A DNA stretch of 64,000 nt from Bacteroidota bacterium. GTDB lineage: Bacteria > Bacteroidota > Ignavibacteria > UBA10030 > UBA6906. This document shows positions 1 through 64,000 of this stretch, in pieces. The stretch lies in the NCBI GenBank assembly GCA_030835135.1, contig JAUQWO010000034.1:1-64000 (forward strand), in the 5' to 3' direction. The notes beneath the pieces are model-generated. The model made no database searches. It was not told the DNA's origin and saw only the letters and a program-made list of their open reading frames with translations. How positions within the stretch are numbered: the first letter of the stretch is position 1; every line of letters begins with the position of its first letter. A program made the translations under genes and the position numbers.

Positions 1-198
1 ACTGGCGATCACTGCCTGTCCGCCGGCCGTCAGGCCGGCGGGCGTGGGCATGTACTCCAGCGCCAGAAAGACCGCCAGCCCGACGGGAACGCCGAGATAC
101 TTCATCCAGCGTTCCGTCGGTGTGGCTTTCCGCTTGTGGACGACCGAGAGCTTGTGCTTCTCCAGGTCGAGCAGATCGTCGAGTGCGCGTTCTGTCAT
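1..198 (-). CDS. DASS/SLC13-family anion:sodium symporter, N-terminal part (runs off the window)
   Basis: The first 66 codons are visible on the minus strand, starting at ATG 198, 12 bp after the Ppx stop. The translation has a charged cytoplasmic start (MTERALDDLLDLEK), then a first membrane segment (YLGVPVGLAVFLALEYM), then PTPAGLTAGGQAVIAS. A PTPxGL...GQ stretch just after the first helix is typical of SLC13/DASS carriers, which import dicarboxylates, sulfate or phosphate with sodium. The family call rests on this short motif, and substrate cannot be read from it. Its place behind Ppx and CYTH genes makes phosphate or another oxyanion a reasonable guess, which is inference only. Confidence 0.6.
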   Translation of the reverse strand, partial: MTERALDDLLDLEKHKLSVVHKRKATPTERWMKYLGVPVGLAVFLALEYMPTPAGLTAGGQAVIAS

Positions 199-210
199 GG
201 CTCGCTGCCG

Positions 211-1125
211 TCAGGCTCCGAACCGGTCGACCAGGAGACCATGACGCAGGCCGCGGTCGCTCACGGTGAAGATGTCCTTGTGGAGTTTCTCCATGATGGT
301 CTGCACGATGCATAACCCGGCGAGGATCACGTCAGCACGTTTGGGCTGGAGCCCGATGACGTGGCGCCGATCTTCCACCGTGCGCGATCGGTAGAGCTCG
401 ATCTGCCGGTCGATCTCCCATGTGTCGATCGTCGAACCCTGGACGATGTCCGGATCGTACCTGGCGAGCCGGTGACGCACGCCCGCGATGTTGGTGACGG
501 TCCCGCCCATGCCTACAAGGGCATCCGGTGACGCCGCTGCATCAAGACGCTGAAGGTCCTTGCCGATCGCGTCCACAGCCTCCTTCACCCTCTCCGGCGT
601 GACCACATCGCCGAGCCCGTACGATTCCGTGAACCGGAGGGCGCCGACATTCAGGCTGAAACGATCCAGGACCGCCGTGCCCTTGCCGAAGACGAACTCC
701 GTGCTGCCGCCGCCGGTATCGAAGATCACCATCGATCCTTCGGACAGTCCGATGCCGGACTTGACCGCGAGGTACGACAGGCGGCTTTCTTCCTCTCCGG
801 GGATGACTTCGATGGTCAGGCCACACCGCTCCCGGACCCGGTCGATGAACTGCTTGCTGTTCCTGGCCGTGCGCAGGGCCATCGTGCCGACGGCCGCGAC
901 GGCCCCGGCACCTTCTTTGGCTGCTTCCGCGACCATGGCCGCAATGGCGGTGACATTGCGTTCCATCGCCTCCGGCCCGATCTCGCCGGTCGCCTGCAGC
1001 GTTTCGCCGAGCCGCGTGAGGTCCGCCCGGTCGACCACAACCCCCCAGGTCCCGTCGTCCGCGCGCTCACCGATGTGGAACTTGATCGAGTTGGTGCCGA
1101 TATCAATGACGGCAAACCGTGCCAT
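211..1125 (-). CDS. ppx: Ppx/GppA-family exopolyphosphatase / pppGpp phosphatase
   Basis: A 304-residue protein of the ASKHA (actin-like) phosphatase fold. Ppx/GppA enzymes remove terminal phosphate from polyphosphate or convert pppGpp to ppGpp. The N-terminal phosphate-1 loop AVIDIGTNSIKFHIGE (about residues 5-20) is clear. The family motif GEEESRLSYLAV with the catalytic glutamate lies near residue 115, and the phosphate-2 loop FDTGGGSTEF near residue 138. GMGGTVTNIAG near residue 205 and GLCIVQTIMEKL and DRGLRHGLL at the end are also characteristic. The length matches short forms made only of the catalytic domain, without the C-terminal HD domain of E. coli Ppx. It sits between the CYTH-like gene (10 bp upstream) and the DASS carrier. 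Choice between polyphosphate and pppGpp is not possible from sequence. Confidence 0.9.
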   Translation of the reverse strand: MARFAVIDIGTNSIKFHIGERADDGTWGVVVDRADLTRLGETLQATGEIGPEAMERNVTAIAAMVAEAAKEGAGAVAAVGTMALRTARNSKQFIDRVRERCGLTIEVIPGEEESRLSYLAVKSGIGLSEGSMVIFDTGGGSTEFVFGKGTAVLDRFSLNVGALRFTESYGLGDVVTPERVKEAVDAIGKDLQRLDAAASPDALVGMGGTVTNIAGVRHRLARYDPDIVQGSTIDTWEIDRQIELYRSRTVEDRRHVIGLQPKRADVILAGLCIVQTIMEKLHKDIFTVSDRGLRHGLLVDRFGA

Positions 1126-1135
1126 TGCCCGCTCC

Positions 1136-1723
1136 TTATGCTGTCATGTTCACGAGTGACTTCAGACCGCGGAGATAGTTGATGTTCGGGTAACGGTCGA
1201 GGCCAAGCTCCCGCACCGTCGCGATGACCCTGGCCGCGTCCTCGGACTCGATGGCCACGGTGCGCGTCTTGCGTCCGTCAGCGGTCACGTCCGCCATTTC
1301 GGCGATGCACCCGTTGATCGTGTATCCGGTGCGCACCTTCTTCACGTCCACCGCGCGCAGATGCTTGCTCGGTTTGATGAGCTCGTCGATGAACTGCTGG
1401 AACGTATACTCCGTGCGGGCGAAGGCCGGCGGCTGGACTCGAAATGCGGCGAATACATTCACGATCTCCGCTACGGGAAGAGGGAAGGCCCCCTTCATGA
1501 TCGGCTTCCACTGCTCGAGGCTGTCATCATTGACCTGCTGCAACGTCTTGATGTCCATGAGCATGTCGCGGACCTTGGTGTTGTCATTGCTCACCGCGGA
1601 GAGGATGTAGACCTCAGCGCTCTCCCTGACCTTCTCCGGCGTGAATGCGGCGACACGCTTCTCAGCCTCGCCGAAACCTTCGCCAAATGTTCTCCATTCC
1701 CAGCGGGGGATGATCTTCTCCAT
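1136..1723 (-). CDS. CYTH-like (triphosphate tunnel fold) domain protein
   Basis: I place the start at ATG 1723 because GGAG lies 6 nt upstream; the frame stays open further up but without a ribosome site. The 195-residue product begins IIPRWEWRTFGE and ends with a block usual for CYTH/triphosphate-tunnel proteins: VKKVRTGYTINGCIAEMADV, then TVAIESEDAARV, then NINYLRGLKSLV. CYTH enzymes bind triphosphates or polyphosphate in a beta-barrel tunnel through an N-terminal ExExK motif. Here the equivalent is RxExR (RWEWR), so catalysis is uncertain and polyphosphate binding is as likely as hydrolysis. It leads an operon with ppx and a DASS carrier, which supports a phosphate or polyphosphate role (inference). 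An adenylate cyclase role is less likely from context. Confidence 0.6.
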   Translation of the reverse strand: MEKIIPRWEWRTFGEGFGEAEKRVAAFTPEKVRESAEVYILSAVSNDNTKVRDMLMDIKTLQQVNDDSLEQWKPIMKGAFPLPVAEIVNVFAAFRVQPPAFARTEYTFQQFIDELIKPSKHLRAVDVKKVRTGYTINGCIAEMADVTADGRKTRTVAIESEDAARVIATVRELGLDRYPNINYLRGLKSLVNMTA

Positions 1724-1776
1724 GAGAGACTCCGTGATGTAGTGTGACTGAGGGTATGTGTTGTTTTGGAATGGCG

Positions 1777-1806
1777 ATACTATTCCATTTTCTATGCCAC
1801 AGACAA
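1777..1806 (-). promoter_or_regulatory. Candidate promoter for the CYTH-ppx-carrier operon
   Basis: Read on the minus strand, TTGTCT (1806-1801) and TAGTAT (1782-1777) are 18 bp apart. That would give a leader of about 45 nt to the ATG at 1723. The -10 box deviates from the TAnnTT pattern of the other promoters here. The surrounding 1724-1959 gap is AT-rich and must carry divergent promoters. Confidence 0.35.
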
Positions 1807-1904
1807 AAGTGACGAATTCTGCCAATTTTCAATGAACCCTTGCCTTTCTGCAGGGGTCTCGGGCGAAATATCGCCTTTTGACTGTCGGGTTTTCGCCTTT
1901 TTCA

Positions 1905-1933
1905 TTGCTTTTGGGGGCTCGGGCTGGTATCTT
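1905..1933 (+). promoter_or_regulatory. Promoter of the binding-protein/kinase/regulator operon
   Basis: TTGCTT (1905-1910), 17 bp, TATCTT (1928-1933). The predicted start of transcription near 1940 leaves about 20 nt before ATG 1960, which contains AAAGAG as a modest ribosome site. Confidence 0.55.
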
Positions 1934-1959
1934 CACCTATCATCTATTAAAGAGTAGCC

Positions 1960-2877
1960 ATGCAGCATCGCCTCCGCGCGGCATCCCTCCTTTTTGTGAT
2001 CGTGCTCTTCCTGGCTCTTGCGAGCGCTGCCCTGTACACATGGACAACCGACATCGGACAGGGTTTTCCGCCTGCCCGGGCCGGCGCGCAACCACCCACT
2101 GCCGCGACCAAGCCGGTCCTCAAGATCGGCGTCGTCTCCCGATATCCTCCGCCGGTGATCTACCACGGGTATCAGCCGATCATGGACTACCTCACGGACC
2201 GCACGCCATACGCGTGGGAACTGCGGCCTGCCGGCTCCTATCAGGAGGCCGTGGATCGGCTCGTGCGGGGTGAGACCGCCGCCGCCTTCCTGGGTACCTA
2301 CATCTATGTCCGGGCGCATGCACAGTACGGCGTGCGCGCCATCCTCAAACCTCTGAACGAGAACGGAGAGCCCTTCGCACGCTCCGTGCTGATCACCCGC
2401 TCCGGGAGCGCGATCCGGACCGTTCGCGACCTGGCCGGAAAGCGCATCGCACTGCCATCACAGGATTCGTTCTCAGGGAACTGGCTGTCGCTCGCGGCGT
2501 TCGGTCCTGAGGCAGCCCCCATCGTCCGCCATTTCTCGCACCACCATTCGGTCGTGTACCAGGTGCTGCGCGGCGCATTCGACGCCGGTGTGGTGAAGGA
2601 ACGGGTGGCACGGGAATTCGTGAACCGGGATATCCGGATCGTGCTCTCTTCCACGCCTATCCCGGGATCGCCTCTCGTCGTCGGGAAGTACTGCGACACC
2701 GCCGTCGTCCGTGCGATACGTACCGCCTTGCTTGCGATCGACGTGCGTGAGGCGTTCGACCGGGAACTCGTGCAGCAGTGGGATCAGGAATTCCGGTACG
2801 GCTTTGCCACGGCGACCGATGAGGACTTCGACGGGATCCGGGACCTGCTCAGGACCCGTGGAGGGAAGCAACCATGA
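1960..2877 (+). CDS. PhnD-like periplasmic binding protein (sensor partner)
   Basis: A 305-residue protein with an N-terminal hydrophobic segment (about residues 7-28), which is a signal anchor or signal peptide. The rest fits the phosphate/phosphonate-binding PhnD type of family 12 extracellular solute-binding proteins. It opens with LKIGVVSRYPP, then YQPIMDYLTDRTPY, then a repeated feature VDRLVRGETAAAFLG, and a second lobe with IRTVRDLAGKRIALPSQDS. No ABC ATPase or permease is adjacent. Instead the stop overlaps the start of a histidine kinase by ATGA, followed by an NtrC-type regulator. That suggests it feeds ligand information to the kinase rather than to a transporter (inference from context). 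Ligand unknown; an oxyanion is the family default. Confidence 0.75.
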   Translation: MQHRLRAASLLFVIVLFLALASAALYTWTTDIGQGFPPARAGAQPPTAATKPVLKIGVVSRYPPPVIYHGYQPIMDYLTDRTPYAWELRPAGSYQEAVDRLVRGETAAAFLGTYIYVRAHAQYGVRAILKPLNENGEPFARSVLITRSGSAIRTVRDLAGKRIALPSQDSFSGNWLSLAAFGPEAAPIVRHFSHHHSVVYQVLRGAFDAGVVKERVAREFVNRDIRIVLSSTPIPGSPLVVGKYCDTAVVRAIRTALLAIDVREAFDRELVQQWDQEFRYGFATATDEDFDGIRDLLRTRGGKQP

Positions 2878-4340
2878 CCCCGTCCGTCGGCCTGAGCCTG
2901 AAGGCACGCCTGATGCTCATCATCGGCGGCATCACCGCACTCCTGATGACCGTCATCTCCATGAGCATCCTGTATCAGTGGCGTGTCATGATCGTGGAGA
3001 ACCAGCGGCACAATGCCGAAGGCGTCACGCGGGCCATCGCCATCACGCTGACCGATGCGTTCCTGTACGGCGAATCCGAGGACCCGCCGTTGGAGGACCT
3101 GCTCGAGCGCAACGTGCGGAGCTTTGGCCTGACGATCCCCGGTCTCCGCTGGATCGCGGTGATCGACAACGACGGGACGATCCTTGCGCATACGGACGAT
3201 GTCATGGCCGGGCACGCGATCGGTGACACGCTCAGAGAGCGGATCCTGGGCGCGCGCGCGCTGATCAGCGCGATCACGCGCACTGACCGCTACGGGTGGG
3301 TGCTCGAGACGGTCCAGCCGCTCGGTGTGGGTGGGAAGCGATGGGGCGTGGTGCATGTTGCCTTCGACGCGGAAACCACCCACCGGGAGATCCGCTCCCT
3401 CTTCTTCCTCCTGATGGCGTTGACCTGGGGGACGACCGCGATGACCCTGCTCATCCTGTATCTCCTGATCGGCCGGCTGACGGATTCGCTGCATCAGTTC
3501 GTCGTGCTCATGGACAGGACCGGTCTGGAGTCTGATGAGATGGTTGCGGCAGCGCAGCGGTCGGATGAGATCGGATTTCTCCTCCACCACTTCGGCCTCC
3601 TGCGTCAGCGGCTCACGCAATCGCGCCGGGAACTCCTTGCGGTGCAGGAACAGATCGCGCGCGCTGAAAAACTCGCGTCGATCGGGCGGCTTGCATCCGG
3701 CGTGGCCCATGAGATCAACAATCCGCTCGCGGGGCTGAAGAACTGTCTCTACGCGATCGAACGCGAACCGGACAACTATTCCCAGACGCGGCTCTACCTG
3801 CAGTTGATGAAGGAGGGGATGGAGTACATCGAGACGGTCGTCCAGAAACTCCTGGGCTTTGCGCGCCAGCAGCCGGCAAGCATGCAGCAGGTGGACGTCA
3901 ATGCCGTGGTCATGAAGGTCGTCCGGCTGGTCGACTACAATATCAACAGGCGGAAGATCGGCCTGCGGACGGAACTTGCCGGAGACCTGCCGGTCGTCAC
4001 CGGCGATCCCCAGCTGCTCGCGGAGGTGTTCATGAACATCCTGCTGAACGCGATCGATGCCGTGGAGGAGCGCGGACAGATCACGATCACCTCATCGTGC
4101 GCCGAAGGGGCCGTTGCCGTGCGGATCACGGACAACGGGATGGGGATCGATCCGGAACATCTGGCGCACATCTACGATCCGTTCTTCACCACGAAAGGGC
4201 CCAAAGAGGGGACCGGGTTGGGGCTGTCCGTCAGCCTCGGCATCGTCGAGACCCATGGCGGCCGCATCCGCGTCAGAAGTGAGCAGGGCACGGGCGCCGA
4301 GTTCACTGTCGAGTTACCCGTGGAGGGAAAGAACCGATGA
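2874..4340 (+). CDS. Membrane-bound sensor histidine kinase (NtrB/ZraS-like core)
   Basis: This 488-residue kinase has transmembrane segments at about 11-33 and 176-200, flanking an extracytoplasmic sensor of about 140 residues. A HAMP-like linker and a helical stretch follow. The dimerisation/phospho-acceptor box is GVAHEINNPL, with the histidine at about 279. The ATPase domain has NILLNAIDAV (N box), DNGMGI (G1), FFTTK and GTGLGLS (G2). This core type usually pairs with sigma-54-dependent regulators, and exactly such a gene follows with an ATGA overlap. The upstream gene is a PhnD-like binding protein, also overlapping by 4 nt. The three therefore look like one signalling unit in which the binding protein touches the periplasmic sensor (inference). 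Confidence 0.92.
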   Translation: MTPSVGLSLKARLMLIIGGITALLMTVISMSILYQWRVMIVENQRHNAEGVTRAIAITLTDAFLYGESEDPPLEDLLERNVRSFGLTIPGLRWIAVIDNDGTILAHTDDVMAGHAIGDTLRERILGARALISAITRTDRYGWVLETVQPLGVGGKRWGVVHVAFDAETTHREIRSLFFLLMALTWGTTAMTLLILYLLIGRLTDSLHQFVVLMDRTGLESDEMVAAAQRSDEIGFLLHHFGLLRQRLTQSRRELLAVQEQIARAEKLASIGRLASGVAHEINNPLAGLKNCLYAIEREPDNYSQTRLYLQLMKEGMEYIETVVQKLLGFARQQPASMQQVDVNAVVMKVVRLVDYNINRRKIGLRTELAGDLPVVTGDPQLLAEVFMNILLNAIDAVEERGQITITSSCAEGAVAVRITDNGMGIDPEHLAHIYDPFFTTKGPKEGTGLGLSVSLGIVETHGGRIRVRSEQGTGAEFTVELPVEGKNR

Positions 4341-5683
4341 AGATCCTGATCGTTGAGGATGAGAAGATCCACCGCATCACGCTCACGGACCTTCTGACCA
4401 AGGAGGGGCATGTGGTCACCGCCTGTGCCGACGGCGATGCGGCGCTCGCCCAGGTAGCGGCGGAGCCGTTCGATCTCGTGCTGTCCGACCTGCGTCTGCC
4501 CGGCGCCGGCGGGATCGATGTCCTCCGGGCGGTCCGGACCCGCGCTCCCGAAACCATCGTCATCATGATGACGGCCTACGGAACGGTGGACACGGCGGTG
4601 GAGGCGCTCAAGCTCGGCGCGTACGATTATCTCATCAAGCCCTTCGCACCGGACAAGCTCCTGAGCACCCTCCGGCACCTGCATGAATTCCGGCGGGTGA
4701 TGGATGAGAACCAGCAACTGCGCCAGCAGATCCAGCAGATCGAGAAGCGCCCCATGATCGGCGATGCCCCTGCCATGCGGAAACTTTCGGAGACGATCCG
4801 TGCCGTTGCCGTGCGCGAGTACACCGTGCTGATCCGCGGCGAGAGCGGCACAGGAAAGGAGCTGGTGGCGCGGGCGTTGCACGATCTCAGCCCGAGGAGG
4901 GACCGGCCGTTCGTGACCCTCAACTGTGCGGCGCTTCCGGCATCGCTCCTGGAAAGTGAATTGTTCGGTCATGAGAAAGGCGCGTTCACCGGCGCGATCC
5001 GGCGGCACGATGGGTATGTGGAGCGCGCGGCCGGTGGAACGCTCTTCATCGATGAGATCGATGACCTGCCCATGGACCTGCAGCCCCGGCTGCTCCGCGT
5101 GCTGCAGGAGAAGGAGATCGTCCGGGTGGGGGGGTCCAGCATCATCCCCGTGGATGTGCGCATCCTTGCGGCCAGCAAAGTGGAGTTGCAGGATGAAGTG
5201 AAAGCGGGACGGTTCCGCGCCGATCTCTTCTACCGGCTGAACATCATCCCGCTGACGATCCCGCCGCTCCGCGACCGTCCGGAGGATATCGTCCCGCTCG
5301 TGGCGCACTTCTTCGAGAAGCACGGCGCGAGGGACAAATGCCGGCTCCTGTCGCCGCAGAGCTTCGATGACCTGCGCCGCTATCCGTGGCCCGGGAACGT
5401 CCGCGAACTCGAGAACCTCGTGGAACGGATCATTGCGCTCTCCGATGCGCTCGCGGTGCAGGAGATCCTTCGTGAGACGCTGGGTGATGCGCCCGCGGCG
5501 TCCGGTGGGACGGCGGATGGTGCCGCCCTCCCGTCGTCCTACACCGCACTCATGGAAGAACGGGAACGGGAGATCATCATGAAGGCGATGGAACAGTCGG
5601 GCGAGAACGTGACCGCGGCCGCGCGCCTGCTCGATCTCCCCCGCAGCACACTCCGGAGCAAGCTGGAGAAATGGCAGCAGTGA
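4337..5683 (+). CDS. Sigma-54-dependent response regulator, NtrC family
   Basis: A 448-residue regulator in three parts. The receiver domain (1-120) has acidic D8, phospho-acceptor D51 in DLVLSDLRLP, and the conserved lysine in YLIKPF. The AAA+ domain (about 140-370) has Walker A GESGTGKE, the GAFTGA loop that contacts sigma-54 RNA polymerase, and Walker B TLFIDEIDD. The C-terminal Fis-type helix-turn-helix ends ENVTAAARLLDLPRSTLRSK. All catalytic residues are present, so it should activate sigma-54 promoters when phosphorylated by the kinase encoded just upstream. I did not see a convincing TGGCAC-N5-TTGC sigma-54 site in this window, so its targets are probably elsewhere. Confidence 0.94.
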   Translation: MKILIVEDEKIHRITLTDLLTKEGHVVTACADGDAALAQVAAEPFDLVLSDLRLPGAGGIDVLRAVRTRAPETIVIMMTAYGTVDTAVEALKLGAYDYLIKPFAPDKLLSTLRHLHEFRRVMDENQQLRQQIQQIEKRPMIGDAPAMRKLSETIRAVAVREYTVLIRGESGTGKELVARALHDLSPRRDRPFVTLNCAALPASLLESELFGHEKGAFTGAIRRHDGYVERAAGGTLFIDEIDDLPMDLQPRLLRVLQEKEIVRVGGSSIIPVDVRILAASKVELQDEVKAGRFRADLFYRLNIIPLTIPPLRDRPEDIVPLVAHFFEKHGARDKCRLLSPQSFDDLRRYPWPGNVRELENLVERIIALSDALAVQEILRETLGDAPAASGGTADGAALPSSYTALMEEREREIIMKAMEQSGENVTAAARLLDLPRSTLRSKLEKWQQ

Positions 5684-5693
5684 ACAAACCGGT

Positions 5694-5721
5694 TTGATTC
5701 CACGGGGGCATTTTGTACATT
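5694..5721 (+). promoter_or_regulatory. Promoter of the MFS carrier gene
   Basis: TTGATT (5694-5699), 16 bp, TACATT (5716-5721), beginning 11 bp after the stop of the NtrC-type regulator. Transcription would start near 5728, giving a leader of about 29 nt to ATG 5757. Confidence 0.55.
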
Positions 5722-5756
5722 GACGCGATGGACCGTACCACTCGTTCCGGGAATGC

Positions 5757-7061
5757 ATGACCACCACCTCTGACACCGCTGCCGCTCCCTCCGGAGCGCT
5801 GCCCATGCCGCCACGCTGGTACCGCTGGACCGTCCTGGTCCTGATCAGTCTCGCGATGTTCGGCAACTACTACATCTACGACAGCATCAGCCCCCTGGCC
5901 GATGTGTTGAAGGAACAACTCCACTTCTCCGACGGCGATATCGGCCTGCTCAACGCGATCTACAGCATCCCGAACATCTTCATGGTGCTGATCGGCGGGA
6001 TGATCATCGACCGGATCGGCGTGAAGATCTCCACACTGCTCTTCGCCCTCCTCTGCCTGATCGGCGCCGCCGTCACCGTGTCGGCCCCGGTCCTGGAGGT
6101 GATGGCGGCAGGACGCCTCATCTTCGGGCTCGGTGCCGAATCTCTGATCGTCGCCGTGACCACTGCCATCGCCCGATGGTTCCGGGGGAAAGAACTGAGT
6201 TTTGCCTTCGGCATGAACCTGACGATCGCCCGCATCGGCTCCTTCGCTGCCTTGAACTCCCCCGGATGGGGATCGGCAATGTACTCGGACTGGCGGCTGC
6301 CGCTCCTCGTGTCGGTGGGTGCCGGTGTGGTGTGCGTGGCAGGAGCCATCCTCTACTGGGGCCTGGAAGCCTCGGCTGCGAAACGCTACAACCTCGGGGC
6401 CGGCGGGGAACAGGACAAGGTGGTCCTTGCGGAACTCCTCCGCTTCGGCACGTCGTACTGGGCCATCGTCGCCCTCTGTGTCGTGTTCTATTCCGCGGTG
6501 TTCCCGTTCCAGACTTTTGCGGTGAAGTTCTTCATGGAAGCGCACGGCACGACCCGTGAACAGGGCGGATTCCTGTCCAGCATCCTGACCCTCTTTGCGA
6601 TGATCGCAACACCCCTGTTCGGCCTTGCGGCGGACCGTTTCGGACGCCGGGCGACACTGATGGTCTGGGGCTCGTTCCTCATGATCCCCGCCTACCTGCT
6701 CATGGCCTATACCTCCGTCTCGCTGTATGTCCCGATGGCGCTCATGGGCACGGCGTTCTCTCTGATCCCCGCGGTGATGTGGCCGTCGGTCGCGTACATC
6801 GTGGGACAGGAGCGGCTTGGCACCGCGTACGGATTGATGACCATGGTGCAGAACATCGGACTCGCCGGGTTCAATCTTGCGATCGGCTGGGCGAACGATG
6901 CATGGGGCGCGAGCGCTGCCAATCCGGGCGGGTACGTGCCCGGCCTGTGGATATTCACCGGTCTCGGCATCACGGGTGTCCTGATGTCCTTGTTCCTTCT
7001 CCGTCACGAACGCGGTCCGGGAGCTCACGGACTCGAATCCATCACGACCCATAGCCGGTAG
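5757..7061 (+). CDS. Major facilitator superfamily transporter
   Basis: A 434-residue protein with about 12 hydrophobic helices and a 20-residue polar N-terminus. The loop 2-3 motif appears as GGMIIDRIGVKIS, and the matching loop in the second half is AADRFGRRATLM. Both are the conserved MFS signature (G-x3-D-R-x-G-R/K). The second half has a short periplasmic-side insertion around GASAANPGG. Such carriers move small solutes by proton exchange or symport. No neighbouring enzyme reveals the substrate. It has its own promoter at 5694, so it may be independent of the two-component system upstream, although it could still be a target of it. Start chosen at ATG 5757 with GGGA upstream. Confidence 0.85.
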   Translation: MTTTSDTAAAPSGALPMPPRWYRWTVLVLISLAMFGNYYIYDSISPLADVLKEQLHFSDGDIGLLNAIYSIPNIFMVLIGGMIIDRIGVKISTLLFALLCLIGAAVTVSAPVLEVMAAGRLIFGLGAESLIVAVTTAIARWFRGKELSFAFGMNLTIARIGSFAALNSPGWGSAMYSDWRLPLLVSVGAGVVCVAGAILYWGLEASAAKRYNLGAGGEQDKVVLAELLRFGTSYWAIVALCVVFYSAVFPFQTFAVKFFMEAHGTTREQGGFLSSILTLFAMIATPLFGLAADRFGRRATLMVWGSFLMIPAYLLMAYTSVSLYVPMALMGTAFSLIPAVMWPSVAYIVGQERLGTAYGLMTMVQNIGLAGFNLAIGWANDAWGASAANPGGYVPGLWIFTGLGITGVLMSLFLLRHERGPGAHGLESITTHSR

Positions 7062-7091
7062 GCGCTGCCCCCGGCAACCAAGGAGCCGTCA

Positions 7092-8756
7092 GTGTCACGC
7101 GAAACACGCATCCTTCTTCTTATGCACGATCCCACCGACGCGGAGGTGATCGAGATGCAACTGCGGAAGGCGCACATCCGGTGCACCACGCAGCGGGTCG
7201 GCGCGAAGGACCAGTTCCTGAGCGCCGTGCGGTCGGTGACGCCCGATTGCATCATCGCCGATGCCTCGATCCCGCGGCTGGATGTGACCGGCCTGATCGC
7301 GACGGTCCGCAATGAGCACCCCGAGGTCGTCTGGGTATTGCTCACGCCGTCGGGCTCGGAGGAATCGCTGGTCGGCTGGATGAAAGCGGGAGCCAGTGAT
7401 GTGATCACCCGCAAGAACATTCAGCGTATCGGCGCAGCGGTCGCCGATGTGCTCGCGCGTGCTGCAACGCGCGTCGTTCCCGAACCGCCGCCCGCACCTC
7501 CTCCTCCGCCTCCTGTCCATGCACCGGTCACGCCGCCGCCGCCGTCACCGGTGACCGTTGGGCCGCACCAGGGAGACGTGCAGGTGATGCGGGATGTCCT
7601 GGATCATGCCGGGGATCTCATCGCCATGCTCGATGCCCGGGGGACACGGCTCTACAGTAATGCCGCCCACCGTGAGATCCTCGATGCACCGGAACACCTG
7701 CGGGGCACGGTGATGTTCGTCGACGTGCATCCGGAAGACCGTCCGCGCGTCACCGCCGCGTTCCTGGCCGGACTCCGGGAGGGGAAGGATGTGCATTGCT
7801 CCTATCGCCTCATGGACAACCGGGGGGATGTCCGCATGCTGGAATCGTTCGGGACACCCGTCCGCTCCGGCCCGCTGGACGGTCCCCGTGCAGTGGTCGT
7901 CTCGCGCGACATCACGGACCGCTTCCACCGAGAACAGGACCGTGATGCCCTCTTCCAGGCAGTGGGGGCTCTCACGGGAGAGGCATACTTCGTCGGACTT
8001 GTGACCGCGCTGGCGCAGATCCTTCAGGTGCGGTATGTGCTGGTCGCGGAGGCCGTGTATCAGCCCGCCGAACGGGTGCGGTCGCTCGCGTACATCGCCA
8101 ACGGTTCGCTCCTGCCGCAATTCGAGTATGACATCGCCGATACCACCTGCGAGGCCGTGTACGAGAACCGGGAGCCGGTGCACTATCCGGACCGTCTGGC
8201 CGAATTGTTCCCGCGCATGGAAGCACTCGTGACGATGGGCGCGCGCAGCTATCTGGGCGTGCCGCTCCTTTCGTCCACCGGCGTGCCGGTAGGACATGTC
8301 TTCCTCATGGATGACAAGCGGCTTGCGGATGCGGCGCGGGCGACCTGGTTGCTCACCGGGATCGCTCCCCGCACGGCGATGGAGGTCGAACGCTACCGCC
8401 AGGATGTCCTGGTGCGGGCCTCGGAATCCCGTCTGCGCACCATTCTCGAAAGCCTTGCCGCCGGCGTGATCGCGGTCGATCAGCTGAGCATCATCACCTA
8501 TCTGAACGGCCCGGCCGCCGACATGGCTGAACGTGACGGCATGGACGTGATCGGGAAGAACCTTGACGATCTCGTGGAGATTGGCAGTGCATCCGCCGCG
8601 AAGGTCATGTCGGGTGACGACGTTCCCGGCAAACTGGTCACCCGGAACGGGAGCAGGAAGGATGTTGCGGTCCGGGGGCGACAGCTCAAGGACGCTGCAG
8701 GCCGGGTCCACGGGACGATCTATGTCGTACGCCCGGCCGTACGCAATCACAATTGA
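7092..8756 (+). CDS. REC-PAS-GAF-PAS signalling protein without an output domain
   Basis: GTG 7092 follows AAGGAG. The 554-residue product starts with a receiver domain (about 5-120) whose likely phospho-acceptor is D57 in CIIADASIP. Only one N-terminal acidic residue (D13) is present where two are usual, and TRKN replaces the common KP after the lysine. A proline-rich linker (about 130-155) leads to a PAS domain (about 165-280, ending VVVSRDITDR), a GAF domain (about 285-425) and a second PAS (about 435-550). There is no histidine kinase, GGDEF, EAL or DNA-binding part; the stop lies right before uvrB. It may be an adaptor, or the front half of a kinase that lost its catalytic end. The GAF resembles that of the large kinase at 43.6-46.6 kb. 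Confidence 0.75.
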   Translation: MSRETRILLLMHDPTDAEVIEMQLRKAHIRCTTQRVGAKDQFLSAVRSVTPDCIIADASIPRLDVTGLIATVRNEHPEVVWVLLTPSGSEESLVGWMKAGASDVITRKNIQRIGAAVADVLARAATRVVPEPPPAPPPPPPVHAPVTPPPPSPVTVGPHQGDVQVMRDVLDHAGDLIAMLDARGTRLYSNAAHREILDAPEHLRGTVMFVDVHPEDRPRVTAAFLAGLREGKDVHCSYRLMDNRGDVRMLESFGTPVRSGPLDGPRAVVVSRDITDRFHREQDRDALFQAVGALTGEAYFVGLVTALAQILQVRYVLVAEAVYQPAERVRSLAYIANGSLLPQFEYDIADTTCEAVYENREPVHYPDRLAELFPRMEALVTMGARSYLGVPLLSSTGVPVGHVFLMDDKRLADAARATWLLTGIAPRTAMEVERYRQDVLVRASESRLRTILESLAAGVIAVDQLSIITYLNGPAADMAERDGMDVIGKNLDDLVEIGSASAAKVMSGDDVPGKLVTRNGSRKDVAVRGRQLKDAAGRVHGTIYVVRPAVRNHN

Positions 8757-8783
8757 CACCAACGAGGGGAGGACCTGCGGGCG

Positions 8784-10811
8784 ATGGGATATCGATTGCA
8801 TGCGGAGTACCAGCCGTCGGGCGACCAGCCCGAGGCGATCCGTGAACTGACGGCAGGCGTGGTGCGGGGCGACCGCTACCAGACGCTGCTGGGTGTGACG
8901 GGCAGCGGGAAGACGTTCACGATCTCCAATGTGATCGCGCAGACGAACAAGCCCGTCCTCGTGATGTCGCACAACAAGACCCTCGCGGCCCAACTCTACA
9001 GCGAGTTCAAATCCTTCTTCCCGAAGGACCGGGTGGAGTTCTTCATCAGCTATTACGATTACTACCAGCCCGAAGCGTACGTTCCCACCACCGATACCTA
9101 CATCGCGAAGGATGCGTCCACGAATGATGAGATCGACCGTCTCCGTCTGCGGGCGACGAGTGCCCTGCTGAGCGGGGACACGAACGTGATCGTGGTGGCG
9201 TCGGTGAGCTGCATCTATGGCATCGGCGCACCCGAGGAGTGGGCGAGTCAGATCGTGATCGTACGGAAGGGGGAGAAGCTGGACAGGAACACCCTCCTCC
9301 GCAAGTTGCTGAATATCTTCTATACACGCAATGACTTCGAGTTCGTGCGCGGCACGATGCGTGTGCGGGGCGATGTTGTGGAGGTGATCCCCGCATCCGA
9401 GAACGAAGAAGCCATCCGCATCGCCTTCTTCGGTGATGAGATCGAGAAGATCTCCTATATCAACAGGGTCGATGGTGCGGTGCTCGGGGAGGCCGAATAT
9501 GAGGTGATCTATCCGGCGAAGCAATTCGTCACCTCGCGCGAGACGTTGAACCGTGCCATCAAGGGGATCGAGGTGGAGCTGGAGGAACGGCTCGCGGAAT
9601 TACGACAGCTGGGGAAGCTGCTCGAGGCCCAGCGGCTCGAACAGCGCACACGGTTCGACCTGGAGATGATGCGGGAGGTGGGCTACTGCTCCGGGATCGA
9701 AAACTACTCACGCCACATCGCAGGCCGCCCGCCGGGGTCACGTCCGGCGTGCCTCATTGATTACTTCCCGAAGGACTATCTCGTGGTGATCGATGAATCC
9801 CACGTGACAGTTCCGCAGATCGGCGCGATGTACTACGGCGACCGGTCGCGAAAGGCCACGCTGGTCGAGCACGGGTTCCGCCTGCCGTCGGCACTGGACA
9901 ACCGGCCGCTGACCTTCGATGAGTGGGAAGGGATGGTCCCCCAGGTGATCTTTGTGAGCGCGACGCCGGCGGACTACGAACTGCAGAAGTCGGCCGGCGT
10001 GATCGTGGAACAGGTCATCCGGCCTACCGGGCTGGTGGATCCTGAGGTCGAGATCCGTCCGGTGAAGAACCAGATCGACGATCTGATCGCCGAGGTCCGC
10101 GCACGCGCGGTCCTGAAAGAACGCACGCTGGTCACGACCCTGACCAAACGGATGGCGGAGGACCTGACCGAATACATGGTGGATATCGGCGTGAAGGTCC
10201 GTTACATCCACTCCGAAGTGGATGCGCTGGCACGGGTGGAGATCCTGCGCGATCTCCGGCTCGGCGATTTCGACGTGCTCGTCGGGGTGAACCTGCTCCG
10301 GGAGGGGCTGGACCTGCCCGAGGTTTCGCTGGTCGCGATCCTGGACGCGGACAAGGAGGGCTTTCTGCGCTCGGAGCGTTCGCTGATCCAGACCGCCGGG
10401 AGGACCGCCCGCAACGTCCGTGGCAGGGTGATCATGTATGCCGATACGGTCACCGGCTCCATGCAACGGATGCTGGATGAAACGAGGCGGCGCCGCGAAA
10501 AGCAACTCGCGTACAACGTCGAGCACAACATTTCACCCACCACGGTGTACAAGAGCATCAATGAGGTCCTGGCGGCGACGGCCGTGGCTGATGTGAAGGC
10601 GCAGCGCGACGCGCGGCGGGAGCGGGCGAAGATGCCGAAGGTCGCAGAGCAGGTCATCCGGTACCTGACCACCGAGCAGCGGTCCGATCTCCTCGAGGAA
10701 TTGAAGGCGGAGATGGAGAAGGCGGCGAAGGACCTCGAATTCGAGCGGGCGGCCGACCTGCGCGACGAGATCGAGAAGCTCGAAGCGATGGACGGTCCCG
10801 CAAAAAAATAG
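8784..10811 (+). CDS. uvrB: Excinuclease ABC subunit B
   Basis: UvrB is the damage-verifying helicase-like subunit of nucleotide excision repair; it takes DNA from UvrA2 and recruits UvrC. The 675-residue length is normal. Walker A is GVTGSGKT (37-44). The beta-hairpin that clamps DNA appears as [12 protein letters not shown]. The C-terminal helicase motifs include [13 protein letters not shown] and QTAGRTARN, and the protein ends in the UVR motif that binds UvrC ([17 protein letters not shown]). A GGGGAGG ribosome site lies upstream of the ATG. uvrA and uvrC are not in the window. Confidence 0.98.
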
Positions 10812-10880
10812 CCGGACGGACGATTCGGAAAGTCCGCCCCGTGTGTGTAGCTGTGGTGTTCACGCAAAGAGGTGTCCACC

Positions 10881-11594
10881 ATGGCTCCCGGGTTTCCGTG
10901 GTCCGCTGCATTCCGGAATTTCATCTTCCCTCCGTCCTGTTTCGCGTGCGGGACCCTTCTCGACCATCATCGTGATCTGCTGTGTGCCGGTTGCCAGGCG
11001 AGGGTCCGCCCGGTGACCCCCTCCGATCCGCTGTATATTCTTGCGCATGCCCGGCTCTGTCAGGATGGTCTGTGTGCGGGACTCCTGGCGCTGTATCATT
11101 TTGCGTCCGGCGGTCCGGTGCAGGATCTGGTGCATGCATTGAAATATGGGGGGCTGACGGGCGTCGGGAGAGAGCTCGGTTCCCGGCTTGGGACACAGGC
11201 ATACAGGATGCCGTGGATGACCGATGTGGATCTCATCGTTCCGCTCCCCTTGTACCGTTCCAAGCAGAGAGAGCGGGGGTATAATCAGGCCGAGAGCATC
11301 GCCCGGGGGATCGGGGGAGTGGTGGGTCGGCCGGTGTCGGTTCGGGTTGCGTGCCGGACCCGCTGGACCGATTCACAGACGACCCTGGGATACACAGCCA
11401 GGCAGCTGAATGTGCAGGGCGCTTTCGAGGTACCACCCTCGAAAACTGCCCGATTGAAAGGCAAAACGGTGTTGCTGGTCGATGACGTCGTTACGACCGG
11501 GGCGACGACCCGTGCGTGTGCGGCAGCCCTGCGCGCGGGAGGAGCCGGGGCGGTCATTGTTGTCGCCGTGGCCCTCGCGGAGCAGTTACCTTGA
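10881..11594 (+). CDS. comF: ComF/GntX-family phosphoribosyltransferase-like protein
   Basis: I use ATG 10881 because AGAGG lies 8 nt upstream; an in-frame GTG at 10872 is less well placed. The 237-residue protein opens with a short zinc-ribbon (CFACG ... CAGC). It continues with the family block LVHALKYGG, then VPLPLYRSKQRERGYNQAE, and ends in a type I phosphoribosyltransferase loop VLLVDDVVTTGATT. Members such as ComFC take part in natural DNA uptake in some bacteria, but many copies have no proven role. No other competence gene is adjacent, so uptake is not implied here. The stop codon overlaps the -35 box of the gap promoter. Confidence 0.88.
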   Translation: MAPGFPWSAAFRNFIFPPSCFACGTLLDHHRDLLCAGCQARVRPVTPSDPLYILAHARLCQDGLCAGLLALYHFASGGPVQDLVHALKYGGLTGVGRELGSRLGTQAYRMPWMTDVDLIVPLPLYRSKQRERGYNQAESIARGIGGVVGRPVSVRVACRTRWTDSQTTLGYTARQLNVQGAFEVPPSKTARLKGKTVLLVDDVVTTGATTRACAAALRAGGAGAVIVVAVALAEQLP

Positions 11595-11619
11595 CAATGG
11601 TCCCGAACGTTGCTAAATT
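11591..11619 (+). promoter_or_regulatory. Strong promoter of gap
   Basis: TTGACA (11591-11596, a perfect -35 box), 17 bp, TAAATT (11614-11619). The predicted leader is about 68 nt and ends in AGGAGG 8 nt before ATG 11694. This is the strongest promoter plus ribosome-site combination in the window, as expected for a glycolytic gene. Confidence 0.75.
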
Positions 11620-11621
11620 AA

Positions 11622-12686
<1,065 letters not shown>

Positions 12687-12704
12687 TCCATCCATGACGA
12701 TGCT

Positions 12705-12750
12705 GCGGCTGCCGGGCCCTTCGCGGGGCGCGGTAGCCGCACTTTTTTTT
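12705..12750 (+). terminator. Intrinsic terminator between gap and pgk
   Basis: The stem pairs 12705-12719 with 12726-12740 (one G-T wobble, one G-G mismatch) around a 6-nt loop, followed by AC and eight T (12743-12750). It ends only 22 nt before the pgk start, so readthrough past this hairpin, or a promoter inside it, must feed pgk. Confidence 0.8.
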
Positions 12751-12771
12751 GAACCCAAGGAACCACTGACC

Positions 12772-13968
12772 ATGACAACGAAGACGATCGATGATATCGC
12801 CCTTGCGGGCAAGAAAGTACTCGTCCGCGTGGACTTCAACGTGCCGATGACGCCAGACCTCAAGGTGTCCGACGACAAACGCATCGTTGAATCGCTGCCC
12901 ACGATCACAAAGCTCCTCTCCTCGGGCGCCGCCGTGATCCTCATGAGCCATCTCGGCCGCCCGAAAGGGAAGCCGACCCCGGAATTCTCGCTGAAGCCGG
13001 TCGCGCAGCATCTCGGATCGCTCCTGAAGACCGATGTGAAGTTCGCCGACGATTGCGTCGGCCGGCCCGCCCGTGCGGCGGTCGATGCGCTCCAGCCCGG
13101 ACAGGTGCTCCTGCTGGAGAACCTCCGCTTCCATGCCGAGGAAGAGAAGAACGTCGAGGAGTTCGCGAAGGAACTCGCCTCGCTCGGCGATGTGTATGTG
13201 AACGATGCGTTCGGTACCGCCCATCGTGCCCACGCGTCGACCGAAGGCGTGACGCGGTTCGTGAAGCCGTCCGTCGCCGGCTATCTGATGCGGAAAGAGA
13301 TCGACTATCTCGGCCGAGCGGTCGCGAACCCCGCCCGCCCGTACATGGCGATCCTCGGCGGCGCGAAGATCTCCGGCAAGATCGACGTGATCCAGAACCT
13401 CATGCCGAAGGTCGATGCCCTCGTGATCGGCGGCGGCATGGCGTTCACGTTCTTCGCCGCACAGGGCATGGAAGTTGGCGACTCTCTCGTTGAACAGGAG
13501 AAGCTCGGGCTGGCCCGGGAGATCCTGGAAGCGGCGAAGAGCAAGAACAAGCGGCTGATCCTGCCGGTGGACTGCGTGATCGCCGACAAGTTCGACAATG
13601 AAGCCAAGCGGCGCATGGTGCCGGTGAATCAGATCCCCGCCGGGTGGCGCGGTCTGGACATCGGTCCTGAGACCGTGAAGATCATCAGCATGGAACTCCG
13701 TCGCGCGAAGACCATCGTGTGGAACGGCCCGATGGGCGTGTTCGAGATGCCGAACTTCGCGAACGGCACGCTGGAGATCGCAAAGCTCCTCGCCGAAGTG
13801 ACGAAGAGCGGTGCGGTGACGATCGTGGGTGGCGGCGATTCCGCCGCGGCGATCGCCCAGGCGGGCTTCGAGACGGCTGTCTCCCATGTGTCCACCGGCG
13901 GCGGTGCCTCCCTCGAGTTCCTCGAAGGGAAGATGCTCCCCGGCCTGGCCGCACTCGACACGAAGTGA
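12772..13968 (+). CDS. pgk: Phosphoglycerate kinase
   Basis: Phosphoglycerate kinase makes ATP and 3-phosphoglycerate from the product of the preceding gap gene. I place the start at ATG 12772 ([13 protein letters not shown]), preceded by AAGGA; upstream in-frame sequence is the terminator, not protein. The product has 398 residues, as usual. The signature [11 protein letters not shown] is at about 15-25, with the substrate loop [10 protein letters not shown], then [13 protein letters not shown], and the C-terminal nucleotide loop [10 protein letters not shown] followed by [13 protein letters not shown]. All conserved blocks are intact. Confidence 0.98.
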
Positions 13969-14019
13969 ACCATTCACGCCGCGGTGGTGTTGTCACCGTA
14001 GCCAAGGAGGAGCAGAACG

Positions 14020-14955
14020 ATGTCGTCGTACGGATCCATGCGGTCCGGTTCCTATTACCGCCCCGCGTTCTTCGGGGGATTCAGTATGTTCCCGCCGGTG
14101 ATCAAGGCTCTGATCATCAGCAACGCCGTCATTCTGCTCCTCCTGAAGTATGTTCTCGCCCCCCTGACGATCGGGGGGCACTATGTCTTCCAGGACCTGA
14201 CCAACATCCTTGCCCTGCATGGTCTTGGTTCGCCCTCCTTCTGGCCGTGGCAGTTCGCCACATACATGTTCCTTCACGCGGACTTCCTCCACCTGCTGTT
14301 CAACATGCTGGCGTTGTGGATGTTCGGCATGGAGATGGAGAATGCCTGGGGGTCGAAGAAGTTCCTGATCTTCTACATGGTGTGCGGCATCGGCGCCGGG
14401 GTCGTGGATTTCCTCATGGCCCCGCTGATCGGACATATGGGCGGGACCGTCGGCGCCTCGGGTGCGGTGTTCGGCGTGATGATCGCGTTCGCGATGCTCT
14501 TCCCCGACCGGCCCATCTATGTCTATTTCCTCTTCCCCGTCCGCGCGAAATATCTCGTGGCATTCTGGATCGGCGCGGAAGTGCTGAATGGAGTCCTCGG
14601 CACGGAGAATGGCGTTGCCCATTTCGCCCATCTCGGTGGGGCATTCGTGGGCTTCCTGTACATGGCCGTCGATCTTGGCATGATCCCGCTCCGCGAATGG
14701 ACGATCGGCTTCCGGGGCGAAGAATCGTTGCCGTTCTCCGGCAGCGGGCGTGCGCGGAAGACCACCGGTGACGAAGTGCGTGACGCGAAGTTCTACGATA
14801 TCTCAACAGGGAAACCCGTGGGACCGAAGGACAAAGGCCAGGTCGATCAGGAAGTGATCGATGCCATCCTGGACAAGATCAGCACCGGCGGCTACCAGAG
14901 CCTGTCCGAAGAGGAAAAACGGATCCTGAACGAAGCAAGCAGACGGATGCACTGA
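14020..14955 (+). CDS. Rhomboid-family intramembrane serine protease
   Basis: A 311-residue protein with six or so membrane helices. Rhomboids cleave single-pass membrane proteins inside the bilayer with a serine-histidine dyad. The serine lies in VGASGAVFGV and the histidine in AHFAHLGGAFVGF. Upstream helices carry the conserved FLHADFLHLLFNMLALW. The last 80 residues are a soluble tail rich in charged residues, ending in a helical EVIDAILDKISTGGY...LSEEEKRILNEASRR segment like those seen in many Bacteroidota-type rhomboids. The ribosome site AAGGAGGAG is strong. It lies 5 bp before ispG, so the two are probably cotranscribed. Substrates unknown. Confidence 0.9.
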   Translation: MSSYGSMRSGSYYRPAFFGGFSMFPPVIKALIISNAVILLLLKYVLAPLTIGGHYVFQDLTNILALHGLGSPSFWPWQFATYMFLHADFLHLLFNMLALWMFGMEMENAWGSKKFLIFYMVCGIGAGVVDFLMAPLIGHMGGTVGASGAVFGVMIAFAMLFPDRPIYVYFLFPVRAKYLVAFWIGAEVLNGVLGTENGVAHFAHLGGAFVGFLYMAVDLGMIPLREWTIGFRGEESLPFSGSGRARKTTGDEVRDAKFYDISTGKPVGPKDKGQVDQEVIDAILDKISTGGYQSLSEEEKRILNEASRRMH

Positions 14956-14960
14956 GCGGA

Positions 14961-16094
14961 ATGGAGCATATGGAGATCCCAGTGACGAACCTGGCGGCGG
15001 TCACGCCCGGAACCGAAGAGACGAAATTCAGCGCACTGCGGCGTGCGACCCGCCGCGTGCTCGTGGGCGGCATCGCGATCGGCGGCGGCGCGCCGCTGTC
15101 CGTGCAGACGATGACCAAGACCAAGACCGCTGATGTGGCGGGGACCGTCGCACAGATCGTGGGTGCGGCCGAGGCCGGGTGCGATATCGTGCGCGTGACG
15201 GTGAACGAGAAGGAAGCCGCCGAAGCCATGGCGGCGATCGTGAAGCAGTCGCCCATCCCGGTGGTGGCCGACATCCACTTCAATCACATCTTCGCCCTGA
15301 AGGCGATCGAAGCCGGCGTCGCCAAGGTGCGCATCAACCCCGGTAATATCGGGAGCAAGGAGCGCATCCGTGAGGTGCTCACGGCGGCGAAGGACCGCGG
15401 GATCCCGATCCGCATCGGCGTCAATTCCGGTTCGCTCGAAGAAGACATCCTCGAGAAGCATGGATATCCGACCGCCGAAGCGCTGTTCGAGAGCGCGATG
15501 CGCCATGTCGGGATCTGCGATGAGTTCGGGTTCCGCGATGTCGTGATCTCGGTGAAGTCCACCGACGTCCGACTCATGATCGAGGCCTACCGCCTCGTGG
15601 CCCGGCGCACCGATATCCCGCTGCACCTGGGCGTCACCGAGGCGGGCACCACGAAGATCGGCACGATCAAGTCGGCAGTGGGCATCGGCACACTCCTCGC
15701 AGAAGGCATCGGCGATACCATCCGGGTGTCCCTGACCGATGACCCCGTGAAGGAAGTGGAGGTCGGTAAGGAGATCCTGCGCACGCTGGGCCTCGCCACA
15801 CGCAACGTGGAACTCATCGCGTGCCCGACCTGCGGGCGGCTGGAAGTGGATCTGTTCGGCATCATGGCAGAACTGGAGAAGCGTCTGGAGGGAGTGAAGA
15901 AACCGGTGAAGATCGCCGTGCTGGGATGCGTGGTCAACGGCCCCGGCGAGGCGAGCGAGGCCGATATCGGCATCGCGGCAGGGAAAGGCGTCGGCATCCT
16001 GTACCGGAAGGGCGAGGTCGTCCGCAAGGTGAAGGAGTCCGAGATCGTTGATGTGATCGTGGAAGAGGTCGCCAGGTTCACGCCTGCTACGTAG
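14961..16094 (+). CDS. ispG: (E)-4-hydroxy-3-methylbut-2-enyl-diphosphate synthase
   Basis: IspG is the iron-sulfur enzyme that reduces MEcPP to HMBPP in the MEP isoprenoid pathway. The 377-residue form is the ordinary bacterial type, with the TIM barrel (VQTMTKTKTADV, VADIHFNH, VRINPGNIG) and the C-terminal Fe-S domain holding CPTCGR and GCVVNGPGE. The start is uncertain: ATG 14961 is used here, but ATG 14970 and GTG 14982 (GGAG 6 nt upstream) are in frame, and the first residues are not conserved. ispD of the same pathway lies 26 kb away. Two strong hairpins follow the stop. Confidence 0.96.
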   Translation: MEHMEIPVTNLAAVTPGTEETKFSALRRATRRVLVGGIAIGGGAPLSVQTMTKTKTADVAGTVAQIVGAAEAGCDIVRVTVNEKEAAEAMAAIVKQSPIPVVADIHFNHIFALKAIEAGVAKVRINPGNIGSKERIREVLTAAKDRGIPIRIGVNSGSLEEDILEKHGYPTAEALFESAMRHVGICDEFGFRDVVISVKSTDVRLMIEAYRLVARRTDIPLHLGVTEAGTTKIGTIKSAVGIGTLLAEGIGDTIRVSLTDDPVKEVEVGKEILRTLGLATRNVELIACPTCGRLEVDLFGIMAELEKRLEGVKKPVKIAVLGCVVNGPGEASEADIGIAAGKGVGILYRKGEVVRKVKESEIVDVIVEEVARFTPAT

Positions 16095-16097
16095 TGC

Positions 16098-16179
16098 CAC
16101 TCCAACTGATGTTGCCAAACGAAGTGCAGGCAACATCACCGTTGGAGTGAGCATCCCGCCACGATCTTCGTGGCGGGAT
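16098..16179. repeat. Two consecutive perfect or near-perfect hairpins between ispG and the YmdB-like gene
   Basis: First hairpin: CACTCCAAC (16098-16106) pairs with GTTGGAGTG (16141-16149), and GATGTTGCC (16108-16116) pairs with GGCAACATC (16129-16137), with a 12-nt loop and a small asymmetric bulge. Second hairpin: 12 perfect pairs, 16153-16164 with 16168-16179, with a 3-nt loop. Neither is followed by a T-run, so they are not ordinary intrinsic terminators. Confidence 0.75.
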
Positions 16180-16225
16180 CAGGCAATCATATGCAGGGAC
16201 GCATCATTCTTCACCTCCGGACAAC

Positions 16226-17008
16226 ATGAACATACTTTTCATCGGTGATATCGTCGGGACCCCCGGCCTCGAGATCGCGGAGACGCTCGTCCCGGGACTC
16301 ATCAAGAAACATGATGTCGATCTGCTGATCGTCAACGGCGAGAACGTCACCGAAGGCAAGGGCATCGCCGAGGAACATGCGAAACGCATCTTCGCACTCG
16401 GCGCGCACGTCATCACCACGGGCAACCATGTGTGGGACCGGTGGGACAGCCGCAAGGTGCTCGGCTCGGACCGCCGCATCCTTCGCCCCCTGAATTACCC
16501 CCGGGACAATGGCGGGAACGGGTTCATCGTCGTGGATCTCGGCGAGAAGGGGAAGGCCGGCGTCCTGAACATCCAGGGCCGGGTGTACATGCAGGCCATC
16601 GACGATCCGTTCCGGTCCGCCGAATGGGCGGTCGGGAAGATCCAGGAAGAGACCAGGATCGTGTTCGTCGATTTCCACGCCGATGCAACGGCGGAGAAGA
16701 TGGCGATGGGGTGGTTCCTGGACGGGAGGGTCACGGCGGTGGCCGGGACACATACACACACCCCCACCGGCGACAAGCGCATCCTTCCGCGGGGCACAGC
16801 GTTCATCACGGACGTCGGCATGACCGGTCCGTACGACTCGGTGCTGGGGATGAAGAAGGAAGCGGCGTTGAAACGCCTTGTCCTGGGGACCCCGCACAAG
16901 TACGAGGTGGCCAGCAACGACGTCCGGCTCTGTGGCCTGCTGGTGAAGGCGGATCCCGCCACCGGCAAGGCCCTTGCCGCGGAACATATCATCTTCCCAG
17001 CCTTCTGA
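16226..17008 (+). CDS. ymdB: YmdB-like metallophosphoesterase (TIGR00282 type)
   Basis: A 260-residue cytoplasmic phosphoesterase. The dimetal site is built from FIGDIVGTPG (aspartate), VNGENVTEGKG (asparagine, glutamate), TTGNHVWD (asparagine, histidine), FHADATAEK and GTHTHTPTGD. These motifs match the family of Bacillus YmdB, which hydrolyses cyclic nucleotides (2',3'-cAMP in vitro) and influences RNA levels and development there. The family is often found beside recA/rny or folD-type genes; here folD follows after 6 bp, so cotranscription is likely. Physiological substrate in this organism is unknown. Confidence 0.9.
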   Translation: MNILFIGDIVGTPGLEIAETLVPGLIKKHDVDLLIVNGENVTEGKGIAEEHAKRIFALGAHVITTGNHVWDRWDSRKVLGSDRRILRPLNYPRDNGGNGFIVVDLGEKGKAGVLNIQGRVYMQAIDDPFRSAEWAVGKIQEETRIVFVDFHADATAEKMAMGWFLDGRVTAVAGTHTHTPTGDKRILPRGTAFITDVGMTGPYDSVLGMKKEAALKRLVLGTPHKYEVASNDVRLCGLLVKADPATGKALAAEHIIFPAF

Positions 17009-17014
17009 GGACCC

Positions 17015-17899
17015 ATGGCAGCGCAACGCATCGAGGGGAAACCCGTCGCCGAGCAGATCAAAAGCGAAGTGCGTGAAGGCGTTGCGCAGCTCATCAGGGA
17101 CAAGGGCGTTCGTCCCGGTCTCGGTGTGATCCTGGTCGGCGATGACCCCGCGTCACAGACGTACGTGAACTCCAAGGGGAAGGCATGTGCGGACCTCGGG
17201 ATGCATTCCGAGACGATCCGGATGTCTGCCGACAGCAGCGAGGCCGTCGTCCTCGCGCAGGTTGCGGCGTGGAACGCCGATCCGCGCATCCATGGCATCC
17301 TGGTCCAGATGCCGTTGCCGAAGCATATCAACGAACAGCGCGTCATCGAAGCCATCGATCCGCGCAAGGATGTGGATGGGTTCCACCCCGTGAACGTCGG
17401 CAGGCTCGTCATCGGCATGGAGTGTCTCCGTCCCTGCACGCCTGCCGGTATCCAGGAACTCCTCGTCCGGAGCGGCAATGATCCGGCCGGCAAGCACGTC
17501 GTCGTGATCGGCCGCAGTAATATCGTGGGCAAGCCCATCGCCAATATTCTGCTCCAGAAGGCCAAAGGGGCGAATGCGGTGGTCACCATCGCCCACACCG
17601 GCATGAAGGACATCTCACACCTCATCAGACAGGCGGACATTCTCATTGCGGCCGTGGGCAGGCCGGAGAGCATCACCGGCGCCATGCTGAAGCCCGGCTG
17701 CGTCGTGATCGACGTCGGCATCAACCGCATCACCGACCCATCCTCTCCCAGGGGGTACCGCAATGTCGGGGATGTGCATTTCGCCTCGGCCGCGGAGGTC
17801 GCCTCAGCCATCACGCCGGTTCCCGGGGGTGTCGGACTGATGACCATTGCCATGCTCATGCAGAACACCCTTCAAGCCGCCCGCCGGCTTTCTTGCTAA
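17015..17899 (+). CDS. folD: Bifunctional methylenetetrahydrofolate dehydrogenase / cyclohydrolase
   Basis: FolD interconverts 5,10-methylene-, methenyl- and 10-formyl-tetrahydrofolate, supplying one-carbon units for purines and formyl-Met-tRNA. The 294 residues show the family blocks GVILVGDDPASQTYVNSK (with the catalytic lysine a few residues on, SKGKA), ILVQMPLPKHIN, DVDGFHPVN and the Rossmann loop VVIGRSNIVGKP. PVPGGVGLMTIAML is the C-terminal signature. The stop codon TAA overlaps the -35 region of the next promoter. Confidence 0.97.
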   Translation: MAAQRIEGKPVAEQIKSEVREGVAQLIRDKGVRPGLGVILVGDDPASQTYVNSKGKACADLGMHSETIRMSADSSEAVVLAQVAAWNADPRIHGILVQMPLPKHINEQRVIEAIDPRKDVDGFHPVNVGRLVIGMECLRPCTPAGIQELLVRSGNDPAGKHVVVIGRSNIVGKPIANILLQKAKGANAVVTIAHTGMKDISHLIRQADILIAAVGRPESITGAMLKPGCVVIDVGINRITDPSSPRGYRNVGDVHFASAAEVASAITPVPGGVGLMTIAMLMQNTLQAARRLSC

Positions 17900-17921
17900 T
17901 CCTGCTCATTTTCCGTACCTT
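17893..17921 (+). promoter_or_regulatory. Promoter of the P5C dehydrogenase gene
   Basis: TTGCTA (17893-17898), 17 bp, TACCTT (17916-17921). Transcription would start near 17928, with a leader of about 65 nt to ATG 17993, which has GAGGA just upstream. Confidence 0.5.
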
Positions 17922-17992
17922 AGAGCACTTTGAGCATTATCTCCCGCTCGGGACCTGCGACCTGGCGTACCACCCAATTGTGTGAGGAACGT

Positions 17993-19552
17993 ATGGCGAT
18001 TCCCAAGTTTTCCAACGAACCCGTCCTGGATTTCACCACACCGGCCAACAAGAAGAAGCAGCTCGATGCCCTGAAGAAGATCAAGGCCGGGCTGGGTCAG
18101 GAATTTCCCATTCTGATCGGTAGTGAACACATCCGTCTGGACGAAAAATTCTCATCCTTCAACCCTTCGCGTCCCACCGAGGTGATCGGGGTCTTTCAGA
18201 AGGGAAGCACGGCACTCGCCAACAAGGCGATGGATGTTGCGCTGGCTGCGTTCGAACAGTGGAAGACCGTTGCACCGGCAAAGCGTGCCGCCGTGCTGTT
18301 CAAGGCTGCGGCGATCATGAAGAAGAAACGGTTCGAACTGAACGCCATCATGATCCTGGAGGTCGGGAAGACCTGGCCCGAGGCCGATGCGGATACGGCA
18401 GAAGCCATCGACTTCCTGGAGTTCTACGGCCGCGAGATGCTGCGGTACGGTGAGGAGCATCCGGTCGTGAAGAACCCCGGCGAGAAGGGCAAGCTTGTGT
18501 ATGTGCCGCTCGGCGTTGGCGTCGTCATTCCGCCGTGGAATTTCCCCCTCGCGATCCTCGCCGGCATGTCGTCCGCCGCGATCGTCGCGGGCAATGCGGT
18601 GGTCCTCAAGCCGTCGAGCGACTCCCCGCGCATCGGGTGGGCATTCGTCGAGATCATGCAGGAGGCAGGCCTTCCTCCGGGCGTCCTGAACTTCGTTTCG
18701 GGTCCCGGCGGCGCAGTGGGCGACACGCTGGTGATGCACCCGAAGACCCGCTTCATCTCGTTCACCGGCTCGAAAGAGGTCGGCATTCACATCAACGAAG
18801 TCGCCGCGAAAGTGCAGCCCGGACAGATCTGGCTGAAGCGCGTCGTGGCGGAAATGGGCGGCAAGGACAGCATCGTGGTCGATGAGACGGCGGATCTCGA
18901 TGCCGCGGTCACCGGCACGGTGGCATCGGCATTTGGATTCCAGGGTCAGAAGTGCTCCGCCTGCTCGCGCGCGATCGTGGTCGAGAAACTGTATGACCGC
19001 TTCGTGGAGGCGGTGGCGAAGAAGACCGAGACCCTGTCCGTCGGCGACGCCGAGGACCCGCGCAACTATATGGGTCCGGTGGTGAATGAACGGTCGCAGG
19101 AGAGCATGCTCACCTATGTCCGGAAGGCCCTCGCCGAAGGAGGCCGTCTCGTCGCCGGCGGCATGAAGGTCGGCGACAGCGGGTTCTTCATCCGTCCGAC
19201 GGTCATCGCGGATGTCGATCCCATGGGAACGATCTCCCAGGAGGAGATCTTCGGACCCGTGCTGGCGATCATCAAGGCACGCGACTTCGATCATGCGATG
19301 CAGATCGCGAACAACACCGAGTTCGGTCTGACCGGCGCGCTGTACTCGAAGAATGCCAAACGCCTGAAGCGGGCCGAGGCCGAGTTCTTCGTCGGCAATC
19401 TGTACTTCAACCGCAAGTGCACCGGCGCCCTCGTCGGCGTGCATCCGTTCGGCGGCTTCAATATGAGCGGCACGGATTCGAAGGCGGGCGGGCGTGACTA
19501 TCTCCTGCTGTTCCTGCAGGCAAAATCGATCGCAGCAAAGAACATTCACTAA
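17993..19552 (+). CDS. pruA: L-glutamate gamma-semialdehyde (1-pyrroline-5-carboxylate) dehydrogenase
   Basis: An aldehyde dehydrogenase of 519 residues that oxidises glutamate semialdehyde to glutamate, the second step of proline breakdown. The start is ATG 17993 (MAIPKFSNEP) with GAGGA 5 nt upstream. The family shows in the N-terminal FPILIGSEHI, the cofactor loop PPWNFPLAILAGM, the GSKEVGIHI loop, the glutamate of VVAEMGGKD and the catalytic cysteine of GFQGQKCSACSRAIV. EEIFGPVLAIIKA and NRKCTGALVGVHPFGGFNMSGT are typical of the stand-alone RocA/PruA type rather than general aldehyde dehydrogenases. No proline dehydrogenase gene is adjacent. Confidence 0.92.
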   Translation: MAIPKFSNEPVLDFTTPANKKKQLDALKKIKAGLGQEFPILIGSEHIRLDEKFSSFNPSRPTEVIGVFQKGSTALANKAMDVALAAFEQWKTVAPAKRAAVLFKAAAIMKKKRFELNAIMILEVGKTWPEADADTAEAIDFLEFYGREMLRYGEEHPVVKNPGEKGKLVYVPLGVGVVIPPWNFPLAILAGMSSAAIVAGNAVVLKPSSDSPRIGWAFVEIMQEAGLPPGVLNFVSGPGGAVGDTLVMHPKTRFISFTGSKEVGIHINEVAAKVQPGQIWLKRVVAEMGGKDSIVVDETADLDAAVTGTVASAFGFQGQKCSACSRAIVVEKLYDRFVEAVAKKTETLSVGDAEDPRNYMGPVVNERSQESMLTYVRKALAEGGRLVAGGMKVGDSGFFIRPTVIADVDPMGTISQEEIFGPVLAIIKARDFDHAMQIANNTEFGLTGALYSKNAKRLKRAEAEFFVGNLYFNRKCTGALVGVHPFGGFNMSGTDSKAGGRDYLLLFLQAKSIAAKNIH

Positions 19553-19570
19553 GCGGACAGGGTTGATGCC

Positions 19571-20731
19571 ATGAAGGTCCACGAGTACCAGGCAAAGGAC
19601 ATCCTCAGGAAGTTCGGCGTTGCGCTCCCCGAAGGTCAGATGGCATTCTCGGTGGACGATGCGGTCCGGGCTGCACAGAACCTCGGCGGGTCGGTGTGGG
19701 TGGTGAAGGCCCAGATCCACGCCGGCGGTCGCGGCAAAGGCGGTGGCGTGAAGGTCGCCCGCTCCCTCGATGAGGTGAGGACGTATGCATCCCAGATCCT
19801 CGGGATGCGCCTGGTGACGCATCAGACCGGACCGGAAGGACGCATCGTGAAGCGCCTGCTCATCGAGCAGGGGATCTCGATCGCGCGCGAGCTGTACATC
19901 GGCATCACCCTGGACCGCGCATCATCGCGCAACACCGTCATGGCCTCCACGGAAGGCGGCATGGAGATCGAGAAGGTCGCCGCCGAGACCCCGGAGAAGA
20001 TCCTGAAGGAATTCGTGGACCGTGGCGCCGGGTTCCGTCCGTACCAGGCACGCGCGCTGGCGTTCGGGCTCGGCCTGACCGGCGATGCGTTCAAGAACGG
20101 CGTGAAGTTCCTCCAGTCGCTGTACAAGGCATACGAAGCGATGGATTGCTCCCTGGCCGAGATCAACCCCCTGGTCGTCACCACCGACGGAAGCGTGCTG
20201 GCGCTCGATGCCAAGATGAACTTCGACGACAACGCACTCGACCGGCACCCGGAGCTGGCCCCGCTGCGCGATCTCGATGAGGAAGACCCGCTCGAGGTCG
20301 AGGCGTCGAAGGCCAACCTGAACTACATCAAGCTGGATGGCAACGTCGGGTGTATGGTGAACGGCGCAGGCCTGGCGATGGGGACCATGGATATCATCAA
20401 GCTTGCCGGCGGCGAACCGGCGAACTTCCTGGATGTCGGCGGCGGCGCGAATGCACAGACCGTCGAGGCGGGGTTCAAGATCATCCTGGCCGACAAGAAC
20501 GTGCGCGCGGTACTGATCAACATCTTCGGCGGCATCGTGCGCTGCGATCGCGTCGCGACGGGCGTCGTGGAGGCCGCGCGCAAGGTGAAGGTGGAGATCC
20601 CCGTGGTGGTGCGGCTCGCCGGGACGAACGCCGAACTGGCGGGTGAGATCCTCGCGGCTTCCGGGATGAATTTTCTCGTCGCCCGGAGCCTGAAAGATGC
20701 AGCGGACAAAGTGACGGAAGCGATCGCCTGA
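19571..20731 (+). CDS. sucC: Succinate-CoA ligase (ADP-forming) beta subunit
   Basis: SucC is the nucleotide- and succinate-binding subunit of succinyl-CoA synthetase in the citric acid cycle. The 386 residues contain the N-terminal ATP-grasp start [43 protein letters not shown], the metal-binding [12 protein letters not shown] and the C-terminal [16 protein letters not shown]. These are the standard SucC motifs. The alpha subunit sucD is not adjacent; instead gatB starts within the stop codon. It lies 18 bp after pruA, so glutamate catabolism and the cycle may share a transcript. Confidence 0.95.
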
Positions 20732-22206
20732 GCACCCCATCGCCATACGAAGCGGTCATCGGGCTCGAGGTCCATGCCCAATTGCTGACCGCGACCAAAG
20801 CCTTCTGCGGGTGTCCGAACCGGTTCGGCGATGCCCCGAACTCGAACGTCTGCCCGGTCTGCCTTGGACTGCCCGGCACGCTGCCGGTCCTCAACCGGAA
20901 CCTGGTCGAGTATATCATGCGGATGGGACTCGCCACCGGGTGCCGCATCACGCCCCGGTCGATCCTCGCGCGGAAGAACTATTTCTACCCGGACCTCCCG
21001 AAGGGCTACCAGATCTCGCAGTATGAGGAACCGATCTGTGTCGATGGGAATCTGGAGATCGAGCTCGAAGGCGGCGCGAAGACCACGGTGCGGATCAAGC
21101 GCATACACATGGAAGAGGATGCCGGCAAGCTCATCCATGACCAGGGACCGCAGACGCTCGTGGACCTGAACCGGTGCGGCACGCCGCTCATCGAGATCGT
21201 GACCGAGCCGGACCTCCGGTCGCCACGCGAGGCGTATCACGCCCTCATTCTCATCCGTCAAATGGTGACCTACCTGGGCATCTGCGACGGGAACATGGAG
21301 GAGGGGAGCCTGCGGTGCGATGCGAACGTCTCGATCCGTCTGCGTGGAGAAACGGCGCTCGGCACGAAGACGGAAGTGAAGAACATGAACTCCTTCCGCA
21401 ATGTGGAGCGGGCGCTGGAGTTCGAGATCCAACGGCAGACCGACCTCGTGAGCTCGGGCGGACGGGTGGTGCAGGAGACCTTGCTCTGGGACGCGGACGC
21501 AGGCTGTGCCTACCCGATGCGGAGCAAGGAAGAGGCGCACGATTACCGGTATTTCCCCGATCCCGACCTCGTGCCGGTGCTCGTCGATCAGGCGTGGGAG
21601 CGGTCGGTCCGGGACGCGCTGCCGGAATTGCCGGTGCCGCGTCGCGACCGGTATGAGCGCGCCTTCGGTCTTCCGCGGTACGATGCTGATGTGCTCACGG
21701 CGGAGCGGCCCGTTGCGGACTACTTCGAGCAGACCCTGACGGCACTGCAGACGCTCCGGCCGGGTGACGGCGCGGCGCTCGCGAAGCCGGTGAGCAACTG
21801 GGTGATGACGGATGTCCTGCGCGTCGTGGCGGAGGAGAAGGTGGATGTCGCGTCGTTCCCGATCGCACCGGTGCGGCTCGCGGCGATGATCGGACTGATC
21901 CTGGACGGGACGATCAGCGGGAAGATCGCGAAGGACGTGTTCGAAGCGATGCTGACCTCGCCCGCGGAGCCGAAGGCGATCGTGCAGGAGCGTGGGCTCG
22001 TGCAGGTCTCGGACGGTGGTGCGATCGCTGCCATCGTGGAGGAGGTGCTCACCGCCCATGCGGCGCAGGTGCAACAGTATCTCGGGGGGAACGAGCGGGT
22101 GTTCGGGTTCTTTGTCGGCGAGACCATGAAGCGGATGCAGGGGAAGGGGAACCCGACAATGGTGAATGCTGTCCTGAAAGTCCGGCTCGCAGCGCGAAAG
22201 GGTTGA
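20728..22206 (+). CDS. gatB: Aspartyl/glutamyl-tRNA(Asn/Gln) amidotransferase subunit B, apparent CTG start
   Basis: GatB is the kinase/tRNA-binding subunit of GatCAB, which amidates Glu-tRNA(Gln) and Asp-tRNA(Asn). Conserved family sequence begins [14 protein letters not shown] at about 20746. Upstream in this frame there is a stop at 20644 and no ATG, GTG or TTG before that block. The only good candidate is CTG 20728 with GGAAG 7 nt upstream, giving [12 protein letters not shown] and overlapping the sucC TGA. A TTG at 20782 would delete the conserved start. Zinc-ligand-like cysteines (CGCPNRFG ... NVCPVCLG), [26 protein letters not shown] and [10 protein letters not shown] are all present. 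The C-terminal YqeY-like tail ends VNAVLKVRL. Length from CTG: 492 residues. Confidence 0.9.
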
Positions 22207-22209
22207 GCG

Positions 22210-23130
22210 ATGTATGAACTGCGACGCATCCTGGTGCCCACGGACTTCTCCCGGCACGCGGATGAGGCTCTGGAGTATGCCCTGTATCTCGGGGGGCGGT
22301 TCCACCCGGAGATCGTTCTGCTCCATGTGGACGAGTTTCCGGTATCGCCGCTCGGGGCCGCTGACGTGCACGATGAGAGCGTCCAGCAGTACCAACAGCG
22401 CAAAGTGGCGTACCTGAACGAACAGTTCAGCCGGATCGCGCGCGGACTCGAAGGGAAGCCGGTGCGGCTGGTCCCCCAGATCCTTGCCGGCCGCTCGTAC
22501 AAGGTCATCATCGAAGAGAGCGAGGCGAAGGAGTACGATCTGATCGTGATGGCGACGCGGGGTCTGACGCATCTGTCGTCGCACCTGATCGGGAGTACCG
22601 CGGAGCGCGTGGTGCGGTTGTCGCGGCAGCCGGTCCTGACGATCCAACAGGGACTGGAGGTCGGCGCCCGGGTCGAATCGGTGCTCTGTCCGACCGACCT
22701 CTCGCCTGCCGGGAATGCCGCTCTGTCCTATGCCCTCTCGATGGCGCGGCAGTTCAAGGCAGTGCTCTATATCCAGTACATCTCGGAGCTGGAGAAACCC
22801 GAGGGCCGGGAGCAGGTACTGGCACGGATGCCGGACCTGAAGGAGTACCATCCGCAGGCGGACGAGGTGCAGGTTGAGATCATCGTGGACCGCGATGTGG
22901 AGCCGAGCAATTCCATCGTGCGGTTCGCGGACGATCGGGAGGTCAGCGTCATCGTGATGTCGACGCACGGACGCAAGGGGCTCCGCCGTGTGTATATCGG
23001 AAACAACACAGCAGAGGTCGTGCGCAAGGCCCGCCAGCCGGTGCTGACCATCAGCCATCCATTTCACAAACGGGTCTTCGCACATCCGCTGACGGAAAAG
23101 CGGATGCCCCCCAGGGACGTCACCGGTTGA
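22210..23130 (+). CDS. Tandem universal stress protein (UspA fold)
   Basis: A 306-residue protein made of two UspA domains. The first (about 1-150) starts LRRILVPTDFSRHADEAL and ends with the ATP-binding motif MATRGLTHLSSHLIGSTAERVV. The second (about 155-285) starts VESVLCPTDLSPAGNAAL and ends MSTHGRKGLRRVYIGNNTAEVV. Both carry the G-x2-(H)-x9-G-(S/N) phosphate-binding pattern, so ATP binding is likely. Universal stress proteins accumulate in starvation and stress; the molecular role is seldom known. The gene starts 3 bp after gatB and precedes tpiA. Confidence 0.92.
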   Translation: MYELRRILVPTDFSRHADEALEYALYLGGRFHPEIVLLHVDEFPVSPLGAADVHDESVQQYQQRKVAYLNEQFSRIARGLEGKPVRLVPQILAGRSYKVIIEESEAKEYDLIVMATRGLTHLSSHLIGSTAERVVRLSRQPVLTIQQGLEVGARVESVLCPTDLSPAGNAALSYALSMARQFKAVLYIQYISELEKPEGREQVLARMPDLKEYHPQADEVQVEIIVDRDVEPSNSIVRFADDREVSVIVMSTHGRKGLRRVYIGNNTAEVVRKARQPVLTISHPFHKRVFAHPLTEKRMPPRDVTG

Positions 23131-23191
23131 TGCCGGCGGCGACGCGCAGGGGAGTGCGGGGAACCATTCACCCATACAGAAGGCAACGACA

Positions 23192-23953
23192 ATGCGTACG
23201 ATGATCATTGCAGGTAACTGGAAGATGTACAAGGACGTGGCGGAGACGCGCGACCTCATCACTGCCCTCAAGGCGGCTGTGCCCTCCGTGCCGGCGGGTG
23301 TGGAGTCTATCATCTGTCCTCCGTTCACCTCACTGGCACTTGCAGGCGAACTCCTCAAAGGATCGGCCTTTCAGCTGGGCGGACAGAACATGTCGCAGCA
23401 CGATGAAGGCGCCTACACCGGCGAGGTGTCCGGCAAGATGCTGAAGGCGGTGGGGTGCGACGCGGTGATCCTCGGCCATTCGGAGCGCCGCCAGTACTAC
23501 GGCGAGACCAACGAACTGGTCAATCTGAAGGCCAGGAAGGCCCTGGCCCTCGGGCTTCGCCCGATCATCTGCGTCGGCGAGACACTGGAAGAGCGGGAGA
23601 AGGATATCACGGCACAGGTCATCACCACGCAGGTCAAGGGCGTGTTGTCGGGGCTGACCCCGCAGGATATGGCGAAGGTGGTCATCGCGTATGAGCCGGT
23701 GTGGGCGATCGGCACGGGCAAGGTTGCCAGCCCTGCACAGGCGCAAGAGGTCCACCAACTCATCCGGAAACAGGTCGCCGGTCAGTACGACTGGGCTCTG
23801 GCGGAGAAGCTCACTATCCAGTATGGCGGCAGTGTGAAGCCTGACAATGCGGCAGAAATCCTGGCGCAAAATGACGTAGACGGCGCCCTGGTTGGTGGTG
23901 CCTGCCTCAAGGCAGACTCGTTTGCAGCGATCATCAAGGCCGCTCGCCCGTAA
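23192..23953 (+). CDS. tpiA: Triosephosphate isomerase
   Basis: TpiA interconverts dihydroxyacetone phosphate and glyceraldehyde-3-phosphate. The 253 residues hold all catalytic elements: lysine 11 in AGNWKMY, the histidine in ILGHSERRQYYGE, the glutamate in VIAYEPVWAIGTGK, and the phosphate-gripping loops IQYGGSVKPDNA and GALVGGACLKADSF. AAGGCAACGAC precedes the ATG. It is separated from gap-pgk by 9 kb and has its own terminator, whose stem includes the stop codon. Confidence 0.98.
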   Translation: MRTMIIAGNWKMYKDVAETRDLITALKAAVPSVPAGVESIICPPFTSLALAGELLKGSAFQLGGQNMSQHDEGAYTGEVSGKMLKAVGCDAVILGHSERRQYYGETNELVNLKARKALALGLRPIICVGETLEEREKDITAQVITTQVKGVLSGLTPQDMAKVVIAYEPVWAIGTGKVASPAQAQEVHQLIRKQVAGQYDWALAEKLTIQYGGSVKPDNAAEILAQNDVDGALVGGACLKADSFAAIIKAARP

Positions 23954-23968
23954 GGGTGGGCGGTTTTT
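23940..23968 (+). terminator. Intrinsic terminator of tpiA
   Basis: A 10-pair stem (23940-23949 with 23954-23963, two G-T wobbles) with a GTAA tetraloop of the stable GNRA type, followed by TTTTT (23964-23968). The tpiA stop codon TAA lies in the loop, so the terminator overlaps the end of the coding region. Confidence 0.8.
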
Positions 23969-23969
23969 C

Positions 23970-23998
23970 TTGCATTCAGGACGTTTTGATTGTATATT
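23970..23998 (+). promoter_or_regulatory. Promoter of the GH2-smc-lpx gene run
   Basis: TTGCAT (23970-23975), 17 bp, TATATT (23993-23998), starting right behind the tpiA terminator. Transcription near 24005 would give about 32 nt of leader to GTG 24037. Confidence 0.65.
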
Positions 23999-24036
23999 AT
24001 TGCGAAGGACTCCAAAACCTACCGAAAAAACACACT

Positions 24037-26664
24037 GTGGGCTTGATCCCGGTTCGCAAATCGGCGTTCATATTGAGCTGCGTCACCCTTCTCGGGCTCC
24101 TGACCATCCCGGTTTGCTTCGCTGGATTCCCTGAATTCCTGGAGAACGGTACACCAGGCTCTCCGGAACTGAGGGCGACGCAATACTCCGCCTCCTCCAC
24201 CCGCAAACTCATTTCGCTCAATGGTCTCTGGACCTACGCGCAAGAGAACGGTTCAACGGGCAACGTCAACTTGCCCGTTGCTTTTGATGGGAGGGGTGCG
24301 GTGGATTTCCAGCGTGGGTTCGAGATGCCCGCGTTCGATCTTGATCGGTACCAGTGGCATCTCGTCGTCCTCGGCGCGAACTACGGCACCGACGTCTCCG
24401 TGAACAGCGAATTCCTCGGCCACCATGCCGGGGGCTACACCAGCTTCACCCTCCCCATACCGCGTATCGACCTCCAGCCCGGCAGGGACAACATCCTGCG
24501 TCTGGTGGTCGACAATGATCTCGACGGACGCACGACGATCCCTCCCCAGCAGATGGTGTGGGGGTGGCGCAACTACGGTGGTGTTCATCGTGATGTGGCG
24601 CTCCTCGGGACCCCGCTCCTGTATCTTCGTGAAGCGACCATGACGTCGGCGGCCCTCGGCGCTGGCGAGTCATTCCGTCTGTCGGTCGTTCCCGAGATCG
24701 AGGGAGCTCTGGACAGCGTGGTGCGATCGGTGACCGTCGAAAAGAAGGCGGTGCTCGGCGTGCAGGTCGAGGTCGTGGAATCGCTCTCTGGCGCCGTCGC
24801 GGCGCAGAGCAGCGTCACCCCGTTGACGTATGCGGATGGCCGCTGGTCCGGCCCGAAGACGGACCTCGTCGTAGAGAACCCCCGTCTCTGGTCTCCCGAT
24901 GCACCCGATCTGTATTCCGTGAAGTGCCGGCTTGTCATGGTGAGCGGCAAGTCTCTCTCCGTCATCGATGAGCTGATCCGGCCCTTTGGTTTTCGCTCGC
25001 TCGTGGTGGACAAGGGCGACCTGCTCCTGAACGGACGGCGTCTGGTGATCCGCGGCGTGGCATGGTATGAAGACCACCCGGCATGGGGCAACGCGCTCCC
25101 CTACGAAGAACGCGAGCGCGACATCATCGGGATCAAGATGATGGGCGCGAACGTCGTCCGGTTCATCGGGCATCCGCCGCATCCGGTGATGCTGGACCTC
25201 TGCGACCGCTACGGACTGTTCGCGATGGTGGAGGCGCCGGTGATCGGCGTCCCGGTGGCCCTGCTGACGCAGGAACAGTATCAGGAGACCGCGGTGGGCA
25301 TGGTGCGTGAGATGGTCATGCGCGACCGCCATCACCCGTCGGTGCTCGCCTGGGGCCTGGGCGATGAGATCGAATCCAACCGCACCGCGGCGCGCCCCTT
25401 TGTGAGCGCGATCGTGTCCGCGGCGCGGTCGCTCGACGGCCGGCCGCTCTATCTGCCGGTGCGTGAGGGTGTCACGGATTCCATCAGCGACCTGATGGAC
25501 ATCGCGGCCCTCAACCTCTACGACACCGATGCGAAGACCCTGAAAGTGGTGCTCGATGAGTGGCGCAAGGGTCATCCCGGCATGCCCGTGTTCGTGACCC
25601 GCCTCGGCATGGAAGTGGACCACGAGAACAAACGCGGGTACAATGATCCGCTGTCCCAGCAGGCGCAGGCCCGGTTCTTCATCCAGCGGCTCGACCTTCT
25701 GCGGACGTTCGATCCCGACGGCACGATCGTTCTGTCCTTCAACGACTGGCGGGGGGACCGGCCGGCGCTGACCGTGCATACCGGCGATCCGTGGATGCAC
25801 CGCATGGGACTGGTGAGCGACCGGCGTGAGAAGCGTCTGGCCTACGACGCGGTGCGTGCGATCTTCCGGGGCGAAAAGCCGGCGGCGTTGCCCGCGGGCA
25901 CGTATACCTCCCGCACACCGATCATCTACGTCCTTGCGGGGTTCGTCGTCCTGATCGCCGTGGCGTATCTCTATAACGCGAACCGGCGGTTCCGTGAGAG
26001 TGTCAACCGCTCCCTGATGAATTCGTTCAATTTCTTCGCGGATGTCCGCGACCAGCATGGGGTGTCCGTGATCCATACGACATTCCTTGCGGTCATCGTC
26101 TCTGTCTCGCTTGCCATCGTCCTGTCGAGCGTCCTGCACCGCTTCCGTGACAGTCTCTTCCTGGATGATCTTCTGACCTATCTGCTGGTCGCCGACAGTC
26201 TCAAGGCGTTCCTGATCCACCTCATCTGGGATCCGCTCCGGTTCATCCTTGTCGCTTCCGGCTTCCTTGTGCTCGCGCTGGTCCTGCTGAGCGGCGCCGT
26301 GCACATGTTCAAGCTCGTCGTCCGGTCGCGGGTGTTCGCCTATCAGGCCTACACGGTGACCGTCTGGTCCATGACGCCGTTGCTTGCGTTCATCCCGGTC
26401 GGGATGATCCTGTTCCGGGTCATGGAGGGGTCGGTGTATGTCCTCCCGTCGCTGATCTTCATCACGGCGTTCATCGTCTGGGTCGTTGCCCGACTCTTCA
26501 AGGGCATCTCCATCATCTACGATATCTATCCCCCGAAGATGTACGCTGCGGGCATCCTCGCCCTGGTGGCGGTCTTCGGCATGCTCTATCTGTACTATGA
26601 CCTGGTGCAGTCGGCGCCGATGCACCTCTCATTCCTCTACTCCATGGTGGGTAGCGGCAGGTAA
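24037..26664 (+). CDS. Glycoside hydrolase family 2-like protein fused to a C-terminal multi-helix membrane domain
   Basis: The promoter at 23970-23998 rules out earlier starts; GTG 24037 (or TTG 24043) gives a signal peptide ending VCFAGF. The export-side part (about 30-640) follows GH2 order: sugar-binding jelly roll (LISLNGLWTYA, AGGYTSFTLPI, WGWRNYGGVHRDV), an Ig-like domain, then a TIM barrel (LLLNGRRLVIRGVAWYEDHP, MMGANVVRFIGHPPHP). The acid/base position reads WGLGDEIESN where GH2 enzymes have N-E. The strand where the nucleophile ExG is expected reads VTRLGMEVD. Catalysis is therefore doubtful or altered. The last 220 residues have five to seven hydrophobic helices resembling Yip1-type membrane domains. 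The stop overlaps the smc start by one base. Confidence 0.75.
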   Translation: MGLIPVRKSAFILSCVTLLGLLTIPVCFAGFPEFLENGTPGSPELRATQYSASSTRKLISLNGLWTYAQENGSTGNVNLPVAFDGRGAVDFQRGFEMPAFDLDRYQWHLVVLGANYGTDVSVNSEFLGHHAGGYTSFTLPIPRIDLQPGRDNILRLVVDNDLDGRTTIPPQQMVWGWRNYGGVHRDVALLGTPLLYLREATMTSAALGAGESFRLSVVPEIEGALDSVVRSVTVEKKAVLGVQVEVVESLSGAVAAQSSVTPLTYADGRWSGPKTDLVVENPRLWSPDAPDLYSVKCRLVMVSGKSLSVIDELIRPFGFRSLVVDKGDLLLNGRRLVIRGVAWYEDHPAWGNALPYEERERDIIGIKMMGANVVRFIGHPPHPVMLDLCDRYGLFAMVEAPVIGVPVALLTQEQYQETAVGMVREMVMRDRHHPSVLAWGLGDEIESNRTAARPFVSAIVSAARSLDGRPLYLPVREGVTDSISDLMDIAALNLYDTDAKTLKVVLDEWRKGHPGMPVFVTRLGMEVDHENKRGYNDPLSQQAQARFFIQRLDLLRTFDPDGTIVLSFNDWRGDRPALTVHTGDPWMHRMGLVSDRREKRLAYDAVRAIFRGEKPAALPAGTYTSRTPIIYVLAGFVVLIAVAYLYNANRRFRESVNRSLMNSFNFFADVRDQHGVSVIHTTFLAVIVSVSLAIVLSSVLHRFRDSLFLDDLLTYLLVADSLKAFLIHLIWDPLRFILVASGFLVLALVLLSGAVHMFKLVVRSRVFAYQAYTVTVWSMTPLLAFIPVGMILFRVMEGSVYVLPSLIFITAFIVWVVARLFKGISIIYDIYPPKMYAAGILALVAVFGMLYLYYDLVQSAPMHLSFLYSMVGSGR

Positions 26665-29600
26665 TGTATCTCTCAAAACTCGAAATCCAGGGCTTCAAGT
26701 CCTTCGCGCAGCGCGTCGCGCTGAACTTCGACAGCGGCATCTCCGCCATCGTCGGGCCGAACGGCTGCGGGAAGACCAATATCGTCGATGCCATCCGCTG
26801 GGTGCTCGGCGAGCAGCGGTACAGCGCCCTGCGCAGCGAGAAGATGGAGGATGTCATCTTCAACGGCACGAAGGCGCGCAAGCCGCTGGGCATGGCCGAA
26901 GCATCGCTGGTGATCGAGAACACCAAGGGCATCCTCCCCTCCGAGTACACCCAGGTCACCATCGGTCGCCGCGTCTACCGCTCGGGCGACAGCGAGTATC
27001 TGCTCAACAAGGTCCCCTGCCGCCTGAAGGATATCCTCGATCTCTTCATGGACACCGGTATGGGCGCGGATGCCTATTCCGTGATCGAGCTGAAGATGAT
27101 CGAGATCATCCTGAGCGACCGCACGGAGGAACGCCGGCGCCTGTTCGAAGAAGCGGCGGGCGTGACCAAATACAAGCACCGCCGCAAGGCCGCCTTCCGC
27201 AAACTGGAATCGGTGCAGGCCGATCTGCTGCGCGTCCAGGACCTCATCGCCGAGGTGCAGAAGGCCGTGAATACCCTCGAACGCCAGGCGCGCCGTGCCG
27301 AGCAGTTCAATGAGGTGAAGACGCGCCTCCGGACGCTGGAAGTGGACCTGATCGAGCGGGAGTATGCGCAGATCATCGGGCGCCTCGAACCATTGCAGGA
27401 GAAGCAGGCGTCGCTGCGCGCCGAACGGAACATCACCGATGTGGACCTCGAGAACGTGGAGTCGACGCTCGAGGACCTCCGTTCGTCCCTGTTGACCTCC
27501 GAAAAGGAACTCGCCGAAGCACAGCGCGACGTGAGTCAGCACCGGGAAAAGGTCCACCGCGTCGAAGAGAAGAACCTCGTCGCCGATGAGCGGATCAAGG
27601 CGCTCCGCGGCCTTCTCACGCGGCTCGAGCGTGAGGACGTGGACCTGCAGGCCGAGCAGGCGCGGCAGGAAACGCTCCGGGCCGAACTGAAACAGAAGCT
27701 GGACGAGCTTGCCCTGCAGGAACAACAGCTCCTGGGCGATCAGGATGCGCGCAAGCAGGAGTTCGAAGAGACCGATCAACGGCTGAATGCACGCAAAGCG
27801 GAAGCGAAGGCGCTCGGTGAATCCATGCTCGCGCTCGTCCGTCGCATCGCGGAACGCCAGTCGGAGCAGGACCGCCGGCTGGGTCGCGTCGAGACCATCA
27901 CGGCGAGCATCGCGGAGGTCGAGGAAGAGGACCGCGAGTATGCCGCCGAACTCGAACGGCTCGCGGCGGAGATCGCGACGATGACCGAGGACGACCGTCA
28001 ACGCCGCCGCCGGTTCGCGGAAGCGGAAGTGAAGATGTACGAAGCCGAGAAGCGGAAACAGGAACTGCGCGAGCGGATGGAATCGCTGCAGGAGTCCGGT
28101 CTTGCGCTCCGCGCCGATCTCGAGCGCACCTCGGCCCGCATCGAGTTCCTCCGGGGGTTGATGGACAGCCGCGAAGGCTCCGCCGAAGGCGTGCGGTTCC
28201 TGGCCGGATCCGACCGCTGGTCGCCCGCGCGCAAGCTGACCGTTGCCGATGCGCTCCATGCGGATGAACGGTTCCGCGTGGCGATCGAGGCCGCGCTCGG
28301 TGAGGCCGCCAGTCTGCTGGTGGTGGACCGGGCAGCCGATGCCGATCAGGGCGTGGTCCTGCTCCGTGAAGAGCAGAAGGGGAAAGCGACGTTCATCTGT
28401 CTGGACCGCCTCCCGCGCATCACGCGCTCCTACCGTCTGCCCGCCATCCCCGGCGTGCATGGCTGGGCGCTGGACCTTGCGCAGTATGATGAGGAGTATG
28501 CGCCCCTCTTCGCGTTCCTGCTGGACCGCGTGCTGGTGGTGGAGGATGGCGAAGCCGCCCGGCGTGTTGCCGAGATCTCCAGCGGTGTCCGCTGTGTGAC
28601 GCTGCATGGCGAGATCGGGACCTCGGTGGGGATCCTCCGCGGCGGCAGCATGCGCCAGGACGAAGGCGGGAGCATCGGCAAGCAACACCAGATCGCCGAT
28701 CTCCGGGCCGTCAAGGACGGCCTGCAGGGACAGGTCGATGCGATCGAGAAGGAACGCGCGGCCGTGCTCGCCGAGCACGATGGCATCGACATCAAATCCA
28801 TGGCCGATGAGGTGAAGGCCATCGAGAAGGAAATGCACACGGTCGAGATGCGCATCGCGCAGCTCGCGTTCGAGAGGAAGCGGGCCGAGGATTCGATCGC
28901 GGCGAACCAGGAACAGCGCACCCGGCTTGCCGCCGAGATCGAGACCCTCCAGGCGGACATTGCTGCCGCGCTCCCCGAGCTCGATGCCGTCCGTGCCGAG
29001 CGGGCAGGGATCGAGACGAACACCGAAACGACGACGAACGACCTCGTCCTCCTCGAGGAAGAATGGGGCCGGCGGACGCGCGCCGTGCAGGATGCCGGAC
29101 TGGAGATCGTTCAGGTCCGCAATACCATCCAGCAGACCGATGCCGCGCTGCAGCGTGCGGGCATGACCATCGCCAGCATCACCGAATCGCTCGAGAAGCA
29201 CGCCCGGGATGCCGAAGGTGCCCGCCTCTCGATCCAGGAGGTGGAGACCGGCGTGGCCGACAACCGGCGTGACCTGGAGCGCCTGCAGGGCGACCTGATG
29301 GTCCTGGAGACCCGGCGTACGGATGCGGAAGAACAGACCGCACGGCAGCGCAACGAGATCCATGCCGCCGAATTGCGGATCCGCGACCAGCGGCGGCAGC
29401 ACGATGACGCACTGCGCGTGCTGCACGACCTCGACCTGAAGGTGGCCGATCTGCAGGCCCGGGTACAGCATCTGAAGGACCGGGCCTTCAACGAGTTCGA
29501 ACTGGTCCTCGACCTGAAGACCTACCCCGAGGACGAGTTCGTTGATTTCGCCGCACTGCGCGACGAGATCCAGGGGCTCAAGGACAAACTGCGGACGCTC

Positions 29601-30233
29601 GGCAATATCAACTTCGCGGCCTTTGAAGAATACCAGGCCGAGAAACAGCGTCTGGAGTTCATGACCGGCCAGCGGCAGGACCTGCTCGAAGCCGAAAAGA
29701 CACTCCTCGCGACGATCGAAGAGATCAATGCCACCGCGCAACGGACGTTCACCGAGACCTTCACGAAGATCCGGGAGAACTTCATCGAGACGTTCAAGAG
29801 TCTCTTCGATCCCGGCGACGAATGCGACCTGAAACTGGAAGAGGATGTCGATCCGCTCGAAGCGCGCATCGAGATCGTGGCCAAGCCGCGCGGCAAGCGC
29901 CCGACCTCCATCGATCTGCTCTCCGGTGGTGAGAAGACCCTGACCGCGATCGCGCTGCTCTTCGCCATCTATCTCGTGAAACCGAGCCCGTTCTGTATCC
30001 TGGACGAAGTGGACGCGCCGCTCGACGACGCGAACGTGGACCGGTTCACGCGCATCCTGCGCAAGTTCTCCGTGAACACACAGTTCATCGTGGTCACGCA
30101 CAACAAGCGCACGATGGAGGCGGCGAACGCGATGTACGGCGTCACGATGGAAGAAGAGGGCGTGTCGAAGCTGGTGACCGTCCGGTTCAACGAGAACTCG
30201 CAGGTCCAGTCGGCATCGGTGGCGTCGGCATGA
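26664..30233 (+). CDS. smc: Chromosome segregation protein SMC
   Basis: SMC is the ring-forming ATPase of the bacterial condensin, which compacts and separates replicated chromosomes with ScpA and ScpB. The 1189 residues show the N-terminal ATPase half (LEIQGFKSFA, Walker A GPNGCGKTN at about 32-40), a long coiled coil and the hinge (about 505-640, VADALHADERFRVAIEAALG, GVRCVTLHGE). A second coiled coil and the C-terminal half follow, with signature LLSGGEKTLTAIALLFA and Walker B FCILDEVDAPLDDAN. It is joined by TAATG to the GH2-like gene and by ATGA to the HAD phosphatase gene, so it is translationally coupled on both sides. scpA/scpB are not in the window. Confidence 0.98.
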   Translation: MYLSKLEIQGFKSFAQRVALNFDSGISAIVGPNGCGKTNIVDAIRWVLGEQRYSALRSEKMEDVIFNGTKARKPLGMAEASLVIENTKGILPSEYTQVTIGRRVYRSGDSEYLLNKVPCRLKDILDLFMDTGMGADAYSVIELKMIEIILSDRTEERRRLFEEAAGVTKYKHRRKAAFRKLESVQADLLRVQDLIAEVQKAVNTLERQARRAEQFNEVKTRLRTLEVDLIEREYAQIIGRLEPLQEKQASLRAERNITDVDLENVESTLEDLRSSLLTSEKELAEAQRDVSQHREKVHRVEEKNLVADERIKALRGLLTRLEREDVDLQAEQARQETLRAELKQKLDELALQEQQLLGDQDARKQEFEETDQRLNARKAEAKALGESMLALVRRIAERQSEQDRRLGRVETITASIAEVEEEDREYAAELERLAAEIATMTEDDRQRRRRFAEAEVKMYEAEKRKQELRERMESLQESGLALRADLERTSARIEFLRGLMDSREGSAEGVRFLAGSDRWSPARKLTVADALHADERFRVAIEAALGEAASLLVVDRAADADQGVVLLREEQKGKATFICLDRLPRITRSYRLPAIPGVHGWALDLAQYDEEYAPLFAFLLDRVLVVEDGEAARRVAEISSGVRCVTLHGEIGTSVGILRGGSMRQDEGGSIGKQHQIADLRAVKDGLQGQVDAIEKERAAVLAEHDGIDIKSMADEVKAIEKEMHTVEMRIAQLAFERKRAEDSIAANQEQRTRLAAEIETLQADIAAALPELDAVRAERAGIETNTETTTNDLVLLEEEWGRRTRAVQDAGLEIVQVRNTIQQTDAALQRAGMTIASITESLEKHARDAEGARLSIQEVETGVADNRRDLERLQGDLMVLETRRTDAEEQTARQRNEIHAAELRIRDQRRQHDDALRVLHDLDLKVADLQARVQHLKDRAFNEFELVLDLKTYPEDEFVDFAALRDEIQGLKDKLRTLGNINFAAFEEYQAEKQRLEFMTGQRQDLLEAEKTLLATIEEINATAQRTFTETFTKIRENFIETFKSLFDPGDECDLKLEEDVDPLEARIEIVAKPRGKRPTSIDLLSGGEKTLTAIALLFAIYLVKPSPFCILDEVDAPLDDANVDRFTRILRKFSVNTQFIVVTHNKRTMEAANAMYGVTMEEEGVSKLVTVRFNENSQVQSASVASA

Positions 30234-30964
30234 GCCGGACGCTGCGATTGTTCCTCGATTTCGACGGTACGATCACGACGGCCGATGTCGGCAATCAGTT
30301 CTTTCTCAGGTTCGGCGGCGATGCATGCGCCGCACTCAACCGGCAGTACCTCGATGGTGAACTTTCCGCACGGGGCTACTACGAACGCGCGCTGGCTGTG
30401 GTCGGGTCCTGTGATGCGTCCGCTTTCGCCCGGTTCCTTGACGACCAGCGTTGTGACCCGGGGTTGCATGGGATCATCGACCTCTGCGCGGCGCAGGGCA
30501 TCGCCCTGACCGTGCTGAGCGATGGCCTCGATGCGTACATCCGTCCCCTGCTCGGGCGCGAAGGCGTGAAGGACGTGCAGCTCTTCAGCAACGGCCTGCA
30601 CTGGACCCCGGACCCGGCGGGGGAGCGGTTGTCGGGGACCCTGGCATTCCCCCATGGCAATGCGGAGTGCGACCGGTGTGCATGCTGCAAGCGGAACCTG
30701 ATGCTCGGGAGCGCCGCGGACGGTGACGTCCTGATCTACGTGGGCGATGGATATTCCGACCGGTGCCCCGTGGAGTACGCCGATCTGGTGTTCGCGAAAA
30801 GTTCGTTACAGACGTGGTGTCAGCAGAACAATATCAGCTACCTTCCGTACCGGACGCTCGAGGATGTGCGGGTCCGGCTGGCGGCGGAGCTGAACAACCG
30901 AACGCTCCGTCCGCGGCCGCGGGCCGAGCGGAAACGACGTGAAGCCTATATGATGGAAGCATGA
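30230..30964 (+). CDS. HAD-IB family phosphatase, MtnX-like
   Basis: A 244-residue haloacid dehalogenase-type phosphatase. The nucleophile and acid are D10 and D12 in LFLDFDGTIT; motif II is the serine of TVLSDGLDAYI; the metal aspartates are in YVGDGYSDRCPVEYADLVFAK. The internal NAECDRCACCKR block is typical of the MtnX-like subgroup, which includes the methionine-salvage phosphatase but also enzymes of unknown substrate. No other methionine-salvage gene is here, so the substrate stays open. The gene overlaps smc by ATGA and the next gene by ATGA. A phosphoserine phosphatase role is a weaker alternative. Confidence 0.8.
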   Translation: MSRTLRLFLDFDGTITTADVGNQFFLRFGGDACAALNRQYLDGELSARGYYERALAVVGSCDASAFARFLDDQRCDPGLHGIIDLCAAQGIALTVLSDGLDAYIRPLLGREGVKDVQLFSNGLHWTPDPAGERLSGTLAFPHGNAECDRCACCKRNLMLGSAADGDVLIYVGDGYSDRCPVEYADLVFAKSSLQTWCQQNNISYLPYRTLEDVRVRLAAELNNRTLRPRPRAERKRREAYMMEA

Positions 30965-31563
30965 GCGACGGATTCGACATACGCGCGTGGATGTTCAAGA
31001 ACCGGAGCTATACTCCGCTCCCGTTCCTGCTCGTCATGATCCTCTTTGCGGACCCGACGGTGATCAGCCTGGTGACCGGCTTCGCCATCGTGCTCCTCGG
31101 GGAGTCCATCCGGTTCTGGGGTGTCTCGATCGCCGGTGCGGAAACACGGACCACGGGGTCGGTCGGCGGGACGTATCTCATCACGACCGGTCCGTTCGCC
31201 CATGTGCGCAATCCGCTCTACGTCGGGAATATGCTCATGTATGCCGGTGTCGGTGTGATGTCCATGGCGCTCTTCCCGTGGCTTCTGATCATCGCCTGCA
31301 TCTGGTTCTTCGTCCAGTATTCGCTCATCATCTCTCGCGAGGAAGAATATCTGCGCGGCCACTTCGGCGCGCCGTACGAGGAGTATACGAAGAATGTGCC
31401 GCGCCTGATGCCGCGGCCGACGCCGTACAAAAGTGCCGCGCCTCCGCCGAAGCACCTGAACCTCGCGGAAGGATTCGCCTCGGAGCGGCGCACGTTGCAG
31501 GCGATGTCGCTGGTGACGCTGATCATCGTCGCACGGTTCGTGTACAACATCCTGGTCCGTTGA
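30961..31563 (+). CDS. Isoprenylcysteine carboxyl methyltransferase (ICMT)/PEMT-family membrane protein
   Basis: A 200-residue protein with about four or five membrane helices. The SAM-binding end of this family is clear: TTGPFAHVRNPLYVGN, followed by ISREEEYLRGHFGAPYEEYTKNVPRLMP. In bacteria such proteins methylate lipids or other hydrophobic acceptors; true isoprenylcysteine substrates are not expected. It is overlapped by the HAD gene and followed after 3 bp by lpxB, so an envelope-lipid acceptor is a reasonable guess (inference). The last 40 residues form an extra polar stretch and a final hydrophobic segment. Confidence 0.8.
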   Translation: MSDGFDIRAWMFKNRSYTPLPFLLVMILFADPTVISLVTGFAIVLLGESIRFWGVSIAGAETRTTGSVGGTYLITTGPFAHVRNPLYVGNMLMYAGVGVMSMALFPWLLIIACIWFFVQYSLIISREEEYLRGHFGAPYEEYTKNVPRLMPRPTPYKSAAPPPKHLNLAEGFASERRTLQAMSLVTLIIVARFVYNILVR

Positions 31564-31566
31564 GCC

Positions 31567-32700
31567 GTGACCAGACGGATCATGATCCTGGCAGGCGAAG
31601 CCTCCGGTGATCTCCATGGCGCAGGGGTCGTCCGTGCCCTGCGCGAGCTGTCGCCCGGCATCGAGGTGTTCGGGATGGGCGGCGACCAGATGCGTGCCGA
31701 GGGAATGGATGTCCTGGTGGATATCCGGAAAATGGCATTCATGGGATTCGTCGAGGTCGTGCGTAATCTCAGAACGGTCTTCGCGGCGGAACGCGTGCTC
31801 GGCGCCGCGATGGAAGAGCGCCGGCCCGAGGCCGTGCTGCTGATCGATTATCCGGGCTTCAATCTCCGGTTCGCGCGCCGTGCGCGCAAGGCCGGCGTGG
31901 CAGTGTTCTATTACATCAGTCCGCAGGTCTGGGCCTGGCACAAGAGCCGGATCCACACCATCCGGGAGCTCGTCGACAGGATGCACGTGATCTTTCCGTT
32001 CGAAGAGACGCTCTACCGGGAAGCCGGCGTGCCGGTCACGTTCGTGGGTCATCCGCTGGTCGAACGGCTTGAGCCGCTTGCGGACCGTGCTGCCTGGCTG
32101 CGGGAGCAGGGATTCGACCCGGCGCGGCCGCTGCTCGGGCTCTTTCCCGGGAGCAGAACGCAGGAGATCGAGCGGATCCTCCCGGCGATGGTGCAGGCGG
32201 CCCGTACCCTGGCCACAGGCGGTGCGTGTCAGGTGGCGATCGGACGCGCAGCGATCCTGGCGCCCGGTGTGATCGAACGGCATGTGCCCGCGGATGCCGG
32301 GATACGGATCGTGGACCGGGGCACGCATGAGCTGATGCAGTGCTCGACCGCTGCGCTCGTGACGTCGGGTACGGCGACGCTCGAGGTCGGCTGGTACGGC
32401 ACTCCGTTCGTTGTCGTGTACCGCACATCGCCGGTGACCTTCGCGATCGGGCGCCGGCTGGTGCAGGTGAAGCATATTGGACTGGTGAACATCGTGGCGG
32501 AGCGGACGCTGGTGCCGGAGTTGGTGCAGGGCGACTGCACCCCGGAACGCATGGTGCAGGAGGTGGGTCCGATGGTGTTCGACACCGCCGTCCATGCGCG
32601 GGTCCACGCGTCGCTCGGCGTGATCCGGCAACGGCTTGGTGGGCCGGGTGCATCGCGGCGCGTCGCCGCATCGATCCTGTCTGGAAGAGGAGTGGCATGA
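31567..32700 (+). CDS. lpxB: Lipid-A-disaccharide synthase
   Basis: LpxB joins UDP-diacylglucosamine and lipid X to make the disaccharide core of lipid A at the inner membrane. The start is GTG 31567. The 377-residue GT-B enzyme (family GT19) has ILAGEASGDLHGAGVV (about 7-22), then VFYYISPQVWAWHKSR, VTFVGHPLVE, LFPGSRTQEIERILP and the donor-site block STAALVTSGTATLEVGWYGTPFVVVYR. All are hallmark LpxB motifs. It is followed with an ATGA overlap by a lipoprotein gene and then lpxK, so the lipid A genes are in one transcript. Confidence 0.97.
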   Translation: MTRRIMILAGEASGDLHGAGVVRALRELSPGIEVFGMGGDQMRAEGMDVLVDIRKMAFMGFVEVVRNLRTVFAAERVLGAAMEERRPEAVLLIDYPGFNLRFARRARKAGVAVFYYISPQVWAWHKSRIHTIRELVDRMHVIFPFEETLYREAGVPVTFVGHPLVERLEPLADRAAWLREQGFDPARPLLGLFPGSRTQEIERILPAMVQAARTLATGGACQVAIGRAAILAPGVIERHVPADAGIRIVDRGTHELMQCSTAALVTSGTATLEVGWYGTPFVVVYRTSPVTFAIGRRLVQVKHIGLVNIVAERTLVPELVQGDCTPERMVQEVGPMVFDTAVHARVHASLGVIRQRLGGPGASRRVAASILSGRGVA

Positions 32701-33539
32701 AGTATCAAGGGACATATGCGGTCGCGGTCATCATGCTCCTGATCATGGCGGGCTGCGGGCCATCCACGGAGACTGCGCGGGTGGAACCGGTACCGGTGGT
32801 CCCGACCACCCGGGAAGGTCTGTATGTACGCGGCCAGCAGTTCTGGATCGACAGGAAAGCGGACAGCGCGATGGTGTATTTTCTCCGCTCGGCGGCGATG
32901 GATTCATCCTACAATCTGCCGTTGCGCGACCTCGCGCAGATGCAGTATGAGCGTGCGATGCTCGAACCGGAGAAGAGCAGAAAGCGGACGGAATTGCTCC
33001 GTTCCTCCCGCGCCCAGTACGTCCGCCTCGAGGCGCGCGGCGATGCCGACGCCGATATCTATGAACGGCTGTGTGAGATGTCCTCGACCCTCGGCGATGA
33101 CCGCACCTTCCTGGTGTACGCGAAGAAGAACGCCGAGCGATTTCCGTACGACCGTCAGGTGTTCAACCTGACGCGCGCCTACTATGACGTCGAAGACTAT
33201 CAGGGCGTGATCCGGACCGCGAAGGACGCGATCGAGAAGTTCAAGGAGTCGCAGTATCTCGGCAGCTTCTACCGCATTCTCGGGAAGGCGTACACAAAGA
33301 TCGACCGCGACCAGACCGCCGAGCGCATCCTGGTGACAGGACTGAAGGCCACCGACGCACGGATCGCCGCCGTGAAAGGTGGTGGAGGCGAGTATCGTGC
33401 GACGGATGCCTACCGCCGGCTCCATGAAGACAAGGTGCAGATGCTCCTGATCCTGAAGCAGCTCCATACGACCTACAAGGCGCAGGAGAAGCTGGAGCAG
33501 GTGGAGCGTCAGTTGAAGGAAGAAGGGTACGGCCGTTAA
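32697..33539 (+). CDS. Lipoprotein with TPR-like helical repeats
   Basis: The start ATG 32697 overlaps the lpxB stop (ATGA) and has AGAGGAG upstream. The 280-residue product begins with a short charged end, a hydrophobic stretch and a likely lipobox IMAGC (cysteine at 20), then a low-complexity linker. The rest is alpha-helical with TPR-like periodicity: GLYVRGQQFWIDRKADSAMVY, YAKKNAERFPYDRQVFNLTRAYYDVEDY, SFYRILGKAYTKIDRDQTAERIL. It is thus probably membrane-anchored on the outer face of the inner membrane or on the outer membrane. I do not recognise a named family. Its place between lpxB and lpxK suggests a link to lipid A assembly or transport, which is inference only. Confidence 0.75.
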   Translation: MKYQGTYAVAVIMLLIMAGCGPSTETARVEPVPVVPTTREGLYVRGQQFWIDRKADSAMVYFLRSAAMDSSYNLPLRDLAQMQYERAMLEPEKSRKRTELLRSSRAQYVRLEARGDADADIYERLCEMSSTLGDDRTFLVYAKKNAERFPYDRQVFNLTRAYYDVEDYQGVIRTAKDAIEKFKESQYLGSFYRILGKAYTKIDRDQTAERILVTGLKATDARIAAVKGGGGEYRATDAYRRLHEDKVQMLLILKQLHTTYKAQEKLEQVERQLKEEGYGR

Positions 33540-33576
33540 CGCTCTCGCGCCGCTGGCCTGCCTGTACGGGGCAGGG

Positions 33577-34578
33577 GTGGGGATGCGGAACGCGGCATAC
33601 GAACACCGCGTGTTCACGGTGTACAGGCCGCCGGTGCCGGTGATCGCCGTCGGCAATCTGACGGTCGGCGGGACAGGCAAGACGCCGATCGTGGCATGGA
33701 TCGCGACGTATCTCCGCTCGCAGCATCGGCGGACCGCGATCCTCAGCAGAGGGTACGGACGACGATCGAAGGGTGTCCGGGTCGTGTCCGATGGGCAACG
33801 GCTCCTGGCCGATGCGCGGGAGGGTGGCGATGAGCCTGTGCAGCTCGCGCGTTCCTTCCCCGAGATACCGGTCGTGGTGGGCGAGAGCAGGAGCGAAGCG
33901 GCGCGGGAAGCCCTGACGCGGTTCGCGCCTGAGGTGCTGGTGCTGGATGATGCGTATCAGCATCGCGCGATCGCACGTGATCTGAATGTGCTCGTTGTCG
34001 ACGGCAGCCACGACCTTGCATCGGACCGGTTGCTGCCGGCCGGCAGGAGACGGGAACCGCTGTCGGCGATCCAACGGGCGTCCGTGGTGGTGTTCACGCA
34101 TCCGGATCCCGCAACCGGCGCCGTCGCTGGCGAAGGCACGGTGCGTCTCTGGTTCGACGGCCCCGTGGTGGTCTGCACGAGAACGATCGGTTCGTTCGCG
34201 GATGCCGCGGGACAGGTGGTCGAAGGTGACCGGGTGAAGCACGGTCGCAGTGTGCTGGTCAGCGGGATCGGTCAGCCGGAACGGTTCGAGCGCGACCTCC
34301 GGGCGCTGGGCATCGATGTTGCCGGTCACCTCCGGTACCGCGATCACTACCGGTTCACGCGGGAGGATGTCCGTGCGATGATCGCGGCGGTCGAACACGC
34401 GGGTGCGCAGCGGATCGTGACAACGGAAAAGGATATGGTGCGTCTGATGTCGGTACCGGGTGCCATGGACATGCTTGCAGCGGCGGGCGCGGTGACTGCT
34501 GCCCGGCTTGCCGTGACGGTGCACCCGCCGGACACGCTGGCTTCGTTGATCGATGCCGTGATGCGGAGGTCCGCTTGA
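33577..34578 (+). CDS. lpxK: Tetraacyldisaccharide 4'-kinase
   Basis: LpxK phosphorylates the 4' position of the lipid A disaccharide. Family motifs are plain: PVPVIAVGNLTVGGTGKTPIVAW (the P-loop, about 18-40), ILSRGYGRRSKG, VGDEP-type GGDEPVQLA, LDDAYQHRAIARDLNVLVVDG and the C-terminal YRDHYRFTREDV followed by VTTEKDMVRL. The start is uncertain. GTG 33577 is the first ATG/GTG/TTG, but the frame upstream (open from 33517) encodes ALAPLACLYGAGVGMRN. That matches the conserved N-terminal membrane helix of LpxK, so the true start probably lies at about 33535-33553 with a non-standard codon, or a base differs. Confidence 0.93.
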   Translation: MGMRNAAYEHRVFTVYRPPVPVIAVGNLTVGGTGKTPIVAWIATYLRSQHRRTAILSRGYGRRSKGVRVVSDGQRLLADAREGGDEPVQLARSFPEIPVVVGESRSEAAREALTRFAPEVLVLDDAYQHRAIARDLNVLVVDGSHDLASDRLLPAGRRREPLSAIQRASVVVFTHPDPATGAVAGEGTVRLWFDGPVVVCTRTIGSFADAAGQVVEGDRVKHGRSVLVSGIGQPERFERDLRALGIDVAGHLRYRDHYRFTREDVRAMIAAVEHAGAQRIVTTEKDMVRLMSVPGAMDMLAAAGAVTAARLAVTVHPPDTLASLIDAVMRRSA

Positions 34579-35279
34579 ATCCCGTCGTGGTCCTGACCGA
34601 TCCGATGACGTCGGCGTACAAGTTCGGGAAATACACGTCCTGGATCACGGAAGGTATCCCGGGCGTCGATCTCCGGGTCGTGTCCTCGAAGACGACGAAC
34701 GGCGACCCGCTCGCGGGATGTCAGGGTGTGATCCTGTCCGGTGGCGTGGATGTGAGTCCGGACCTGTACGGGTTCACGGACACGGACGGTATCGTTGAGG
34801 AGACCGACCGCGACCGTGACGAGTTCGAGGTCGGGGTCATCCGGGCGGCCATCGCGCGGAACCTGCCGATCCTCGGGATCTGCCGCGGGACGCAGCTGAC
34901 GAATGTCGTACTGGGGGGAACGCTGGTGCCCGATCTGCAACGTGCCGGGCATCAGGACCATCGTTCAACGCCGGAGGGGGACCGCGTGCATCCGGTGGCC
35001 GTTGAACAGGGGAGTCTGCTCGCCGGGATCGCCGGCGTGGCACAGGGCACGGTGAGTTCAGCCCATCACCAGGCGGTCGGGCGCGTCGGTGAGGGGTTAC
35101 GTGTGACAGCCCGTTCCGCCGACGGCGTGATCGAAGCGCTGGAATGGGCGGTGCCTGCCGGGCGTGCGTTTCTTCAGCTCGTCCAGTGGCATCCGGAGAG
35201 GATGACGGAGAGGGACAACCCTCTGCAGCGTCATCTGATCCAGCAGTTTGCTGACACAGTCAATCGACACAACACATAG
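34575..35279 (+). CDS. Class I glutamine amidotransferase-like hydrolase (peptidase C26, PuuD type)
   Basis: The TTG start at 34575 overlaps the lpxK stop. The 234-residue protein has the class I amidotransferase triad: C103 in [12 protein letters not shown], and histidine and glutamate in [26 protein letters not shown] and the [12 protein letters not shown] loop are typical of gamma-glutamyl-gamma-aminobutyrate hydrolase-like proteins. These cleave gamma-glutamyl bonds, for example in putrescine breakdown or polyglutamylated compounds. No synthetase partner is adjacent. It ends the overlapping run that began with the GH2-like gene; ppdK starts 10 bp later. Confidence 0.87.
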
Positions 35280-35289
35280 AGGACCCTAC

Positions 35290-38058
35290 ATGAAAAAATA
35301 TGTCTATTTCTTCGGCAAAGGAAAGGCCGAAGGGCGCGCCGAAATGAAGGCGCTGCTCGGAGGCAAAGGCGCGAACCTGGCCGAGATGATCAATATCGGT
35401 CTGCCGGTGCCGGCGGGCTTCACGATCTCGACCGAGGTCTGCACGTACTACTATGCCAACAAGCTGAAGTACCCCACGTCGCTCCAGGGCGAAGTGAAGA
35501 AGGCCCTCAAGCGGGTCGAATCCGCCATGGGCGCGAAGTTCGGCGATCCGAAGAACCCGCTGCTCGTGTCCGTGCGCTCCGGCGCCCGCGCATCGATGCC
35601 CGGCATGATGGACACGATCCTGAACCTCGGCCTCAACGATACGGTGGCCGAAGGGCTCGTCGCGAAAACGAAGAACCCGCGGTTCGTGTACGACTCGTAC
35701 CGCCGTTTCGTGCAGATGTACGGCGACGTGGTGCTCGGCCTGAAGCCGCAGCACAAGGATGAGATCGATCCGTTCGAAGTGATCATCGAGGCGAAGAAGA
35801 AGGCAAAGGGTGTGCATCTGGACACCGACCTGAGCGCCGATGACATGAAGGAGCTCGTCGGGCTGTTCAAGGCGGCGATCAAGGAGAAGACCGGTCACGA
35901 TTTCCCGCAGGACCCGCTGAAGCAGATGTGGGGCGCGGTCGGTGCCGTGTTCGGGTCGTGGAACAACGAACGCGCCATCGCCTATCGCAAGATGTACGAC
36001 ATCCCCGAGTCGTGGGGGACGGCCGTCAACGTGCAGTCGATGGTCTTCGGCAACATGGGCGAGGATTCCGGTACGGGCGTGGCGTTCACGCGCGACGCGG
36101 CGACCGGCGAGAACATCTTCTATGGCGAGTATCTGATGAATGCGCAGGGTGAGGACGTGGTGGCCGGTACGCGCACGCCGCTCCCGATCTCCAAGCTCGC
36201 CGAGGCGAACCCGAAGATCTACAAGCAGCTCGATGCCATCCGGAAGAAGCTCGAGAAGCACTACCGCGACATGATGGACGTCGAGTTCACGATCCAGCAG
36301 GGCACGCTGTACATGCTGCAGTGCCGCGTCGGCAAGCGCACCGCGTTCGCCGCGATCCGCACCGCGGTGGAGATGGTCGGCGAGAAGCTGATCACGGACA
36401 AGGAAGCGCTGGACCGCATCGAGCCCGATCAGCTGAACCAGCTGCTCCGGCCGATCTTCGACCTGAAGGAGAAGGACGCCGCCGTGAAGGGTGGCCGTCT
36501 GCTCGCGAAGGGTCTGAACGCCGGACCGGGCGCTGCCACGGGCCGCATCGTGTTCAACGCGCCGGATGCCGAAGAGTGGAAGTCGCGCGGCGAACTGGTC
36601 ATCCTGACCCGCATCGAGACCTCCCCCGAGGATATCAAGGGCATGAACGCCGCCGAAGGTATCCTCACGGCGCGCGGCGGCATGACCTCGCACGCGGCCC
36701 TCGTTGCCCGTCAGATGGGCAAGGTCTGCGTCGCCGGTTGCTCCACGCTGGAGATCGATTACGCCACGCATACGATGGTGGTGAAGGGCAGGACGCTGAA
36801 GGAAGGCGACTGGATCTCGATCGACGGCAGCACCGGTGAAGTGATCGAAGGCAAGGTCCCGACCAGGCCGTCGGAAGTGCTCCAGGTCCTCATCGACAAG
36901 ACGCTGGATCCGAAGGATGCGCCGGTGTTCCAGATGTACGACAAGGTGATGCAGTGGGCGGACAAGTACCGCCGTCTGAAGATCCGCACGAACGCCGATC
37001 AACCCGATCAGGCGGGCAATGCCATCGCTTTTGGCGCCGAAGGTATCGGCCTCTGCCGCACCGAGCATATGTTCTTCGGTGAGGGCAAGATCGGTCCGAT
37101 GCGCGAAATGATCCTGGCCGACACGCTCGAGGCCCGCAAGGCCGCACTGGCGAAGCTGTTGCCGCTGCAGCGTGAGGATTTCGAAGGGATCTTCGTGGCG
37201 ATGAACGGCCGTCCGGTGACCATCCGCACGATCGATCCGCCGCTGCACGAGTTCGTGCCGCACGATGAGAAGGCACAGCGTGAACTCGCGGCGCAGATGG
37301 GCATCAGCTACGAGAAGGTGCACGCACGGGTGGAAGGCCTGCATGAGTTCAACCCCATGCTCGGTTTCCGCGGCTGCCGTCTGGGCATCATCTTCCCCGA
37401 GATCACCGAGATGCAGTCGCGCGCCATCTTCGAGGCGGCGGCGAACGTGCAGCAGCGCGGCATCAAGGTGGAACCGGAGGTCATGATCCCGCTCGTGGGC
37501 AACGTGAAGGAGCTCGCGCATCAGGAGAAGATCGTCCGCAAGGCGGCGACCGATGTGATGAAGGAGAAGGGCGTGAAGTTCCCGTACCTGGTCGGCACGA
37601 TGATCGAGATCCCGCGCGGTGCGTTGACGGCCGACGAGATCGCGACGGTCGCCGAATTCTTCAGCTTCGGCACGAACGACCTGACCCAGACGACCCTCGG
37701 TGTGAGCCGTGATGATGCGGCCCGCTTCCTGGTCCCGTATGTGGAGCAGGAAGTATTCCCGAAGGATCCGTTCGAGGTGCTGGACCGCGTCGGCGTCGGT
37801 TCGCTGATGAAGATCGCCATCGAGAAGGGCCGCGGCGTGAAGCCGGGTCTGAAGGTGGGTATCTGCGGCGAACACGGCGGCGAACCCTCGAGCGTCGAGT
37901 TCTGCCACCAGGTCGGCCTGAACTACGTCAGCTGCTCGCCGTTCCGCGTGCCGATCGCACGTCTGGCGGCGGCCCGCGCTGCCCTGGCCGATGCACCGGC
38001 CAAGGGGAAGGCGAAGACGAAGAAGGCTGCACCTGCAAAATCCAAACGGAAGAAGTAA
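35290..38058 (+). CDS. ppdK: Pyruvate, phosphate dikinase
   Basis: PpdK interconverts pyruvate, ATP and phosphate with phosphoenolpyruvate, AMP and pyrophosphate. ATG 35290 is chosen because AGAGGA lies 6 nt upstream and homology begins [14 protein letters not shown]. The 922-residue enzyme has the nucleotide-binding start [10 protein letters not shown], the phospho-histidine in [28 protein letters not shown], and the active-site cysteine in [13 protein letters not shown] lysine/alanine-rich tail of about 25 residues ends the protein and is not needed for catalysis. Together with the membrane pyrophosphatase at 46.8 kb it points to pyrophosphate-coupled metabolism. Confidence 0.98.
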
Positions 38059-38073
38059 TCGTCCGTGACCCTG

Positions 38074-38104
38074 CCCGTCCGTCCCGTACCCCGGGGCGGA
38101 CGGG
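38074..38104. terminator. GC-rich hairpin between ppdK and queA
   Basis: CCCGTCCG (38074-38081) pairs perfectly with CGGACGGG (38097-38104), with further partial pairing inside. No T-run follows, so termination would be weak or factor-dependent. Confidence 0.4.
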
Positions 38105-38136
38105 TGCTGTGTATCATTGTGAGGAGTGTACGTCGT

Positions 38137-39174
38137 ATGAAACTCTCCGACTTTCGGTATCCTCTCCCCAGGAATCTGATCGCACGGTATCCCACGAATC
38201 CCCGCGATGCGTCGCGGCTGATGGTCGTCAACAGGTCGGAGGAGACGATCACCGGGATGAAGTTCTCCGAGATCTCCCAGTTCTTCAAGAAGGGCGATTG
38301 CCTCGTCGTCAATGAGACCAAAGTGTTCCCGGCGCGGCTGTTCGGCCGCAAGGAGAAGACCAACGCGAAGATCGAGGTGTTCCTGCTCCGTGAACTGAAC
38401 AAGGAGGAGAACATCTGGGATGTGATCGTGGACCCGGCCCGCAAGGTGCGGATCGGGAACAAGATCTTCTTTGATGAGGGGAAGCTGTGGTGCGAGGTGA
38501 TCGATAACACGACATCCCGCGGCCGCACGGTGCGGTTCAACGCGACCGGTGATTTCTTCAAGACCATCGACCGTATCGGGAAGATGCCGCTGCCGTACTA
38601 CATCAAGCGCGACCCGACCGAGAAGGACAAGGATACGTACCAGACCGTGTACGCACGGGTGGTGGGCGCCGTCGCCGCACCCACGGCCGGGTTGCACTTC
38701 ACGAAGCGTCTGATGACCACGCTGAAGCGCAAAGGGGTCAAGATCGTCCCCGTCGTGCTTCACGTCGGCCTCGGGACCTTTCGGCCCGTCGAGGTCGAGG
38801 ACCTGACCAAGCACAAGATGGATTCGGAGTACTACGAGATCCCGGAATCCACGGTGCAGGTCGTGAACAAGACCATCGACAGCAAGTGCAACGTCTTCGT
38901 CGTCGGCACCAGCACGTGCCGGGCCCTCGAATCGAGCGTCACGACCGATGGTCACCTGAAATCGACCCGCGGGTGGACGGACAAGTTCATCTTCCCGCCC
39001 TACGATTTCAAGATCACCGATAAACTGATCACGAACTTCCATATGCCGGAATCCACGCTGCTGATGCTGACCGCGGCATTCGGGGACCGTGATCTCATCA
39101 TGAAGTCCTACAAGAAAGCGATCAAGGAGGGCTACCGGTTCTACAGTTACGGCGATGCCATGCTCTTGTTGTGA
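38137..39174 (+). CDS. queA: S-adenosylmethionine:tRNA ribosyltransferase-isomerase
   Basis: QueA transfers and rearranges the ribosyl group of SAM to form epoxyqueuosine in tRNA anticodons. The start ATG 38137 has GAGGAG 10 nt upstream and gives the usual KLSDFRYPLPRNLIARYP opening; the upstream extension is not conserved. The 345 residues include LVVNETKVFPARL, the family block AAPTAGLHFT, HVGLGTFRPVEVEDLTKHKMDSEYY and TNFHMPESTLLMLTAAFG. Compared with neighbours it is lysine-rich and slightly less GC-rich. Other queuosine genes are not in the window. Confidence 0.96.
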   Translation: MKLSDFRYPLPRNLIARYPTNPRDASRLMVVNRSEETITGMKFSEISQFFKKGDCLVVNETKVFPARLFGRKEKTNAKIEVFLLRELNKEENIWDVIVDPARKVRIGNKIFFDEGKLWCEVIDNTTSRGRTVRFNATGDFFKTIDRIGKMPLPYYIKRDPTEKDKDTYQTVYARVVGAVAAPTAGLHFTKRLMTTLKRKGVKIVPVVLHVGLGTFRPVEVEDLTKHKMDSEYYEIPESTVQVVNKTIDSKCNVFVVGTSTCRALESSVTTDGHLKSTRGWTDKFIFPPYDFKITDKLITNFHMPESTLLMLTAAFGDRDLIMKSYKKAIKEGYRFYSYGDAMLLL

Positions 39175-39196
39175 GCTGGCAGCCTGACCGGGCCGT

Positions 39197-41035
39197 ATGA
39201 AACTTCTCATTCTCGGGCTTGTCGCCTCTGTGGTGGTGGGGGTCTTTGTCTGGTTGTTCCGGAAGAAAGACCTCCTCTCCTATTTCGGTTCCGGACGCTG
39301 GTGGCTGACGTGGCTGTCCATTGCGGTGATCACCCTCATGGACGAGCTCACGTCCATCTTTTACGCACCCAGTGAGGCGTTCCGGTTCATCGGGCTCTAT
39401 GCGATCCCGTTCATCGTCATCACGTCCCTCCTCATGCGGTTCCTTTCGACCCGCATGGTGGAGATCGCGGAGATCCTGGAACACCACAACATCCGCGGTG
39501 GCGGGGTCTATTCCTTCTCGTACCTGACCCTCGGTCCGACCTTCTCCTTCATCGCCGTCGCCTCCATCATGGTGGACTATGTCCTGACCGCCTGTATCTC
39601 GACGGTCAGTGCGGTGGAGAACGGTCTGACCTTCGTCAGCATGAGCCCCCTCATGAAGTTCATCATCGAGTTCGGCGTGGTATGGGGGATCGCCGGACTG
39701 AACATCCTCGGGATCAAGGAGAATGCCCGCTTCACCTTCGGCATCTTCTTCGTCGTGGCCCTGGTCCTGCTCCTCCTCCTCGCCTCCGCACTGATCGAAG
39801 CGCCCGCCAGCGCCTGGTCACTCATGGGGACGAGCTTCCGGGGCATGGCGTCAGACATGTCGGCCCGCGGGATCTTCGGAGGGTATGGCTTCTTCATCAT
39901 CGGCCTCTCCAGTACCATCCTGGCGTATTCCGGGATCGAGTCGGTGGTGCAAACCGCCGGACTCACCAAGAGCTGGCGCGATACGGGGCGGGCGTATATC
40001 TTCCTCGCGCTCACCACCGGTATCTTCACGCCGCTCATCGCCGCACTGGTCCTGAGCTCCGGACTCGATCCTGCCGTGCACGAGACCGATCTGATCACCC
40101 AGTTCGCGGCCTCGCTGAACGGCGTACCGTTCGGCATGGTCGTCGGCGGCATCGCCAGCGTGGCGCTGATCATGGCGGTGAATACCGCGTTCGTGGCCTC
40201 CAGCGAACTCATCGAACGCGTCGCCCACCGGTACAATTTCAGCTGGATCATCAAGCCGAATGCCCGGCAATCGCTCTACCGCGTCCATATCCTGAACGCG
40301 ATCTTCTACACGATCATCATCGTGTTGACCGAAGGCAGCCAGAAGATCCTGGCCGAGATGTATGCCCTCGGCCTGGTGGCATCCTTCACGATCAACATGG
40401 GAAGCCTGCTCTATTACCGGTACTTCACCGGGACAAAGGAGATCCGCGACTACAACACCTCCCGGTTCGGTACGCTGGTCCTCTTTGTGATCCTGCTCAG
40501 TTCCTTCATCTACCTGGGCATGAGCAAGCCGTACGGTATCGCGCTCTGGTCTCTTGCTGCCGTCTTCTTCCTTGTCGTCGGCTTCCGCGTGGCAAAGAAG
40601 CGCGCTCCGGAGATCGTGCATGTGGCACAGACCGACAGTCCCATGCAGATGGTCTTCGCCCTTGCCGAGGTGTCCGACGATCACATCGATATCTTCTTCA
40701 AGCGCCCGTTGGAAGGGGTGGATACCCCCGATCCGCATGTGGCGTTCGTGACCTTCTATTCGCCGCGCCAGGGGATCCCGCACCGGGTGGCGACGAACCA
40801 TTACCGGTTCGCACAGTCCGGCCAGTCGCTGTTCGACAGTATCACGGAGCTTCTCTACGTGCTGAAGTACGAGTTGCCGCACAAACAGATCACGGTGCAC
40901 ATCGGGTGGCCCCGCTCATCCTGGCTCGACCGGTTGGCGATCGGGGTGATGGTGTTCAGCATGATGAAGTTGCCCGACATGTTCCCCGAATTCCACTTTC
41001 TGATCGAATATGTCCCGCGCCGGTTCACGTCCTGA
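39197..41035 (+). CDS. APC-superfamily permease with a C-terminal soluble domain
   Basis: A 612-residue membrane protein. The first 480 residues carry about 12 hydrophobic helices arranged as in amino acid-polyamine-organocation carriers. These include an unwound helix-1 type segment near LMDELTSIFYAPSEAF, GGGVYSFSYLTLG and GIESVVQTAGLTKSWRDT. The last 130 residues are soluble (from about VHVAQTDSPMQMVFALAEVSDDHIDIFF) and include HVAFVTFYSPRQG and KQITVHIGWP, resembling a universal-stress-like alpha/beta fold, though I am not sure. Substrate unknown. The end overlaps ispD by 26 nt in another frame, so the two are probably cotranscribed. Confidence 0.8.
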   Translation: MKLLILGLVASVVVGVFVWLFRKKDLLSYFGSGRWWLTWLSIAVITLMDELTSIFYAPSEAFRFIGLYAIPFIVITSLLMRFLSTRMVEIAEILEHHNIRGGGVYSFSYLTLGPTFSFIAVASIMVDYVLTACISTVSAVENGLTFVSMSPLMKFIIEFGVVWGIAGLNILGIKENARFTFGIFFVVALVLLLLLASALIEAPASAWSLMGTSFRGMASDMSARGIFGGYGFFIIGLSSTILAYSGIESVVQTAGLTKSWRDTGRAYIFLALTTGIFTPLIAALVLSSGLDPAVHETDLITQFAASLNGVPFGMVVGGIASVALIMAVNTAFVASSELIERVAHRYNFSWIIKPNARQSLYRVHILNAIFYTIIIVLTEGSQKILAEMYALGLVASFTINMGSLLYYRYFTGTKEIRDYNTSRFGTLVLFVILLSSFIYLGMSKPYGIALWSLAAVFFLVVGFRVAKKRAPEIVHVAQTDSPMQMVFALAEVSDDHIDIFFKRPLEGVDTPDPHVAFVTFYSPRQGIPHRVATNHYRFAQSGQSLFDSITELLYVLKYELPHKQITVHIGWPRSSWLDRLAIGVMVFSMMKLPDMFPEFHFLIEYVPRRFTS

Positions 41036-41714
41036 GGTCGCGGTCGTCATCCCCGCCGGCGGTGCGGGCCGGCGGATGGGCGGCAGCACCCCCAAGCAAT
41101 TCCTCACGGTGGGCGGCGAACCGATCATCGCGCTCACCGTCCGCGCCTTTGAGCGCGTCCGTGCGGTGACGCAGATCATCGTCGTCGTCCCTCCCGGGTA
41201 CGCGACGTCCACCCACCGCCTCCTGCGCCGGGCCGGCTGCACGAAGGTCACCGCGGTGGTGGAGGGCGGCAAGGAGCGGCAGGATTCCGTCAGGACCGGC
41301 CTTGCCATGATCACCGGCGATCCGGCCGTGGTCCTGATCCATGATGCCGTCCGTCCATTCATCAAACGGCGGATCATTGAAGATGTCATCACCGGGTCGT
41401 TCGCCCACGGCGCTGCCGTGGTCGGCGTGCGCGTCAAGGATACGATCAAGCGCGAAGGCGCGAAGGGCTTCTACAAGGATACTCTGCCCCGGCATCTCCT
41501 CTGGGCAGTGCAGACCCCCCAGGGGTTCACGCGGCATCTCATTGAGAAGGCGCACGCCCGGGCCCTGAAGGATGGCTTCGTCGGTACGGATGACGCCATG
41601 CTCGTCGAACGCCTGCGCATCCCCGTCCGCATCGTGGAAGGAGACTATGGAAATGCCAAAATTACCACGCGGGAGGACCTTTTGGCAGCCCGACTGAGGG
41701 TCGGCGCGCGGTAA
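41010..41714 (+). CDS. ispD: 2-C-methyl-D-erythritol 4-phosphate cytidylyltransferase
   Basis: IspD couples CTP to MEP, the third step of the MEP isoprenoid pathway. The 234-residue enzyme shows the nucleotide-binding start VVIPAGGAGRRMGGSTPKQFL, then EGGKERQDSVRTGL, IHDAVRPFI, VKDTIKR, the QTPQGF block and TDDAMLVER, ending with GDYGNAKITTREDL. Everything expected is present. The start ATG 41010 lies inside the 3' end of the permease gene (26-nt overlap); ispF is not adjacent. Confidence 0.97.
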   Translation: MSRAGSRPEVAVVIPAGGAGRRMGGSTPKQFLTVGGEPIIALTVRAFERVRAVTQIIVVVPPGYATSTHRLLRRAGCTKVTAVVEGGKERQDSVRTGLAMITGDPAVVLIHDAVRPFIKRRIIEDVITGSFAHGAAVVGVRVKDTIKREGAKGFYKDTLPRHLLWAVQTPQGFTRHLIEKAHARALKDGFVGTDDAMLVERLRIPVRIVEGDYGNAKITTREDLLAARLRVGAR

Positions 41715-41724
41715 CCCACAGGTC

Positions 41725-41753
41725 TTGATTCTGGCAGTCCGGTTTCCTATATT
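41725..41753 (+). promoter_or_regulatory. Promoter of plsY-gpsA
   Basis: TTGATT (41725-41730), 17 bp, TATATT (41748-41753). Transcription near 41760 leaves about 30 nt to the plsY ATG at 41791. Confidence 0.65.
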
Positions 41754-41790
41754 TCAACCCTGATTTCCGTACAACCTCGGCGGGAATATC

Positions 41791-42486
41791 ATGATCCCCA
41801 TCAGTATCATTGCCATCATAAGCTATCTTCTCGGCTCGATCCCGACCAGTATCATCGTGGCCCGCAAGGCACGGGGGATCGATATCCGTCAATTCGGTAG
41901 CGGCAATGCCGGGGGGACCAACGTGATCCGCGTGCTCGGCTGGAAGGCCGGCGTGTTCGTGATCCTGCTCGATATGGCGAAGGGCATGGTGGCGACCATG
42001 CTTGTTGCCCGGCTGATGCAGGGGCCGATCCCGTTCACCAATGCAACACCCTTCGACGATTTCACGGTCGTACAGATCATCGCCGGCTGCTCCGCCATCC
42101 TGGGTCACGTCTGGACCGTCTTTGCCGGTTTCAAGGGTGGCAAGGGTATCGCCACGGCAGGTGGCATGCTCATCGGCATCGCCCCGGTCGAAGTGGCCGT
42201 CTCTTTCGGCGTCTTTGCCGTCGTGTTCCTGCTGACACACTATGTCTCCCTCGGTTCGCTGAGTGCCGCGGTTGCCTTCCCGTTGACGATGTTCTTCCGC
42301 GAGAACGTCTTCATGGTGGATGTGAGCGGCTACGGCACCCTCATTTTCTTCGCCATCGGTATTGCGTTGCTGATCATCTTCACCCATCGATCCAACATTA
42401 CCCGGCTGTTGCAGGGTACCGAGAACCGGATAAGCTCGGACAAGCTCTTCAAGAAGAAGAGCGAGCAGCCCTCGCGCGCCGTCTGA
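41791..42486 (+). CDS. plsY: Acyl-phosphate glycerol-3-phosphate acyltransferase
   Basis: PlsY moves the acyl group of acyl-phosphate to glycerol-3-phosphate, the first committed step of phospholipid synthesis. The 231-residue protein has five membrane helices and the three family motifs: SYLLGSIPTSII, then GSGNAGGTNVIRVLGWKAGV, then GHVWTVFAGFKGGKGIATAGG. It has its own promoter, and gpsA, which makes its substrate, follows after 13 bp. The pair is thus a compact glycerolipid-entry operon. The C-terminal 35 residues are polar and basic. Confidence 0.96.
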   Translation: MIPISIIAIISYLLGSIPTSIIVARKARGIDIRQFGSGNAGGTNVIRVLGWKAGVFVILLDMAKGMVATMLVARLMQGPIPFTNATPFDDFTVVQIIAGCSAILGHVWTVFAGFKGGKGIATAGGMLIGIAPVEVAVSFGVFAVVFLLTHYVSLGSLSAAVAFPLTMFFRENVFMVDVSGYGTLIFFAIGIALLIIFTHRSNITRLLQGTENRISSDKLFKKKSEQPSRAV

Positions 42487-42499
42487 TCCACTGACCACT

Positions 42500-43501
42500 A
42501 TGCAGATCGCAGTCCTGGGTGCCGGGAGCTGGGGAACCACTCTCGCCGTCCTCCTTGCCGAAAAGGGGCACAGCGTCACGCTCTGGTCCTTCCTCGAGAA
42601 GGACGCTGGTGCCATGCGCACCACGCGGGAGAACCATGATTTCCTCCCGGGGATCCCCATACCGCCTTCCGTGGTCATCACGCACGACATCCCCGAAGCT
42701 GTGACAGGTGCCTCGCTCATCGTTGCCGCGGTTCCATCGCAATATCTCCGCAGCGTCATCCGTCAGATCGACGGCGTTGCCCGTCCGGATGCGATCCTGG
42801 TGAACGTCGCCAAAGGGGTCGAGAACGGAACACTCATGACGATGTCCGAGGTGTTCCATGATGCCCTGCCCGCCCTCGATCCCGTCAGGTTCGCAACGCT
42901 CTCCGGACCCAGCCATGCAGAAGAGGTGAGCCGGAAGATCCCCACCACGGTCGTCGCAGCGTCCACCAGTATGGGCACCGCGAAGGTCGTGCAGGATGCG
43001 TTCATGGTCCCGTACTTCCGGGTCTATGCGAGCACGGACGTCCGGGGCGTGGAGATCGGAGGCGCGCTCAAGAATGTGATCGCCATCGCGGCCGGTATCA
43101 TCGATGGAGCCGCTCTCGGCGACAACACCAAGGCGGCCGTCATGACCCGCGGCATCGCGGAGATCGCGCGGATCGGCGTGCGGCTCGGGGGGCGGATCCA
43201 GACGTTTGGCGGACTCTCAGGGATCGGCGACCTGATGGTGACGTGCATGAGCCGCCACAGCCGCAACCGGCATGTCGGCGTGGAGATCGGAAAGGGGCGC
43301 AAGCTCCAGGAGATCCTCGGCGAGATGTCCATGGTGGCGGAAGGCGTCGCCACGACACAGTCCGCCTATGATCTTGCACGGAAGGTCGGTGTGGAAGTGC
43401 CGATCATCGAACAGGTGCATCGCATCCTGTTCGAAGACAAGGACCCGTTGAAGGCGTGCATGGATCTGATGACGCGCGACCCGAAGGGGGAGCACTGGTA
43501 G
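42500..43501 (+). CDS. gpsA: Glycerol-3-phosphate dehydrogenase [NAD(P)+]
   Basis: GpsA reduces dihydroxyacetone phosphate to glycerol-3-phosphate for lipid synthesis. The 333 residues show the Rossmann start IAVLGAGSWGTTLAVLLAEKGH, then AVPSQYLR, NVAKGVENGT, SGPSHAEEV, the catalytic-lysine helix EIGGALKNVIAIAAG and the loop GDLMVTCMSRHSRNRHVG. These match the family throughout. It lies behind plsY on the same transcript, and a terminator follows before the convergent kinase gene. Confidence 0.97.
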   Translation: MQIAVLGAGSWGTTLAVLLAEKGHSVTLWSFLEKDAGAMRTTRENHDFLPGIPIPPSVVITHDIPEAVTGASLIVAAVPSQYLRSVIRQIDGVARPDAILVNVAKGVENGTLMTMSEVFHDALPALDPVRFATLSGPSHAEEVSRKIPTTVVAASTSMGTAKVVQDAFMVPYFRVYASTDVRGVEIGGALKNVIAIAAGIIDGAALGDNTKAAVMTRGIAEIARIGVRLGGRIQTFGGLSGIGDLMVTCMSRHSRNRHVGVEIGKGRKLQEILGEMSMVAEGVATTQSAYDLARKVGVEVPIIEQVHRILFEDKDPLKACMDLMTRDPKGEHW

Positions 43502-43571
43502 ACACAGGAATTCTGAGGTCAAATATCTGACATCGGATATCTGAAGAGAACGGCAAGAGGAAGATGCACCG

Positions 43572-43613
43572 GAAGGGCAGGACAGCAACATGATCTGCCC
43601 TTCGTCGTTTTAC
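43572..43613 (+). terminator. Intrinsic terminator of plsY-gpsA
   Basis: GAAGGGCAG (43572-43580) pairs perfectly with CTGCCCTTC (43595-43603), loop 14 nt, followed by GTCGTTTTA. It lies in the 108-bp gap between convergent gpsA and the kinase gene; the reverse direction has no T-run. Confidence 0.6.
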
Positions 43614-46600
43614 TCCTGGAGTCCGCCCACGGGGCCAAGCGTGAAATAGACCGTGGCTCCTTTTTCCACTTCCCCTTCCGCCCAGACCCTGCCGCCATGC
43701 CGGCGGATGATCCGCTGTACAGTCGCCAATCCGATACCGGTCCCGGGGAATTCCGCGGGTGAGTGCAGCCGCTGGAAGGGGCCGAAGAGGGAGTGCGCAT
43801 ACCGCATGTCGAACCCGGCCCCGTCATCGCGGACGAAATAGACCGGTACCCCATCCTGTGTCTGCCGGCCGAACTCGATGCGTGCCGACGGATGATGCGA
43901 TGTATACTTCCATGCATTGCCGAGGAGGTTCTCGATCACGATCCGGAGGAGCCGTTCATCACATGATGCCTCGGTCCCTTCGGCAATGATGACTTCGACC
44001 GATCGCCCGGGCTGTGCTTCGGTGAGTTCGCCGGCGACCGCCCGTGCCAGGCGGCCCAGATCGACCGTGTGGAAGCGCATCTTCTCCCGGCTGACACGGG
44101 AGAGATTCAGCAGATCGTCAATGAGCTGCGCCATCCGTTGTGCACCCGCACGGACGCGCCGGAGGTAGTCTTTCCCCGTGGCATCGAGATGCTCGCCGTG
44201 CTGGTCCAGGAGAAGCTGACTGAATCCGTCGATCGCGCGGAGCGGTGAACGCAGGTCATGCGACACGGAGTACGAGAAGGACTCGAGTTCCTTGTTCGCC
44301 GCTTCAAGTTCTGCGGTGCGGCGCGCGACGCGCCGTTCAAGCTCCTGGTTCAGCTGAAGGATCTCTTGTTCGGCGGCTTTGCGCTGGGTGATGTCGATGA
44401 GGGAAACGAGGACTTTGGACAGGGTGTGTTCGTACCCGGGGCACACGGAGAAATAGACGGACACATTGCGGCGTTCTCCCTGGAGCGTCCTGACGATCGC
44501 CTCTTCGGCGATCTCCGTGCCGCCGTTCCACAGGCACACCAGTTCCCGGCGGAATGTGGCGAATGACTCTGGTGTGAATGTGGTGATCAATCCCGAGAGC
44601 AGCGCTTCTTTGTCGCTGGCCCTGTGCAGGACGAGCGCAGCTTCATTCACGTCGGTGACCTTCACCAGCCGGGCGCATCGCTCGAGAGTTGCCGGATGCT
44701 GTTCGAAGTGGGCCTCGATGTCGGTGACCCCCTCCTGGCGAAGGCTGTCAAACAGCGCATGCACTCCGGAGAAGTCCTCTTCCCAGATGGAAACCGGTGA
44801 ATTCTCAAAGACGAGGCGGTAGCGCCGTTCGCTTTCCACCAGATCGCGATGGACCAGCATGGTACTGAGGCCATCTCCCAGCCGGTGACCGATCTCCCGG
44901 AACAGCCGTTCCTCTTCCGGCGTCCAGTATCGCACATGCGAGCATTGATGAAGGCCGAATTGCCAGGGGCTGCCGGTCTTGGGACGCAGGGCCATGGACA
45001 TGAGACTTCTGAAGCCGAACCGTTCTGACGCATCTGCAGGCAACGGGTGGTGTGTGCCCGGGCCGAACCGGACGGGGCCTTCCGTTTCCAGCAGCAAGGC
45101 GAACGTCCGTGCGACATCAGTGCTCATTGGCACATCGATGCCAAGGGCCAGGACGCCCGGGTATGCCGGTTTACACTGTTCGACCGGACAGGTCCAGGAA
45201 CTCGCCACTGGATCGCAAGGATACAGCAGGAATGCCCGGTCACAATCGAAGATAGCCAGGACGACATCGAGGGCTTCGCTCAACATCCCTTCCAGATCCC
45301 GTGATCCCTGGATGGCCCGGTTGACCCTGTCCATCTGCTCGAAGAAACGAAGATTGCCCTGGCGTTCATCCTCCGCCCGCCTCCGCTCCGTGATGTCGCG
45401 ACCGATGGAGAGTACTCCTGTCACCTCGCCTTTCTCGTTGCGCTCGGCGATGGTGCGTATTTGATGGACCCTCGGGTCCATGCCAGGAACCGGGACGGTG
45501 AACTCGAGCTCCGTGTTCTCACCTCTGTCAAGGGCGGCCTGCACGGCCTGTGCACCGGGATCGTAGCTCCCATCGGGAAACATGTCGCGGATGCCCCTTC
45601 CCAGCATGCGAGCAGCATCAGCGCCAAGGGTCCGTTCGAGGGCCGGATTGACATACACGACCCTTCCTTCCCGATCGTGACGCACGATGTTGTCCGGCAG
45701 ATTCTCCGCCAGCGTACGGAATTCATGTTCCCGCGCCCGGAGCAAGCGGTTGCTTTGCTCGCGCTCCAGTTCCGCGGCAGCGCGTGTGGCCACCAGTTGC
45801 AGCAGATGCGTGACCGAGGCAGTGTCGGGAAGCCGCGTGCTGTCCATCAGGGCGATCAGGCCTATCGCCCGACCCGTGGAATCCCAGAGGGGGATGCCCG
45901 CATAGCATTCCACACCCATTTCTGCGAGCAGGGTATCCGTGGGGAACAGCTGCTGGACGTGGTGCGGATAGACACAGAGTCGGCGTCCCATGACGGTTTC
46001 GCACGGCGTGCCCTTGAGGGAGTAGTGCATATTCGGCGTGATCGCGCCTTTGGCGTACAATGCCACTGTCTCCGCCATATCCGGATCGTCGGTCAACCGG
46101 TCGATGAGGACGTACTCGATGCCCAGTTCTTCGCCGAGAAACTGCGCCAGCGCGTCAAAGAAATTCTCCCCGCTGGCCTGCCAGCCGCGTTGGGCGACAA
46201 AGAGCAACGCGCGCTCCAAACGCCTGCGCTCGGTGAGATCGTAGATCAGAGCGACAAAGCCCGTGATGAGGCCGTCCTCATCCCGCAGTGCAGCCACGGA
46301 GAGCGTGACGGGAATGCGTACGCCGTCCTTGCGTACGAACGTCCATTCGTGTTCCTCGGGGAGCCCGCGCCGGGGACGGGCTGTGAATACGTCGAAGCCC
46401 GGCGCGATGGTCTCGCCCAATTCCTCTGAGAGATGTCTGGCGCGGCGCGCGACCTCCTCCGGTTCGTGCCAGAGTGCAGGGGTCTGCTTGCCGACGATGT
46501 CGTCGGCGGCATAGCCGAGCAGGCGCTCGGCGGCAGGATTGAAGCTGGTGACGGTTCCGTCGCAATTCGTGGAAACAATGCCGTAGGACGCATTTTCCAG

Positions 46601-46642
46601 GATCGCGCGCTGCAGATGCTGGAGTTGATCAGTGTCATTCAT
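43610..46642 (-). CDS. Multi-sensor histidine kinase (PAS-GAF-PAS-GAF-PAS-HisKA-HATPase)
   Basis: The start is ATG 46642 with GGAGG 8 nt upstream and a promoter only 20 nt away. The 1010-residue product has no membrane helix. In order it has PAS (about 10-135, ending ALIYDLTERRR), GAF (about 140-290), PAS (about 300-420, ending SIGRDITERRR), GAF (about 430-600) and PAS-like (about 605-765, SLIDITQRKAAEQ). A coiled coil follows, then the phospho-acceptor box YSVSHDLRSPLRAIDGFS and an ATPase domain (ENLLGNAWKYT, DDGAGFD, GTGIGLATV). It should be a cytoplasmic sensor with several input sites. No response regulator is next to it, so its partner is encoded elsewhere. The first GAF resembles that of the protein at 7.1-8.8 kb. 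Confidence 0.92.
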   Translation of the reverse strand: MNDTDQLQHLQRAILENASYGIVSTNCDGTVTSFNPAAERLLGYAADDIVGKQTPALWHEPEEVARRARHLSEELGETIAPGFDVFTARPRRGLPEEHEWTFVRKDGVRIPVTLSVAALRDEDGLITGFVALIYDLTERRRLERALLFVAQRGWQASGENFFDALAQFLGEELGIEYVLIDRLTDDPDMAETVALYAKGAITPNMHYSLKGTPCETVMGRRLCVYPHHVQQLFPTDTLLAEMGVECYAGIPLWDSTGRAIGLIALMDSTRLPDTASVTHLLQLVATRAAAELEREQSNRLLRAREHEFRTLAENLPDNIVRHDREGRVVYVNPALERTLGADAARMLGRGIRDMFPDGSYDPGAQAVQAALDRGENTELEFTVPVPGMDPRVHQIRTIAERNEKGEVTGVLSIGRDITERRRAEDERQGNLRFFEQMDRVNRAIQGSRDLEGMLSEALDVVLAIFDCDRAFLLYPCDPVASSWTCPVEQCKPAYPGVLALGIDVPMSTDVARTFALLLETEGPVRFGPGTHHPLPADASERFGFRSLMSMALRPKTGSPWQFGLHQCSHVRYWTPEEERLFREIGHRLGDGLSTMLVHRDLVESERRYRLVFENSPVSIWEEDFSGVHALFDSLRQEGVTDIEAHFEQHPATLERCARLVKVTDVNEAALVLHRASDKEALLSGLITTFTPESFATFRRELVCLWNGGTEIAEEAIVRTLQGERRNVSVYFSVCPGYEHTLSKVLVSLIDITQRKAAEQEILQLNQELERRVARRTAELEAANKELESFSYSVSHDLRSPLRAIDGFSQLLLDQHGEHLDATGKDYLRRVRAGAQRMAQLIDDLLNLSRVSREKMRFHTVDLGRLARAVAGELTEAQPGRSVEVIIAEGTEASCDERLLRIVIENLLGNAWKYTSHHPSARIEFGRQTQDGVPVYFVRDDGAGFDMRYAHSLFGPFQRLHSPAEFPGTGIGLATVQRIIRRHGGRVWAEGEVEKGATVYFTLGPVGGLQE

Positions 46643-46661
46643 CGGGCGTGCCTCCAACTCC

Positions 46662-46690
46662 ATGGTACTCCAAGGGTTCAACTTTGTCAA
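46662..46690 (-). promoter_or_regulatory. Promoter of the multi-sensor kinase gene
   Basis: On the minus strand TTGACA (46690-46685), 17 bp, TACCAT (46667-46662). Transcription near 46655 leaves a leader of only about 13 nt, which still contains GGAGG. Confidence 0.6.
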
Positions 46691-46734
46691 TACCCCCCAG
46701 GCACCGTGCGTGCCGCCCCATCGGGGGGCACGGC

Positions 46735-46770
46735 AAAAAAAGGAAGGAAGCCGGCGGACCGGCTTCCTTC
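46735..46770 (-). terminator. Intrinsic terminator of the membrane pyrophosphatase gene
   Basis: A perfect 12-pair stem (46770-46759 with 46754-46743) with a 4-nt loop, followed on the minus strand by C and seven T (46741-46735). It lies 23 bp after the hppA stop. Confidence 0.88.
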
Positions 46771-46793
46771 GGGGTGTGGATGGCTTCGTGAGG

Positions 46794-48971
46794 CTAAATG
46801 AACAGGGGGGCCAGCACCAGCGTGATCGTACTCAGGAGTTTCACCAACACGTGCAGTGACGGTCCCGCGGTATCCTTGAACGGATCACCCACCGTGTCGC
46901 CGACCACCGCGGCCTTATGGGGCTCCGACCGTTTCCCGCCGAAGGCTCCCGTCTCGATGTACTTCTTTGCGTTATCCCAGGCGCCGCCCGCATTGTTCAG
47001 GAACAGGGCCATCAGGATGCCGGTGATCGTGCCGACCATCAGGAGTCCGCCAACGACCTCCGCACCCGTCGCGCCGACCGGCGGCATACCGGGGGTATTG
47101 TGCATCCAGAAGAACCAGCGGAATGCCAGGCCCACTGCGACCGGCAGGAGCACCACGAGCAGTCCGGGCGCGACCATCTCCCGGAGCGCCGATTTCGTTG
47201 CGATGTCCACGCAGGATCCATAGTCAGGCTTGGAGGTCCCGAGCATGATCCCCGGGTTGTTCGCGAACTGCTCACGCACGTTGGTGATGATCGCCTGCGC
47301 CGCCTTCCCGACCGCCTTGATCGCCAGCGACGAGAAGAGGAAGACCAACACGGCACCGAGCAGAGCGCCCACGAACACCTCGGGCTTGTTCAGATCGATG
47401 ACACCCTCGAACGACGGGTTGTAGGACTTGACTTCATCGATGTATGCGCTGAACAGCAGGAAGGCGGCGAGGGCTGCGGACCCGACGGCGTATCCCTTGG
47501 TGAGTGCCTTGGTCGTGTTGCCGACCGAATCCAGCCGATCCGTGCGTTCACGGATCTCCTGCTTCTGCTGGCTCATCTCCACGATCCCACCGGCGTTGTC
47601 CGTGATCGGGCCGAAGGTATCCATGGCAAGGATGTAGGCCGCGGTGGAGAGCATGCCCATGGTGGCAACGGCCGTGCCGAAGAGCCCTGCTTCTTTGAGA
47701 CCGGAGCTCTCACCGAGGAAATACGATCCCACGATGGCCGCGGCGATGACGAACACCGGGGCTGCGGTGGATTCCATGCCGACCGCGATGCCGCTGATGA
47801 TGTTGGTGGCGGGGCCGGTGTTCGATGCCTCGGCGATCGCGATGACCGGACGGTACTTGTAATCCGTATAGTAGATGGTCATCAGGACGAAGGCCAGGGC
47901 AGTGAGGACCCCGATGAGGCCGCACAGGAAGAAGTTGAAGTAATACGCTTCGCCCAGGAGCCAGCGGGATGCAACGAAGAATCCGATCATGGCGAGCACC
48001 GTGGTCACGTAATAGCCACGGTTGAGGGCCTTCATCGGGTCTTCGGCATCGGTGGTCCGGACGATGAGAATGCCGATCATGGAGGCGATGATCCCGAAGG
48101 CGCGCGCGACGAGAGGGAAGAGGAGCACGCCGGTGAGCAGCACGCCGTTGTCGAGGAATGTCGTCTCATTGGCCCGGAACAGTGCCGCCGCGAGGATCAT
48201 GGCGCCGATGTTTTCGGCTGCCGTGGACTCGAACAGGTCGGCGCCACGTCCCGCGCAGTCGCCGACGTTGTCGCCCACGAGGTCCGCGATCACCGCGGGG
48301 TTGCGGGGATCGTCCTCGGGGATGCCGGCCTCCACCTTGCCAACGAGGTCGGCACCGACGTCGGCCGCCTTGGTGTAGATCCCGCCGCCCAGCTGGGCGA
48401 AAAGTGCCACGAAGCTGGCGCCGAACCCGTAGCCCACGATGAGAAGGGGGATCTTGCGGATATCCTCGGTGACGCCCGATGCCTGAACGATGGCAAAGAG
48501 TCCGGCCACGCCGAGAAGACTGAGCGCCACCACGAAGAAGCCCGACACGGCGCCGCCGCGCAACGAGGCCTGGAGGGCACTGTTCATGTCCTTCATGGCC
48601 CCCGCCGCGGTCCGGATGTTGGACCGGATCGCGACCCACATGCCCATGTAGCCGGACGCGACGGAGCACGCTGCGCCGAAGACGAAGGAGATCGTCGTCC
48701 ACATTGCCAGCTGCATCGCGTCCGCGGGGTCGTTCGGGCTCTGGGCGCGGACGAACGCGTAGAGGATGAAAATGAGACAGGCCAGGGCAAAGGAGAGATA
48801 GATGATGGTGCGGTATTGCCGCGCCAGGAATGCCTCAGCGCCCGCTTTGATGGCGTCTGAGATCTCCCGCATCTTGTCCGTGCCCGTATCGCGGGCGAGG
48901 ACATTCCTGATCAGGTACAGAGCGAAGAACAGACCGAGAATGCTGATGCCGAGGATCAGGGTGAGTTCCAT
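46794..48971 (-). CDS. hppA: Membrane-bound proton-pumping pyrophosphatase, K+-independent type
   Basis: This pump couples pyrophosphate hydrolysis to ion export. The 725-residue protein has about 16 membrane helices. The substrate site is seen in GGGIYTKAADVGADLVGKVEAGIPEDDPRNPA followed by DNVGDCAGRGADLFES, and in the C-terminal NAKKYIETG and AVVGDTVGDPFKDTAGPS. In the sequence GNTTKALTKG the lysine (codon 47508-47510) stands where K+-dependent pumps have alanine. By family rule this marks a K+-independent pump, and known K+-independent members move H+. It works naturally with PpdK and with biosynthetic reactions that release pyrophosphate. The ribosome site AAAGGAG is 12 nt from the ATG, somewhat far. 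Confidence 0.97.
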   Translation of the reverse strand: MELTLILGISILGLFFALYLIRNVLARDTGTDKMREISDAIKAGAEAFLARQYRTIIYLSFALACLIFILYAFVRAQSPNDPADAMQLAMWTTISFVFGAACSVASGYMGMWVAIRSNIRTAAGAMKDMNSALQASLRGGAVSGFFVVALSLLGVAGLFAIVQASGVTEDIRKIPLLIVGYGFGASFVALFAQLGGGIYTKAADVGADLVGKVEAGIPEDDPRNPAVIADLVGDNVGDCAGRGADLFESTAAENIGAMILAAALFRANETTFLDNGVLLTGVLLFPLVARAFGIIASMIGILIVRTTDAEDPMKALNRGYYVTTVLAMIGFFVASRWLLGEAYYFNFFLCGLIGVLTALAFVLMTIYYTDYKYRPVIAIAEASNTGPATNIISGIAVGMESTAAPVFVIAAAIVGSYFLGESSGLKEAGLFGTAVATMGMLSTAAYILAMDTFGPITDNAGGIVEMSQQKQEIRERTDRLDSVGNTTKALTKGYAVGSAALAAFLLFSAYIDEVKSYNPSFEGVIDLNKPEVFVGALLGAVLVFLFSSLAIKAVGKAAQAIITNVREQFANNPGIMLGTSKPDYGSCVDIATKSALREMVAPGLLVVLLPVAVGLAFRWFFWMHNTPGMPPVGATGAEVVGGLLMVGTITGILMALFLNNAGGAWDNAKKYIETGAFGGKRSEPHKAAVVGDTVGDPFKDTAGPSLHVLVKLLSTITLVLAPLFI

Positions 48972-49169
48972 TGTGGAGGGTCACTCCTTTCGCTGCTGGT
49001 ATGTATGGGTAATGTCGGACACGAGCGAAGGCACCACTGCCCGCTCCCGACAGAGACAGGGGCAGGGCGCCATGGACCGATGCGGATGCTCCCCCCGACG
49101 GAGGGAGTACTGCCGCTGCCGGAACAGGCAGCACCTTTGAATCACAACGGGTTCACAACGATGCAGGGA
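48972..49169. other. Intergenic region upstream of hppA
   Basis: This 198-bp gap between the DedA gene and hppA should hold the hppA promoter, but I could not pick a box pair as good as the others. A small hairpin, GCTGCC/GGCAGC around 49112-49129, is visible. No open frame looks coding. Confidence 0.4.
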
Positions 49170-49820
49170 CTATGAAGCCGGGTCGGGGTCGCGGGTCACC
49201 GACGTCTGACCGGCCTTCCGGCTTTCGCGGCGGTGCTGCAGGTACTTGATCCCGACCGGGAGCACCGACACGAAGATAATGGCTGCGATGACGTACTCCA
49301 GGTAGTCCCGGATCCCCGGCACCAGGGTCCCCAGGAAATACCCGAGCAGGGTCATGCTGTTCACCCAGAGGATCGCGCCAAGGACATTGAACGTGATGAA
49401 CCGGCGGTACTGCATCTCACCGATGCCGGCGACCACGGGCGCGAAGGTCCGTGCAAAGGGCATGAACTGGGCCATCACGATCGTGAAAGCCCCGTACTTC
49501 TCATAGAACTCTTTTGTCTTCAGGAGATGATCGCGGCGGAAGAATCGCGATTGTGGGCGGTTGTAGAGGGCCTGACCAGCCTTCCGGCCGATGAGATAGC
49601 CGGTGGAGTTCCCAAGGATCGCGGCCGTCAGGAGCAACGCGATCAGGACCACGATGTCCAACTGTCCCCGCGCGGCGAACAACCCCGCCGTGAACAAGAG
49701 AGAATCGCCGGGAAGAAAGAATCCGACGAACAATCCCGTTTCGGAAAAGATGATCACGAAGAGGCCGATGTAGCCGCCCCAGGCGACGATCTCTTCCAGC
49801 GTTGGCACATGTTCGAGCAC
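49170..49820 (-). CDS. DedA-family (SNARE-associated/VTT domain) membrane protein
   Basis: I use GTG 49820, which follows GAGGAAC and lies just inside the predicted transcript from the promoter at 49877-49849; a longer frame upstream would overlap that promoter. The 216 residues have four to five membrane helices. The family block is complete: WGGYIGLFVIIFSETGLFVGFFLPGDSLLFTAGL, GNSTGYLIGRKAG, FYEKYGAFTIVMAQFMPFARTFAPVVAG and the R-x-F-x-x-x-N motif RRFITFNVLGAILW. DedA proteins act in envelope homeostasis, some as undecaprenyl-phosphate or phospholipid flippases. Substrate is not readable here. The C-terminus is short and basic. Confidence 0.9.
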   Translation of the reverse strand: MLEHVPTLEEIVAWGGYIGLFVIIFSETGLFVGFFLPGDSLLFTAGLFAARGQLDIVVLIALLLTAAILGNSTGYLIGRKAGQALYNRPQSRFFRRDHLLKTKEFYEKYGAFTIVMAQFMPFARTFAPVVAGIGEMQYRRFITFNVLGAILWVNSMTLLGYFLGTLVPGIRDYLEYVIAAIIFVSVLPVGIKYLQHRRESRKAGQTSVTRDPDPAS

Positions 49821-49848
49821 AGTTCCTCGTGTGGTGGTCTGGTCGTTC

Positions 49849-49877
49849 AAGATACGACCTTTGGCGAAAAGACACAA
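49849..49877 (-). promoter_or_regulatory. Promoter of the DedA gene
   Basis: On the minus strand TTGTGT (49877-49872), 17 bp, TATCTT (49854-49849). It is back to back with the recG promoter, with 17 bp between the two -35 boxes. Confidence 0.55.
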
Positions 49878-49894
49878 CGGCAAACTGCCATTGC

Positions 49895-49923
49895 TTGCGC
49901 ATGGGCACGCCCGGTTGTATCTT
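49895..49923 (+). promoter_or_regulatory. Promoter of recG
   Basis: TTGCGC (49895-49900), 17 bp, TATCTT (49918-49923). Transcription near 49930 would leave fewer than 10 nt before GTG 49939, so the message is nearly leaderless. Confidence 0.6.
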
Positions 49924-49938
49924 GGCTATCACCGCTCC

Positions 49939-52167
49939 GTGATCCGACCATCGTCCATATCGCTCCTGCACCAGCCCGTCCAGTTCCTGAAAGGGGTCGG
50001 GCCGAAGAAGGCCGAGGCGCTCGCCGCCGAAGGCATCGCCACCGTCCGCGACCTGCTCTTCACGGTCCCGCGACGCTACATCGACCGCACGACCGTCTCC
50101 ACGATCCAGCAGGCCCGTGGCATCGCCCAGTCGGGCCAGGATGATACCGCCGATATCCGGCGCGAGGCGACGGTCGTGGGGGAGGTCCGCTCCTTCCGTG
50201 TGATCGGCGTGGGCCGCAAGGCACGCTTCATCCTCATCCTCGCTGACCCCACCGGGTCGCTCCAGTGCGTCTGGTTCGGCGGTGTCGGGTACTGGAAGTC
50301 ACGCTTTGTTGTCGGCGAACGCATCGCGGTGTCCGGACAGCCATCGCTCTTCGGCGCCGTGCTCCAGTTCGTGCACCCCGACGTGGACCGGCTCGCGCCC
50401 GCGGCGGAAGGCGAGAGTGCCGCGGAGGACTGGGGCCGCACGCTTGGTGCCGGCGGGCTGGTCCCGTTGTACGCCAGTACGCAGGAGCTTGCGCGCGTCG
50501 GGTTGGACAGCAGCGGGTTCCGGCGAATGATCGGGGCCGTCCTGCGCGAATACGGCAGTGCAATGCCCGATCCGCTGCCCGCGGAGCTGCGGACGCGGCA
50601 CCGCCTCGTCGGACTCGGTCCTGCGCTGCAGGCCGTGCATTTCCCGAAGACCGGGACGGATATCACGACCGCTCTGCGCCGCTTGAAGTACGAGGAGCTG
50701 TTCGACTTCCAGATCAAACTCGCCCTGCAGCGCTCTCTCGCACGCAAGGAGACCGGCGGCACGGCATTCAATGTGCAAAGCACGCGCGCACGCACGTTCG
50801 TGGACGCCCTGCCGTTCGCCCTGACCCCGTCGCAGATCAAAGTGGTCAAGGAGATCCTGGAGGACATGCAGTCGCCGCGCGCGATGCACCGTCTCCTCCA
50901 GGGCGATGTGGGCAGCGGGAAGACCGTTGTGGCGCTCATCGCCATGCTCGTCGCGGTCGACAATGGGTATCAGGCGGTGTTCGTTGCACCCACCGAGATC
51001 CTTGCCGATCAGCACTTCCGCACCATGCGGACGCTCCTTGGCGCGCTCCCGGTGACGTACCGCCTGCTGGTCGGCGCGCAACGATCGCGTCTCCGGCGGG
51101 ACGTCCTCGAAGATATCCGCGAAGGACGTGCGGACATCATCATCGCCACCCACGCGGTATTCGAAGAGGAGGTCACGTTCGCCAAACTGGGATTCGTGGT
51201 GATCGATGAGCAGCACCGCTTCGGCGTCCTCCAGCGTGCACGCATCCGCGCCAAGGGCGTGAACCCGGATGTGCTCATCATGACCGCCACGCCGATCCCG
51301 CGCACCCTGTCGCTCACGTTGTACGGCGACCTCGATGTCTCGGTGATCGATGCCCTGCCGTCGGGACGCAAACCGATCCGCACCGTGGTGAAATATGAGA
51401 ACGAGAAGGAGGGCATGTACGCGTTCGTCCGCGAGCAGGTGGCCGCGGGACGCCAGGCGTATTTCGTGTATCCGCTGATCGAGGAATCCGCGAAACTCGA
51501 ACTGAAGGCCGCCACCGTGCATCTCGAGCACCTGCAGACGGATGTCTTTCCGGACCTGCGGCTCGGTCTGCTCCACGGACGCATGGCCACGGAGGAGAAG
51601 GACGCGGTGATGCGGCGCTTTAAGGATCGGGCGATCGATATCCTGGTGGCGACGACGGTGATCGAGGTGGGGATCGACGTGCCGAACGCATCGGTGATGG
51701 TGATCGAGAACGCGGAACGCTTCGGCCTGTCGCAGCTGCACCAGCTGCGCGGACGCGTGGGACGGGGCAGCGATCAATCGTACTGCATCCTGATGACCGA
51801 GCGGTGGATCGCACAGCGTGCGCAGCGGCTCCGGCGCGGCGCCGACGAGGAGGGAGCGAAGGAACAGTATCGGGCGGCGGAGCGACGACTCGCAGCGATG
51901 GTCCAGACAACGGATGGCTTCGCGATCGCCGAGGCGGATCTTCAGTTGCGGGGGCCCGGCGACTTCTTCGGCACGCGGCAGAGTGGCTTGCCGGCGTTCC
52001 GCGTCGCCGACCCCGTCGCCGACAACGCGATCCTCATCGAAGCGCGGAAGGATGCGTTCGCGCTCATCGACACCGATCCGCACCTCCGCGATGATGATCA
52101 TCGTCACCTCGCCGAGCATCTCCGCGCCCGCTTCCGGGAGGAGCTCGCACTCATGCAGACGGGATGA
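49939..52167 (+). CDS. recG: ATP-dependent DNA helicase RecG
   Basis: RecG remodels stalled replication forks and Holliday junctions. The start is GTG 49939; earlier codons in the frame lie inside the promoter. The 742-residue product has the N-terminal wedge/OB-fold region (VQFLKGVGPKKAEAL, LLFTVPRRYIDR, QCVWFGGVGYWKSRF). The helicase core follows: Walker A LLQGDVGSGKTVVAL, motif II VVIDEQHRFGV (DEQH), MTATPIPRTLSLTLYGD, and the C-terminal half with LLHGRMATEEKDAVM, VATTVIEVGIDVPNA and LHQLRGRVGRG. DFFGTRQSGLPAFRVAD is the RecG end signature. The following ATP-grasp gene has its own promoter. Confidence 0.98.
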   Translation: MIRPSSISLLHQPVQFLKGVGPKKAEALAAEGIATVRDLLFTVPRRYIDRTTVSTIQQARGIAQSGQDDTADIRREATVVGEVRSFRVIGVGRKARFILILADPTGSLQCVWFGGVGYWKSRFVVGERIAVSGQPSLFGAVLQFVHPDVDRLAPAAEGESAAEDWGRTLGAGGLVPLYASTQELARVGLDSSGFRRMIGAVLREYGSAMPDPLPAELRTRHRLVGLGPALQAVHFPKTGTDITTALRRLKYEELFDFQIKLALQRSLARKETGGTAFNVQSTRARTFVDALPFALTPSQIKVVKEILEDMQSPRAMHRLLQGDVGSGKTVVALIAMLVAVDNGYQAVFVAPTEILADQHFRTMRTLLGALPVTYRLLVGAQRSRLRRDVLEDIREGRADIIIATHAVFEEEVTFAKLGFVVIDEQHRFGVLQRARIRAKGVNPDVLIMTATPIPRTLSLTLYGDLDVSVIDALPSGRKPIRTVVKYENEKEGMYAFVREQVAAGRQAYFVYPLIEESAKLELKAATVHLEHLQTDVFPDLRLGLLHGRMATEEKDAVMRRFKDRAIDILVATTVIEVGIDVPNASVMVIENAERFGLSQLHQLRGRVGRGSDQSYCILMTERWIAQRAQRLRRGADEEGAKEQYRAAERRLAAMVQTTDGFAIAEADLQLRGPGDFFGTRQSGLPAFRVADPVADNAILIEARKDAFALIDTDPHLRDDDHRHLAEHLRARFREELALMQTG

Positions 52168-52183
52168 AAATTGCACTTTTTTC

Positions 52184-52211
52184 TTGACACCCACGCGGAA
52201 TTGCTTATATT
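52184..52211 (+). promoter_or_regulatory. Promoter of the ATP-grasp/GNAT/aminomutase operon
   Basis: TTGACA (52184-52189, perfect), 16 bp, TATATT (52206-52211). Transcription should start near 52218. The first ATG (52224) is out of frame with the ligase coding region. Confidence 0.72.
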
Positions 52212-52249
52212 TACCAACAAGCAATGACGTTGAACATCCCGGAAAGTTT

Positions 52250-53407
52250 CTGGTACCATCTCCTCCACAGCTTCCGTCACACTCAAGAACGATCGCACTC
52301 GTCTACAACGTCAAGACGGAAGCAGCTTCCTCCCCATCGACCACTCCCGATCAGGCATCAGAGTCTCTTTCAGGTGATCGCACCGCTGTCTCCCTTGCTC
52401 ACGAAGCACGCACGCAGGACATGTACGCCGAGTGGGACACGATGGACACGATCCTGGCGGTTCGCGATGCCATCGCAACGAAGTATCCGGTCGAACTGGT
52501 CGAAGCCAACGAGGACGCGTACGGGAAGCTCCGCACCCTCCGTCCCGCGTTCGTGTTCAACATCGCGGAAGGACTCCACGGCGTGTCGCGCGAAGCGCAG
52601 GTGCCCGCGATGCTGGAGTTCCTCCAGATCCCGTACCTCGGCTCCGACCCGCTGACCCTCGCGCTGTGCCTGGACAAGGCCCGGGCGAAGGAGGTGCTGT
52701 CGTACCACGGCGTCCGGACGGCATCGTTCGTCCTGATCCGAAGCATGGCAGACCTCGAGGACGCGCGCGTCCGCTTCCCGTTGATGGTGAAGCCGCTCCA
52801 TGAAGGGTCGAGCAAGGGCATCTACAACTCCTGTGTCGTGCGGAACCCCGAAGAACTCGAGAAAGAGGTCGGCCATATCCTGTCGATGTACCACGAGCCG
52901 GTCCTGGTAGAGGAGTTCCTGCCCGGCCGCGAGTTCACGGTGGCCATGCTGGGGAACGGGGACGACCTCCGGGTACTCCCGATCGTGGAGATCTCCTTCG
53001 ATGCGCTCCCCGCGGGGATGAACCCCATCTACTCCTATGAAGCGAAGTGGATCTGGGACCGGTCCGATAAGCCGCTGGAGATCTTCTCGTGTCCGGCGAA
53101 GCTGACCGAAGCACATGCGGAAGAGATCCGTGACCTGTGCAAGCGTGCGTATCGTGTGCTCGGGTGCCGCGACTGGTCACGGCTGGACGTGCGGCTGGAT
53201 GCAGCAGGCAAGCCCCACATCCTTGAGATCAATCCGTTGCCGGGCATTCTGCCCCGGCCCGAAGACAATTCATGCTTTCCGAAGGCGGCACGAGCGGCGG
53301 GGATGTCGTATGCGCAGTTGATCACGGCCGTCCTGGAGATCGCCATGGCGCGCTGCGGCGTGCCGGCTTCGGCCGTGGTTCCCCGGACAATAACGGAACC
53401 CGTATGA
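52250..53407 (+). CDS. D-Ala-D-Ala-ligase-like ATP-grasp enzyme 1 (start uncertain)
   Basis: Homology begins with the first strand TIALVYNVKTEA at about 52289. Between the promoter and that point the frame has no ATG, GTG or TTG; CTG 52250 is used here as the nearest near-cognate codon, and ATC 52292 is another option. The ATP-grasp parts are intact: FNIAEGLHGVSREAQVPAMLE, LALCLDKARAKEVLSYHG, VKPLHEGSSKG, VEEFLPGREFTVAML and the metal-binding RLDVRLD and LEINPLPG. Two features separate it from true Ddl. The N-terminal glutamate loop that binds the first D-Ala is missing, and the YEAKY signature reads YEAKW (W codon 53048-53050). It probably joins a carboxylate to an amine as an amide, but the substrates are unknown. 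The stop overlaps the next start (ATGA). Confidence 0.75.
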   Translation: MVPSPPQLPSHSRTIALVYNVKTEAASSPSTTPDQASESLSGDRTAVSLAHEARTQDMYAEWDTMDTILAVRDAIATKYPVELVEANEDAYGKLRTLRPAFVFNIAEGLHGVSREAQVPAMLEFLQIPYLGSDPLTLALCLDKARAKEVLSYHGVRTASFVLIRSMADLEDARVRFPLMVKPLHEGSSKGIYNSCVVRNPEELEKEVGHILSMYHEPVLVEEFLPGREFTVAMLGNGDDLRVLPIVEISFDALPAGMNPIYSYEAKWIWDRSDKPLEIFSCPAKLTEAHAEEIRDLCKRAYRVLGCRDWSRLDVRLDAAGKPHILEINPLPGILPRPEDNSCFPKAARAAGMSYAQLITAVLEIAMARCGVPASAVVPRTITEPV

Positions 53408-54525
53408 GTAAAAAGTTACGAATTTCAATACTTTTTAACGAACCAGTCGTCAGCGATGTGGACATCAAAAACCTCATTGCTGAGGACGGGCAGCTCCGCC
53501 GCGATCCCGACGCTCTATTAAAGAAGGCCGCTGCCGAGAAGCACCGGAAATCCTCGAAATCCGCCCCCGCCCTCGATCTCTCCGAAGTCGGCGTTCTCGA
53601 CGAAATGGATGACATCAAGAAGGCGCTCGATTCGCTCGGCTACCGGACCACCATCGTCAACGTCAACAGCGAGATCTTCCGGCTCATCGATTACCTCCGC
53701 GCCGACCGTCCCGATGTGATCTTCAATCTGGTGGAGTGCGTCGAGAACGAATCGCTGATGGAAATGAACGTCGCGGCACTGTACGAATTGCTCAAGATCC
53801 CCTATACAGGTGCGGGCCCGCTCGCACTCGGCACCGCGCTCAACAAACCGCGCGTGAAGGAGATCCTGACCTACCACGGCATCCGCACACCGGAGTATCA
53901 GGTCTTCCGGCCCGAGGACCGTATCGTGCTGAAAGAGGGGATGACCTTCCCGCTCATTGTGAAGCCGTCGCACGAAGATGGCAGTGTCGGGATCTCCGAC
54001 CGCTCGATCGTCTCGAGTGCCGCGGAACTCCGCAGGCAGGTGCGTGCGGTCCATGCCGAGTTCCAGCAGCCCGCTCTGGTCGAACAGTACATCGAAGGGC
54101 GCGAACTGAACGTTGCGATCCTGGGCGCAGTGCATCCGCGTGTGCTGCCGGTCTCGGAGATCGATTTCTCCGGTCTGCCGTCCGACATGCACAAGATCGT
54201 GAGCTACGAGGCCAAGTGGATGCATGGCACCGCTGCGTATGTCGGTACGCGAGGCGTCTGCCCGGCCAAACTCACGGCCCGTCAGGAAGCGGAGATCAGG
54301 AAATCGGCCCTCGCGGCGTACCACCTGATCGGCTGCCGCGACTATGCGCGCGTCGATTTCCGCCTCACCACGGACGGTGTACCCTATGTGCTGGAAGTGA
54401 ATCCCAACCCCGATATCTCCGCGACGGCGGGCTTCGCCCGTTCGGCCAGGACCTCGGGGCTGTCGTACCCCGAGACCGTCGGGGCGATCGTGGACTCTGC
54501 GCTCGAGCGATGGAACCAGCAGTGA
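53404..54525 (+). CDS. D-Ala-D-Ala-ligase-like ATP-grasp enzyme 2
   Basis: A 373-residue second ATP-grasp ligase, start ATG 53404 overlapping the previous stop. It is a divergent paralogue of its neighbour. The first strand KLRISILFNEP is followed by a charged insertion of about 40 residues (from about 25 to 65). Then come IFNLVECVENESLMEMNVAALYELL, ALGTALNKPRVKEILTYHG, VKPSHEDGSVGI, VEQYIEGRELNVAIL and the metal site RVDFRL and LEVNPNPDIS. The D-Ala-binding signature again reads YEAKW (W codon 54217-54219). Two ligases in series suggest that two bonds are made, as in a tripeptide-like metabolite (inference). The first 120 bp are clearly AT-richer than the rest. Confidence 0.85.
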   Translation: MSKKLRISILFNEPVVSDVDIKNLIAEDGQLRRDPDALLKKAAAEKHRKSSKSAPALDLSEVGVLDEMDDIKKALDSLGYRTTIVNVNSEIFRLIDYLRADRPDVIFNLVECVENESLMEMNVAALYELLKIPYTGAGPLALGTALNKPRVKEILTYHGIRTPEYQVFRPEDRIVLKEGMTFPLIVKPSHEDGSVGISDRSIVSSAAELRRQVRAVHAEFQQPALVEQYIEGRELNVAILGAVHPRVLPVSEIDFSGLPSDMHKIVSYEAKWMHGTAAYVGTRGVCPAKLTARQEAEIRKSALAAYHLIGCRDYARVDFRLTTDGVPYVLEVNPNPDISATAGFARSARTSGLSYPETVGAIVDSALERWNQQ

Positions 54526-55019
54526 TCACCGGCACGATCCGTCCGCTCCGGCGGGCGGACAGGGAACCGATCCTCGGGCTCATCCGGGCCACGCAGGTGT
54601 TCTCCGATGACGAGGTCGCGATCGCTGCCGAACTGATCGATATCGTCCTCGACCGTCCGGACCAGAAGGACTACGAGATCGCGGTGTACGATGACGGGGA
54701 CGGACCGCTCGGGTACACGTGCATCGGTCCGACGCCCGGCACCGACGGGACCTACGATCTGTACTGGATCGCCGTCGACCCGGCAGTGCACGGCCGCGGC
54801 ATCGGACGGGAACTCGATCTTCATGTGGAACGTTCCGTCAGAGAGCGGCATGGACGTCTCATCGTTGCCGAGACGTCATCGACACCACGCTATGATGCAA
54901 CACGATTGTTTTACCAACGCCGGGGCTATGCAGAGCTCTCTCGTATCACGGACTACTACCGTCCGGGCGATGACCTCGTGGTCTACGGCAAATATCTTGT
55001 CTCACAACAGGGAGTGTGA
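54510..55019 (+). CDS. GNAT-family N-acetyltransferase
   Basis: The start ATG 54510 lies 16 nt inside the end of ATP-grasp gene 2. The 169-residue protein has the full GNAT fold: TIRPLRRADREPILGLI at the N-terminus, the central strands YEIAVYDDGDGPLGYTCIG and TYDLYWIAVDPAVHGRGIGREL, where HGRGIG is the acetyl-CoA pyrophosphate loop (Q/R-x-x-G-x-G/A). The C-terminal ATRLFYQRRGYAELSRITDYY is also standard. It transfers an acyl group, normally to an amine. Next to an aminomutase and two ligases the acceptor could be the beta-amino acid or the ligation product (inference). It is shorter than the known beta-lysine acetyltransferase AblB and I would not use that name. Confidence 0.85.
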   Translation: MEPAVITGTIRPLRRADREPILGLIRATQVFSDDEVAIAAELIDIVLDRPDQKDYEIAVYDDGDGPLGYTCIGPTPGTDGTYDLYWIAVDPAVHGRGIGRELDLHVERSVRERHGRLIVAETSSTPRYDATRLFYQRRGYAELSRITDYYRPGDDLVVYGKYLVSQQGV

Positions 55020-55028
55020 CAGGCACGC

Positions 55029-56165
55029 ATGGAACACTGGCAGGAAATGTTGCGGCAGAGTGTGGACAGCTCCAGGGACCTCGTCGAGAGGTTCGGTTTC
55101 AATACGGAACTTGCCAACAGCCTGAATCGTCTTTTTCATATCCGTATCAATCCGTACTACCTCAGTCTCATCCGGTATCCCGGCGATCCGATCTGGCTCC
55201 AGTGCATTCCGGACGCCAAGGAGCTCGAAGAGGACGGATTGCCGGAAGACCCGTTGGCAGAGGATTCGCACAGCCCGGTGCCCAGCATCGTCCACCGGTA
55301 CCCGGATCGGGTGCTGTTCCTGACCACGAGCCAGTGCTCGATGTACTGCCGCTTCTGCACGCGGAAGCGCAAGGTCGGCGACTCCAGCAAGATCAATATG
55401 AAGTACATCCAGGGGGGCATCGATTATATCGCCGCCCACCCGGAGATCCGGGACGTCATCATGTCGGGCGGTGATCCGCTGATGCTCACCGACTTCATGC
55501 TCGAGCGCATCATCTCCGGCCTGCGGGCGATCCCGCATGTCGAGATCATCCGTCTGGGCACCAAGATGCCGTGCGTGCTTCCGCAGCGCGTCACACCGAA
55601 GCTGGTGAAGATGCTCCGGAAGTACCATCCGATCTACATCAATACGCATTTCAACCACCCGTGGGAATGCACGCTGGAGGCCAAACGCGCCTGCGAAATG
55701 ATCGCGGACGCCGGCATCCCGCTGGGCAACCAGTCGGTCCTGATGAAGGGCGTGAACGACGACCCGGACGTGATGCTCGAACTCATGCGCAAGCTGCTGG
55801 CGATGCGGGTCCGCCCGTACTATCTGTACCAGGCCGACATCACCAAGGGTGCGAACCATTTCCGCACGCCGGTCAGCGTGGGGCTCAATATCATGGACAA
55901 ACTGCGTGGCCATACCTCCGGTCTGGCGATCCCGCAGTTCGTCATCGATGCCCCGGGCGGCGGTGGCAAGATCCCGCTCCTGCCGCAGTATGTGCTCGGA
56001 CGGAACGGCAATCAGATCATCCTCCGCAACTACAAGTACGACATCTATACCTATCCCGACGTGGAAGAGGATCCGAAGATCCCGACCCCCACGGTGGAGC
56101 GCCGGTTCACGCGGAAGAAGAAACGTACCGCGCCGGCCTATGCACCGGACGAGATGAAGGTGTAG
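55029..56165 (+). CDS. KamA-family radical SAM aminomutase, lysine-2,3-aminomutase type
   Basis: This 378-residue enzyme should move the alpha-amino group of an amino acid to the beta carbon using a 4Fe-4S cluster, SAM and PLP. The cluster cysteines are C103, C107 and C110 in CSMYCRFC. The PLP lysine is K314 in APGGGGKIPLLP. The two aspartates that bind the side-chain amine of lysine in lysine 2,3-aminomutase (D293 and D330 there, with PLP lysine 337) have counterparts D270 and D307 here with identical spacing (37 and 7). Glutamate 2,3-aminomutases have Lys and Asn at those places. L-lysine is therefore the predicted substrate. EF-P-modifying EpmB is shorter, and no epmA or efp gene is adjacent. 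It is the last gene of the operon, before a terminator-like hairpin. Confidence 0.88.
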   Translation: MEHWQEMLRQSVDSSRDLVERFGFNTELANSLNRLFHIRINPYYLSLIRYPGDPIWLQCIPDAKELEEDGLPEDPLAEDSHSPVPSIVHRYPDRVLFLTTSQCSMYCRFCTRKRKVGDSSKINMKYIQGGIDYIAAHPEIRDVIMSGGDPLMLTDFMLERIISGLRAIPHVEIIRLGTKMPCVLPQRVTPKLVKMLRKYHPIYINTHFNHPWECTLEAKRACEMIADAGIPLGNQSVLMKGVNDDPDVMLELMRKLLAMRVRPYYLYQADITKGANHFRTPVSVGLNIMDKLRGHTSGLAIPQFVIDAPGGGGKIPLLPQYVLGRNGNQIILRNYKYDIYTYPDVEEDPKIPTPTVERRFTRKKKRTAPAYAPDEMKV

Positions 56166-56192
56166 GATCCGGGAAAAGTCGGAGGAAGCGCC

Positions 56193-56229
56193 CACGAACG
56201 CCATCCCTCTCCGCGGGATGGCGTTCGTG
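56193..56229 (+). terminator. Hairpin terminator after the aminomutase gene
   Basis: A perfect 15-pair stem (56193-56207 with 56215-56229) with a 7-nt loop. Only CGTTTC follows, so the T-run is poor. Position after the last gene of the operon and before the dnaG promoter supports a terminator role. Confidence 0.6.
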
Positions 56230-56321
56230 CGTTTCGTGGCAGGCCCCTCTCCGCGCTCTTCTCTGTGTGCGGCCTTTCCTCTCCGATCCTCCCTATCCCG
56301 TCATCATGCTCAATCCCCGTG

Positions 56322-56350
56322 TTGCCTCCCCCCGTGGGAATGCGTACATT
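56322..56350 (+). promoter_or_regulatory. Promoter of dnaG, giving a leaderless message
   Basis: TTGCCT (56322-56327), 17 bp, TACATT (56345-56350). The dnaG ATG begins at 56356, only 6 nt after the -10 box, so transcription should start at or within a base or two of the start codon. Confidence 0.65.
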
Positions 56351-56355
56351 AATGA

Positions 56356-58227
56356 ATGCGCATTCCTGATTCCATCATCGACGACGTCCGCACCGCCTCC
56401 GATATCGTGGATGTCATCGGCGCGGTCGTTCGCCTGAAGAAACGCGGGAAGAATTTCCTCGGCCTCTGCCCCTTCCATCAGGAAAAGACCCCGTCGTTCA
56501 CCGTCAGTGCCGAAAAGCAGATGTTCCATTGCTTCGGCTGCGGTGTGGGCGGGAACGTATTTACCTTCGTGATGGAACACGAAAAGCTCACGTTCGTCGA
56601 GGCTGTGCGCGCTCTGGCCGAAAAGGCGGGGATCAGGATCCCGGAGCAGGGCGGGGATGACCGCGGGGAGAATACAGAACAGGAGCGCGTCCTGGCGATC
56701 CTGCGGCTGGCCGGACTCCGGTACCACGATCACCTCATGACCGGGACCGAGGGGAAACTTGCGCTCGAGTATTTCCGTCACCGCGGACTGACCGACGCCA
56801 CGATCGGCGCGTTCGGGCTGGGCTATGCCCTGAACTCCTGGGATGACCTGCTCTCGTTCGCCCGCCGCGAGGGGTTCGATCCGCCGATCCTCGAAAAGGC
56901 CGGACTGGTCGTCCGCCGCGAGGATGGCTCCGGGCACTACGACCGCTTCCGGGGCCGTGCAATGTTCCCGATCTTCTCGCCCGCCGGACGGGTGATCGCG
57001 TTCGGCGCGCGCAAGGTGCGCGAGGACGACCCTCTCGCCAAGTACATCAACTCTCCCGAGACCCCGGTCTATAACAAGAGCCGCGTGCTGTACGGACTCT
57101 CGCAGGCAAAGGACGCCATCCGCGACAAGGAGATGGGCCTGTTGGTGGAAGGGTACATGGACCTCATCACGCTCCACCAGGCGGGTTTCCAGAACGTGGT
57201 CGCGTCCAGCGGGACAGCACTCACCGTGGAACAGATCCAGCTCCTCGGCCGGTATACCAAGAGCGTCACGCTGGTCTATGATGCCGACTCTGCCGGTTCC
57301 AAGGCCACGTTGCGTGGCGGCGACCTCGTCCTGGAACAGGATATCGATGTGCGCGTGACGGAACTCCCTGCCGGCGAAGACCCGGATTCCTTCATCAGAA
57401 AGAACGGGGGCACAGCGTTCCAGACGCTCTTGGACGGTGCGGTGTCCTTTCTTGATTTCCGCGCACGCCAGATGAAGGCGGAGGGGCTCTTCACCACGCC
57501 CGAAGGAAAGGCGAGGGCCATGCGCGCGCTCGTGGAAACCGTGGCGCGGATGCGGGACGAACTCAAGCGTACGTTCTTCATCAAGCGGCTCGCGCAGGAG
57601 TACGACATCTACGAGAGCGTCCTGTTCCGGGAACTGGACAACGTTCTCGGGAAGCGGCAACCGGGCAGTGCGCGGCCCGAACGTCCTGCGGTACCAGCGG
57701 GCCATGCGGGCGTCTCCCCGTCAGCCCCCGCGGTCCGCCCGCCGGCGACCGGGGGAGGCATCCCCCCGATCGAACGGGACCTCCTCAAACTCATGCTCGA
57801 ACACGGCAGCGTGATGGTCCGGCATGTGTTCGAACACATGGACATGGCGATGATCACCTCCCCGACCGCGCGGGCGGTGATCGATGTGATCGTCCAGCAC
57901 GAAGAAGGCGGGGCGTTCTGGGATGCGGGAACGATCGTGGACCATCTGCAGGATCCGGTCCTCAAGCGCATCGTCACCGAACTCACCATCGCCCGGCACG
58001 AGATCAGTCCGGGGTGGCAGGCGATGGGTTCCGATCCGCCGGCGCCCGATCCCCGTGCGATGGCCGATGATTGCATCCTGCGGCTGCACGTGCAGGCGAT
58101 CGACGAGCGCATTGCCGAGACCTACCGGCTCATGAAGGATGCCCAGCTCCGGGGGGAGGATAGCACCGCCTTCCAGCAGGGGATCATGGATCTCCAGCGC
58201 CAGAAGAAGGAACTCCAGCGGCGCTAG
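56356..58227 (+). CDS. dnaG: DNA primase
   Basis: DnaG makes RNA primers at the replication fork. The 623-residue protein has the N-terminal CHC2 zinc finger (C38, H41, C59, C62 in CPFHQEKTPSF and HCFGCG), the RNA polymerase core (YALNSWDDLL, GRAMFPIFSPAGRVIAFGAR, KYINSPETPVYNKS) and the Toprim metal site (VEGYMDLITLHQAG, VYDADSAGSKA). A proline/alanine-rich linker (about 440-475) leads to a C-terminal helicase-binding domain. The usual macromolecular-synthesis partners rpsU and rpoD are not adjacent. The gene has its own promoter and no leader. Confidence 0.98.
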   Translation: MRIPDSIIDDVRTASDIVDVIGAVVRLKKRGKNFLGLCPFHQEKTPSFTVSAEKQMFHCFGCGVGGNVFTFVMEHEKLTFVEAVRALAEKAGIRIPEQGGDDRGENTEQERVLAILRLAGLRYHDHLMTGTEGKLALEYFRHRGLTDATIGAFGLGYALNSWDDLLSFARREGFDPPILEKAGLVVRREDGSGHYDRFRGRAMFPIFSPAGRVIAFGARKVREDDPLAKYINSPETPVYNKSRVLYGLSQAKDAIRDKEMGLLVEGYMDLITLHQAGFQNVVASSGTALTVEQIQLLGRYTKSVTLVYDADSAGSKATLRGGDLVLEQDIDVRVTELPAGEDPDSFIRKNGGTAFQTLLDGAVSFLDFRARQMKAEGLFTTPEGKARAMRALVETVARMRDELKRTFFIKRLAQEYDIYESVLFRELDNVLGKRQPGSARPERPAVPAGHAGVSPSAPAVRPPATGGGIPPIERDLLKLMLEHGSVMVRHVFEHMDMAMITSPTARAVIDVIVQHEEGGAFWDAGTIVDHLQDPVLKRIVTELTIARHEISPGWQAMGSDPPAPDPRAMADDCILRLHVQAIDERIAETYRLMKDAQLRGEDSTAFQQGIMDLQRQKKELQRR

Positions 58228-58251
58228 GTCGCCCCGGGCCCTCCTCCTTCA

Positions 58252-58280
58252 TTGAAATTGAGCCCCGGCAAGGGTATATT
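58252..58280 (+). promoter_or_regulatory. Promoter upstream of the family-9 glycosyltransferase gene
   Basis: TTGAAA (58252-58257), 17 bp, TATATT (58275-58280). Transcription near 58287 gives about 25 nt of leader to TTG 58312, containing GGAG. Confidence 0.65.
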
Positions 58281-58311
58281 GTAGCATGACGCACGCCGGA
58301 GCCCGTTCCTG

Positions 58312-59391
58312 TTGAGTGAACCCCGCAGAATCCTCGTGGTCCGCACCGACCGCCTCGGCGACGTCATTCTCACGCTTCCGATGCTCGCCGTGCTGCGCGC
58401 CCGCTATCCCGATGCCTGGCTGGGGATGCTTCTGAGCAGATACACGGGCGAGATCGTCCGGAACCACCCCCATGTGAATGCGTTCATATGGCATGACGAT
58501 GCCGGGGAACCACGGGCATCGTCCACCCTGATCGCTGAGGTCCGCGCGCAACGGTTCGATACTGTGTTCCTGGTCCACCCGACCCCACGGCTGGCATGGA
58601 TCATGGCGCGCGCGGGTATCCCGCAACGGATCGGGACGGGGTACCGGTATTATTCGGTGCTGATGACGCACCGGGTGTTCGAACACCGGAAAGACGCGAA
58701 GTATCACGAACTCGAGTACAACCTGCGGCTGCTCGGGGCACTCGATGCCGCGATCCAGACCGCGGGGGTGAAACCCGACTTCGGTCTGCGCCTGCAACCG
58801 GACGCCGTGGCCCGGATCGCCTCGGTCCTCCGCGAGAACACGATCGGAGAGCGCGAGCCCTTCGTCGTGATCCATCCGGGAAGCGGTGGCTCGGCGCGCG
58901 ATTGGCCCCTGCCCAGGTTCGGAGCACTGGGTGCGCGACTTGCGCGGGATCCGGGCATTCGCATCGTCGTGACCGGTGGACAGAGAGAATCGGATGCGGT
59001 TCATGCCGTCGTGAAGGATACCGGACCGCGGGCCATCCCGCTCGCCGGGGTGCTCTCGCTTCCCGAACTGGCGGCACTGTACGCGCGGGCGACGGTGGTC
59101 GTCGCGAATTCCACCGGTCCGCTGCATCTCGCCGCGGCCCTCGGTACGCCGGTCGTCGGGATCTACCCCCAGCTCACGCCGATGAGTCCGGCGCGCTGGG
59201 GCCCATACACGGAGAGGAAACGCGTGCTCGTGCCGGATGCACCGGTGGACTGCCGGATGTGCCGGAAGGGCGAACGGTGCGTCTGCATTGAATCCATTAC
59301 GGTCGATCAGGTCCATGACGCAACGCGGTCATTCATTTCACACACCAGCCAGGATGGCACCCGGGAGGGGATGCATGCACAACAGGGGTAG
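58312..59391 (+). CDS. Glycosyltransferase family 9 (heptosyltransferase-like)
   Basis: A GT-B enzyme of 359 residues, TTG start at 58312. The acceptor domain opens RILVVRTDRLGDVILTLPML, the classic heptosyltransferase motif, and the donor domain contains FVVIHPGSGGSARDWPLPRF, VVTGGQRES and VVANSTGPLHLAAALGTPVVGIYP. Such enzymes add heptose or a related sugar to the LPS core. The C-terminal region carries a cysteine cluster (CRMCRKGERCVC), as seen in some bacterial members, possibly structural. No ADP-heptose genes are adjacent, so the exact sugar is open. The next gene overlaps its end by 17 nt. Confidence 0.9.
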   Translation: MSEPRRILVVRTDRLGDVILTLPMLAVLRARYPDAWLGMLLSRYTGEIVRNHPHVNAFIWHDDAGEPRASSTLIAEVRAQRFDTVFLVHPTPRLAWIMARAGIPQRIGTGYRYYSVLMTHRVFEHRKDAKYHELEYNLRLLGALDAAIQTAGVKPDFGLRLQPDAVARIASVLRENTIGEREPFVVIHPGSGGSARDWPLPRFGALGARLARDPGIRIVVTGGQRESDAVHAVVKDTGPRAIPLAGVLSLPELAALYARATVVVANSTGPLHLAAALGTPVVGIYPQLTPMSPARWGPYTERKRVLVPDAPVDCRMCRKGERCVCIESITVDQVHDATRSFISHTSQDGTREGMHAQQG

Positions 59392-60382
59392 GATGGCGGA
59401 GCTCCGCCTGTGGATCTCGCGGTTCGGGCTTGCGGCTCTTCTGATCATGCTCGCCGTGTTCGTTCTGGACGCGCAGACACAGAAGAAGGCGCCGCCGAAG
59501 AAAAAGCCGACCGCCGCGCAGCGTGCAGCACTGGCGAAGGCCGACAGTCTCCGCAAAGTGCGGCAGGCCGATTCGCTCCGTGCCGTGGCCCGCGCATGGG
59601 CCATCGCCGATTCCACGCGCCGGGCCGATTCCCTTGCGCGGCGGGCGGCGGAACTTGCGCGTATACCGCGGTACCGGACCATCAAACAGAATGCCTTCGG
59701 GGTCGGCGAACGACTGGTGTTCGATGTGAACTACGGCATGGTGACCGCTGGCGAGGCGTTCATGACCGTCGCACGCACCGATTCGATGTTCGGAAGGAAA
59801 GTGTACCGCATCGAGTTCGGCGTGAATTCGCTGCCGAGCTTCTCGTGGATCTACAAGGTCGAGGACCGGTATCTGACGTTCATCGATGTCGAAGCCATCG
59901 CGCCGCTCCGTTTCGAACAGCATATCCGGGAAGGGGGTTACAGCCGCGATTTCACGGCCGACTTCGATCAGATGCGGCACGTGGCACGGACGTCCGAAGG
60001 GGAGCACCCGATACCCCCGTATGTCCACGACATCCTTTCCGCATTCTATTTCGCGCGGATCGTGGACTACTCCAAATTCGCTGTCGGCGATACCATCGGG
60101 TTGCACAATTTCTACAAGGACAAGAGCCATGAGCTCATCGTCCGATTCCTTGGCCGCCAGGAACTGGAGATCGAGGCGGGGACGTTCCGGACCATCGTGG
60201 TGGAGCCCCTCGTGAAGGAGGGCGGACTGTTCAAGAGCGAAGGACGCATCGTCATCTGGCTCACGGACGACGAACGCAAGGTGCCGGTCCGGGTGAACAC
60301 GAAGGTGGTGATCGGCTCCATCGACGTGGAGCTGCGCGAATACTACGGGATCAACGGCCCGTTGCCTTCCCGGATCAAGTAG
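59375..60382 (+). CDS. Exported DUF3108-like protein
   Basis: ATG 59375 has GGAGG 6 nt upstream; ATG 59393 is an alternative. The 335-residue product has a signal peptide or anchor (about 8-33, ending LDAQ). A lysine/alanine/arginine-rich, probably helical, low-complexity stretch follows (about 35-95). From about 100 on the body fits the DUF3108 pattern: FGVGERLVFDVNYGMVTAGEAFMTV, YRIEFGVNSLPSFSWIYKVEDRYLTFID, LEIEAGTFRTIVVEPLVKEGGLFKSEGRIVIWLTDDERKVPV. These beta-rich periplasmic proteins have no settled function; a role in envelope lipid or polysaccharide handling is often suspected. It is cotranscribed with the glycosyltransferase. Confidence 0.75.
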   Translation: MHNRGRMAELRLWISRFGLAALLIMLAVFVLDAQTQKKAPPKKKPTAAQRAALAKADSLRKVRQADSLRAVARAWAIADSTRRADSLARRAAELARIPRYRTIKQNAFGVGERLVFDVNYGMVTAGEAFMTVARTDSMFGRKVYRIEFGVNSLPSFSWIYKVEDRYLTFIDVEAIAPLRFEQHIREGGYSRDFTADFDQMRHVARTSEGEHPIPPYVHDILSAFYFARIVDYSKFAVGDTIGLHNFYKDKSHELIVRFLGRQELEIEAGTFRTIVVEPLVKEGGLFKSEGRIVIWLTDDERKVPVRVNTKVVIGSIDVELREYYGINGPLPSRIK

Positions 60383-60401
60383 TCCATTTTCAGGAGGCGG
60401 T

Positions 60402-61361
60402 ATGCCCAGACATCCACGTGCGGACCTGTCGAAGGTCACCACGATCTCCATCCGCTCGCGGGAGAGCAAGGTCTCCCCGCGGCTGTTCGCCGTCCCGTTC
60501 GACGGCACCCAGGATTCGTTCAGTCTGTTCATGAAAGGGCTGCCGGATATCCTTGTCGCAAAGGACCTCCGGGGGCTTGTCCGCGATATCGCGCAGGCGC
60601 GCAAGAAGGGCAAGCCGGTGGTGCTGATGATGGGTGCCCATGTGATCAAAGTGGGGCTTGCGCCGGTCATCATCGATCTCATGGAGAAGAACGTCATCAC
60701 CGCTCTGGCGATGAACAGTGCCGCTGCCATCCACGACGTGGAGACCGCGCTTTTCGGGCAGACCTCGGAGGATGTGGCGGCGAACATGATGGACGGCCGG
60801 TTCGGCATGGCACGCGAAACGGGCGACTTCATCAACGGCACGCTCTCGAGTTCGGTGCTCACGGGCGATGAGGGGTATGGCGAGGCACTCGGCCAGCAGT
60901 TGCTGAAGGTCAAGGCGAGAAATGCCCGGGTGAGCATCCTGGCGTCCGCGGCGCGTCTGGGGATTCCCGCGACCGTGCACGCGGCGATCGGCACCGACAT
61001 CATTCACCAGCAGCCGACGATGAACGGCGCGGCCACCGGCGAGATGTCGATGCGCGACTTCACCACCCTGGCCGCCGTCTGTGGCAAACTCACCGGCGGA
61101 GGCGTGGTCCTGAACGTCGGCAGTGCCGTGATCATGCCCGAGGTGTTCCTCAAAGCCCTCACGGTGGCACGGAACCTCGGCGCGAAGGCGCGTGGGTTCA
61201 CGACCGCGGTGTTCGATATGAATTCCCACTACCGTCCGACGATGAACGTGCAACGGCGTCCGACCCAGGACGGGGGCAAGGGACTCTATATCACCGGACA
61301 CCACGAGATCATGATCCCGTTGCTGGCGGCGATGGTGATCACGGAGCTTGGCAATGACTGA
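60402..61361 (+). CDS. Deoxyhypusine-synthase-like protein lacking the catalytic lysine
   Basis: A 319-residue cytoplasmic protein, start ATG 60402 with AGGAGG upstream. I do not recognise a named family, but the order of motifs resembles the deoxyhypusine synthase/homospermidine synthase fold. HVIKVGLAPVIIDLMEKN is followed by a loop and AAAIHDVETALFG, then LGIPATVHAAIGTDIIHQ, then GGGVVLNVGSAVIMPEVFLKAL. In deoxyhypusine synthase the last block carries the active-site lysine (GGGVVKHH); here it reads NVGSAVIMPE, without lysine. If the fold call is right, chemistry must differ. The C-terminal GKGLYITGHHEIMIPLL is striking and highly patterned. It overlaps the CPBP protease gene by 14 nt. Confidence 0.55.
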   Translation: MPRHPRADLSKVTTISIRSRESKVSPRLFAVPFDGTQDSFSLFMKGLPDILVAKDLRGLVRDIAQARKKGKPVVLMMGAHVIKVGLAPVIIDLMEKNVITALAMNSAAAIHDVETALFGQTSEDVAANMMDGRFGMARETGDFINGTLSSSVLTGDEGYGEALGQQLLKVKARNARVSILASAARLGIPATVHAAIGTDIIHQQPTMNGAATGEMSMRDFTTLAAVCGKLTGGGVVLNVGSAVIMPEVFLKALTVARNLGAKARGFTTAVFDMNSHYRPTMNVQRRPTQDGGKGLYITGHHEIMIPLLAAMVITELGND

Positions 61362-62295
61362 TCCCGCGCAGGCACCTGCTCCGTCCCCGGAGGCATCCCC
61401 GGCACCCGTGATGGCCCCCGCTCCCCGTGCACCGTTCTTCCGGCGGCTGAGTCCGGTGGCATTCGTCATCCTGACCCTGATCGGTGTGTTCATCCTGTAC
61501 CAGATCGTCGCGGGCGGCATCCTGCTCGTGCTCGTCGGCGGCGATATTACCACCGATACCGTCGGTGTCGTCCGGTGGTCCACCGTGATCGGTCAGCTCC
61601 TCTTCCTGCTGGTGCCCACGCTCCTCCTGACGCATCTCCGGTATGGCAAGATCCTGGAGCCGCTCCGGTTCCGGCGGATCGACCCGCTGCAGTTGCTCGT
61701 GGTGCTCGTCGGCATCCTCGCGCTGCAGCAGGTGTTGCAGGGTTATATGATGCTGCAGGAGTCGATCCCGGTGCCGGCGGCGCTCGAACGGATCCTCATC
61801 CCGATCAGGCAGATGATGGAATCGATGCTGCGGATCCTCCTCACCGTCCACTCGACCGGTGAGTTCTTTCTGGTGCTGGTGATGGTTGCCGTCGTCCCCG
61901 CGGTTGCGGAAGAGATCCTGTTCCGTGGCCTGGTGCAGGGCGACCTGGAACGGTCGATCGGCGGATGGAAGAGCGCGCTGGTGGCGGGCGTCGTGTTCGG
62001 CGTGTACCATCTGAACCCGTTCAACCTGGTGCCCATCGTGGTGATCGGCATCGTGTTCGGACTCATCGTGTTTCGATCCGGCAACATCCTGTTGGCGATG
62101 GCCGCGCACTTCCTGAACAACGCGATCGCCGTGCTCGCGGTGTGGATCGGCGTGGCGGACGATTTCCTGTTCCTTGCGCCGCAGGGGGCGCCTCCGGCCT
62201 CGCTGGCCGCGATGAACACGCTCGTCTGCGCCGTGGTATTTCTGGCGCTAATGTGGTACTTTATTCGCATCACACGAAGACCCGTACAAGCCTGA
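61348..62295 (+). CDS. CPBP-family (CAAX protease/Abi) intramembrane metalloprotease
   Basis: A 315-residue membrane protein with a proline/alanine-rich N-terminus (about 1-25) and about eight helices. The three CPBP motifs are present in order: EEILFRGLVQGDLE (EExxxR), VVFGVYHLNPFN (FxxxH) and MAAHFLNNAIA (HxxxN). These form the metal-dependent protease site of the Rce1-like family. Bacterial members have varied roles, including processing of peptides and phage-related functions; the substrate here is not visible. The start overlaps the deoxyhypusine-synthase-like gene, and cdsA follows after 10 bp. Confidence 0.9.
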   Translation: MAMTDPAQAPAPSPEASPAPVMAPAPRAPFFRRLSPVAFVILTLIGVFILYQIVAGGILLVLVGGDITTDTVGVVRWSTVIGQLLFLLVPTLLLTHLRYGKILEPLRFRRIDPLQLLVVLVGILALQQVLQGYMMLQESIPVPAALERILIPIRQMMESMLRILLTVHSTGEFFLVLVMVAVVPAVAEEILFRGLVQGDLERSIGGWKSALVAGVVFGVYHLNPFNLVPIVVIGIVFGLIVFRSGNILLAMAAHFLNNAIAVLAVWIGVADDFLFLAPQGAPPASLAAMNTLVCAVVFLALMWYFIRITRRPVQA

Positions 62296-62305
62296 CCGGA
62301 ACATC

Positions 62306-63256
62306 ATGTCCATGAGCAATCTCACGACGCGCGTGCTCGTCGCACTCGTCGGTATCCCCCTCGTCGTTGGTGCGATCGTTGCCGGCGGCTATTTCTTTTT
62401 TGCGTTCGTCCTGGCCGTCTCGGTCCTGGCGTTGCGCGAATTCTACACGTTCGCCCGGGCCAAGGGCGTCTTCCCGCAGCATGCCGTGGGGTACATCGTG
62501 GGTGTGCTCATGGTGCCCGTGTTCCTCTATGACCGGCTGCATACCGTGATCGTGGGCGCCTTCGTGAAGGCCGGGGTGGAGGTCCCGTTTCCCGTGATGG
62601 CGCAGGAGTTCCTCATACTCCTCCTCGCCGCCGTTCCCGTGATGCTGATCGTGGAACTCTTCCGCGGCAAACCCAATGCGCTTATGAATGTCGCCGTGAC
62701 CCTCATGGGGGCGATGTATGTGTCTGCGTTCTTCGGCAGTCTGGTCGGGATCCGCGAACTGTTCGTCCCGGCGGATTTCCCGGTGTATGCGCATTTCCCG
62801 GATGCCGGTCCGTTCGTCCCGGAGGACATCGCCGCAACGATCTATCGCTGGGGGGCATGGACCGTTCTGACGATCTTCGTCTCCATCTGGATCTGCGACT
62901 CGGCCGCGTACTTCGCCGGCAGGGCCTTCGGGAAGCACAAGCTGTTCGAACGCGTCAGCCCCAAGAAGACCTGGGAAGGCGCCATTGCCGGATTCCTCGG
63001 GGCCATCGCCGCATTCCTGGTCATGCAGTCCCTCGTGCTGCCATACCTCACCGTGGTGCAGGCGCTGATCTGCGGCGTGATCGTCGGGATCTTCGGACAG
63101 CTTGGCGACCTCGTGGAATCCCTCCTGAAACGGGATGCCGGCGTGAAGGACTCTTCGTCGCTCATTCCCGGGCATGGTGGCGTGCTGGACCGCTTTGACA
63201 GCATACTGTTCGTTTCTCCTCTGCTTTTTTTGTATCTCGACTTCATTGTTTTCTGA
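62306..63256 (+). CDS. cdsA: Phosphatidate cytidylyltransferase
   Basis: CdsA makes CDP-diacylglycerol from phosphatidate and CTP, the branch point of phospholipid synthesis. The 316-residue protein has seven to nine membrane helices. The family signature is the C-terminal SPKKTWEGAIAGFLGAIAAF followed by GDLVESLLKRDAGVKDSSSLIPGHGGVLDRFDS. It lies in one strand run with the CPBP protease and rimO. The usual neighbours uppS and dxr are absent from the visible part. Confidence 0.96.
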   Translation: MSMSNLTTRVLVALVGIPLVVGAIVAGGYFFFAFVLAVSVLALREFYTFARAKGVFPQHAVGYIVGVLMVPVFLYDRLHTVIVGAFVKAGVEVPFPVMAQEFLILLLAAVPVMLIVELFRGKPNALMNVAVTLMGAMYVSAFFGSLVGIRELFVPADFPVYAHFPDAGPFVPEDIAATIYRWGAWTVLTIFVSIWICDSAAYFAGRAFGKHKLFERVSPKKTWEGAIAGFLGAIAAFLVMQSLVLPYLTVVQALICGVIVGIFGQLGDLVESLLKRDAGVKDSSSLIPGHGGVLDRFDSILFVSPLLFLYLDFIVF

Positions 63257-63270
63257 CAGGACCGTGAGTG

Positions 63271-64000
63271 ATGGTGCAACGTGCGGGTGAACGGAAGAGC
63301 GGCAAGCCCAGGGTCCATGTGATCACCATGGGGTGTGCGAAGAACACGGTCGATTCCGAGAAGCTGCTGGCCCAGCTCCGCATCAACCGTATCCCCATCG
63401 CATCCACGATCGACGAAGCCGACGTGGCGGTGATCAATACGTGCGGCTTCATCGATGCCGCAAAGGAAGAATCGATCGACATGATCATCGCGGGGGTGAA
63501 GCGGAAGGGCCAGGGACGCCTCCGGAAGGTGATCGCGATGGGATGCCTCACCGAACGCTACCGGGTGGACCTCGAGAAGGAGATCCCGGAGGTGGACCGG
63601 TTCTTCGGGACGCATCAGCTCGGCGATGTGCTGGAGGAACTGGGCGGACATCTCCGCAGCGAACTCCTCGGCGAACGGTACCTCACGACGCCATCGCATA
63701 CCGCGTACCTGAAGATCTCCGAGGGGTGCGACCACCCCTGTTCGTTCTGTGCGATCCCGCTCATGCGCGGAACGCATGTCAGCCGTCAACCGGAAGACAT
63801 CCTGGAGGAAGCCCGGACGCTCGCGCGCGGCGGGGTGAAGGAGCTGATCGTCATCGGACAGGATACCACCTTCTACGGCATGGACCTCTGGGGGGAGCGG
63901 CGTCTGGCATCGCTGCTGGAGAGCCTGGCGGGTATTGCGGGGATCGAATGGATCAGGCTGATGTACGCCTATCCGGCCCACTTCCCGCTGGACGTCCTCG
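63271..64000 (+). CDS. rimO: Ribosomal protein S12 methylthiotransferase RimO (5' part, runs off the window)
   Basis: 243 codons are visible from ATG 63271. RimO methylthiolates aspartate 89 of ribosomal protein S12 with two 4Fe-4S clusters. The N-terminal UPF0004 domain has its three cysteines in ITMGCAKNTVDSEKLL, VINTCGFIDAAKEESID and MGCLTERY. The radical SAM motif is CDHPCSFC, preceded by YLKISEG and followed by IPLMRG. NTCGFIDAAKEES and the reading IGQDTTFYG favour RimO over MiaB. The TRAM domain lies beyond the window end. Confidence 0.95.
   Translation, partial: MVQRAGERKSGKPRVHVITMGCAKNTVDSEKLLAQLRINRIPIASTIDEADVAVINTCGFIDAAKEESIDMIIAGVKRKGQGRLRKVIAMGCLTERYRVDLEKEIPEVDRFFGTHQLGDVLEELGGHLRSELLGERYLTTPSHTAYLKISEGCDHPCSFCAIPLMRGTHVSRQPEDILEEARTLARGGVKELIVIGQDTTFYGMDLWGERRLASLLESLAGIAGIEWIRLMYAYPAHFPLDVL

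Follow-up and report, generated by a model that had tools for sequence, protein, structure and literature searches.

The window, the whole stretch of 64,000 nucleotides analysed here, comes from a Bacteroidota genome and contains a four-gene operon on the plus strand. The first two genes encode Ddl-like ATP-grasp ligases, designated A (52250..53407) and B (53404..54525), and are followed by the genes of a GNAT acetyltransferase (54522..55019) and a KamA-family radical SAM enzyme of the lysine 2,3-aminomutase type (55029..56165). Both ligases belong to the ATP-grasp family PF07478 (136.9 bits for A and 124.8 bits for B; cut-off, 24). The GNAT protein matches PF13508 with 42.5 bits, and KamA is a member of TIGR00238 (293.7 bits; cut-off, 199.2). 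The ATG of B overlaps the stop codon of A by four bases, and the GTG of the GNAT gene overlaps the stop codon of B by the same length. Gene A likely starts with the CTG codon at 52250, and an in-frame CTG after GGA is found in 13 of the 14 same-family loci examined. A sigma-70-like promoter (TTGACA-N16-TATATT; 52184..52211, plus strand) is predicted before the operon with 11 of 12 matches. The promoter scan yielded two promoter-like sites compared with 1.0 expected in shuffles, and in most of 18 sequences inspected by eye, a block resembling TTGACA...TATATT precedes A. No RNA family reaches its gathering threshold in the window. An earlier note on this DNA missed the operon context formed by the GNAT and KamA genes.

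Conservation and variants of the operon

The four-gene operon is widely conserved. The gene order A-B-GNAT-KamA is present in 73 of 80 named loci, of which 70 are clean and three contain a split frame (L047, L052 and L108). The remaining seven loci consist of four that are cut by a contig end (L044, L071, L074 and L094), one with A alone (L090) and two with polyamine genes (L110 and L114). Loci with the A-B-GNAT-KamA order include one Planctomycetota and one Pelobacter record. Among 43 additional loci that were fetched, 23 show the same order; in this second set, two loci contain the four genes in another order (GABK in L149 and KABG in L202), five carry A without B, GNAT or KamA nearby (L188, L189, L190, L191 and L195) and one has A-GNAT without B (L201). 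In the Wallbacteria genome G062, a B-like gene adjoins KamA, and A is located on another contig. KamA is the most conserved member of the operon, given that identity to the window's genes in the subset of loci compared is ~81-93% for KamA, ~54-77% for A and ~51-75% for B.

In 12 loci from delta-type genomes (L110, L114, L143-L148, L151 and L153-L155), polyamine genes are located beside A-B, and KamA is found elsewhere. These loci contain a pyruvoyl arginine decarboxylase gene upstream of A-B and an agmatinase-like and/or deoxyhypusine-synthase-like gene. In L143, the decarboxylase and A are separated by an additional ORF, and Pfam confirms the three polyamine families in L110 (PF01916, 310 bits; PF00491, 207 bits; PF01862, 196 bits). 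All 14 genomes without KamA beside A-B encode a KamA over the family cut-off elsewhere, compared with 34 of 60 genomes that lack A, where KamA is thus common in general (Fisher p 0.0014, for genomes that are related and not independent). The distant KamA copies in these 14 A-B genomes are 47-53% identical to the operon KamA and follow a regulator-like ORF in 12 of the 14, and they may therefore serve another purpose.

The operon is apparently undescribed so far. A survey of amidoligases published by Iyer and colleagues in 2009 may mention such a neighbourhood. Our search of the literature on the enzymes of this operon, in which queries by the full aminomutase name carried little weight, found no description of A-B-GNAT-KamA; the two papers that combine an aminomutase with ATP-grasp concern other subjects, judging by title and abstract, and the ATP-grasp neighbourhoods in the available part of PMC2922099 are different from A-B-GNAT-KamA.

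Substrate pockets and origin of the two ligases

Are A and B peptidoglycan Ddl enzymes? Ddl models are the top NCBIfam matches of both proteins, and Ddl structures are the best matches of their AlphaFold models. A and B share the ATP-grasp fold, the ATP/Mg residues, Lys215 and Arg255 with the D-Ala-D-Ala ligase DdlB of E. coli, which served as the reference (L207, fetched from NC_000913). The ATP/Mg residues K97, K144, E180, E187, K215, D257, E270 and N272 are intact in 9/9 A, 9/9 B and 3/3 proteins of type C. However, both A and B differ from DdlB in the loss of the Glu15 loop, the replacement of His63 by Glu and the replacement of Tyr216 by Trp.

Consistent with the earlier note, which reported no N-terminal glutamate loop, the Glu15 (xEREVS/xEHEVS) loop is missing from A and B in the alignment to DdlB. 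It is also missing from C, and the Glu is present in 10/10 Ddl proteins of the residue table; the two Glu letters in the Glu15 column of A fall within a gappy linker of different build. In the HGxxGEDG block, His63 is Glu in 9/9 A, 9/9 B and 3/3 C and His in 10/10 Ddl. The Trp codons are located exactly where the earlier note placed them. Gene A reads TAT GAA GCG AAG TGG with TGG at 53048..53050, and gene B reads TAC GAG GCC AAG TGG with TGG at 54217..54219, both on the plus strand. In the alignment and residue tables, the Trp of each YEAKW motif coincides with Tyr216 of E. coli DdlB. The motif is readable for A in 150 and for B in 142 of 153 loci, and Trp is found in every one; the remaining loci are cut or without the gene, and rows scoring higher for another family were excluded. 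Among aligned sequences, Trp occupies position 216 in 127/127 distinct A and 119/119 distinct B proteins, and in the residue table the position is Trp in 3/3 C and Tyr in 10/10 Ddl. In L238, which is related more distantly, the Trp position is occupied by Phe (AKF), as read by eye. Trp at 216 is no oddity of the source genome, and chance or artefact is ruled out as its origin because Trp is invariant in all A and B relatives read.

Residue 216 alone is a weak diagnostic, because the equivalent Tyr is just 40-50% conserved in Ddls, with other aromatic residues as substitutes, according to the available part of a study on B. pseudomallei Ddl, in which it is Tyr221 (PMC6899670). The argument against Ddl identity rests on the joint loss of Glu15, His63 and Tyr216, as judged from aligned residues. 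At the level of sequence, the signature of Trp 216, Glu 63 and a missing Glu15 loop cleanly splits A and B from Ddl in the sets examined. D-Ala-D-Lac ligases, such as LmDdl2 and VanA, retain D-Ala as the first substrate, and VanA carries a changed residue at the 216 position that is not Trp. The available text of PMC7691350 relates that Ser150 and Tyr216 accompany Ddls that make only D-Ala-D-Ala and that DdlB with Ser150 changed to Ala and Tyr216 to Phe has weak D-Ala-D-Lac activity, which backs the chemistry behind the earlier note's statement that Phe at this position shifts specificity to D-lactate. From the same text, LmDdl2 resembles A and B in that residue 216 is changed and, with Ala at 150, resembles most B, but it has Phe at 216 in place of Trp.

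The standard ddl that the earlier note suggested seeking elsewhere in the genome is found at C51:74290-74901, so that the lack of any other ddl, one half of what the earlier note would have taken as refutation, does not apply. This canonical ddl scores 237.9 bits, compared with 138.4 bits for A and 126.4 bits for B, and carries Glu15, His63, Ser150, Tyr216, Gly276 and Ser281. A canonical ddl is present in 9/9 genomes checked. Furthermore, neither A (among the best 25 of 42 models) nor B (among the best 25 of 41) reaches any NCBIfam cut-off, and their best Ddl scores are 197.6 and 171.1 bits, respectively, versus a cut-off of 243. Given the lost pocket residues and the canonical ddl elsewhere, the reading that neither A nor B is a peptidoglycan Ddl is well supported; residues, cut-offs and the separate ddl together speak against this identity. 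A/B-type proteins score best against Ddl models and thus risk being mistaken for enzymes of the cell wall or targets of antibiotics.

The pockets of A and B differ from each other, because the second-site residues are kept in A and lost in B. Ser150, Gly276 and Ser281 are retained in A. In B, Gly149 is replaced by Asp, Ser150 by Ala or Gly, Gly276 by Asp and Ser281 by Ala relative to DdlB, so that all three D-Ala2 site residues (R255, G276 and S281) are found in A and R255 only in B. The acceptor loop of A (NPLPGILPRPEDNSCFPKAAR; 53231..53293, plus strand) contains a four-residue insertion relative to Ddl and keeps the Gly276 and Ser281 equivalents, and that of B (NPNPDISATAGFAR; 54400..54441, plus strand) displays the Asp and Ala substitutions in the alignment and residue tables. 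The acceptor of A is probably an amino acid, because A keeps R255, S281 and G276, the residues by which Ddl binds the carboxylate group of its second D-Ala. For B, the Asp at 276 and the Ala at 281 make a cationic amine that lacks a carboxylate in this place the probable acceptor. The YSYEAKWIWD loop has a pLDDT below 50 in the model of A, and the pocket of A is thus unreadable from the model.

The earlier note interpreted the shared Trp as a pocket rebuilt in both copies and deduced a duplication after the change. The non-Ddl part of this interpretation is well supported, but the duplication part is unsupported as worded, because the A/B pair spans several phyla, its pockets differ and the trees contain no A+B group. 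A and B are ~39% identical. In the trees, A and B do not form a group apart from Ddl; a single A+B+C clade is weakly rejected (p-AU 0.033), and A is permitted to group with Ddl (p-AU 0.53). These trees are unrooted, and the direction of the change between Trp and Tyr is not readable from them. The long row L238 is located among the B rows in the second tree, as read from its group table, and the rejection of A+B+C may hinge on it. That the two genes arose by a recent tandem duplication and both inherited the Trp is unsupported, as the A/B split is ancient.

A putative beta-lysine pathway and its alternatives

KamA scores below the lysine 2,3-aminomutase cut-off of TIGR03820 (465.7 versus 525.4 bits) and below the EpmB cut-off (235.8 versus 369.3). 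It matches lysine 2,3-aminomutase 2a5h with an E value of 2.3e-120 and aligns with it across all three cluster cysteines. The first cluster Cys, R134, D293, D330 and K337 are kept in 92/92 KamA rows with at least 300 aligned residues, shorter pieces being excluded; we take R134, D293 and D330 to be lysine 2,3-aminomutase residues and K337 to be the PLP Lys. The operon KamA resembles lysine 2,3-aminomutase and AblA in these residues but differs from them in its TIGR03820 score and in being accompanied by two ligases and a non-AblB GNAT. The only solved chain that matches the GNAT protein at E 0.001 is 2r7h (E 3.6e-29), its nearest solved relative by sequence. This chain is named 'Putative D-alanine N-acetyltransferase of GNAT family', and the name may reflect merely a ligase neighbour. 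The four NCBIfam matches of the GNAT protein (rimI, PRK03624, MshD and PRK09491; E up to 0.01) include no AblB family, and none is over its cut-off. An AblB identity is thus unsupported.

What could these four proteins produce together? We propose, with a probability of roughly 0.5, that A-B-GNAT-KamA constitutes a pathway whose product is a beta-lysine peptide or amine conjugate carrying an N-acetyl group, and that A and B are active non-Ddl amide ligases in it. KamA would convert L-lysine to beta-lysine. A and B would each activate a carboxylate with ATP and couple it to an amine, by which beta-lysine would end up in a di- or tripeptide or in an amide of a diamine, and the GNAT protein would add an acetyl cap to an amine. 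We infer that the ligases are active, that beta-lysine is a substrate, in which order the steps run and that the product is acetylated, counting in favour of the pathway the conservation of the operon, the four-base overlaps, the KamA residues and high KamA identity, the intact ATP/Mg residues, the adjacency in G062, the Ddl-like structure models and the KamA found elsewhere in all 14 genomes without it beside A-B. Counting against it are the loci with A but no B, GNAT or KamA nearby, the polyamine genes in 12 loci, the TIGR03820 score of KamA, the frequency of KamA in genomes that lack A and the low identity of the distant KamA copies. If this reading of the operon is true, a conserved beta-lysine product of several phyla has been overlooked, and the four-gene cassette makes the pathway directly testable. 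More tentatively, the product may be a widespread, undescribed N-acetylated beta-lysine oligo-amide that is built by a matched Ddl-derived ligase pair and acts as a polyamine-like cation. Such an oligo-amide would account for the alternation of KamA with arginine-decarboxylase-, agmatinase- and deoxyhypusine-synthase-like genes beside the ligase pair.

The 12 loci with a pyruvoyl arginine decarboxylase and other polyamine genes beside A-B raise the prospect that the amine partner is agmatine or putrescine and that the link to KamA is secondary. A and B would then make a polyamine or agmatine amide, with KamA as an independent neighbour or as the supplier of a polyamine-like block. Of 60 relatives of the window genome, 57 also encode the decarboxylase, and in the acceptor site of B an Asp has appeared and the Ser that binds the carboxylate is gone. 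However, the usual partner of A-B is KamA, not polyamine genes, and the decarboxylase is unlinked to A-B in the six regions examined in the window's relatives, where by eye it neighbours tyrosyl-tRNA-synthetase-like and/or smpB-like ORFs. We therefore consider a polyamine amide rather unlikely.

The combination of an aminomutase and an acetyltransferase is known from ablA/ablB in Pelobacter carbinolicus (available part of PMC3543383), and the operon might by the same logic generate a compatible solute akin to N-epsilon-acetyl-beta-lysine, to which the ligases would add another residue. The five lysine-type residues kept in KamA agree with such a solute. Nonetheless, it is improbable, given that the GNAT protein lacks an AblB family match, that two ligases are superfluous for N-epsilon-acetyl-beta-lysine and that the operon is also present in MAGs titled fen or soil. 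In addition, G063 and G242 bear a further, separate KamA followed by an acetyltransferase-size ORF, a pair taken by eye as ablA-ablB.

KamA relatives produce beta-lysine for EF-P. A and B might thus modify a protein, for example by tagging EF-P with beta-lysine, or the cell wall as a peptidoglycan side-chain ligase. Such roles would fit the fold and ATP site that the ligases share with Ddl and the putative D-alanine acetyltransferase name of 2r7h. Both versions are very unlikely. EpmA (TIGR00462) is over its cut-off in 0/60 relatives versus 2/14 control genomes, which leaves EF-P beta-lysylation via EpmA unsupported; the strongest TIGR00462 matches in the relatives lie in frames of at least ~500 residues, about as long as lysyl-tRNA synthetase. 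KamA falls short of the EpmB cut-off, and both ligases have lost the Glu15 loop and His63. Finally, a role of A or B as an alternative Ddl or D-Ala-D-X ligase under some condition would fit the NCBIfam best matches, the D-Ala2 carboxylate residues of A and the allowed grouping of A with Ddl, but is scarcely credible with the Glu15 loop and His63 gone in 9/9 A, Trp at 216 throughout A and B and a canonical ddl in every genome checked.

The A-B-GNAT-KamA operon is also borne by a MAG named Melioribacter roseus (L107), a species that has a cultured strain.

Ligase pockets and ATP sites

The tandem genes A (52250..53407, +) and B (53404..54525, +) encode Ddl-like ATP-grasp ligases. The replacement of YEAKY by YEAKW described in the earlier note is exact to the nucleotide: the Trp codon ends TAT GAA GCG AAG TGG in A (53048-53050) and TAC GAG GCC AAG TGG in B (54217-54219). 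Trp216 (E. coli DdlB numbering) is found in all distinct aligned sequences of A (127/127) and B (119/119); L238, which is more distantly related, shows Phe at this position by eye. Ser150 and Tyr216 bear on D-Ala-D-Ala specificity, according to PMC7691350. Tyr216 is conserved in only 40-50% of Ddls, as stated in PMC6899670, and thus residue 216 alone should not be over-read.

Both proteins belong to PF07478 (A, 136.9 bits; B, 124.8 bits), and their best NCBIfam Ddl scores, 197.6 and 171.1 among the 25/42 and 25/41 models listed, miss the cut-off of 243. The best structural matches of their AlphaFold models (mean pLDDT 77.9 for A and 84.4 for B) are D-Ala-D-Ala ligase structures. Among the 40 matches listed for each protein, profile searches of PDB sequences mostly returned Ddl and Van ligases, the remainder being a few distant ATP-grasp enzymes. 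In the model of A, the Trp loop has a pLDDT under 50, which makes the pocket geometry unreadable.

How do the pockets differ from that of Ddl? A residue table was built from E. coli ddlB (L207) and the PF07478 proteins of nine genomes, taking 30 of the listed matches as loci and leaving out weaker ones; most role labels are background assignments. Glu15, His63, Ser150, Tyr216, Arg255, Gly276 and Ser281 are present in 10/10 Ddl proteins (DdlB and one per genome). A (n=9) is devoid of the Glu15 loop and contains Glu63 and Trp216 but retains Ser150, Arg255, Gly276 and Ser281. The acceptor loop of A also has a four-residue insertion. B (n=9) and a third Ddl-like paralogue, C (n=3), likewise have Glu63, Trp216 and no Glu15 loop; beyond this they share Asp149, either Ala or Gly at position 150, and one of Val, Ile or Cys at 210. 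At 276 they carry Asp, except for one C protein with Asn, and position 281 is Ala in B and Val or Thr in C. The examined ATP and magnesium residues are intact in 21/21 A, B and C proteins. The view that neither A nor B is the peptidoglycan Ddl is supported by a separate ddl in the window genome (contig C51:74290-74901, 237.9 bits) that bears the full canonical residue signature, which in essence answers the earlier note's call for a standard ddl elsewhere in the genome; each of the nine genomes searched has one canonical ddl.

Operon layout and distribution

A overlaps B by four bases, and B likewise overlaps the GNAT acetyltransferase gene (54522..55019, +), which is followed after a nine-base gap by KamA (55029..56165, +), a radical SAM lysine 2,3-aminomutase-type enzyme. 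A sigma-70-like promoter precedes A. The apparent start codon of A is a CTG at 52250 (+) behind a GGA-type ribosome site, and the promoter and leader (52230-52290, +) also look conserved. An in-frame CTG occupies the same place in 13/14 same-family loci examined (of 18 fetched), 9/14 have no ATG or GTG directly ahead of the A domain, and no in-frame CTG was found at the A start in four loci from other families. Directly upstream of the operon lies recG (49831-52167, +; named by eye). The corresponding position in L107, L178-L183 and L192-L194 holds a recG-like ORF, which indicates long-range synteny.

A contig scan with A took the best 80 of 462 relatives, which by title are mostly Ignavibacteria, Bacteroidetes and Kryptonia, with Pelobacter, other Proteobacteria, Wallbacteria and one Planctomycetota record. 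The order A-B-GNAT-KamA is found in 73 of these 80; among the other seven, a contig end cuts four (L044, L071, L074 and L094), L090 has A alone, and L110 and L114 have polyamine genes. In whole-genome samples (E 1e-90), A occurs in 53/296 genomes of the window's own phylum and in 14/198, 18/247 and 10/246 genomes of the phyla of G060, G063 and G064, respectively, the G060 and G063 samples overlapping. Of 43 further loci hand-chosen from these samples, 23 have A-B-GNAT-KamA, two (L149 and L202) another order of the same genes, 10 (L143 included) polyamine genes upstream of A-B, five A alone and one A-GNAT; two (L152 and L206) are truncated a short way upstream and show no polyamine gene in what remains. 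The best B match reaches at least 319 bits in 54/60 relatives and falls below it in G002, G011, G018, G033, G034 and G044, with high-identity B pieces in G018 and G034. The loci L188, L189 and L195 of family f39 have A by itself, downstream of a small membrane-like ORF; the one such ORF tested, in L188, has no Pfam match.

KamA and the candidate product

KamA aligns with the solved lysine 2,3-aminomutase 2a5h (E 2.3e-120), and the first cluster Cys, R134, D293, D330 and K337 are retained in 92/92 KamA rows with at least 300 aligned residues, which are 45-93% identical to the window's KamA. Asp293 and Asp330 presumably bind the lysine side-chain ammonium. The window's KamA scores below the curated cut-off for lysine 2,3-aminomutase.

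The cassette is conserved, and its ligases combine intact ATP sites with changed pockets. We propose that KamA would supply beta-lysine, that A and B may each ligate a carboxylate, A to an amino-acid acceptor and B to one that is a cationic amine, and that GNAT would cap the product. The folds are known, the gene combination appears to be new, and the substrates and product are predictions; no description of an A-B-GNAT-KamA operon was found in the open-access papers searched, subscription papers being largely outside the search.

An alternative is that the products are polyamine amides. At 12 loci (L110, L114, L143-L148, L151 and L153-L155), A-B is preceded by a pyruvoyl arginine decarboxylase gene, accompanied in varying sets by an agmatinase-like and/or deoxyhypusine-synthase-like gene; Pfam assignment covers L110 and one L143 gene. 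In L143, the decarboxylase and A are separated by an ORF with weak RimK-like ATP-grasp similarity. Arginine decarboxylase occurs in 57/60 relatives of the window genome and shows no linkage to A-B in any of the six regions inspected. KamA is over the family cut-off elsewhere in 14/14 genomes without KamA seen beside A-B (12 polyamine-type and two with a cut locus), compared with 34/60 sampled genomes without A (Fisher p 0.0014, which overstates the case because the genomes are related). KamA is common anyway, and the distant copies share only 47-53% identity with the operon KamA. In Wallbacteria G062, a B-like gene shares a contig with KamA, and A lies on a separate one. In 12 of the 14 delta-type genomes without KamA next to A-B (L257-L262, L264-L266, L268, L270 and L271), the distant KamA lies behind a small ORF that resembles a MerR-type regulator by eye.

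The product could alternatively be an osmolyte related to N-epsilon-acetyl-beta-lysine, a compound treated in PMC3543383. Cell-wall or protein modification is a further alternative, and EpmA is over the cut-off in 0/60 relatives.

Relationships among the paralogues

In the trees, which are unrooted, Ddl and A each form one clade (100/100 and 100/99, respectively), and paralogue C nests among B rows. The trees do not put A together with B. An A+B+C constraint is weakly rejected (p-AU 0.033), a rejection that L238 may drive, a B-alone constraint is also weakly rejected (0.041), and A with Ddl is allowed (0.53). The first tree took in three long, odd rows (L234, L238 and L239), and the second was built without L239. 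These trees do not show the duplication after the Trp change that the earlier note suggested, and without a root they give neither the direction of the change nor its timing relative to the A/B split. When the change is mapped with the odd rows excluded, a single Trp/Tyr change suffices.

Paralogue C (L008 8705-9877, +; contig C31 of the window genome) has the motif YDAKW and is 42% identical to B. Back to back with it is a 311-aa ORF (7791-8726, -) that by eye resembles a C39-type papain-fold peptidase and has no Pfam match at E 0.001. In L234 (2185-3648, +), an ATP-grasp domain from the same superfamily as these ligases runs in frame into what appears by eye to be an M20-type peptidase-like domain.
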